Source: a virus. From it: 27,113 nucleotides of DNA. The stretch is from positions 1 through 27,113 of the IMG/VR virus record IMGVR_UViG_3300048065_000122, one strand, 5' to 3'. Under the pieces are notes generated by a model. The model searched no databases and was not told where the DNA came from. It was given only the letters and a program-made list of their open reading frames with translations. A program made the translations under genes and the position numbers. This document shows positions 1 to 27,113 of this stretch, one piece after another (within the stretch, counting starts at the first letter, position 1; every line of letters starts with the position of its first letter).

Positions 1-2
1 AT

Positions 3-686
3 AGCTTTACAGTATCAGGTTCTAACCTTATCTTTGACACGGCTCTGACAGCCTCAGACAGCATTGACTTTGTTGTTGCTCTGGGTGATGTGCTGGGTGT
101 TGGTTCGGTTACTGATGGGGCTATTACAGCTAACAAGATTGGTGCTGACGCTGTTACTACAGCTAAGATACAGGACGGTGCTGTGACTGCGGCAAAGATT
201 GATAGCTTGCCAACAGGGTCTGTGTTGCAAGTTGTAAGTGCAACCAAGACAGACAAGCAATCAACAACAAGTGCAACACCCTCTGACATAACAGGATTAA
301 GCGTGTCAATAACGCCAACTAGCACATCAAGTAAAATACTTGTTATGACCAGCATAAACTATGGTGGCGATACTAATTTTTATGGGGCTTTCTTTGTTAA
401 AAGAAATTCTACAGATATTGTTTTAAGCACAGTTGGAACTGGTAATCAGGTAAACTCAACCTTTGGAGTTGGTGGCGATAGCTCAGATGGGGCATATAAA
501 TTAAACGGCACGGCACACTCTTATTTAGACAGCCCAGCAACTACATCTGCGGTTACATACAAAGTGCAGTTTGCCAGTACACACTCTAGTATTAGTTTGG
601 CTGTTAACGGAACAGGTAACACAGATAATAACTCCTACATTATTGGCGGCACATCAACCATTACTGTTATGGAAATAGCGGGATAG
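3..686 (+). CDS. Tail fibre / receptor-binding protein, C-terminal part (5' end outside window)
   Basis: The frame is open from the first bases of the window to a TAG at 684-686, so the true start lies upstream; an ATG at 90 is only an internal Met. The visible N-terminal part carries a repeated pattern DGA(I/V)T..KI typical of fibrous phage tail proteins, followed from about position 216 by a beta-rich, Ser/Thr-rich domain starting GSVLQVV and ending VMEIAG. The next gene repeats that terminal domain, so this looks like a receptor-contacting tip module. It lies just upstream of the lysis genes, as tail fibre gene 17 does in T7. The family assignment rests on position, repeat pattern and composition, not on a catalytic motif. 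Confidence 0.75.
   Translation, partial: SFTVSGSNLIFDTALTASDSIDFVVALGDVLGVGSVTDGAITANKIGADAVTTAKIQDGAVTAAKIDSLPTGSVLQVVSATKTDKQSTTSATPSDITGLSVSITPTSTSSKILVMTSINYGGDTNFYGAFFVKRNSTDIVLSTVGTGNQVNSTFGVGGDSSDGAYKLNGTAHSYLDSPATTSAVTYKVQFASTHSSISLAVNGTGNTDNNSYIIGGTSTITVMEIAG
114..200 (+). repeat. Threefold coding repeat in tail fibre (DGAxT-x-KI type)
   Basis: Three consecutive units of nine or ten codons end in Lys-Ile (DGAITANKI, GADAVTTAKI, QDGAVTAAKI). Such repeats are common in the shafts of phage fibres, where they form a trimeric stem. The repeat is degenerate at DNA level. Confidence 0.7.
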
Positions 687-696
687 GGAGACTGAC

Positions 697-1170
697 ATGG
701 CACTTATAAAACTAAACAATCAGTCTCTGTCTGCTGTGACATCGGCTGGCTTGCCTATTAGGGCTGGTAGTGTGTTGCAGGTGGTTGAAGGTAGGTCAGC
801 CGCAACTGAGTTTTTTCCCACTACTTTAAACACTTATGAGGATATAGGGCTTTCTGTAAGCATCACCCCTTCTTCTAGTTCCAGTGAAATCTTTGTGACT
901 TTTACCGTAGGGATTGCGGCAAACAATGTAAATCTTTTAGACACAAGGCTATTACGAGATAGCACAGTTATCCTAAATACCACTCAGTATTATAGTGGCG
1001 CACATTGGCAAGGCGCAAATGGCGCAAGTGTTATTTTAGATGCGCCATCAACTACCTCTGCTGTAACGTATAAAGTTCAAGGCTCTCAATCTGCTAGTGG
1101 TATTGGTAATGCAAGGTGGCAATATAACAATGCTGTTTCCTCTATTATTGCTATGGAGATTGCAGGGTGA
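697..1170 (+). CDS. Small tail-fibre-like protein, paralogue of the preceding fibre tip
   Basis: 157 residues, preceded by a GGGAG ribosome-binding site at 686-690. The protein shares a series of blocks with the C-terminal domain of the upstream fibre: GSVLQVV, GLSVSITP followed by a Ser-rich run, a Ser/Ala-Pro-(A/S)TTSAVTYKVQ block, and a terminal MEIAG. The first 24 residues differ and replace the shaft, so this appears to be a free-standing tip domain made by duplication. It may be an accessory fibre or adhesin in the virion. The stop overlaps the next start by one base. Function is inferred from the paralogy. Confidence 0.7.
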   Translation: MALIKLNNQSLSAVTSAGLPIRAGSVLQVVEGRSAATEFFPTTLNTYEDIGLSVSITPSSSSSEIFVTFTVGIAANNVNLLDTRLLRDSTVILNTTQYYSGAHWQGANGASVILDAPSTTSAVTYKVQGSQSASGIGNARWQYNNAVSSIIAMEIAG

Positions 1171-1346
1171 TGGACGAAACACAATCACAACTAGATGCCC
1201 ACGAGCGAGAGTGTGCAGTGAGATATGAACTTGTTCAAAGTAAACTAGAATCGCTTGACAAACGTATGTGGCGGCTAGAGGCTATGCTTATGGCTTCTAC
1301 TGCCTCTATGATTGGTATTGCGGTGATGTTAATAACCAAACTATAA
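1170..1346 (+). CDS. Small coiled-coil / single-TM protein, holin-accessory (XhlA-like) candidate
   Basis: 58 residues. The start ATG at 1170 shares a base with the preceding TGA, indicating translational coupling. The first ~37 residues are charged and heptad-like (a Leu/Glu/Arg-rich helix). The last ~20 form one hydrophobic segment (MASTASMIGIAVMLI) ending in Lys-Leu. This architecture, cytoplasmic helix plus C-terminal membrane anchor, resembles the small XhlA-type haemolysin/holin partners. It opens the lysis cassette, which supports a role in membrane lesion formation. No conserved active residue can be checked. Confidence 0.6.
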   Translation: MDETQSQLDAHERECAVRYELVQSKLESLDKRMWRLEAMLMASTASMIGIAVMLITKL

Positions 1347-1363
1347 CATAAGGAGAGTAGGCT

Positions 1364-1819
1364 ATGCTGGCAGAACTTGCCGCCGCTAATGCCGCCTTTG
1401 CTGTAATCAAGAAGTTTATTTCCAATGGAAGAGAACTGGCTGACTGTACGAAAGCTATCAGTGACTTTGTTACAGCAAAGGACGCTCTTCAGAAACGAGG
1501 TAACAAGAAGAAGAACTCTTGGTTTGGAAAGTTAAGCGGTAACACTGCGGATGATTTAGAAGAGTTCATGGCGTTAGAAAAGATACGTCAACATGAAGAA
1601 GAATTAAAACAGTTTATGATATACTGTGGTCGTGCTGGCTTATGGCATGATTGGATTAGGTTTCAAGCACAGGCTCGTAAACGTAGACAACAAGAAAAGA
1701 TTGAAGCTGTTCGTAGACGACAGGAACTAATAGAAGTTCTTGGTTACGCTACGGTAGCTGTAACACTAGTGGCGGTATGTGCAAGCGTATTATATGCCGC
1801 TTGGATATGGAGAAACTAA
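1364..1819 (+). CDS. C-terminally membrane-anchored basic coiled-coil protein of the lysis region
   Basis: 151 residues with an AAGGAG site at 1350-1355. The N-terminus is Ala-rich and helical. The middle (about residues 65-125) is a highly charged Glu/Arg/Lys helix, and residues ~127-148 are one hydrophobic membrane span ending in Trp-Arg-Asn. T7 carries its Rz-type spanin in this neighbourhood, but that protein is anchored at its N-terminus whereas this one is tail-anchored. I therefore do not call it a spanin. A lysis or membrane-remodelling role is inferred from position only. Its TAA overlaps the holin ATG. Confidence 0.65.
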   Translation: MLAELAAANAAFAVIKKFISNGRELADCTKAISDFVTAKDALQKRGNKKKNSWFGKLSGNTADDLEEFMALEKIRQHEEELKQFMIYCGRAGLWHDWIRFQAQARKRRQQEKIEAVRRRQELIEVLGYATVAVTLVAVCASVLYAAWIWRN

Positions 1820-2226
1820 TGATACAAGCACTGATACCACAGTTGCTTCCTATTCTGGGTAACGCTATAGATAAAGTAATACCTGACAATGTATCTAAGG
1901 AAGTAGCTAAAAAAGAACTTGAAAAAGCACTAGTAGATAATGCTAACAGTATTAATCTTGAAACTATTAAAACAAATCAGATTGAAGCTGGACACCGTTC
2001 AGTGTGGGTATCAGGTTGGAGGCCAGCTATCGGCTGGTCGTGTAGCCTTGGCATTGCGTGGCTCTTTATTGGACATCCACTGGCTACGTGGGTAACTATG
2101 CTTACTGGTAATGATAGTATGGTAATGCCTACCATTCCTACAGACATCTTACTTGAGCTTACCTTTGCTATGCTTGGTATGGCTGGTCTGCGTACTTTTG
2201 AAAAGTTGAAAGGTATTACTAAGTAG
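1819..2226 (+). CDS. Holin with three-TM (GTA-type) architecture
   Basis: 135 residues from the ATG at 1819, which overlaps the previous TAA (TAATG) and follows a GGAG site at 1809-1812. Longer in-frame starts at 1777 and 1807 would overlap the upstream gene more and are less likely. An amphipathic N-terminal half leads to a block containing GHRSVWVSGWRPAIGW, then hydrophobic segments. The H-x-S-x-F/W-V-x-G-W-R-P-x-x-G-W pattern is characteristic of the 3-TM holin family first described for gene-transfer-agent release. It would form the inner-membrane hole that lets the cytoplasmic lysozyme (2318) reach the peptidoglycan. Confidence 0.8.
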   Translation: MIQALIPQLLPILGNAIDKVIPDNVSKEVAKKELEKALVDNANSINLETIKTNQIEAGHRSVWVSGWRPAIGWSCSLGIAWLFIGHPLATWVTMLTGNDSMVMPTIPTDILLELTFAMLGMAGLRTFEKLKGITK

Positions 2227-2321
2227 TGGAATTAATACATATAGAAATGATTATACATCTTCTTGTACTAACAGGAGTATGGGTAAACACTATTCTTAAT
2301 ATATTGAGTAGACGTAAATGA
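2226..2321 (+). CDS. Tiny single-TM protein between holin and lysozyme
   Basis: 31 codons from a GTG at 2226 that overlaps the holin TAG (TAGTG), ending in a TGA that overlaps the lysozyme ATG (ATGA). An internal hydrophobic stretch of about 19 residues (MIIHLLVLTGVWVNTILNI) is followed by Ser-Arg-Arg-Lys, a typical one-span protein with a basic cytoplasmic tail. The perfect fit between two coupled genes argues that it is translated. It could be an antiholin, a small spanin-like protein or just a coupling ORF. Length and start are uncertain. Confidence 0.5.
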   Translation: MELIHIEMIIHLLVLTGVWVNTILNILSRRK

Positions 2322-2731
2322 ATAAACTTATTGAACAACTTAAACGGCATGAGGGGCTTCGGCTTACACCATATAAATGTACGGCAGACAAGTGGACTAT
2401 AGGCGTAGGGAGAAATCTGGAAGACGTAGGTATCTCAGAGGAAGAGGCAGAAATGCTTCTACACAACGATATACAAAGAGCGTCACATCAACTGAAGGAA
2501 CGCTTTCCGTGGACGTTGGAACTAGACGAGGTACGTTTCTCAGCCCTACTCAACTTCGTCTTCAACGTAGGCATAGGGACAGCCTCAAAGTTCGTAAACG
2601 CAATGGCTCTGCTAAAGGCAAGAAACTACGATATGGCGGCTGACGAGTTTCTAAAAAGCCGCTGGGCTAAACAAGTAGGTAATCGTGCCATTGAAGTTAC
2701 AGACCAGATACGTACAGGAGAATGGAAGTGA
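2318..2731 (+). CDS. Endolysin: GH24 (T4-type) lysozyme
   Basis: 137 residues. It hydrolyses the MurNAc-GlcNAc bond of peptidoglycan. The catalytic layout is E12, eight residues, C21, five residues, T27 (KRHEG...KC...WTIGVGR), the Glu-8-Asp/Cys-5-Thr triad of GH24 enzymes, with Cys in the middle position. A second conserved block around residues 70-88 (ALLNFVFNVGIG) matches the family. There is no signal peptide or signal-anchor segment, so export should depend on the holin at 1819. This differs from T7, which uses an amidase (gp3.5) as endolysin, and no amidase gene is seen here. Confidence 0.92.
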   Translation: MNKLIEQLKRHEGLRLTPYKCTADKWTIGVGRNLEDVGISEEEAEMLLHNDIQRASHQLKERFPWTLELDEVRFSALLNFVFNVGIGTASKFVNAMALLKARNYDMAADEFLKSRWAKQVGNRAIEVTDQIRTGEWK

Positions 2732-2865
2732 GTGATGAAAACATAGGGGAAAAGATAGGTTTTCCCAACGCAAAGTATTTAAAAGACCCTAAGAAAAAAA
2801 AAGAAAAGAAAGAAAGTTTACTTAAATACTACAAAAGAAAAATTAAAGAACTAACCACGTCATGA
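2722..2865 (+). CDS. Small lysine-rich protein between lysozyme and small terminase
   Basis: 47 codons from the ATG at 2722, preceded by AGGAG at 2717-2721. It overlaps the end of the lysozyme gene by ten bases and its TGA overlaps the next ATG (ATGA at 2862). Residues ~18-44 are strongly basic, with a run of Lys encoded by an A-rich stretch at about 2785-2840. No family is recognised. It sits immediately upstream of the terminase genes, but any packaging role would be a guess. Confidence 0.5.
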   Translation: MEVSDENIGEKIGFPNAKYLKDPKKKKEKKESLLKYYKRKIKELTTS

Positions 2866-3077
2866 CAGAAAAACAACTGATGGAGACTCTGCACGATGCA
2901 GTCACTAGAGACTTGCTAATGCGTGTACAGAGTGGCGAAGCAACGGCTAGTGAGCTATCAGTAGCTGTTAAGTTTCTTAAAGACAACGGTGCAAGCCTTG
3001 ATGTTATCACAGCAGAAAGTCCTATGGCTAGTCTGCTAGAGAACCTACCCTTTGAATCAGCGGAGAAAATACAATGA
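2862..3077 (+). CDS. Terminase small subunit (T7 gp18 / DNA maturase A type)
   Basis: 71 residues, slightly shorter than T7 gp18 (89). The pattern of a helical N-terminus, then GEATASELSVAVKFLKDNGA, is the usual signature of small terminases in marine T7-like phages. It would recognise concatemeric DNA and present it to the large subunit encoded at 3378. Both ends overlap neighbours by ATGA, consistent with coupled translation in the packaging operon. Confidence 0.85.
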   Translation: MTEKQLMETLHDAVTRDLLMRVQSGEATASELSVAVKFLKDNGASLDVITAESPMASLLENLPFESAEKIQ

Positions 3078-3385
3078 GAGGGCATAACGCAAGTTTAACA
3101 TCTAAAAATGTTACGCTCCCTGCTGACCAATCTTGGTTAAAAATACTAGACGATAATCCTAGCCGCATGTACTTGGTAATTCAGAATGACCACGATAATC
3201 ACTCTATTACTATTGGTTTCAGTAATAATACTACTGCACCTACTAGTGGTCTAAACCTTGCAGGTTCTAACACAGTGGGTGATAAAGCGGCTACATGGGA
3301 GTTCTCAGTAGCACCTCTTAACGCTGTATGGGCAAAGGTAAACGATGCTCACGCACATGACATTGAAGTAATATACGATGACTAA
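3074..3385 (+). CDS. Small beta-rich protein between terminase subunits, unknown function
   Basis: 103 residues with a GGAG site upstream (3061-3064) and overlaps on both sides (ATGA at 3074; eight bases with the large terminase). The sequence alternates hydrophobic and polar residues (SWLKILDDNPSRMYLVIQN; ITIGFSN), suggesting a beta-sandwich, and has no membrane segment. I do not recognise the family. A minor virion or decoration protein is conceivable from the fold type, but nothing in the sequence shows it. Confidence 0.7.
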   Translation: MRGHNASLTSKNVTLPADQSWLKILDDNPSRMYLVIQNDHDNHSITIGFSNNTTAPTSGLNLAGSNTVGDKAATWEFSVAPLNAVWAKVNDAHAHDIEVIYDD

Positions 3386-5048
3386 TGTACCACAGGCTCT
3401 ACATGACTTTAGGAACTTTACGTACCTAGTCTGGCAACATCTGGGGTTACCAGAGCCTACCCCAGTACAGTATGACATTGCTAACTATCTTCAACACAGT
3501 CCCAAGCGTTGTATCATCGAAGCATTTCGTGGTGTGGGTAAATCCTATATCACAGCCGCCTACGTTGTCCACCAGCTACTGCTAGACCCTGACAAGAAGT
3601 TTATGGTAGTCTCTGCATCTAAGGCTCGTGCTGATGACTTCAGTACGTTTACACAGCGTATTATCACAGAGATACCTATCTGTCAACACCTAGTGGCTAA
3701 AGAAGGTCAACGCTGGTCTAAGATTGCCTTTGACGTAGCACCTGCTAAAGCCTCTGGTTCTCCCTCAGTAAAGTCTGTGGGTGTTACTGGACAGCTTACT
3801 GGTTCTCGTGCTGACGTTATTATTGCAGATGACGTGGAAGTACCTAACAACAGTATGACACACATGATGCGAGAAAGACTTGCAGAGAGTGTAAAAGAGT
3901 TTGACGCTGTTCTAAAGCCTGACGGTAACATTATCTACCTTGGTACACCACAGAATGAGATGTCCTTGTACAACACACTGACTACTCGTGGCTATGATAT
4001 GCGTATCTGGCCTGCTCGTTACCCTACCCTAGAACGCTCTGAAAAGGCGTATGGTAGCCGTCTTGCACCTACACTGTATGATTCTATACAAAAAGAAGGA
4101 GAGGCTCTCTATGGCCTTCCTACAGACCCTAAACGATTTACAGATGATGACTTACTAGAAAGAGAACTTAGTTATGGACGCAGTGGCTTTGCTTTACAGT
4201 TTATGCTGGACACCTCACTCTCCGATGGTGACAAGTATCCACTTAAACTCAGTGACCTCATCGTGTATTCATGCGATAGAGATACAGCTCCAGAAAAAAT
4301 GGTCTACGGAATTTTTAGACCTCTCACAGAGCTACCGAATGTTGGACTGAGTGGTGACCGTTTCTACGCCCCTGAGGACACTCTAGGTCGTTCAGAGTAC
4401 TCTGGTAGCGTTTTAGCCATTGACCCCTCTGGTAGAGGCTCTGACGAGACTGCATACGCTGTTGTAAAGATGCTTAACGGTTTCTTGTATGTGGTAGATG
4501 CTGGTGGTGTAGAGGGTGGTTATAGTGACAATACACTACAACACCTCACTGACCTAGCTAAGTTACATAAAGTAAACTCTGTATTGATTGAGAGTAACTT
4601 TGGTGACGGTATGTTTACTGAACTACTGAAGCCTTATGTAGATAAGACGTACCCAGTGACTATAGAAGAGGTACGACACAGTAAACAAAAGGAACTACGT
4701 ATCATTGATACACTAGAACCTGTTATGAACCAGCATAGATTGGTCATAGACCCTAAGGTTATCATTAGGGATTACGATAGTGTACAGCATATGCCCCCTG
4801 AGAAGGCGGCTAAGTACATGCTTACATACCAGATGACACGTATAACTAAGGCTCGTGGAGCTTTAGCACACGATGATAGGCTTGATGTGTTAGCTATGGC
4901 TGTCCAGTATTGGGTAGACCAGATGGCTAGTGACGCTGATAGTGCCATGAGGGAACGTAAGAGTGAGCTTATGGATGCTGAATTAGACAAGTTTATGAGG
5001 AATGTTAATACAAGTACTATGAAAGTAAGTAGTAGTACATGGTTCTAA
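3378..5048 (+). CDS. Terminase large subunit (T7 gp19 / DNA maturase B type)
   Basis: 556 residues, close to T7 gp19 (586). The N-terminal ATPase carries a Walker A motif, R51-GVGKS (52-56), and a Walker B motif VIIADD with D151/D152. The C-terminal RNase H-like nuclease shows the expected acidic residues: D349 (AIDPSGRG), E405 (LIESNFGDG) and the D499/D500/D503 cluster (HDDRLD). It pumps DNA into the prohead through the portal and cuts concatemers. The TAA stop at 5046-5048 lies inside the phage-type promoter motif at 5045-5061. Confidence 0.96.
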   Translation: MTNVPQALHDFRNFTYLVWQHLGLPEPTPVQYDIANYLQHSPKRCIIEAFRGVGKSYITAAYVVHQLLLDPDKKFMVVSASKARADDFSTFTQRIITEIPICQHLVAKEGQRWSKIAFDVAPAKASGSPSVKSVGVTGQLTGSRADVIIADDVEVPNNSMTHMMRERLAESVKEFDAVLKPDGNIIYLGTPQNEMSLYNTLTTRGYDMRIWPARYPTLERSEKAYGSRLAPTLYDSIQKEGEALYGLPTDPKRFTDDDLLERELSYGRSGFALQFMLDTSLSDGDKYPLKLSDLIVYSCDRDTAPEKMVYGIFRPLTELPNVGLSGDRFYAPEDTLGRSEYSGSVLAIDPSGRGSDETAYAVVKMLNGFLYVVDAGGVEGGYSDNTLQHLTDLAKLHKVNSVLIESNFGDGMFTELLKPYVDKTYPVTIEEVRHSKQKELRIIDTLEPVMNQHRLVIDPKVIIRDYDSVQHMPPEKAAKYMLTYQMTRITKARGALAHDDRLDVLAMAVQYWVDQMASDADSAMRERKSELMDAELDKFMRNVNTSTMKVSSSTWF

Positions 5049-5061
5049 AGTTGACCTAGAG
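5045..5061 (+). promoter_or_regulatory. Phage RNAP promoter candidate, terminus-proximal (phiOR-like position)
   Basis: The sequence CTAAAGTTGACCTAGAG differs at one position (T to G, two before the putative +1 G) from the two identical copies at 10916 and 20084. It overlaps the stop codon of the large terminase gene. In T7 a promoter (phiOR) lies in the equivalent place downstream of gene 19, near the right terminus. Transcription would run into the gene-free region. Confidence 0.65.
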
Positions 5062-5080
5062 AGGGGCTGAGGGTTTACCT

Positions 5081-5100
5081 AAGTATATATAGCTATACTT
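5081..5100 (+). repeat. Hairpin just downstream of the phage promoter
   Basis: AAGTATA (5081-5087) and TATACTT (5094-5100) are perfect complements around a six-base spacer; the centre (5088-5097) is itself palindromic. It begins about 22 nt after the putative transcription start at 5059. It could be an RNA hairpin or a protein-binding palindrome. Confidence 0.5.
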
Positions 5101-5247
5101 CGGCTCTTTTCTAGGGACTACTCCTACTAGATACCCCTGACTAAAAATATACAGAAAAATATGAGGGGGTTATACGTACAGGAGCAGGGCGAGTTTCCCC
5201 ATGACTATATATATGCCTAGGGTGTAGGCGTGTTGCCCCATCCAAAA

Positions 5248-5301
5248 CCATGCCACACTACACCTAAGCACACTTAAGCAATCATAAAGTGTGGCGCATG
5301 G
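5248..5301 (+). repeat. Imperfect 12-bp inverted repeat in the terminus region
   Basis: CCATGCCACACT (5248-5259) pairs with AGTGTGGCGCATGG (5288-5301) apart from a two-base bulge. A competing pairing, ACTACAC (5257-5263) with GTGTAGT (5310-5316), leads directly into eight T residues (5316-5323). Together this could be a late-transcript terminator or a packaging signal. The loops are long (28 and 46 nt), so a terminator reading is only tentative. Confidence 0.45.
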
Positions 5302-5448
5302 TGTCCAAAGTGTAGTTTTTTTTGTGCATTATATAGTGTCATGGGTTTTTAAAGTGTTTCTTTGGTGTCTTTGTTTGTTTTTATCTATTTTTTTTCGTAA
5401 TGTTTTCAATGCTTTGTAAATTAATTTCATAATCTGTTATTTTTATTG

Positions 5449-5478
5449 TTTACTTTCTTTTATCTTTCGATTTATACT
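5449..5478 (+). promoter_or_regulatory. Sigma70-type early promoter candidate
   Basis: TTTACT (5449-5454), an 18-nt spacer, then TATACT (5473-5478), which matches the -10 consensus at five of six positions. A long A/T-rich stretch lies upstream, as in promoters with UP elements. It precedes the first early gene at 5615 and would let host RNA polymerase start the infection programme. Confidence 0.5.
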
Positions 5479-5614
5479 GAAGGGGAAGTTAAGGAAAACC
5501 GAAACCAACGAGACAAGGCCTAGGGCTGGTATACAAAAGGTTTAGGGGCAAACGTTACCTAGCGTGGTTAAGCTTCAAGAATACACAACGAAACACTAGA
5601 TAGGATTTGAAACA

Positions 5615-5800
5615 ATGGCGCAGATTAAGCGAATTACAGCAATTGAATTAACACTAACGCATAGAGAATTGACAACACTAAGCTTGGCACTAGATGCAAA
5701 GAAACAACAAGAAGAGGAAAAGTTTGGGGAAGGTAATGCTTTCCGTGCTACTATGAGATTGATAGCCGATATTGAAGAAGCCTATCAGCTTACAAAATAA
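5615..5800 (+). CDS. Small early protein, unknown function
   Basis: 61 residues with a weak AGGA-type site about ten bases upstream. The protein is mixed-charge and predicted helical, with no Cys and no membrane segment (for example TLTHRELTTLSLALDAKK). No family is recognised. As the first gene after the terminus region, read from a host-type promoter, it occupies the place where T7-like phages keep host-takeover proteins such as anti-restriction factors. That role is positional inference only. Confidence 0.65.
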   Translation: MAQIKRITAIELTLTHRELTTLSLALDAKKQQEEEKFGEGNAFRATMRLIADIEEAYQLTK

Positions 5801-5804
5801 TTGC

Positions 5805-5833
5805 TTGACACTATAAACGCTAGGGGCTACCAT
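5805..5833 (+). promoter_or_regulatory. Sigma70-type promoter with perfect -35
   Basis: TTGACA (5805-5810), a 17-nt spacer and TACCAT (5828-5833; four of six -10 matches) precede the gene at 5863. An inverted repeat at 5819-5842 straddles the -10 box, so the site may be controlled by a bound repressor or the repeat may act in RNA from upstream transcription. Confidence 0.55.
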
Positions 5834-5842
5834 GTCCCTAGC
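5819..5842 (+). repeat. 8-bp stem inverted repeat over the early -10 box
   Basis: GCTAGGGG (5819-5826) pairs with TCCCTAGC (5835-5842), including one G-T wobble, around an eight-base loop. It resembles the hairpin at 6735-6758 in sequence and in its position between two early genes. Confidence 0.55.
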
Positions 5843-5862
5843 AATCAAGAAAGGACAGGACT

Positions 5863-6456
5863 ATGAGCAAGCATAACATCCGCAAAATGTACAAGTATGC
5901 ACTAGCAAACTTGACAGAACAAGAAATTGAGCAAGCGAAGCACTGGTATGATGAGGCAAAAGAAGAAGCCAAGGCCATTGCAGAAAAGCTAGATATGCCT
6001 GTCTATATTGTGGTGGGTGTTATGGCGGCCTTGTCACCTAATAACAAATGGGAAAGAAACCTAGTCAATGCCTATGAATTGTGTAAAGCTTTTCAAGACG
6101 GGCAAGGCATGGATAGCGTCAAGGTATCTACCTATCATAAGATGAAAGAAAAAGCATGGGGCATCTTGACAGAATTTCCAGACTATGAGACAGTAGTAGT
6201 ACGCCTATCTGGTAAAAAGATTATCAGTTTTTTCAGGAATATCATGGGCGAAGACGATATAACTATTGACGGACACGCAAGAAACATTTACTATAACGAA
6301 AGGGTAGGACTAACAGACGCAAAGACTAGCATAGGCGTGAAAGAATACGCTAAACTGCAAAAAGAATATTTGACAGTGGCAAAAGAATTTGATATGCTAG
6401 GTAGACAGATGCAAGCCATAACATGGGTAGCATGGAAAAAGAAACACAATATTTAA
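5863..6456 (+). CDS. HhH-GPD DNA-glycosylase-like early protein
   Basis: 197 residues, with an AGGACAGGA site upstream. Residues ~46-70 (VYIVVGVMAALSPNNKWERN) and ~115-142 recall the core of the HhH-GPD superfamily. LSGKKIISFFRN followed by ITIDGHARNI corresponds to the helix-hairpin-helix Lys and the catalytic Asp of endonuclease III (GVGRKTA...VDTH). Here K118/K119 and D136 are 17-18 residues apart; K120 and D138 of endonuclease III are 18 apart. The usual iron-sulphur Cys cluster is absent. It may excise damaged or host-modified bases, or be a catalytically altered relative. The assignment comes from motif reading, not a search. Confidence 0.55.
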   Translation: MSKHNIRKMYKYALANLTEQEIEQAKHWYDEAKEEAKAIAEKLDMPVYIVVGVMAALSPNNKWERNLVNAYELCKAFQDGQGMDSVKVSTYHKMKEKAWGILTEFPDYETVVVRLSGKKIISFFRNIMGEDDITIDGHARNIYYNERVGLTDAKTSIGVKEYAKLQKEYLTVAKEFDMLGRQMQAITWVAWKKKHNI

Positions 6457-6457
6457 C

Positions 6458-6487
6458 TTGACAACATCCTGAACATGATGATAAACT
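6458..6487 (+). promoter_or_regulatory. Sigma70-type promoter with perfect -35
   Basis: TTGACA (6458-6463), an 18-nt spacer, then TAAACT (6482-6487). A palindrome ATAAAC-T-GTTTAT (6481-6493) covers the -10 box. It would drive the gene at 6524 and the small early genes after it. A better TATAAT at 6493-6498 is too far from this -35 to pair with it. Confidence 0.5.
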
Positions 6488-6523
6488 GTTTATATAATCA
6501 ACCAACCTTGAAAGGGTAAGACA

Positions 6524-6721
6524 ATGCAAACTAAGACAATCAAAATCGCAGGTAAGACAGTAGCAGTAACAGGCAAGCGTAATCGTGTAGTACAAAACCG
6601 CTTTGGCCTAAGCAAGGGAACAACATTCTTTGGATTACACCTTGGCAAGACTTCACGCTACCTATCAATCCCAAGCCTAGCATCTCGCAAGTTTGGTGGT
6701 GTGGCAGATATCAAGGGCTAA
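6524..6721 (+). CDS. Small basic early protein, unknown function
   Basis: 65 residues, preceded by a GAAAGGG site at 6510-6516. The protein is strongly basic (Lys/Arg spread throughout, hardly any acidic residues) and beta-rich, with the repeated phrase GK(T) near the N-terminus and a Gly/Ser-rich end. No Cys and no membrane segment are seen. It could bind nucleic acid, but there is no recognisable domain. It follows its own promoter candidate at 6458 and is followed by a hairpin at 6735. Confidence 0.6.
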   Translation: MQTKTIKIAGKTVAVTGKRNRVVQNRFGLSKGTTFFGLHLGKTSRYLSIPSLASRKFGGVADIKG

Positions 6722-6734
6722 CAGGTAAACAACA

Positions 6735-6758
6735 GGGGCTAGGTATAAGCCTAGTCCC
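6735..6758 (+). repeat. 9-bp stem hairpin between early genes
   Basis: GGGGCTAGG (6735-6743) pairs with CCTAGTCCC (6750-6758), eight Watson-Crick pairs and one wobble, around a TATAAG loop. No T-run follows, so it is not a standard terminator. Position between early cistrons fits an RNA-processing or mRNA-stabilising hairpin, as the RNase III sites of T7 early mRNA. Confidence 0.55.
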
Positions 6759-6777
6759 ACCAAGAAAGGATAAGCTA

Positions 6778-6942
6778 ATGACTGAAAAACTTTTAACAAT
6801 CTTTACAATCGCAGGTGGGTCTGTTATGATGTACCTATCAGGGGCAGAACTAGTATATTACAACGGACTAGGTATGCCAGCAATCTACACAGCATCTGTG
6901 CTAATACTAGGTGCAGGTATCAGGTCAGTCATTAAGAGGTGA
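6778..6942 (+). CDS. Small two-TM membrane protein
   Basis: 54 codons from the ATG at 6778, with an AAAGGA site at 6765-6770. Two hydrophobic segments (about residues 5-21 and 36-49) are separated by a short polar turn (AELVYYNGLGMP). The tail is basic (Arg-Ser-Val-Ile-Lys-Arg), consistent with the inside-positive rule. Small early membrane proteins of phages often alter the host envelope or exclude other phages, but nothing specific can be recognised. Confidence 0.6.
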   Translation: MTEKLLTIFTIAGGSVMMYLSGAELVYYNGLGMPAIYTASVLILGAGIRSVIKR

Positions 6943-6946
6943 TGTA

Positions 6947-7171
6947 ATGCGAGTAACTAAACACATGCTAGAGGTACGCTTGGGACGTATTAACAGGACA
7001 CTAAACACAGACTATGGACTAAACAATGCACCTTGTTATGGTGGTTGGCAGATGACAGCTAACAAGGGTAGCACTATCATACAGCACAGACTACCACCCA
7101 AGCAGATGTTAAACTATCTTGATGGTGTAATATTAGGGCTTGACATGGCTAATCATGGGGTAGTAAGATGA
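6947..7171 (+). CDS. Small early protein, unknown function
   Basis: 74 residues from the ATG at 6947, which follows AGAGGTGA. An in-frame GTG at 6911 would overlap the upstream gene by 32 bases and has no better site. The N-terminal half is basic (RLGRINRTLN), the middle carries NAPCYGGWQM, and the C-terminus is a hydrophobic helix (KQMLNYLDGVILGLDMA). It looks like a compact soluble protein of the short, widely shared phage type. No function is recognised. Confidence 0.6.
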   Translation: MRVTKHMLEVRLGRINRTLNTDYGLNNAPCYGGWQMTANKGSTIIQHRLPPKQMLNYLDGVILGLDMANHGVVR

Positions 7172-7230
7172 TTATCAGAAGTAGAAAGAAAGTATTTCAG
7201 TTAATTAGAGAAAGTACAAGAGGAAAGTAA
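7168..7230 (+). CDS. Possible 20-residue basic micro-ORF
   Basis: Twenty codons starting in an ATGA overlap with the preceding stop and ending two bases before the next ATG. Nine of the twenty residues are Arg, Lys, Gln or Glu. It may be a genuine micro-protein or only a coupling ORF that carries ribosomes to the gene at 7232 (its end, AGAGGAAAG, doubles as that gene's binding site). Confidence 0.3.
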   Translation: MIIRSRKKVFQLIRESTRGK

Positions 7231-7231
7231 G

Positions 7232-7405
7232 ATGAATGAACTATTCTTGATAAACTATGAGACAAAACAAGATGGCTGGGTCTGTGATAAACACACTCAT
7301 TCACTGAGAGTAGCAACAGAATATGCCAGAGCATACAGGGATATGGGTTATCGAGTAACGGTTCAGTCAGTCTTAATCAATGAACATGGAAAGGTGAAAA
7401 TCTAA
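7232..7405 (+). CDS. Small early protein, unknown function
   Basis: 57 residues with an AGAGGAAAG binding site just upstream. The pattern is ELFLINYET-x4-GW...H at the N-terminus, a helix TEYARAYRDMGYRV, then a beta strand VTVQSVLIN. This alpha-beta layout, with an RAYRDMGY motif, is common in small phage proteins but matches no function I can name. Its TAA overlaps the next ATG (TAATG). Confidence 0.6.
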   Translation: MNELFLINYETKQDGWVCDKHTHSLRVATEYARAYRDMGYRVTVQSVLINEHGKVKI

Positions 7406-7584
7406 TGGCGAATATATTTGACAAGGCTTTTGTAATCGGCTACCATGATGGGTATCATGGGGACATGTGGGACAAAGAAAAGTATCACAAAGATTTACAG
7501 CCTCAAATGTGGATTAAGTACAAGCATGGATGGGAAGCAGGTTTCCTATCAAGAGCAGAAGAGAAAGAAACACAGTATGCGTAA
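7405..7584 (+). CDS. RMF-like small protein (GYxxG...W..GW..G pattern)
   Basis: 59 residues, coupled to the previous gene by TAATG. The spacing A-x3-GY-x2-G-x2-G in the first part, then a Tyr, then W-x4-GW-x2-G resembles ribosome modulation factor, the stationary-phase protein that dimerises 70S ribosomes. The N-terminal DKAFVIGYHDGYHGD and the later KYKHGWEAGF carry the match. RMF is usually strongly basic, while this copy is roughly neutral. The resemblance may therefore be one of fold pattern only. If real, the phage would influence host ribosomes early in infection. Confidence 0.45.
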   Translation: MANIFDKAFVIGYHDGYHGDMWDKEKYHKDLQPQMWIKYKHGWEAGFLSRAEEKETQYA

Positions 7585-7879
7585 CGTATCAGTAGACTTA
7601 GGGGATGGGTACAGCCTGTCACTATTCCAGAGCGATGTAACAGGACTAGTTGAAATTGTACCTATCTATGAGAGTGACACAGAGGGTGGGCTGATTGGTG
7701 AGCCTGTATATGTAAAGGGTGCAGAAGAATTAATAGAGCTAGTACAATCAGCACTTGACAAAGACTTCGCAATCTGGGAGAATCAATATTACATAGAACT
7801 AGAAGCAGAACTAGATGAACATCATGAACAATACCAGTTAGGTCTGGTAGTAGATAACACAAAGGATGCAGACAAATGA
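7577..7879 (+). CDS. Acidic early protein, unknown function
   Basis: 100 residues from the ATG at 7577, which overlaps the end of the preceding gene by eight bases. The open frame extends further upstream (to 7445), but that part lies inside the RMF-like gene. The sequence is rich in Glu and Asp (for example ELEAELDEHHEQ near the C-terminus), beta-rich first (LGDGYSLSLFQSD) and helical later. No family is recognised. The acidic, small, early character is shared with DNA-mimic and inhibitor proteins, which is only a weak hint. It ends in an ATGA overlap with 7876. Confidence 0.55.
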   Translation: MRNVSVDLGDGYSLSLFQSDVTGLVEIVPIYESDTEGGLIGEPVYVKGAEELIELVQSALDKDFAIWENQYYIELEAELDEHHEQYQLGLVVDNTKDADK

Positions 7880-8208
7880 GACTAGAAGTAAACACAGAAC
7901 ACTATGACAATCTTCCACAAGAACATCTAGTGGAAAGCTTGGGGGTGCTACCTCATTGGGTACGAGAGAGCCACATACTAGGCGTGGATTGTATGAAGTC
8001 CTATCTAAATGATAGGTATGGCTATGGTCTGTATGAGTACAAGGGCAAGGTCAAAGAGAACGGCACGTATCAGTCAGAGTTTGAGGATGATGAAGACTTG
8101 CATTTCATAGCACGTATGAGAACACAGCTAGGCATGGTGTACTTCTATCCCTATGCTATGGTAGCAATACCGACAGATGATGGACACTTTGTAACGAGGA
8201 TGGATTAA
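7876..8208 (+). CDS. Early protein, unknown function
   Basis: 110 residues, start coupled by ATGA. It contains LPHWVRESHILGVDCMKSYLNDRYGYGLYEYKG (in two parts, residues ~25-57), then an acidic stretch (EFEDDEDLHF) and a hydrophobic beta-rich end with aromatic residues (MVYFYPYAMVAIPTDD). The sequence appears soluble. No domain is recognised. It is linked by a one-base TAATG overlap to the zinc-ribbon gene that follows. Confidence 0.6.
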   Translation: MRLEVNTEHYDNLPQEHLVESLGVLPHWVRESHILGVDCMKSYLNDRYGYGLYEYKGKVKENGTYQSEFEDDEDLHFIARMRTQLGMVYFYPYAMVAIPTDDGHFVTRMD

Positions 8209-8387
8209 TGAGTATGGGATTTAAGCAGTGTCAACACTGTGATGATGGCGAAGCAGAAGCCTTGTATGCAGTAGATGGTAAGATAGAATGGTACTGCCAT
8301 GAGTGTGGTGTATCATGGACAGAAACACCAAGTGAGTATGAGGCAGTAACCAAGCACCAGTTATGGTGGGAAGAACAGATGCAGTGA
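8208..8387 (+). CDS. Small zinc-ribbon protein
   Basis: 59 residues with two Cys pairs, CQHC near residue 8 and CHEC near residue 33, separated by a short beta hairpin (YAVDGKIEWY). This is the C-x2-C...C-x2-C layout of a zinc ribbon, as found in small nucleic-acid-binding or transcription-associated proteins. The C-terminal part is a Trp- and Glu-rich helix. It may bind nucleic acid or a host protein such as RNA polymerase. Its TGA overlaps a GTG start at 8384. Confidence 0.6.
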   Translation: MSMGFKQCQHCDDGEAEALYAVDGKIEWYCHECGVSWTETPSEYEAVTKHQLWWEEQMQ

Positions 8388-8536
8388 TAAGCTTTATGAT
8401 ATTTGTCATAACTCTACCACTATGGTTGATACCATTAACATTATTAAGTTATCTCTATAACAGAAGGAGAGGCAACAGTGTCAACACTAGAGAAACAGCT
8501 AGCACTAGAAATGGAAATGCTACAGGCTGGGATTAA
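8384..8536 (+). CDS. Possible small membrane protein overlapping the RNAP gene start
   Basis: 50 codons from the GTG at 8384 (GTGA overlap with the preceding stop), or 46 from the ATG at 8396. One hydrophobic segment (FVITLPLWLIPLTLLSYL) is followed by a basic Arg cluster (NRRRG). The last ~20 codons overlap the RNA polymerase reading frame and look like shadow sequence. A membrane micro-protein is plausible because the hydrophobic part lies wholly in front of the RNAP start. Confidence 0.4.
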   Translation: MISFMIFVITLPLWLIPLTLLSYLYNRRRGNSVNTRETASTRNGNATGWD

Positions 8537-9251
8537 CAGATACCAGAGCAACACAAACAAACTTATTGAGAAGGGAATACAGAGCAACACACAACACGGC
8601 AGGGCAGTGATTGCAGGGGTAGTCAATGCGGTGGCAGATGGTGTAAGGGAAATACAAGCAAGCACCACAAGCAATCGAGACATAGCCAAGAAGAAACTAC
8701 AGGGCATGGATGTCCACGCTATAGCCTACCTAGCCATGATTACTATTGTTGATGAGGTATCCAAACGCTATACCCTAACCAAGATAGCCAGATATATAGG
8801 CATGAATATTGAGATGCAGAAGAGGCTTACACAGTGGGTTGAGGCAGAAGGTAAGTCAGCACTAAACATTATCAAGAAGGCTAACGAGAAAGCAAGCAAG
8901 CAACACAAGCGGCAGGGTCTTGTCTACAAGATGAACAAGGACGGCTACAAGGACACTGAGTGGACAAACGAAGAGCGTATCCATGTAGGTATGAGGCTGA
9001 TTGATAAGGTGATAGTCAAGACAGGACTAGTTAAGCTTAACAAGCACAGACAACGGACTAACAAGACAGTAACATATCTTGAGGCTACACCAGAAACGCT
9101 TGAGTGGATTAAAAACTTTAACAAGCACAACGAGGCAGGGAAGCCACGCTTTGCACCATCACTGATACCACCACGAGATTGGGTAGATGTTGAGGGTGGT
9201 GGATATCATAGCCAAGTGTTCAACAAACTACCATTAGTGAGGGTACATTGA
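8478..9251 (+). CDS. Phage RNA polymerase, N-terminal fragment (T7 gp1 type)
   Basis: 257 residues from a GTG at 8478 with a strong AAGGAGAGG site. It corresponds to the N-terminal domain of T7 RNA polymerase (promoter contact and early RNA handling), ending with PPRDWVDVEGGGYHSQ and LPLVRVH, the counterparts of T7 PPRPWTGITGGGYWAN and LALVRTH. The frame stops at TGA (9249-9251) exactly where the T7 protein continues as SKKAL. The next frame begins with KKSS in the adjacent register. The two products add up to 811 residues, against 883 in T7. Either two subunits associate, or the ribosome shifts frame, or one base is missing in the sequence. Confidence 0.88.
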   Translation: MSTLEKQLALEMEMLQAGINRYQSNTNKLIEKGIQSNTQHGRAVIAGVVNAVADGVREIQASTTSNRDIAKKKLQGMDVHAIAYLAMITIVDEVSKRYTLTKIARYIGMNIEMQKRLTQWVEAEGKSALNIIKKANEKASKQHKRQGLVYKMNKDGYKDTEWTNEERIHVGMRLIDKVIVKTGLVKLNKHRQRTNKTVTYLEATPETLEWIKNFNKHNEAGKPRFAPSLIPPRDWVDVEGGGYHSQVFNKLPLVRVH

Positions 9252-10912
9252 AGAAGAGCAGTAGAGAATACATGGACAGACTACGCAAGCAGGACATGAG
9301 CCTTGAGTACAGGGCAGTCAATGGACTACAGCGTACAGCTTGGACTATTGATAAGGGTGTGCTTGATGTGATGCGTAAGGCATGGGATAGTAACCAAGAG
9401 TGGGCAGGGTTGCCACCTCGTTATGACCTAGACCTACCAGAGTATCCATTCAATAAAGACCCTCAGGATATGGATGAGGCTGAACTACAAAAGTATAGAG
9501 AGTGGGCAAAGAAACGTAACGCTATCTATACATTCAACGGAAAGTCTATGTCACGTAGACTACAGGTTGAACGGACAATACAACTAGCGGAACAGTACGC
9601 TAACTATCCAGAGTTTTATTTTGTATGGCAGTTAGATTTTCGCTCAAGAAAATATCCAGTAGAAAGTTTTATGTCACCACAGGTGGCTGATTGGGGCAAG
9701 GCTCTGTTACTATTTAACAATGGGTTTCCAATCAATAACTTTGATGATGCTTACTGGCTTGCCATTCATGGTGCTAACCTGTTTGGTAATGATAAGGTAT
9801 CGTTTGATGAACGTGTCCAGTGGGCATGGGAGAACGAAGACAACATCGTTAAGACTGCTGAGAACCCACTTGACTACACATGGTGGCAGGAAGCAGACAA
9901 GGCATGGCAGTTCTTGGGTTGGTGCTTTGAGTGGTATGGTCTACTGCGTGAGGGTTGGGGTTTCTATACTCACCTACCCTGTGCGGCAGATGGTTCATGC
10001 AATGGACTGCAACACCTGTCAGCTATACTTAGGGATGAGGTAGGTGGTAAGGCTACCAACCTGATACCATCAGACAAACCTGCTGATATCTATGCAGATG
10101 TGGCAGACAAGGCAGTAGCCCTGATACAAAAGGACGCACAAGAGGGTAACGAACTTGCACAAACGTGCTTGACATTCGGTATCGACAGGTCTATAACTAA
10201 AAGACCAGTGATGATTGTGCCATACTCAGGTACTCAACACGCCTGTCGTGAGTATATCCAAGAGGCTATCACTGACAGGATAGAGAAGAAGGGAGTAGAC
10301 AATCCGTTTGGTGATGACCTGTTCCAAGCTGGTCTGTACCTAGCAGGTCATGTGTGGCAGGGTATCAATGATACTATCGCATCAGCACGACAGGTCATGG
10401 ACTATGTAAAGCTTGTGGGTAAGCACTATGGTGAGGCTAGTAGACATATGGAATGGGTGACACCAACAGACTTTCTTGTGGTGCAACCATACTTCAACAC
10501 TAAGAAGCGTCTTATCAAGACACACGTTGACGGTAACTTAGTATACCTGAGTTACCAACAGGAGTTGCAGGACACAGTGAACAAGTCACGCATCTCAACA
10601 GGGGCATCACCTAACTTCATTCACTCGTTGGATGCGTCAGCCTTGACCTTGACTATCAACCAGTGTATGGATAAGAACATGATGGACTTCAGCATGGTGC
10701 ATGATAGCTATGGGACACACAGTCCTAACATGGATATCATGAGCCGCATACTGAGGGAAGCTTTTGTAGATATGTATAAGAAACATGATGTACTACAGGA
10801 GTTACGTGACCATGCAGTAGAGACTATCGGTGATAGTTCTATACCACAACCACCATCGACAGGTGGGTTAGATTTAGATAGGGTATTGGAATCTAATTAT
10901 TTCTTTGGGTGA
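9248..10912 (+). CDS. Phage RNA polymerase, catalytic C-terminal fragment (T7 gp1 type)
   Basis: 554 residues from a TTG that overlaps the preceding TGA (TTGA), with GAGG at 9239-9242 five bases upstream. All T7 RNAP catalytic residues are kept: D248 in ADGSCNGLQHLSA (T7 D537), K318 and Y326 in TKRPVMIVPYS (T7 K631, Y639, same spacing), and D486 in VHDSYGT (T7 D812). The C-terminus ESNYFFG matches the T7 end ESDFAFA. The specificity-loop region (about residues 399-425) diverges from T7, as expected for a different promoter. Together with the preceding frame it should transcribe from the promoters at 10916 and 20084. Confidence 0.93.
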   Translation: MKKSSREYMDRLRKQDMSLEYRAVNGLQRTAWTIDKGVLDVMRKAWDSNQEWAGLPPRYDLDLPEYPFNKDPQDMDEAELQKYREWAKKRNAIYTFNGKSMSRRLQVERTIQLAEQYANYPEFYFVWQLDFRSRKYPVESFMSPQVADWGKALLLFNNGFPINNFDDAYWLAIHGANLFGNDKVSFDERVQWAWENEDNIVKTAENPLDYTWWQEADKAWQFLGWCFEWYGLLREGWGFYTHLPCAADGSCNGLQHLSAILRDEVGGKATNLIPSDKPADIYADVADKAVALIQKDAQEGNELAQTCLTFGIDRSITKRPVMIVPYSGTQHACREYIQEAITDRIEKKGVDNPFGDDLFQAGLYLAGHVWQGINDTIASARQVMDYVKLVGKHYGEASRHMEWVTPTDFLVVQPYFNTKKRLIKTHVDGNLVYLSYQQELQDTVNKSRISTGASPNFIHSLDASALTLTINQCMDKNMMDFSMVHDSYGTHSPNMDIMSRILREAFVDMYKKHDVLQELRDHAVETIGDSSIPQPPSTGGLDLDRVLESNYFFG

Positions 10913-10915
10913 TTC

Positions 10916-10932
10916 CTAAAGTTGACCTATAG
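10916..10932 (+). promoter_or_regulatory. Phage RNAP promoter, middle genes
   Basis: CTAAAGTTGACCTATAG, identical to the copy at 20084. The CTATAG end equals the conserved core of T7-class promoters, which places +1 at G10932. It lies four bases after the RNAP stop and gives a 36-nt leader to the SSB gene at 10968, with an AGGAG site inside the leader. It would drive the replication and nucleotide-metabolism genes. Confidence 0.8.
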
Positions 10933-10967
10933 CCCAAAGATAAACTAAAGCTTATACAGGAGATTAT

Positions 10968-11597
10968 ATGAGCAAGAAACTAAAGACTGTAACTGGTAAG
11001 GCAATGTGGGTTAAGGTGTTTGAACCAGACACCAAGTTCAATCCAGATGGTGTGTACTCAGTTGACCTACTCAAACCACAACTTGAAGCAACAACTCTGA
11101 GTGACTATCTCGAAGGTCTAGTAAGTGAACGACTAGAAGAAGAGATGAAGCAGAACCCTAAGTATAAGGATAAGCTGTCCACTCACCTTCCCTTTGAGGA
11201 AGACTATGACAAGGAGAACAATCCAACTGGTGATATCAAGTTCAAGTTTAAGCTTGATGCAGTAGGTAAACGAAGAGATGGTAATACCTACACACAGAAA
11301 CCTTTGGTTGTAGACTCCAAGCTTACACCTATGAATGGTGATAAGATGATTGGTAATGATAGTACCATCAAGGTATCCTTTGAGCCTCGTACATACTTCA
11401 TCCCTGCTACCAAGATAGTAGGTGTTAAGTTACACCTAGTAGGTGTGCAGGTGCTAACACTAGAAGAGTATGGTGGTGGTGCATCATCCATGTTCAATGT
11501 AGAGGATGGGTACGTAGAAGAGGCAGTTGCTAAAGATGATGCGACTGAGGTATTCGAGGATGGTAATGCAGTAGCCAGTGATGAAGGGGACTTTTGA
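10968..11597 (+). CDS. Single-stranded DNA-binding protein (T7 gp2.5 type)
   Basis: 209 residues (T7 gp2.5: 232). A beta-rich OB-fold-like body (GKAMWVKVFEPDTKFNP...VYSVDL; FKFKLDAVGKRRDG; LHLVGVQVLTLEEYGGG) is followed by an acidic tail ending in DEGDF. An acidic C-terminus with a terminal Phe is the feature through which gp2.5 contacts the T7 DNA polymerase and helicase. It coats single strands at the replication fork and helps annealing in recombination. It is the first gene after the middle promoter, with an AGGAG site before ATG 10968. Confidence 0.88.
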   Translation: MSKKLKTVTGKAMWVKVFEPDTKFNPDGVYSVDLLKPQLEATTLSDYLEGLVSERLEEEMKQNPKYKDKLSTHLPFEEDYDKENNPTGDIKFKFKLDAVGKRRDGNTYTQKPLVVDSKLTPMNGDKMIGNDSTIKVSFEPRTYFIPATKIVGVKLHLVGVQVLTLEEYGGGASSMFNVEDGYVEEAVAKDDATEVFEDGNAVASDEGDF

Positions 11598-11943
11598 GGA
11601 GAGGGTCATTGCGAACCTAGATGAACGTGGTGTTTCATATGTGTATGAACCAGAAAAAATTTCGTACACTGTGGAACGCCACTACATCCCTGACTTAGCA
11701 GTTGGTAAGATGATAGTAGAGTTGAAGGGATACTTCAGGCAGGATAGTCAGCGTAAGATGAAGGCTATCAAGGCACAGTACCCTGACCTAGACATACGAT
11801 TTGTATTTCAGAAGGCTAGCTCTACTATACAGGGTGCTAAGAAAAGGAAGGACGGTTCAAAGATGACCTGTGCTGAGTGGGCAGACCGACAAGGGTTTGT
11901 CTGGACAGAAGGAACTATACCAGAGGAGTGGCTTAATGGATAA
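11581..11943 (+). CDS. Endonuclease I / Holliday junction resolvase (T7 gp3 type)
   Basis: 120 residues from ATG 11581 (a GTG directly before it, at 11578, is also possible). It overlaps the SSB gene by 17 bases. The active-site core of T7 endonuclease I is visible: IPDLAVGKMIVELKGYF, giving D38, E47 and K49 for the T7 D55, E65 and K67, with further Glu residues in the N-terminal helix. LDIRFVFQKAS and the final PEEWL also match. It resolves branched DNA before packaging and, in T7, helps break down host DNA. T7 gp3 has 149 residues, so this is a compact version. Confidence 0.9.
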   Translation: MKGTFEERVIANLDERGVSYVYEPEKISYTVERHYIPDLAVGKMIVELKGYFRQDSQRKMKAIKAQYPDLDIRFVFQKASSTIQGAKKRKDGSKMTCAEWADRQGFVWTEGTIPEEWLNG

Positions 11944-11995
11944 CGAAGACCGTATATTAAAAGCTGAACAGAGTGAAAGGAATTTAGAACGATGA
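11936..11995 (+). CDS. Possible 19-residue coupling ORF
   Basis: Starts at an ATG inside the end of the endonuclease gene and ends in an ATGA overlap with the gene at 11992. The peptide is highly charged (Glu, Asp, Arg, Lys). It may serve only to couple translation of its neighbours; AAAGG at 11977-11981 in its coding sequence can act as ribosome-binding site for the next gene. Confidence 0.25.
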   Translation: MDNEDRILKAEQSERNLER

Positions 11996-12243
11996 GCCTA
12001 ATGGAAATCAGTGAGGAGTTTGTGTCCTTGATTGACATCAACACTGAGATGAACGAGACAGGTGTAAGCGTGTCTGTGTACATTGATGACGAAGAGTTCT
12101 ACAGTGAGATTGATTGGCGAGATGTTGGTCTTGATATTGCTGAAGATGTGGATACCTACCCTAACCATGTAGCAAAGGCGATAGCAAAGAAGATGCGTAT
12201 CGTTTCTGACTACCTGCTAGAGAGCATAGCCAATGGAAGATAA
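11992..12243 (+). CDS. Small acidic protein, unknown function
   Basis: 83 residues with an AAAGG site upstream. Very acidic: many Glu and Asp, for example SVYIDDEEFYSEIDWRDVG and IAEDVDTYP. A helical, more basic end (AKAIAKKMRIVSDYLLESI) follows. No Cys, no membrane segment. It lies between the resolvase and primase-helicase genes, so it is expressed with replication proteins, but I recognise no family. It overlaps the primase gene by 11 bases. Confidence 0.6.
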   Translation: MSLMEISEEFVSLIDINTEMNETGVSVSVYIDDEEFYSEIDWRDVGLDIAEDVDTYPNHVAKAIAKKMRIVSDYLLESIANGR

Positions 12244-13837
12244 CAGTGAGTTTATCAGGCACGTAGCCTGTCCTCACTGCGGCAGTAGTGATGCCAATGC
12301 TGAGTATTCAGATGGTAAACACTACTGCTTCTCTTGCCAGACGCTGACACCAGCAGACAATGAAGGAGTGATTGCAGTGACAACACAAGTAGATAGTAAG
12401 TTTCTCGATATAGATATCGGACAACTAAACAAGAGAAAGATTAACGAGAAGACAGCCAAGCACTGGCAGTATGGCATCTCTACCTACAAGGGTAGTAAGG
12501 TACAGGTAGCAAACTTCTATGACAGGCAGGGTAAACTGCAAGCACAGAAGCTACGCTTTCCTAACAAAGACTTCACTGTGCTAGGCGATATCAAGAATGT
12601 AAACCTGTATGGTGAACATCTTGCAAGAGACAGTGGTAAGATGATTACTATTGTTGAGGGTGAGCTTGATGCTCTCTCGTTGAGCCAATGCTTTGACAAC
12701 AAGTGGCCTGTGGTATCACTACCTCAGGGTTGTCACTCAGCTAAGAAGGCAGTGAGTAAGGCACTGGATTGGCTGTGTAACTACGACACCATTGTTCTTA
12801 TGTTTGACAATGATGAGGCAGGACACAAGGCGGCTATTGATGTAGCCAATATCCTACCACCTAACAAGGCTAAGATTGCCAAGCTTCCCCTAAAGGATGC
12901 TAGCGATATGATGCAAGCAGGTAGGACAGAGGAACTGATTGATGCTGTGTGGTCAGCTAAGACCTACCGTCCTGATGGTATCGTTGCAGGTGTTGACCTG
13001 TGGGATACAGTAACTACCACCGAAGACAAGCAATCTGTACCCTACTCATACGTAGGATTGCAGGAGAAGACAGGTGGTTGTAGGCGTGGTGAGATTGTAA
13101 CTATCACGGCAGGGTCAGGCATTGGTAAGTCACAGTTAGCACGAGAGCTAGCCTTTGGACTTATCAAGAATGGTGAGACACTAGGGTACATTGCACTAGA
13201 GGAGAACGTAAAGCGTACTGCCTTGGGTCTGATGTCACTAGAGTTGAACAAGCCTCTACACCTGAGACAAGACAACGAAATCCCAGAAGAGGAGATGCGT
13301 GATGCTTTCAACAATACTGTGGGTTCTGGTAGAGTCTATCTGTATGACCATTGGGGTTCTACTGATTCTGACAATCTACTCTCAAAGATACGTTACTTGG
13401 TCAGAGGTTGCGGCTGTAGTTATATTATCCTTGACCACATCTCTATCGTTGTATCTGGGCTTGAAGGTGGGGATGAACGGAGACTTATTGATAACACCAT
13501 GACTAGGCTACGTGCCTTGGTTGAGGAGTTGAACTGTGGTCTACTACTCATCTCACACTTGAAGCGTCCATCAGGTGACAGAGGCCATGAGGATGGCGCA
13601 CAAACATCACTAGCACAACTGCGTGGCTCTGCCGCAATCGGTCAGCTAAGTGATATGGTCATTGGTCTTGAACGTAACCAGCAAGACGATGACAACCCAC
13701 ATATAAGCCATGTCCGTGTGTTGAAGAACAGATGGTCAGGCGAGACAGGACTGTGTTGTTCTCTCGAATACGTAAAAGAGACAGGACGTATGGTAGAGGT
13801 AATGTTTGAAGAGGATGATACAGACCCTGAATTTTAA
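12233..13837 (+). CDS. DNA primase-helicase (T7 gp4 type)
   Basis: 534 residues (T7 gp4: 566). An N-terminal zinc-binding domain has C13, C16, C32 and C35, used in primer-site recognition. The TOPRIM primase core follows, with IVEGELDALS and MLFDNDEAGHKAA. The RecA-like hexameric helicase has Walker A GSGIGKSQ (K299, S300), a Walker B-like block ending LDHIS, and LRGSAAIGQLSD. The acidic end EEDDTDPEF finishes in Phe, as in proteins that dock on the T7-type DNA polymerase. It unwinds the fork and lays primers for lagging-strand synthesis. Confidence 0.96.
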   Translation: MEDNSEFIRHVACPHCGSSDANAEYSDGKHYCFSCQTLTPADNEGVIAVTTQVDSKFLDIDIGQLNKRKINEKTAKHWQYGISTYKGSKVQVANFYDRQGKLQAQKLRFPNKDFTVLGDIKNVNLYGEHLARDSGKMITIVEGELDALSLSQCFDNKWPVVSLPQGCHSAKKAVSKALDWLCNYDTIVLMFDNDEAGHKAAIDVANILPPNKAKIAKLPLKDASDMMQAGRTEELIDAVWSAKTYRPDGIVAGVDLWDTVTTTEDKQSVPYSYVGLQEKTGGCRRGEIVTITAGSGIGKSQLARELAFGLIKNGETLGYIALEENVKRTALGLMSLELNKPLHLRQDNEIPEEEMRDAFNNTVGSGRVYLYDHWGSTDSDNLLSKIRYLVRGCGCSYIILDHISIVVSGLEGGDERRLIDNTMTRLRALVEELNCGLLLISHLKRPSGDRGHEDGAQTSLAQLRGSAAIGQLSDMVIGLERNQQDDDNPHISHVRVLKNRWSGETGLCCSLEYVKETGRMVEVMFEEDDTDPEF

Positions 13838-13855
13838 CTAGTGCGGAGACACAGA

Positions 13856-15562
13856 ATGAAACTGATATTTGATATCGAAGCAGACCACCTGCTTGAGCAA
13901 GTCTCACAAGTGTGGTGTATAGTGGCAAGGGATATTGATACCAATGAGGTACACACCTTTGACCCCAACAGTATCAAGGAAGGTCTAGACTTTCTCAAGC
14001 AAGCAGACATGCTAATTGGTCACAACATTATTTCATATGACCTACAGGTATTGAAGAAGCTGTATGACTTTGAGTATGATGGACAACTGCTTGACACTTT
14101 GGTATACTCTCGTACCATCTGGCCTAACTTAAAAGAACTAGACTACAAGTTATACCAGAAGGGTAAGTTTGAATCTAAGTTAATTGGAAGCCACAGCCTG
14201 AAGGCATGGGGCATTAGACTAGGGGAGTTAAAGGGTGCGTTTAACAGTGGTACAGAAAGCTTTGCAATATTCACACAGGAAATGCTCGACTACTGTGTCC
14301 AAGACACACAAGTCACAGCAACCTTATACAAAAGAATCAAGTCAAAAGACTTCAACCAAGAAGCCCTCGACTTAGAACAGAAGCTTCACACACTTCTATT
14401 AGAGCAGGAGAACACAGGGTTTCCGTTCAATGTAGAAGAGGCAGAGGCTTTGTTCACCAAGCTACAGTCACGCAAGATGACGATTGAACAGGAACTACAG
14501 GATACGTTTGAGCCTACACTAGTGGAGCTTAAGACTAAGACTAAAGTTATACCATTCAATCCAGCATCACGACAGCAGATTGCTGACAGACTAATGAAGC
14601 GTGGTTGGCAACCCGATGTGTTTACTGATAACGGTGACCCTAAGGTAGATGAGACAGTGCTTGCAGGTATTGATATGCCTGAGGCTAAACTACTGAACGA
14701 GTACCTACTACTCAATAAACGTATCGGTCAGCTTGGTACTGGCAAACAAGCATGGCTTAAACTACAGAAGGATGGTAAGATACATGGACGTGTCAATCAT
14801 ATGGGTGCAGTTACTTCACGCTGTACGCACAACAATCCAAACGTGGCTCAAGTCCCTAGTGTTGGTGCGGAGTATGGCACGGAATGTCGTAGCTTGTTTC
14901 ATGCTCCTGACGGCTATAGTCTTCTGGGGGCTGATGCTTCTGGGTTGGAACTTAGATGTCTTGCTCATTATATGGCTTCTTACGATGACGGTTCTTATAG
15001 TAAAGTAGTCCTTGATGGTGACGTGCATACCACAAACCAAGAAGCGGCTGGGCTACCTACTCGTTCCAATGCCAAGACATTCATCTATGGATTTCTTTAT
15101 GGTGCAGGTGATGAGAAGATTGGTAAGATTATTGGCAAGGGTTCAGGTGAGGGTAGAAAAATCAAGAAAAAATTTCTATCTAAACTACCTGCACTAAAGT
15201 ACCTGAAGGATGCTGTATCTGATGCGGCAGAAAAACGTGGTTGGATTAAGGGACTTGACGGACGTGTCATTCCTATACGTCACAGTCATGCCGCACTTAA
15301 TACTTTACTTCAAAGTTGTGGTGCAATCATTTGTAAAACTTGGTATGTTCGTATTGCCAAAGCTATCAAGGAAGCTAACTTAGATGCAACAATCGTAGCG
15401 TTTGTACATGATGAGGTACAGCTACTAGTTAAGAAAGGACAAGAAGATGAGACAGGCAGAATTATTCAACGATGTATGCGAGACACAGAACAGCAGTTCA
15501 ACTTCAGATGTAGACTTGACAGTGACTACAAGTACGGAAGTAACTGGGCAGACACCCACTAA
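13856..15562 (+). CDS. Family A DNA polymerase (T7 gp5 type), without thioredoxin-binding insertion
   Basis: 568 residues from ATG 13856, preceded by CGGAG; an in-frame GTG at 13841 adds only five residues. The 3'-5' exonuclease is intact: D6 and E8 (FDIEA), then GHNIISYD and DYCVQDTQ. Polymerase motifs A (GADASGLELRCLAH), B (RSNAKTFIYGFLYGAGDEKIG) and C (H518-D519-E520) are present. T7 gp5 has 704 residues. Most of the difference falls where T7 has its thioredoxin-binding loop: only about 15 residues lie between the thumb helix and the VIPFNPASR block. Processivity must therefore be secured otherwise. Confidence 0.96.
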   Translation: MKLIFDIEADHLLEQVSQVWCIVARDIDTNEVHTFDPNSIKEGLDFLKQADMLIGHNIISYDLQVLKKLYDFEYDGQLLDTLVYSRTIWPNLKELDYKLYQKGKFESKLIGSHSLKAWGIRLGELKGAFNSGTESFAIFTQEMLDYCVQDTQVTATLYKRIKSKDFNQEALDLEQKLHTLLLEQENTGFPFNVEEAEALFTKLQSRKMTIEQELQDTFEPTLVELKTKTKVIPFNPASRQQIADRLMKRGWQPDVFTDNGDPKVDETVLAGIDMPEAKLLNEYLLLNKRIGQLGTGKQAWLKLQKDGKIHGRVNHMGAVTSRCTHNNPNVAQVPSVGAEYGTECRSLFHAPDGYSLLGADASGLELRCLAHYMASYDDGSYSKVVLDGDVHTTNQEAAGLPTRSNAKTFIYGFLYGAGDEKIGKIIGKGSGEGRKIKKKFLSKLPALKYLKDAVSDAAEKRGWIKGLDGRVIPIRHSHAALNTLLQSCGAIICKTWYVRIAKAIKEANLDATIVAFVHDEVQLLVKKGQEDETGRIIQRCMRDTEQQFNFRCRLDSDYKYGSNWADTH

Positions 15563-16037
15563 CATTAACTGTGTCTTTGAAGATGGTGAGTGGTGGTACT
15601 ACGGACAAGCTAACGGCAGACGTAGACTAGCCTCACATAACAAGAAGAACATTACCATGTACGTTAATGGTAAGTACGTACCTAAGTCACATCCTCTGTG
15701 GAAAGCAGGTAGGTACAAGTCATTCAACGATGCCGCTTTCTCTAGCTTAGAGAACTACACTCGTAGTAAAGAAGGTCAGGTGTACATCATCACTAACTCA
15801 GCATGGCCTGATTGGGTGAAGATTGGCATGGCTGTTGACGCAGAAGACAGGCTCAATGGTTACCAGACTAGCAGTCCGATGCGTGACTACAAGCTAATGT
15901 ACTCTGTGTCTACAGAAGACAGACGTAAGACAGAAGCCCTTGCTCACAAACAAGCTGGTAAGATTGCAGAGCGTAGGGGTGAGTGGTTCAAGATGTCAGT
16001 AGCACAGGCAAAGGAGTGTATCCAGCATGGACTTTGA
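15447..16037 (+). CDS. GIY-YIG-related (T5orf172 / MUG113-like) nuclease-type protein
   Basis: 196 residues from ATG 15447, with AAAGGA seven bases upstream, giving a 116-base overlap with the DNA polymerase gene. Residues 110-150 show the compact GIY-YIG-like core: GQVYIITN, VKIG (124-127), R135-L136 and YQTSSP. Glu163 and a GEWF block (178-181) follow near the C-terminus. Residues ~40-105 form a separate Trp/Tyr-rich domain (EDGEWWYYGQ). Such free-standing genes next to polymerase genes are often homing endonucleases or DNA repair nucleases. The Ser/Thr-rich first ~38 residues, lying in the overlap, may be non-functional; the real start could be later, at a non-ATG codon. Confidence 0.7.
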   Translation: MRQAELFNDVCETQNSSSTSDVDLTVTTSTEVTGQTPTNINCVFEDGEWWYYGQANGRRRLASHNKKNITMYVNGKYVPKSHPLWKAGRYKSFNDAAFSSLENYTRSKEGQVYIITNSAWPDWVKIGMAVDAEDRLNGYQTSSPMRDYKLMYSVSTEDRRKTEALAHKQAGKIAERRGEWFKMSVAQAKECIQHGL

Positions 16038-16233
16038 TTTCTTTTTCAAGATGGTCTGTACCATCAGCTTTGCAGGGGTTACCTTTGTACTGTGTATCAA
16101 GTGGATTGTTGAATCATATCTTGATTACTTACAAGTAACTACAGGTATCAAAGTGATTACCCATGCAGAGTTGAAAGACAAAGAACTAAGAGAAGACAGA
16201 GAGGAGAATAACGATGACCCTTTTGCTCATTGA
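16027..16233 (+). CDS. Small N-terminally anchored membrane protein
   Basis: 68 residues with an AAGGAG site about nine bases upstream. Residues ~8-28 form one transmembrane span (MVCTISFAGVTFVLCIKWIV). An amphipathic helix and a strongly acidic, polar end (LKDKELREDREENNDDPFAH) follow, presumably in the cytoplasm. It overlaps both neighbours, the nuclease-like gene and the exonuclease gene. A membrane tether for a replication or recombination factor is conceivable, but no family is recognised. Confidence 0.6.
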   Translation: MDFDFFFKMVCTISFAGVTFVLCIKWIVESYLDYLQVTTGIKVITHAELKDKELREDREENNDDPFAH

Positions 16234-16936
16234 TGCAGACATCATAGCCTTCAAAGCTTGTGCTTCTGCTGAGACACCAGTAAATTGGGGTAATGGTTTA
16301 TGGACACTACACTGCTTTGAAGATGAAGTAGCTGTAAGACTTGATGACCAGATATCCAAGTTAACAGATGAAGCACCTGTACAAGATTGCATACTTGCTT
16401 TGTCGGACAAGACCAACTTCCGTAAAGAGGTTGCATCTTACTACAAAGCTAACAGAACAGATGTGCGTAAGCCTATGCTTTTACCTTGGGCTAGGCAGTA
16501 CCTGATTGACAAATACAACACAATAATTTACAAGGGATTGGAGGCTGATGATGTCCTTGGGATACTTGGTAGCAACCCTGCCTCAGATACCATCATATGG
16601 TCAGAGGACAAAGACCTACTCACAATACCTACTAAACACTGGATTGATGGAGAAGTATATGAACAAGACCAAGCTGGTGCAGACTACAATTTCTATTACC
16701 AAACTCTTGTTGGTGATAGCACAGACAACTACAAGGGCTGTCCTAAAGTTGGTGCTGTTACTGCCCATAAACTCCTTGGAGCTAATAGCTCATGGGACAC
16801 AGTGGTTACTGCGTTTGCTAAACAAGGTTTATCAGAAGATGTAGCAATCGAACAAGCAAGACTAGCACGTATCCTACGTGATGGTGAATATGATACAGAC
16901 ACAGGAGAGGTAAAGTTATGGAATGGAAGAACGTAG
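16214..16936 (+). CDS. 5'-3' exonuclease (T7 gp6 type, FEN family)
   Basis: 240 residues (T7 gp6: 300) with an AGAGGAG site. The metal-binding acidic motifs of the 5'-nuclease family are all visible: LLIDADIIAFKA at the N-terminus, YYKANRTDVRKP, GLEADDVLG, SEDKDLLTIP, and GDSTDNYKGCPKVGAVTA, the last combining acidic ligands with the helix-three-turn-helix. It removes RNA primers, degrades host DNA and contributes to recombination and concatemer formation. It ends with an 19-base overlap with the DUF3310 gene. Confidence 0.92.
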   Translation: MTLLLIDADIIAFKACASAETPVNWGNGLWTLHCFEDEVAVRLDDQISKLTDEAPVQDCILALSDKTNFRKEVASYYKANRTDVRKPMLLPWARQYLIDKYNTIIYKGLEADDVLGILGSNPASDTIIWSEDKDLLTIPTKHWIDGEVYEQDQAGADYNFYYQTLVGDSTDNYKGCPKVGAVTAHKLLGANSSWDTVVTAFAKQGLSEDVAIEQARLARILRDGEYDTDTGEVKLWNGRT

Positions 16937-17205
16937 ACCCATCACAGATGGAACAACCGTCAATGCTAGACGATATGGTAAACAGTCCACCACACTACGC
17001 TGAAGGTAAGATTGAAACCATTGATTACATCGTGGATGTACTAGGTGAGTACGAAGCTTTAAGTTACTGTCAGGGTAACGTAATTAAATACACAGGCTCT
17101 CGTATGTTCAAGAAGAACAACCCTATTCAGGATGCCAAGAAAGCTATCTGGTACTTGAACAAGATGATAGAGCTTATGGAAAAAACTAAGGGAGTCAACT
17201 GGTGA
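16918..17205 (+). CDS. DUF3310 protein, related to T7 gp1.7 nucleotide kinase
   Basis: 95 residues, with AGGAGAGG upstream. After a variable N-terminus the DUF3310 core appears: VNSPPHYAEGKIETIDYI, ALSYCQGNVIKY, and the helix DAKKAIWYLNKMIE. The same fold occurs in T7 gp1.7, shown to phosphorylate dTMP and dGMP without a classical P-loop. Placed directly before the thymidylate synthase gene, it could convert dTMP to dTDP. It is coupled to ThyX by a GTGA overlap. The kinase activity is inferred from family and context. Confidence 0.75.
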   Translation: MEWKNVDPSQMEQPSMLDDMVNSPPHYAEGKIETIDYIVDVLGEYEALSYCQGNVIKYTGSRMFKKNNPIQDAKKAIWYLNKMIELMEKTKGVNW

Positions 17206-17864
17206 AGGTAGTATTAGTTGACCATATGGGTAGTGACTTGACTGTAGTAAATGCCGCAAGAGTTTCATTCGGTAAACACACAGACAAGTTCACTGCCAAG
17301 GATGAGAAGCTTATCCAGTACCTAGCCAAGCATAATCATTGGTCACCATTCGCACACTGCTTCATGCAGTTCCGAATCAAAGCACCAATCTTTGTGGCTA
17401 GGCAACTGGTAAAGCATCAGGTAGGGTTGACATGGAACGAGGTATCTCGTAGGTACGTTGATGATGAGCCAGAGTTTTACTACCCTAAAGAGTGGAGAGC
17501 TAAACCTGTTAACAGTAAGCAGGGTAGTAATGGTAAGGCACAATCTCAATACTTTCCTGACAAGTATGTTATAGACTGTTCCCAATTGGCTATGCACAAT
17601 TATCGCAAGATGATTAATCAAGGGATTGCACCAGAGCAAGCACGTATGATATTACCACAGAACACTATGACAGAGTGGTACTGGTCAGGTAGTCTAATGG
17701 CTTTTGCTCGTGTGTGTAACCAGAGGCTTGACCCACATACTCAGGAAGAGACACAAACAATAGCAGGTTACATTTCAGAACACATCTGGTCACTGTACCC
17801 TAATAGTTATCTAGCATTGATAGGAGAAAAGGATGAACTTCAAAGAGTATCAGAAGAGGGCTAA
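17202..17864 (+). CDS. thyX: Flavin-dependent thymidylate synthase ThyX
   Basis: 220 residues from a GTG at 17202 in a GTGA overlap, with GGGAG upstream. It methylates dUMP to dTMP using methylenetetrahydrofolate, FADH2 and NADPH. The family fold is clear: VNAARVSFGK, HNHWSPFAHCFMQF, PIFVARQLVKHQ, TWNEVSRRYV, and the late ILPQNTMTEWYWSGS. The signature R-H-R...N-E-x-S-x-R-Y is altered to K71-H72-Q73, with N79-E80 and S82-x-R84-Y85 kept. The C-terminus overlaps the MazG gene by 32 bases. It supplies thymidylate for phage DNA independent of a host ThyA. Confidence 0.95.
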   Translation: MKVVLVDHMGSDLTVVNAARVSFGKHTDKFTAKDEKLIQYLAKHNHWSPFAHCFMQFRIKAPIFVARQLVKHQVGLTWNEVSRRYVDDEPEFYYPKEWRAKPVNSKQGSNGKAQSQYFPDKYVIDCSQLAMHNYRKMINQGIAPEQARMILPQNTMTEWYWSGSLMAFARVCNQRLDPHTQEETQTIAGYISEHIWSLYPNSYLALIGEKDELQRVSEEG

Positions 17865-18153
17865 TGCTACAGCCATTTATGATGTAAAGTTTAGCATCAT
17901 GTACCCCACACTTGGACTAGCAGGTGAGGCAGGGGAAGTAGCAGACAAAGTAAAGAAGATTATTCGTGACAACAAAAGTATCGTAGATGAACGAGTAGAG
18001 ATTGCCAAGGAGCTTGGTGATGTGCTATGGTATCTAGCGGCAGTGTCACGAGACATTGGGGTAACGCTTGAGGATGTAGCACAGATGAACATCGAGAAGC
18101 TTGAGAGTAGGAAAGAACGAGGAACATTACAAGGGAATGGTGACAACCGATGA
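17833..18153 (+). CDS. mazG: MazG-type nucleoside triphosphate pyrophosphohydrolase
   Basis: 106 residues. The E-x2-E...E-x2-D metal-binding signature is present: E32 and E35 in GLAGEAGEVADK, and E60 and D63 in KELGDVLWYL, 24 residues apart. This is a single-domain MazG, as found in many marine phages. It hydrolyses NTPs or dNTPs to monophosphates, with proposed roles in cleaning the nucleotide pool, recycling host dNTPs or lowering alarmone. It stands between ThyX and ribonucleotide reductase in one operon, which supports a nucleotide-pool role. It has an AGGAGAAAAGG site inside the ThyX coding region. Confidence 0.92.
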   Translation: MNFKEYQKRANATAIYDVKFSIMYPTLGLAGEAGEVADKVKKIIRDNKSIVDERVEIAKELGDVLWYLAAVSRDIGVTLEDVAQMNIEKLESRKERGTLQGNGDNR

Positions 18154-20048
18154 ATAATTATCTACCAACAGACTACCAGACCTTCATTGCTACCAGCCGA
18201 TATGCACGATGGCTAGAGGATGAAGGCAGACGTGAGACATGGCCTGAGACTGTGGCACGTTACATTAACTTTATGGGTAGCAAAGTAAAGCTACCTAACA
18301 AAACATGGGATGACTTAGAGACTGCCATCCTAAACCTAGACATCATGCCTTCAATGAGGGCATTGATGACAGCAGGGGTAGCCGCAGAGCGAGACAACAC
18401 CTGCATCTACAACTGCTCCTATCTACCAGTAGACCATATCCGTGCCTTTGATGAGGCCATGTATATCCTACTGTGTGGTACAGGCGTAGGCTTCTCAGTA
18501 GAGCGTCAGTCTATTACCAAGCTACCTGAAGTACCTAAACAGTTTGATACAGAGAACAAACCTATCGTTGTTGCAGACAGTAAAGAAGGGTGGGCTAAAG
18601 CACTACACTCTCTGATTAGTAGTCTGTATTCAGGTATCATCCCTCGTTGGGATACCTCAAAGGTACGTCCAGCAGGTGCAAGGCTCAAGACATTCGGTGG
18701 ACGTGCATCAGGTGCTGAACCACTGATTGAGTTGTTTGACTTTGTTGTAGCCAAGTTCAAGGGTGCGGCAGGTCGCAAGCTCAACAGCCTTGAGTGCCAC
18801 GACATCATGTGTAAGATTGGTGAGGTTGTAGTAGTTGGTGGTGTACGTAGGTCAGCAATGATTAGCTTGTCTAACCTAAGTGACACACGCATGGCTCATG
18901 CTAAGTCAGGCTCGTGGTGGGAGAACGAAGGCCAACGTGCATTGGCTAATAACTCTGCCGCCTATACAGAGAAGCCAGACATGGAGACATTCATCCGTGA
19001 GTGGCTATCACTAGTGGAGAGTAAGTCTGGTGAGCGTGGCATCTTCAGCCGTGTTGCGGCAGACAAGCACGTAGAGAAGAATGGCAGACGTGAGACAGGA
19101 CATGAGTGGGGTACTAACCCATGCTCTGAGATTATCCTACGTCCTTACCAGTTCTGTAACTTGACTGAGGTTGTGGTACGTGAGAGCGATGACCTAGCTA
19201 CACTAAAGCGTAAGGTAGAGCTAGCCACACTGCTAGGTACTATCCAATCTACATTCACTAAGATGCCTTACTTGCGTAAGGTGTGGCAGAAGAACACAGA
19301 GCAAGAGCGTTTACTTGGTGTATCACTGACAGGTATCATGGACAACAGGCTACTGTCTAAGTCTGTGGACAGCCCACACTGGCTGGCTGAGATGAAGCAG
19401 GTAGCTATTGATACTAACGCTAAGTATGCAGAGAAGTTTGGTATCGAACAGTCAGCCGCTATCACCTGTGTTAAACCATCTGGTACAGTGTCACAGCTAG
19501 TTGATAGTGCCTCTGGTATCCACGCACGTCACAGTGAGTACTATGTACGTACAGTACGTGGTGATAACAAAGACCCACTGACACAGTTCATGAAGGATAG
19601 TGGTATCCCTGCTGAACCGTGTGTAATGAAGCCTGATGCTACTACAGTCTTCAGCTTCCCTATGCGTTCACCAATGGGTGCTATCACTCGTAACGATATG
19701 ACCGCACTGGAACAGCTTGAACTGTGGAAGACCTACGCACTAGCATGGTGTGAACACAAGCCATCTGTGACTATTACAGTACGTGATGCAGAGTGGATGG
19801 CAGTGGGAGCATGGGTGTACGAGAACTTTGACATATGCTCTGGTATCTCATTCCTACCACACAGTGACCACACATATGCACAAGCACCCTATCAAGATAT
19901 AGACAAGGAACAGTATGAAGAACTTAAAGAACAAATGCCTAAGACGATTGATTGGACATCTCTTGCTCTATATGAAAAAGAGGACAGCACCTCAGGGTCA
20001 CAAACTCTAGCTTGTACGGCTGGTGCTTGTGAAATTGTAGACATCTAA
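18150..20048 (+). CDS. nrdJ: Class II (adenosylcobalamin-dependent) ribonucleotide reductase
   Basis: 632 residues, in the size range of monomeric class II enzymes. It reduces ribonucleotides to deoxyribonucleotides with a cobalamin-derived thiyl radical. Visible elements: MPSMRALMTAG and NTCIYNCSYL (C85, C89) in the N-terminal part; LCGTGVGFSVER; GGVRRSAMISLS; the finger-loop motif NPCSEI with C325 and E327; KPSGTVSQLVDSASGIHARH; and the C-terminal redox pair C622/C627 in ACTAGACEIVDI. No small subunit (NrdB) gene or glycyl-radical motif is present, consistent with class II. It implies a host with B12 available. Confidence 0.94.
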   Translation: MNNYLPTDYQTFIATSRYARWLEDEGRRETWPETVARYINFMGSKVKLPNKTWDDLETAILNLDIMPSMRALMTAGVAAERDNTCIYNCSYLPVDHIRAFDEAMYILLCGTGVGFSVERQSITKLPEVPKQFDTENKPIVVADSKEGWAKALHSLISSLYSGIIPRWDTSKVRPAGARLKTFGGRASGAEPLIELFDFVVAKFKGAAGRKLNSLECHDIMCKIGEVVVVGGVRRSAMISLSNLSDTRMAHAKSGSWWENEGQRALANNSAAYTEKPDMETFIREWLSLVESKSGERGIFSRVAADKHVEKNGRRETGHEWGTNPCSEIILRPYQFCNLTEVVVRESDDLATLKRKVELATLLGTIQSTFTKMPYLRKVWQKNTEQERLLGVSLTGIMDNRLLSKSVDSPHWLAEMKQVAIDTNAKYAEKFGIEQSAAITCVKPSGTVSQLVDSASGIHARHSEYYVRTVRGDNKDPLTQFMKDSGIPAEPCVMKPDATTVFSFPMRSPMGAITRNDMTALEQLELWKTYALAWCEHKPSVTITVRDAEWMAVGAWVYENFDICSGISFLPHSDHTYAQAPYQDIDKEQYEELKEQMPKTIDWTSLALYEKEDSTSGSQTLACTAGACEIVDI

Positions 20049-20058
20049 CCGTTTAGAT

Positions 20059-20083
20059 TAGGGGGTTTAATCGCCCCCTATTT
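20059..20083 (+). terminator. Rho-independent terminator after the ribonucleotide reductase gene
   Basis: TAGGGGG (20059-20065) and CCCCCTA (20074-20080) form a seven-pair stem, extendable by a G-T pair, with a loop of six to eight bases, followed by TTTCT. It closes the middle transcription unit directly in front of the promoter at 20084. The T-run is short, so efficiency may be partial. Confidence 0.7.
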
Positions 20084-20100
20084 CTAAAGTTGACCTATAG
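20084..20100 (+). promoter_or_regulatory. Phage RNAP promoter, late structural genes
   Basis: CTAAAGTTGACCTATAG, identical to 10916-10932, followed by GC. +1 would be G20100. It stands between the terminator and the first structural-block gene and should drive portal, scaffold, capsid and tail genes. Confidence 0.8.
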
Positions 20101-20110
20101 GCAATTAATT

Positions 20111-20287
20111 ATGAACATATTCAATCAAGAACCAGTTCCATCTATAGAATTAATTAAACATCTCAAGGAAAAATATCCAGATAAACTTCCAATTAGTAAA
20201 GTTTCCTTAGAGGAACTTAGTTATCTGCAAGGCCAGCAGAGTATTATACAACAGTTGGAAGTGTTGTACAACCAGAATGAGGATTAA
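20111..20287 (+). CDS. Small protein at the head of the structural operon, unknown function
   Basis: 58 residues from ATG 20111; an earlier in-frame TTG (20090) lies inside the promoter and is rejected. If transcription starts at 20100, the leader is only 11 bases with no Shine-Dalgarno sequence, so translation would be nearly leaderless. The protein is helical with a Lys-rich first half (ELIKHLKEKYPDKLP) and a Gln/Leu-rich helix (LSYLQGQQSIIQQLEVLY). It may be a minor virion or assembly factor; there is no recognised domain. Confidence 0.6.
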   Translation: MNIFNQEPVPSIELIKHLKEKYPDKLPISKVSLEELSYLQGQQSIIQQLEVLYNQNED

Positions 20288-20292
20288 CGACA

Positions 20293-20532
20293 ATGTGTAT
20301 GTCATCACCAAAATCACCAACACCTGTAAAAGTTGCTCAAGCACCACCTGTAACTGCATCTACACCAGAGTTTGAAACAGAACTAGCTGAAGTAGACACT
20401 GCGGCACAGCAAGCAGGTAAGAAGAAGATGGGTAAAGGTAAACTAAAAGTAGCTCCTAAAGACCCATCACTGTCAGTTGGCGGTGGACAGGGCGGTTCAG
20501 GCTCTGGTACTGGAGTAAATGTATCCACGTAA
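20293..20532 (+). CDS. Small low-complexity protein upstream of portal
   Basis: 79 residues beginning MCMSSPKSPTPV and continuing with a Pro/Ala/Thr-rich stretch, then a Lys-rich section (GKKKMGKGKLKVAPKD) and a Gly/Ser-rich end. The composition suggests a disordered protein. Short proteins with an MC-start and Pro-rich sequence stand directly before the portal in other marine T7-like phages, where they are usually left as hypothetical. A role in head assembly or the virion is plausible from position only. Confidence 0.65.
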   Translation: MCMSSPKSPTPVKVAQAPPVTASTPEFETELAEVDTAAQQAGKKKMGKGKLKVAPKDPSLSVGGGQGGSGSGTGVNVST

Positions 20533-20543
20533 GGGGTAACAAT

Positions 20544-22121
20544 ATGTTAGAGAATACTGAAGGCGGTGCGGCAAAGCGTTACGCACAGTGTGAGACAGGT
20601 AGGGATACCTTTCTACACCGTGGGCGTGAGTCAGCAGAGCTAACAATTCCTACACTCTTGCCCCCTGATGGACACAGTAGTAGCACTATTTATCAAACAC
20701 CTTATCAGGGTGTAGGAGCTAGAGGTGTAAACAACCTAGCATCCAAGCTACTACTTGCACTACTTCCACCTAACAGTCCATTCTTTCGTCTTACTATTGA
20801 TGACTTTGATGTACAAGAATTGGCAGGGGCTGAAGCTCGTGGTGCGGTAGAGGAAGCTCTATCTCGCATTGAACGAGCCGCTATGCAAGAGGTTGAATCT
20901 GAAGCAATGAGAGTACCAGTGTTTGAAGCACTGAAGCAACTTATTGTTACAGGTAACGCACTGCTTTATATGCCAAAAGAAGGCGGCATGAAAGTATTCA
21001 AACTTGACAGGTACGTAGTCAAGCGTGATGCTATGGGCAATGTACTTGAAATTATTACTAAAGAAAGTGTTAGCAGTAAGATGCTACCGCTTGACGTACA
21101 AGAAATGCTTAATACTACAGACGCAGATGCGTATGGTGCTAAGAGCCTAGACCTGTATACACACTTAAGTCGTACTGATAAGGGTTGGGAAGTATACCAA
21201 GAAGTCTCTGGCATGGAGCTACCTAAGTCTCGTGGTAAATTTAAGATTGATGAAAGTCCCTTTATTCCTCTACGCTTTACTCGTGTAGATGGTGAGGACT
21301 ATGGACGTGGTTATGTAGAAGAATACATTGGTGACCTAAAGAGCCTTGAAGGTTTGACTAAGGCTATCGTTGAAGGGGCGGCGGCTTCTTCTAAAGTGTT
21401 GTTCATGGTACGTCCTAACGGTACAACAAAAGCAAGAGTATTAGCTGAAAGCCCTAATGGTGCTATCGTTAGTGGTGATGCACAAGATGTATCTACACTA
21501 CAGGTACAAAAGTCAGGTGACTTCCGTGTAGCTCTTGATACTGCTCGTACTATTAATGACCGACTGTCCTACTCATTCCTTATGAACAGTAGTGTACAAC
21601 GTCAGGCTGAACGTGTAACGGCAGAAGAAGTACGTTACATGGCACAGGAACTAGAGTCTGCACTAGGCGGTGTTTACTCTATCTTATCCCAAGAACTTCA
21701 GATGCCTCTGGTAAATCGTATCTTAGCATCAATGACACGCTCTGGTAAGATGCCAAAGCTTCCTAAAGATTCTGTCAAACCCACTGTGGTTACAGGTGTT
21801 GAGGCACTTGGACGAGGACAAGACTTGAATAAGCTTGCTACTTTCTTACAATACCTACAGCCACTAGGCGCACAGGTTATTGCAAGTGAGATGAACCTTA
21901 GTGATTACATTGACCGACTAGGCGCAAGTCTTGGTATTGATACTAATGGTCTTATCAAGTCTCAAGAACAGAAGGCTATGGAAAAACAACAGATGATGGA
22001 AGCCCAACAGCAACAGATGCAACAACAAACTATGGCGCAGATGGCTGTTCGTGGCACACCTGAAATGATTAAACGTGGTGTCGATATGACACAACAACAA
22101 GCTCAACAGGGAGAAGAATAA
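20544..22121 (+). CDS. Portal / head-tail connector protein (T7 gp8 type)
   Basis: 525 residues (T7 gp8: 536). The N-terminal block with TIPTLLPPDGHSSSTIYQ, followed by GVGARGVNNLASKLLLALLPP and SPFFRL, is the classic start of T7-type portals. The centre contains PFIPLRFTRVDGEDYGRGYVE (in two parts) and the helical region AIVEGAAASSKVLF. RVTAEEVRYMAQELES precedes a Gln-rich C-terminus. Twelve copies would form the DNA channel at one capsid vertex, docking terminase and then the tail tube. Its TAA overlaps the next ATG (TAATG). Confidence 0.95.
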   Translation: MLENTEGGAAKRYAQCETGRDTFLHRGRESAELTIPTLLPPDGHSSSTIYQTPYQGVGARGVNNLASKLLLALLPPNSPFFRLTIDDFDVQELAGAEARGAVEEALSRIERAAMQEVESEAMRVPVFEALKQLIVTGNALLYMPKEGGMKVFKLDRYVVKRDAMGNVLEIITKESVSSKMLPLDVQEMLNTTDADAYGAKSLDLYTHLSRTDKGWEVYQEVSGMELPKSRGKFKIDESPFIPLRFTRVDGEDYGRGYVEEYIGDLKSLEGLTKAIVEGAAASSKVLFMVRPNGTTKARVLAESPNGAIVSGDAQDVSTLQVQKSGDFRVALDTARTINDRLSYSFLMNSSVQRQAERVTAEEVRYMAQELESALGGVYSILSQELQMPLVNRILASMTRSGKMPKLPKDSVKPTVVTGVEALGRGQDLNKLATFLQYLQPLGAQVIASEMNLSDYIDRLGASLGIDTNGLIKSQEQKAMEKQQMMEAQQQQMQQQTMAQMAVRGTPEMIKRGVDMTQQQAQQGEE

Positions 22122-22579
22122 TGGCAGTTCCTTTGCTATTGATGGCGGCTAAGATTGTTGGTGGTACTGCCGCACGAGCCGCCTTGAAAAAGGGTGGACA
22201 AGCCGCACTACGTGCTATTGTACGACAGGGTGATAAAGCTAAAAAGTTAGCTAAGAAACCAACGTCAGGTCAGCAACAAGTAGAGAAGGCTACAAAAGCT
22301 CAACGTGCTTATGCTAAAGGACAGGTAAAAGCAGGGGCTGTAGCAGGTGCGGCAGGTGTAGCAGGTACAAAAGCCGCTACTAAAAAAGAAGAAAAGAAAT
22401 CTACACCTACACCAAAGCCACGCCCTGACCAGCGTACTAACCCTTCCGACTTCCCTACCTATAAGAAAGGTACTAAGTCAGCTAAAGCTTTTCAAGAAGC
22501 GTTTGCAAAAGCTAAAAAAGAAGGTAACAAAACTTTTAAGTTTGAGGGACGGACTTATAAAGTAGAGACAAAAAAATAG
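22121..22579 (+). CDS. Lysine/alanine-rich basic protein between portal and scaffold
   Basis: 152 residues, coupled to the portal gene by TAATG with AGGGAGAAG upstream. The first ~90 residues are Ala/Lys-rich and helical (AARAALKKGGQAALRAIV...), with a Gly/Ala-rich middle. A Pro-rich linker (STPTPKPRPDQ) leads to a small C-terminal module: FPTYKKGTKSAKAFQEAFAK, then KTFKFEGRTYKVET. Similar compact C-terminal modules occur at the ends of several phage structural proteins. It may bind DNA or the capsid interior, but I cannot name the family. Confidence 0.65.
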   Translation: MAVPLLLMAAKIVGGTAARAALKKGGQAALRAIVRQGDKAKKLAKKPTSGQQQVEKATKAQRAYAKGQVKAGAVAGAAGVAGTKAATKKEEKKSTPTPKPRPDQRTNPSDFPTYKKGTKSAKAFQEAFAKAKKEGNKTFKFEGRTYKVETKK

Positions 22580-22587
22580 AGGATTAA

Positions 22588-23382
22588 ATGACAGACAGAT
22601 TAAACACACATAATCCAGAAACAGAAGCGGCAGAACCAGCAGAACACACTGCCGCAATGCTAGAGAAGGCTGACCAGATTGAAAAGAATAATCAATCTGA
22701 AGAAAGACCTGAGTGGCTTCCTGAGAAGTTTAAGTCAGTAGAAGACATGGCACAAGCCTACAACTCTCTAGAACAGAAACTAAGCTCTAATAATGAAGAC
22801 GATGATGAGGGTGAAGTTGAAGATGTAGACCCATCAGAGGTAGAAGAAGTACCCTCTAGTGGTGAAGTAGAAGAAGTACTAGATAAAGTAGGTCTAGACT
22901 TTGATGTGTTCCAACAAGAATACAGTGAGAATGGTGAGCTATCTGCGGATGCTTATGAAGTTCTAGAAGAAGCTGGTTTTCCACGCTCACTGGTAGACAA
23001 TTACATACAAGGACAAGAAGCACTGACAGCAGTGAACACTGAGTCAATGTATGACATTGTAGGTGGTGAAAGTAATTATGAACAGATGACAACTTGGGCA
23101 ACTGAGAATATGTCTGAAGCTGATATTGATGCTTTCAACACAACTATTGAGACAGGTGATGCAGACCTTATGCGGTTTGCAATCCAAGGGCTAGAGGCAA
23201 GGTATCGTTCCGAAGTAGGAAATGAACCACAGCTTATTCAAGGGAATAATGCTCCTGTATCGGGTGGGAAATTTGATAGTGCCGCTGAACTGACTGCGGC
23301 TATGCGTGACCCCAGATACGCCAAAGACCCTGCCTACCGAAATACTGTTGCCCAGAAATTGGCACGTAGTTCGGTGTTTTAA
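22588..23382 (+). CDS. Capsid assembly scaffolding protein (T7 gp9 type)
   Basis: 264 residues (T7 gp9: 307), very acidic, with long Glu/Asp tracts around residues 70-100, then predicted helices. The N-terminal part contains RPEWLPEKFKSVEDMAQAYN, a block typical of podoviral scaffolds. The C-terminal block AMRDPRYAKDPAYRNTVAQK also recurs in this family, where it contacts the shell. It lies between portal and capsid genes, as in T7, and would fill the prohead before leaving during maturation. Confidence 0.9.
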   Translation: MTDRLNTHNPETEAAEPAEHTAAMLEKADQIEKNNQSEERPEWLPEKFKSVEDMAQAYNSLEQKLSSNNEDDDEGEVEDVDPSEVEEVPSSGEVEEVLDKVGLDFDVFQQEYSENGELSADAYEVLEEAGFPRSLVDNYIQGQEALTAVNTESMYDIVGGESNYEQMTTWATENMSEADIDAFNTTIETGDADLMRFAIQGLEARYRSEVGNEPQLIQGNNAPVSGGKFDSAAELTAAMRDPRYAKDPAYRNTVAQKLARSSVF

Positions 23383-23392
23383 TCTGTCTCAT

Positions 23393-23429
23393 GGGAGTGA
23401 GGGATGTCTCCTTTCCGTCCCTCTCTCCT
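23393..23429 (+). repeat. Purine/pyrimidine hairpin after the scaffold gene
   Basis: GGGAGTGAGGGA (23393-23404) pairs with TCCCTCTCTCCT (23418-23429) at ten of twelve positions around a 13-base loop. The right arm shares 23424-23429 with the left arm of the long stem at 23424-23443, so the two structures exclude each other. Confidence 0.6.
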
Positions 23430-23577
23430 TCTAAATACATGAATACACCCCCGAAGTTACGCCATTCGTGCAAAAGATTCGCTACCTTAGGACGTTATAT
23501 ATGGTCGCTCTTGGCAGGTGTCAGGTCGAGGAAACAGGTAATGCTGTCCTCGCCCTTTTTGTGTATTTAGAAGGGGA
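23424..23577 (+). ncRNA. Candidate structured RNA element with 20-bp closing stem
   Basis: Positions 23424-23443 pair with 23558-23577: sixteen consecutive pairs with one G-U, then two G-U and two A-U pairs, twenty in all. The enclosed ~114 nt can form a branch closed by ACACC (23445-23449) with GGTGT (23517-23521), extended by GCCA (23461-23464) with TGGC (23512-23515), and the terminator-like hairpin 23524-23555. This makes a three-way junction. The structure competes with the flanking hairpins at 23393-23429 and 23572-23585. It could be a processing or stability element, a regulatory switch for capsid expression or a separate small RNA. I match it to no known RNA family. Confidence 0.6.
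23524..23560 (+). terminator. Terminator-like hairpin in the capsid leader
   Basis: GGTCGAGG (23524-23531) pairs with CCTCGCCC (23548-23555) with one mismatch, ACAG (23534-23537) continues with CTGT (23544-23547) beyond a two-A bulge, and five T follow (23556-23560). It has the form of an intrinsic terminator. Placed upstream of the most highly needed late gene, it is either leaky, ignored by the phage RNAP or part of the larger structure. Confidence 0.6.
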
Positions 23578-23585
23578 CTTCCCCT
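23572..23585 (+). repeat. Short hairpin AGGGG-ACTT-CCCCT
   Basis: A five-pair stem with a four-base loop. The left arm is also the outer end of the long stem's right arm (23558-23577), so formation of one prevents the other. A further small hairpin, CCCT-TGCG-AGGG, follows at 23621-23632. Confidence 0.55.
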
Positions 23586-23706
23586 AACACGAAGCAAGAA
23601 TACAAACTATTACCACTGACCCCTTGCGAGGGACAATCTTTGATAAAGGATGTAATAAATGCAGAGTGTGTTTTACTCAACATTTTTTACTAAGAGGTAA
23701 TTAATC

Positions 23707-24816
23707 ATGGCAATGCAAGCCGCTTCAAACCCAGCTTATGATGTAAGCTATCAGGGTCAAAATAACAATACAGGTGATGTTCGTAACCTGTTCCTAAAAC
23801 TATATGCTGGTGAAGTTCTTACAGCTTTTGAAGAAAAGAACATCATGATGCCTTTGGTACGTACACGTACTATTTCAAAAGGTAAGTCAGCATCATTCCC
23901 AATGACAGGCCGTGCGTCTGCTGAATACCTAACCCCAGGAAATGAAATCACTGGTGGTCAGATTCGTGCAGGTGAGCGTGTCGTGTCTATTGATGACCTG
24001 TTGATTAGCTCACAGTTCATTGCAAACATTGACGAAGCAATCAATCACTACGATGTACGTTCTATCTACTCTAAAGAAGCAGGTATTGCACTTGCTAAAG
24101 AAGCAGATAAGAACATTCTACGTCAGGCACTTAAGGCTTCTCTAGCAAGCAACGCAACTCGTGCTGGCGCACTTGTTCAGGATTACACTTCATTCACTGA
24201 AGAAGACTTCACTGACAACGTGACAATCGGTACAGCGGCGGCTGACGTTACAGACCCAGCCAAGCTAGCAAAAGCTATCTTTGATGCTAAGAAAGAAATG
24301 GACACAAAGAACGTACCATCAGACGGTGCTTTCGTTGTTCTGCCACCTGCTCAGTACTACGCTCTTATGGACGTATCTGACGGTTCTAAGCTGACATTCA
24401 TGAACCGTGATTACGGTGGGAATGGTTCAATCGCATCTGGTACAGTACCAATGATTGCTGGTATGCCTGTGTATATGTCTAACCACCTAGTAGTAGCTGA
24501 CTTGATTGAAACATCAGGTGTTTCTAAGGGTCAGTCAAAGGGTCAACGCCCACTGGCTAACACTGCTGGTTCAGGCCGTACAACTGCATACGACATCACT
24601 AACACTACAACAGATGGTGTAAACCTTGTTGACATTGCGGCAAAAGCTCGTGGTCTAGTTATGACCCAAGACGCTGTTGCTACAGTTAAGTTGTTGGACT
24701 TGGGCGTAGAGTCTGAGTATCAAATCAACCGTCAGGGTACATTGATGGTAGCTAAGTACGCAATGGGACATAACGTCCTGCGTCCAGCTAACGCAATCGC
24801 ACTTCTGTCTGCGTAA
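23707..24816 (+). CDS. Major capsid protein (T7 gp10 type)
   Basis: 369 residues (T7 gp10A: 345). The N-terminal arm is followed by DVRNLFLKLYAGEVLTAFEE, TRTISKGKSASFPMTGRASA and TPGNEI, the standard signature of T7-like capsids with an HK97 fold. Central blocks are SIDDLLISSQFIANIDEAIN and FVVLPPAQYYALM. The codons look optimised towards a recurrent set, as expected for the most abundant virion protein. A second frame of the T7 10B kind is not evident: after TAA a further in-frame TAG follows. A long structured leader precedes it, and a strong terminator follows at 24827. Confidence 0.96.
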   Translation: MAMQAASNPAYDVSYQGQNNNTGDVRNLFLKLYAGEVLTAFEEKNIMMPLVRTRTISKGKSASFPMTGRASAEYLTPGNEITGGQIRAGERVVSIDDLLISSQFIANIDEAINHYDVRSIYSKEAGIALAKEADKNILRQALKASLASNATRAGALVQDYTSFTEEDFTDNVTIGTAAADVTDPAKLAKAIFDAKKEMDTKNVPSDGAFVVLPPAQYYALMDVSDGSKLTFMNRDYGGNGSIASGTVPMIAGMPVYMSNHLVVADLIETSGVSKGQSKGQRPLANTAGSGRTTAYDITNTTTDGVNLVDIAAKARGLVMTQDAVATVKLLDLGVESEYQINRQGTLMVAKYAMGHNVLRPANAIALLSA

Positions 24817-24826
24817 GCATAGGAGA

Positions 24827-24852
24827 GGGGGAGTTTCGGCTCTCCCTTTTTT
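24827..24852 (+). terminator. Strong intrinsic terminator after the capsid gene (Tphi-like)
   Basis: GGGGGAG (24827-24833) and CTCTCCC (24840-24846) form seven pairs with one G-T wobble around TTTCGG, directly followed by six T (24847-24852). T7 has its single main phage terminator, Tphi, in the same place, just after gene 10. It would make capsid mRNA the most abundant late transcript and leave tail genes to read-through. Confidence 0.85.
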
Positions 24853-24855
24853 ACC

Positions 24856-25050
24856 ATGAACAAAATGAAAATTCCAAAGAAGTCCCGTGTAAACGAGGCA
24901 GGTAACTATACCAAACCTACCATGCGTAAGCGACTTTTTAATAGCATTAAGTCAGGCACTAAAGGCGGTAAAGCTAATCAATGGTCTGCACGTAAAGCTC
25001 AGTTGCTTGCTGTTAAATACAAGAAAGCTGGTGGAGGGTACACTACATGA
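24856..25050 (+). CDS. Small basic protein after the capsid gene
   Basis: 64 residues. About a quarter are Lys or Arg (17) and only one is acidic. Blocks include KIPKKSRVNEAGNYTKPTMR and the Gly/Lys-rich SGTKGGKANQWSARKAQLLA. The start ATG is only four bases after the terminator T-run and has no Shine-Dalgarno sequence; a second ATG at 24865 is equally bare. It may be a DNA-binding internal head protein or a minor structural protein. It is coupled to the next gene by an ATGA overlap. Confidence 0.7.
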   Translation: MNKMKIPKKSRVNEAGNYTKPTMRKRLFNSIKSGTKGGKANQWSARKAQLLAVKYKKAGGGYTT

Positions 25051-25283
25051 AACCCCCACAGCAAAGCCTAAAGAAATGGACAAAACAAAAGTGGCGCACC
25101 AAGTCTGGTAAGAAGTCTGCTGATACTGGTGAGCGTTACTTACCTGAAGCGGCTATCAAATCCTTATCAGCCTCAGAGTATGCCGCCACATCTAAAGCCA
25201 AGCGTGAAGGTACACGTAAGGGTAAACAGTTTGTCCGTCAACCTCTAAAGATTGCAAAGAAGACTGCAACATATAGGACGTAG
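25047..25283 (+). CDS. Small basic protein (W..KW-type, DUF5872-like)
   Basis: 78 residues, strongly basic. The order of motifs, KKWTKQKWRTKSGKKS, then GERYLPEAAIKSLSASEYAA, then KREGTRKGKQFVRQP, matches a short family shared by phages and large viruses that I recall as DUF5872-like. No function is established for it. Expressed with three other Lys-rich small proteins between capsid and tail-tube genes, it is probably a virion or DNA-associated protein. The family name comes from memory of the pattern. Confidence 0.65.
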   Translation: MKPPQQSLKKWTKQKWRTKSGKKSADTGERYLPEAAIKSLSASEYAATSKAKREGTRKGKQFVRQPLKIAKKTATYRT

Positions 25284-25285
25284 TA

Positions 25286-25405
25286 ATGCCAAACGTAGGT
25301 ACAAAAACATTTAAGTATACTAAAAAAGGCGTAGCCCAAGCTAAAGCAGAAGCTAAGAAAACAGGGATGCCTATCAAAAAAAATAAATATATGAAGAAGG
25401 TGTAA
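25286..25405 (+). CDS. 39-residue lysine-rich protein
   Basis: Starts at ATG 25286 two bases after the previous stop, and ends just before the ATG at 25407. Twelve or so of the 39 residues are Lys (for example FKYTKKGVAQAKAEAKKTG and the final KKNKYMKKV). The phrase KYTKKGVAQAK recurs in small basic proteins of other phages. It is likely real because it fills the gap between two credible genes. Its function is unknown. Confidence 0.6.
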   Translation: MPNVGTKTFKYTKKGVAQAKAEAKKTGMPIKKNKYMKKV

Positions 25406-25406
25406 C

Positions 25407-25682
25407 ATGGCTATTACATATCGTGGGGAAACCTTTGCAGGTTACAACAAACCTAAACGAACTCCAAAGCATCCTAAAAAGTCCCACGCTGTGTTAGCTA
25501 AAGAAGGTAAGACAATCAAGCTAATTAGATTTGGTCAGCAGGGAGTTAAGGGTGCAGGTAAAAACCCCTCATCAAAAAAAGATAAAGCTCGTAAAAAGTC
25601 TTACTATGCAAGACATAATGCTCAAGGTAAACCAACTTCTAAACTTAGTGCCAAGTACTGGTCACATAAAGTTAAGTGGTAG
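25407..25682 (+). CDS. Conserved small basic phage protein, unknown function
   Basis: 91 residues. The sequence shows blocks well known to me from many marine phage genomes: GYNKPKRTPKHPKKSHAVLA, then KLIRFGQQGVKGAGKNP, KDKARKKSYYARHNAQGK and the final SAKYWSHKVKW. The charge is strongly positive. The strict block order suggests a folded protein with a conserved surface, perhaps nucleic acid binding, but no activity has been assigned that I know of. It has an AGAAGG site upstream and stands directly before the tail tubular protein A gene. Confidence 0.7.
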   Translation: MAITYRGETFAGYNKPKRTPKHPKKSHAVLAKEGKTIKLIRFGQQGVKGAGKNPSSKKDKARKKSYYARHNAQGKPTSKLSAKYWSHKVKW

Positions 25683-25694
25683 TAGGAGAAAACA

Positions 25695-26288
25695 ATGCCA
25701 AGTCCAGCAACAAAGCTAGAAGCTATTAATACTATGCTGTCAGCAATCGGTGAAGCTCCTGTTACTAAACTTAACTCAGGTTTGGTTGAGGCTGACATTG
25801 CTGAAACAATACTAGAATCTGTAAGTCGTGAAGTACAAGGACAGGGATTTAACTTTAACAGAGAGTTAGATGTAACATTTAACCCTGATTCAAATAATAA
25901 TATTACACTGCCTACTAATATTCTCAGGGCAGATACTACTAATAAAACTAATAATAAAGACCTTGTGCAACGTGGCAGTAAGATGTACGACAGGAAGAAG
26001 AACACCTACACTATTACTAGTGCTGTCTATCTAGACACCGTAGTAATGCTAGAGTTTGTAGACCTACCTGAAGTAGCAAAGCGTTACATCACACTTAGAG
26101 CATCTCGTATGTTCCTAGACCGTGTTGTTGGGTCTGCCACACTACATGGTTTTACAGAGTCAGATGAAAATAGAGCGTTGCTAGAGCTACGTGATATGGA
26201 AACTGAAGCCCAAGATTTCAACATCTTTAACAACTTTGATACATACAATATTATTGACCGTATCGGAAGCACAAGGACTATAGAATAA
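25695..26288 (+). CDS. Tail tubular protein A (T7 gp11 type)
   Basis: 197 residues, practically the length of T7 gp11 (196). The N-terminus TKLEAINTMLSAIGEAPVTK is the standard start of this family. Further matches are GQGFNFNRELDVTFNPDSN, LPTNILRADT and LVQRGSKMYDRKKNTYTI. The protein forms a dodecameric ring beneath the portal, acting as adaptor (gatekeeper) between connector and nozzle. It has an AGGAG site upstream, and its stop overlaps the next start (TAATG). Confidence 0.94.
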   Translation: MPSPATKLEAINTMLSAIGEAPVTKLNSGLVEADIAETILESVSREVQGQGFNFNRELDVTFNPDSNNNITLPTNILRADTTNKTNNKDLVQRGSKMYDRKKNTYTITSAVYLDTVVMLEFVDLPEVAKRYITLRASRMFLDRVVGSATLHGFTESDENRALLELRDMETEAQDFNIFNNFDTYNIIDRIGSTRTIE

Positions 26289-27113
26289 TGGCACTCGTTA
26301 GTACATCCATTCCTAATCTCATTAACGGTGTATCAGAACAACCACCGTCCGTCAGACTACAAACACAGGGTGAAGAACAACAGAATGGATTGTCTAGCGT
26401 AGTAGATGGTTTGATTAAAAGACCACCTACAGAACATAAAGATTTCTTTATTACAGGCTTGTCAGCACAAGAAGAGCTTGACATGGCTAAAGCTTTTGTA
26501 CATCCTATCAGAAATTCTGACAACACCCTACACTTCATGGTCATCGAAAAAGATGGCACTATGAATATATGTGACAGTTCTGGTACTACTAAATCAATAA
26601 CTAACAATGCAAGCTCTTATTTATCAGGATTAACTAATCCAGCAGAAGAGCTTACTGCTACTACTGTAGCTGACTATACATTCTTAGTAAACAAAACTAA
26701 AGTAGTTGCTAAAGATTCTACTAAATCTAACGCACGTAATCCCGAAGCTCTATACTTTGTAGCTAAATCAGACTACAGTACAACCTACACTGTTAAGATT
26801 ACTAAGGGTGGTACAACGTATACTCGTGCTATTACTACAATGGCGGCAACGCATACTTCTGATGCAGACGTACAGACCGCAGAGAAGTCTATTCAAACAG
26901 ATAGAATTGCTAGAAACCTAAGGTTTGATACTACAACTGAAACTACTTACTATGGTTCTACTAGTGGTAGTGCTATTGCAGGTTTGACGTTTACTACTTA
27001 TGGTAACGTAGTGCATATCCAAGGTAACACATCTAGTGATGACTTTACTATCGAAGTAACAGATAGTAGAGGTGGTGAACAGCTACGAGGCTTTAAGGGT
27101 GAAACACCTGACT
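26288..27113 (+). CDS. Tail tubular protein B / nozzle (T7 gp12 type), 3' end outside window
   Basis: The frame is open from ATG 26288 through the last base, giving 275 visible residues (T7 gp12 has 794). The N-terminus ALVSTSIPNLINGVSEQPPS, followed by LQTQGEEQQNGLSSVVDGL and IKRPPTEH, is the hallmark of this family. It builds the tail nozzle through which DNA is ejected and to which fibres attach. It is coupled to the gp11 homologue by TAATG. The gene is truncated only by the window border. Confidence 0.94.
   Translation, partial: MALVSTSIPNLINGVSEQPPSVRLQTQGEEQQNGLSSVVDGLIKRPPTEHKDFFITGLSAQEELDMAKAFVHPIRNSDNTLHFMVIEKDGTMNICDSSGTTKSITNNASSYLSGLTNPAEELTATTVADYTFLVNKTKVVAKDSTKSNARNPEALYFVAKSDYSTTYTVKITKGGTTYTRAITTMAATHTSDADVQTAEKSIQTDRIARNLRFDTTTETTYYGSTSGSAIAGLTFTTYGNVVHIQGNTSSDDFTIEVTDSRGGEQLRGFKGETPD

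Follow-up and report, generated by a model that had tools for sequence, protein, structure and literature searches.

The stretch of DNA analysed here, referred to as the window, comprises 27,113 bases of IMG/VR record IMGVR_UViG_3300048065_000122 and belongs to a T7-like phage. Its T7-like gene set includes a single-subunit RNA polymerase, a primase/helicase, a DNA polymerase, and a ribonucleotide reductase, and further genes encode a head-tail adaptor, a head assembly protein, the major head protein, a tail protein, and terminase. The head assembly/scaffold gene (stop at 23382) and the downstream major head protein gene (ATG at 23707) are separated by a capsid leader. A preliminary description of this DNA had remarked on the lack of an ORF in these 324 nt before the capsid gene, and indeed no ORF of 60 aa overlaps the gap. 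The leader is predicted to fold with an energy of -98.4 kcal/mol, compared with -79.6 +/- 5.5 for dinucleotide shuffles (z -3.4; as low in 0 of 100). A megablast search of the leader region against named phages yielded no match. The structural features are listed below.

23383 to 23706, + strand: capsid leader, intergenic, 324 nt, containing RNA structure (from the fold)
23393 to 23429, + strand: 5' flanking G+C-rich hairpin (from the fold; its loop varies among relatives)
23427 to 23440, + strand: 5' arm of the outer covarying stem, extending to 23424-23443 (19 distinct arm pairs with compensatory changes)
23446 to 23554, + strand: cassette in the apical loop, consisting of a predicted 23S-antisense domain and a 3' hairpin (from presence or absence among relatives)
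23524 to 23554, + strand: 3' hairpin of the cassette (its sequence varies between phages)
23561 to 23574, + strand: 3' arm of the outer covarying stem, extending to 23558-23577 (19 distinct arm pairs with compensatory changes)
23572 to 23585, + strand: 3' flanking hairpin (from the fold)

The 20-pair stem proposed earlier (23424-23443 with 23558-23577) can be read directly from the letters, which give 20 paired positions with three G-U pairs among them. Its reality had been tied to compensatory changes in related phages, and such changes are present. We read leaders from the capsid loci of the best 80 of at least 599 relatives, as ranked by capsid protein. A pattern matched both arms of the outer stem in 66 of the 87 leaders. 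These yield 19 different arm pairs, in which 259 of 266 cells are paired, a value equalled by none of 2000 re-pairings of the 3' arms. Positions 5, 8, 9, 10, 12, and 14 (of 14) have changed on both sides.

Other parts of the initial structural picture require revision. The view that the flanking hairpins and the long stem are mutually exclusive was overstated, because only the bottom six pairs compete; the minimum-energy fold contains both flanking hairpins together with 14 stem pairs (23430-23443 with 23558-23571). A terminator-like hairpin had also been assigned to 23524-23560, where a consensus scan of 23300-23760 calls no terminator (0.3 expected). Given that the folds largely coexist, that no terminator is called, and that no Rfam family applies, a regulated attenuator or switch is unsupported. 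An RNase III site or an excised small RNA, also raised in the preliminary description, is the option that agrees best with a stem that is long, double-stranded, and selected for pairing. Judged from its sequence, the outer stem thus fits best as an RNase III-like processing hairpin with putative cleavage.

Several additional elements were observed in and around the leaders. A second leader hairpin at 23617-23639 (UGAC-C-CCCU-UGCG-AGGG-ACAAUCU), present as a single copy in the window, has counterparts in the leaders of 79 of the 80 relatives, the remaining leader being cut short. Four different stems occur at this hairpin, and all are fully paired (CCCU/AGGG, CCCG/CGGG, CCUU/AAGG, and CUGC/GCAG). 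The capsid leaders of L025, L035, L040, and L043 carry a different insert at the 3' flanking hairpin, ~65 nt long and itself containing a hairpin, and this insert has no match to 23S or 5S rRNA longer than 9 nt and none in E. coli genomes. A 21-nt repeat resembling ATTCCTAAAGTTGACCTATAG occurs in three copies in the window (5041-5061, 10912-10932, and 20080-20100), which lie at or just past the points where the genes for terminase, RNA polymerase, and ribonucleotide reductase end. On sequence grounds this repeat is a candidate phage RNA polymerase promoter, and none of the window's three copies is directly upstream of the capsid gene. Scans for sigma-70 promoters and terminators found neither beside the window element nor in L126; L110 has one promoter-like sigma-70 site (1.1 expected) and L129 has one terminator.

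In most relatives the outer stem is capped by a loop of 4-24 nt, and in the window and a minority of other phages the loop holds a cassette of 115-122 nt. This large form occurs in five of the 80 capsid loci (L001, L047, L054, L057, and L071); contig ends shorten a few of the leaders surveyed. The cassette is present in L090 and missing from L051, L055, and L060 despite nearly the same flanks, and for this reason we regard it as an accessory unit carried in the loop of an existing hairpin. Because most relatives lack the cassette, it is not a general cause of high capsid output. The preliminary description was correct about the structure itself and did not recognize its interior as an accessory cassette whose conserved segments appear to be antisense to 23S rRNA. 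The consensus fold of the cassette is weak and formed mostly by invariant pairs (-8.0, with a covariation term of -0.06). Within its 3' hairpin, positions 23530-23539 often read GGAAACAGGT, in the same sense as E. coli 23S ~1381-1390, a likeness that is probably due to chance.

When the cassette is compared with E. coli 23S rRNA, whose numbering is used throughout, the following segments emerge.

23450 to 23461, + strand: CCCGAAGTTACG, a 12-nt exact complement of 23S 1686-1697 (from comparison with 23S)
23457 to 23472, + strand: TTACGCCATTCGTGCA, a 16-nt exact complement of 23S 1963-1978, the 3' side of helix 71 (from comparison with 23S)
23473 to 23477, + strand: an AAAGA linker in place of a helix 71 complement (from the sequence)
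23478 to 23493, + strand: the core, TTCGCTACCTTAGGAC, a 16-nt exact complement of 23S 1922-1937, the 5' side of helix 71 (from comparison with 23S)
23513 to 23523, + strand: GGCAGGTGTCA, an 11-nt complement of 23S ~1827-1837 with one G-U pair (from alignment to 23S)

The predicted target thus comprises the domain IV strands that flank helix 71, together with 1686-1697 and ~1827-1837, and includes the most highly conserved center of the bacterial large-subunit rRNA. Helices 71 and 68 are skipped, the latter lying between the targets of the core and of the last segment and having no counterpart in the cassette. The AAG of the linker (23474-23476) could pair in cis with CUU (23486-23488), and cis pairing is found in related elements as well. 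Alternatively, its sequence could allow it to pair with the CUU of 23S 1942-1944. The segment of 23S at ~1827-1837 is paired in some predicted hybrids (L087, L104, and L106) and unpaired in the window's own best hybrid.

This complementarity exceeds chance expectations. Only one of 5000 dinucleotide shuffles has a complement as long as 16 nt; the two best complements of the cassette sum to 32, compared with a maximum of 25 among the shuffles. The duplex energy of the window element with 23S rRNA is -94.9, versus -60.3 +/- 3.9 for 100 shuffles, where the energies leave out self-folding and permit long bulges. The pairing is interrupted, and uninterrupted duplex extends for only ~14-17 bp. In an alignment of 18 of the 21 cassette rows (L086 has an N, L100 begins inside the element at its contig start, and L148 is divergent), 32 of 42 invariant columns fall within the four antisense segments, and these segments cover 50 of the 119 window positions; the L120 row is partly misaligned in this alignment. 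A main invariant exception outside these segments is CACC, which can pair with the GGUG of the last segment. Departures from the perfect complement include seven transitions that keep a wobble pair versus two that break pairing (p 0.09), along with four transversions, as counted without L120 for one segment and without L148 throughout. This wobble bias is too weak to serve as proof of pairing. Overall, we consider it very probable from the sequences that the conserved cassette segments are antisense to 23S rRNA.

The core is not confined to capsid leaders, and in part of the unrelated phages it recurs along with the second segment. Element-specific patterns gathered the motif CGCUACCUUAG, which in most cases sits in a hairpin loop, from 62 IMG/VR contigs, the same viral contigs that supply CGCTACCTTAG; four named phages carry it too. 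The 62 contigs comprise 23 capsid leaders of the clade (one cut by a contig end), 10 full-type elements located elsewhere, and 29 others. Two or three of them look like chance occurrences: L115, with a long reading frame, and L151, with a 90-codon open frame, are probably of this kind, and L135 is doubtful. The core pattern itself was found in 39 viral contigs, including 17 capsid leaders of the clade and six members of one other family, compared with one contig for a control pattern with two letters swapped. Full-type elements lie downstream of the terminase gene in L104, L106, L116, and L120. In L127 the core is upstream of an endolysin gene and in L122 of a tail spike gene; L136 and L138 have it next to tRNAs or between them. 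Among the named carriers, Vibrio phages 150E35-1 and 1.031.O have it near tRNAs, with one base differing before CGC in 1.031.O, and the others are Lysinibacillus phage LC76P1 and, as a weaker case, Actinomycetia phage DSL-LC01.

In some instances (L108, L109, L116, the L128 family, L136, and L138) the core lies inside mechanically called frames of at least 60 aa, and the GenBank record of L108 has a short hypothetical protein there; we have taken these short frames as spurious. A search of GTDB genomes with the single pattern GTGCA-N-TTCGCTACCTTAGG returned three loci, none of them a genomic copy: L124 is 23S itself, and L123 and L125 were read as coding DNA. Among the matches listed in a plasmid search, only 23S-like matches of ~34 nt appeared. 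In L128, L131-L134, and L137, the core is located between two G+C-rich hairpins, as if it formed a stand-alone small RNA gene of ~100 nt.

The stems that close the loop AUUCGCUAC are specific to their contexts (e.g., CCUGAG/CUUAGG, GGCGC/GUGCC, and UUGG/CCAA). Folds made with an element's own flanks average -6.6, versus -4.2 +/- 0.6 when flanks are swapped, and none of 2000 swaps did as well. This comparison used 12 representatives of 27 contexts, chosen without window-type elements, near-duplicates, L135, L151, L139, and L148; L139 and L148 have no closing stem in the short fold. The flanks also differ in their relationship to 23S rRNA. Across 13 core-only contexts outside the window type, which count L148 and leave out L135 and L151, complementarity to 23S 1940-1985 is present in the 25 nt preceding the core (combined z -7.8 against single-base shuffles) and is not seen in the 25 nt that follow it (z 0.1). 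Complementarity beyond chance, as expected of a trans-acting antisense RNA, is therefore found for the window type and, beyond the core, in eight of the 13 other contexts (p 0.05 or less); it is not significant in L138, L140, L141, L143, and L145. Among the whole-element duplex energies listed, those of L127, L143, and L149 have little or no excess. By eye, a CGCC...GUGC segment is kept in L108, L117, L136, and L138, although L138 is not significant alone. Instead of this segment, L128, L129, and L140 (the last again not significant alone) carry CCGAC, which is complementary to helix 71 on its 5' strand.

No Rfam 15 covariance model matched the window at the gathering score, a 338-nt stretch searched at E up to 10 gave three sub-threshold hits only, and 18 other loci gave only tRNAs at the gathering score. 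Phage RNAs that target ribosomal RNA are not known to us, and among the papers listed, judged by titles and abstract openings and with subscription journals little covered, none describes one antisense to 23S rRNA, so that novelty is unproven. There are nevertheless partial likenesses to established systems. Bacterial trans-acting antisense small RNAs likewise present a conserved complement in a hairpin loop, but here the predicted target is 23S rRNA rather than an mRNA and two complements flank a target helix. GOLLD and ROOL are structured RNAs borne by phages, in some cases near tRNAs, as is true of some elements described here; however, they extend for several hundred nucleotides, and the cassette has no Rfam match at the gathering score. 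RNase III sites between phage genes of the T7 type also place a hairpin in a polycistronic leader, whereas some of the phages examined here have a loop that carries a cassette of 115-122 nt. Archaeal C/D box guide RNAs are complementary to rRNA, but the present RNAs belong to bacterial viruses and no modification is proposed.

RNA D of phage T4 (L156, 1554-1672), listed in its annotation as species 2, a small stable RNA, offers a further comparison. Like some of the elements above, it is a small phage RNA in a tRNA cluster with a hairpin-loop complement within the same 23S region: the loop of its 5' hairpin holds UCGCUACC, the complement of 23S 1929-1936. This loop is identical in T4 and nine T-even homologs (taken from the 40 listed of 704 records), among which the middle of the molecule diverges and the pair at the base of the stem varies (A-U, G-C, or G-U). 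In contrast to the window element, RNA D has only 8 nt of complement and no helix-71 partner segment. A second 8-nt complement, AAGGAATT, is not conserved and was dropped, leaving the loop alone. RNA D could represent a reduced version of an anti-23S small RNA, but with a match of just 8 nt, and with 8-nt complements no more numerous than chance would give (five seen versus ~5 expected, as estimated from length), we offer it as a lead only.

Because the closing stems are matched to their contexts and the 5' flanks are complementary to 23S rRNA, we favor the view that the element acts as RNA, by pairing with 23S rRNA. Our tentative proposal, to which we would give somewhat less than an even chance, is that a phage small RNA pairs with host 23S rRNA and blocks 50S assembly. 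The cassette would ride in the apical loop of the covarying stem within the capsid transcript, and RNase III or a similar enzyme would cut the outer stem to release the cassette RNA. Outside capsid leaders, the RNA would be made with tRNA clusters or late genes. In the mature 50S subunit the target region is packed, and pairing would therefore need immature or damaged rRNA. Perhaps the released RNA then pairs with 23S rRNA that is newly made or not yet mature, and whose H68/H69/H71 region remains flexible, thereby stopping 50S maturation or subunit joining, such that the host makes no new ribosomes late in infection. One report describes undocked pre-50S particles in which H68 is invisible and H69/71 are highly flexible, and relates a flexible H68 to a 50S subunit unfit to join the 30S (PMC11260487). 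On that account, the 23S site would fit a block in assembly.

The same RNA and target could serve other ends. The duplex might mark 23S rRNA, either nascent or from dead ribosomes, for cleavage, for the purpose of nucleotide recycling or rRNA clearance. A long bipartite complement could form duplex for an RNase III-type enzyme, and, as read from the sequences, GUGCA-type and CCGAC-type (L128, L129, and L140) elements both leave ~1938-1941 of the rRNA unpaired; with uninterrupted duplex as short as noted above, however, we consider this use quite unlikely. Alternatively, the RNA could shield 23S 1922-1978 against cleavage or modification near 1939-1942 by enzymes of the host or of a rival, as a form of counter-defence. 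The unpaired stretch lies where a mycobacterial MazF toxin reportedly cuts 23S rRNA, and some elements reside in tRNA clusters, which can serve counter-defence. Such protection seems very unlikely for a target that is buried in the 70S ribosome.

Other explanations dispense with an antisense RNA. The leader might act only in cis on the capsid mRNA, as an RNase III site or by affecting stability or translation, with the likeness to 23S rRNA being incidental. The outer stem does covary in those clade leaders that have it, and the second downstream hairpin covaries too. But the cassette is missing from most leaders and also turns up elsewhere in phage genomes, and what is conserved in it is the 23S complements, all of which makes an exclusively cis role decidedly unlikely. 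That the core falls within a stretch of 23S known as a homing-endonuclease target brings to mind a DNA-level element, either such a site or a fragment of rDNA inserted backwards. This was already disfavoured and is extremely improbable in light of closing stems that match within contexts and differ between them, a spacer unlike rDNA, and segments joined with helices 68 and 71 omitted. Finally, the opposite strand might be the product and act as an rRNA mimic, or decoy. A shortened core of domain IV is indeed what the reverse complement resembles, and the consensus folds of the two strands are nearly equal (-6.7 for the opposite strand versus -7.5, with L120 re-registered by gaps). Yet the loop-adjacent pair alternates between A-U and G-U on the + strand, and as the G-U pairs would read A-C on the opposite one, the likely product is the + strand, which is antisense to rRNA. 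Nearby genes agree with this orientation: tRNAs and family-matched neighbours (capsid, terminase, endolysin, and tail spike) are on the + strand except at L141, where the core lies between opposite-strand genes. All eight tRNA genes called by ARAGORN, in the four of 32 scanned loci that have any, are on the strand of the motif; for L109, GenBank places the tRNAs on the opposite strand, and ARAGORN and Rfam place them on the motif's strand. We therefore view a decoy as very improbable.

Returning to an antisense RNA predicted to pair with 23S rRNA, its recurrence in unrelated phages suggests that phage RNAs interfere with host ribosomes. A much broader claim would be that an anti-23S RNA spanning helix 71 and halting 50S assembly is carried by lytic phages that infect several bacterial phyla, whether it arose separately in them or spread by exchange. 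We regard this as unlikely, though worth stating. If it were true, phages would possess a weapon made of RNA that suits nearly any bacterium and whose target hosts can hardly mutate. If the pairing itself is real, it would provide a direct handle on how phages act upon host ribosomes, and it would explain a recurring motif of phage tRNA clusters and late regions that is missing from Rfam. It would also point to a short universal sequence that acts against 50S assembly.
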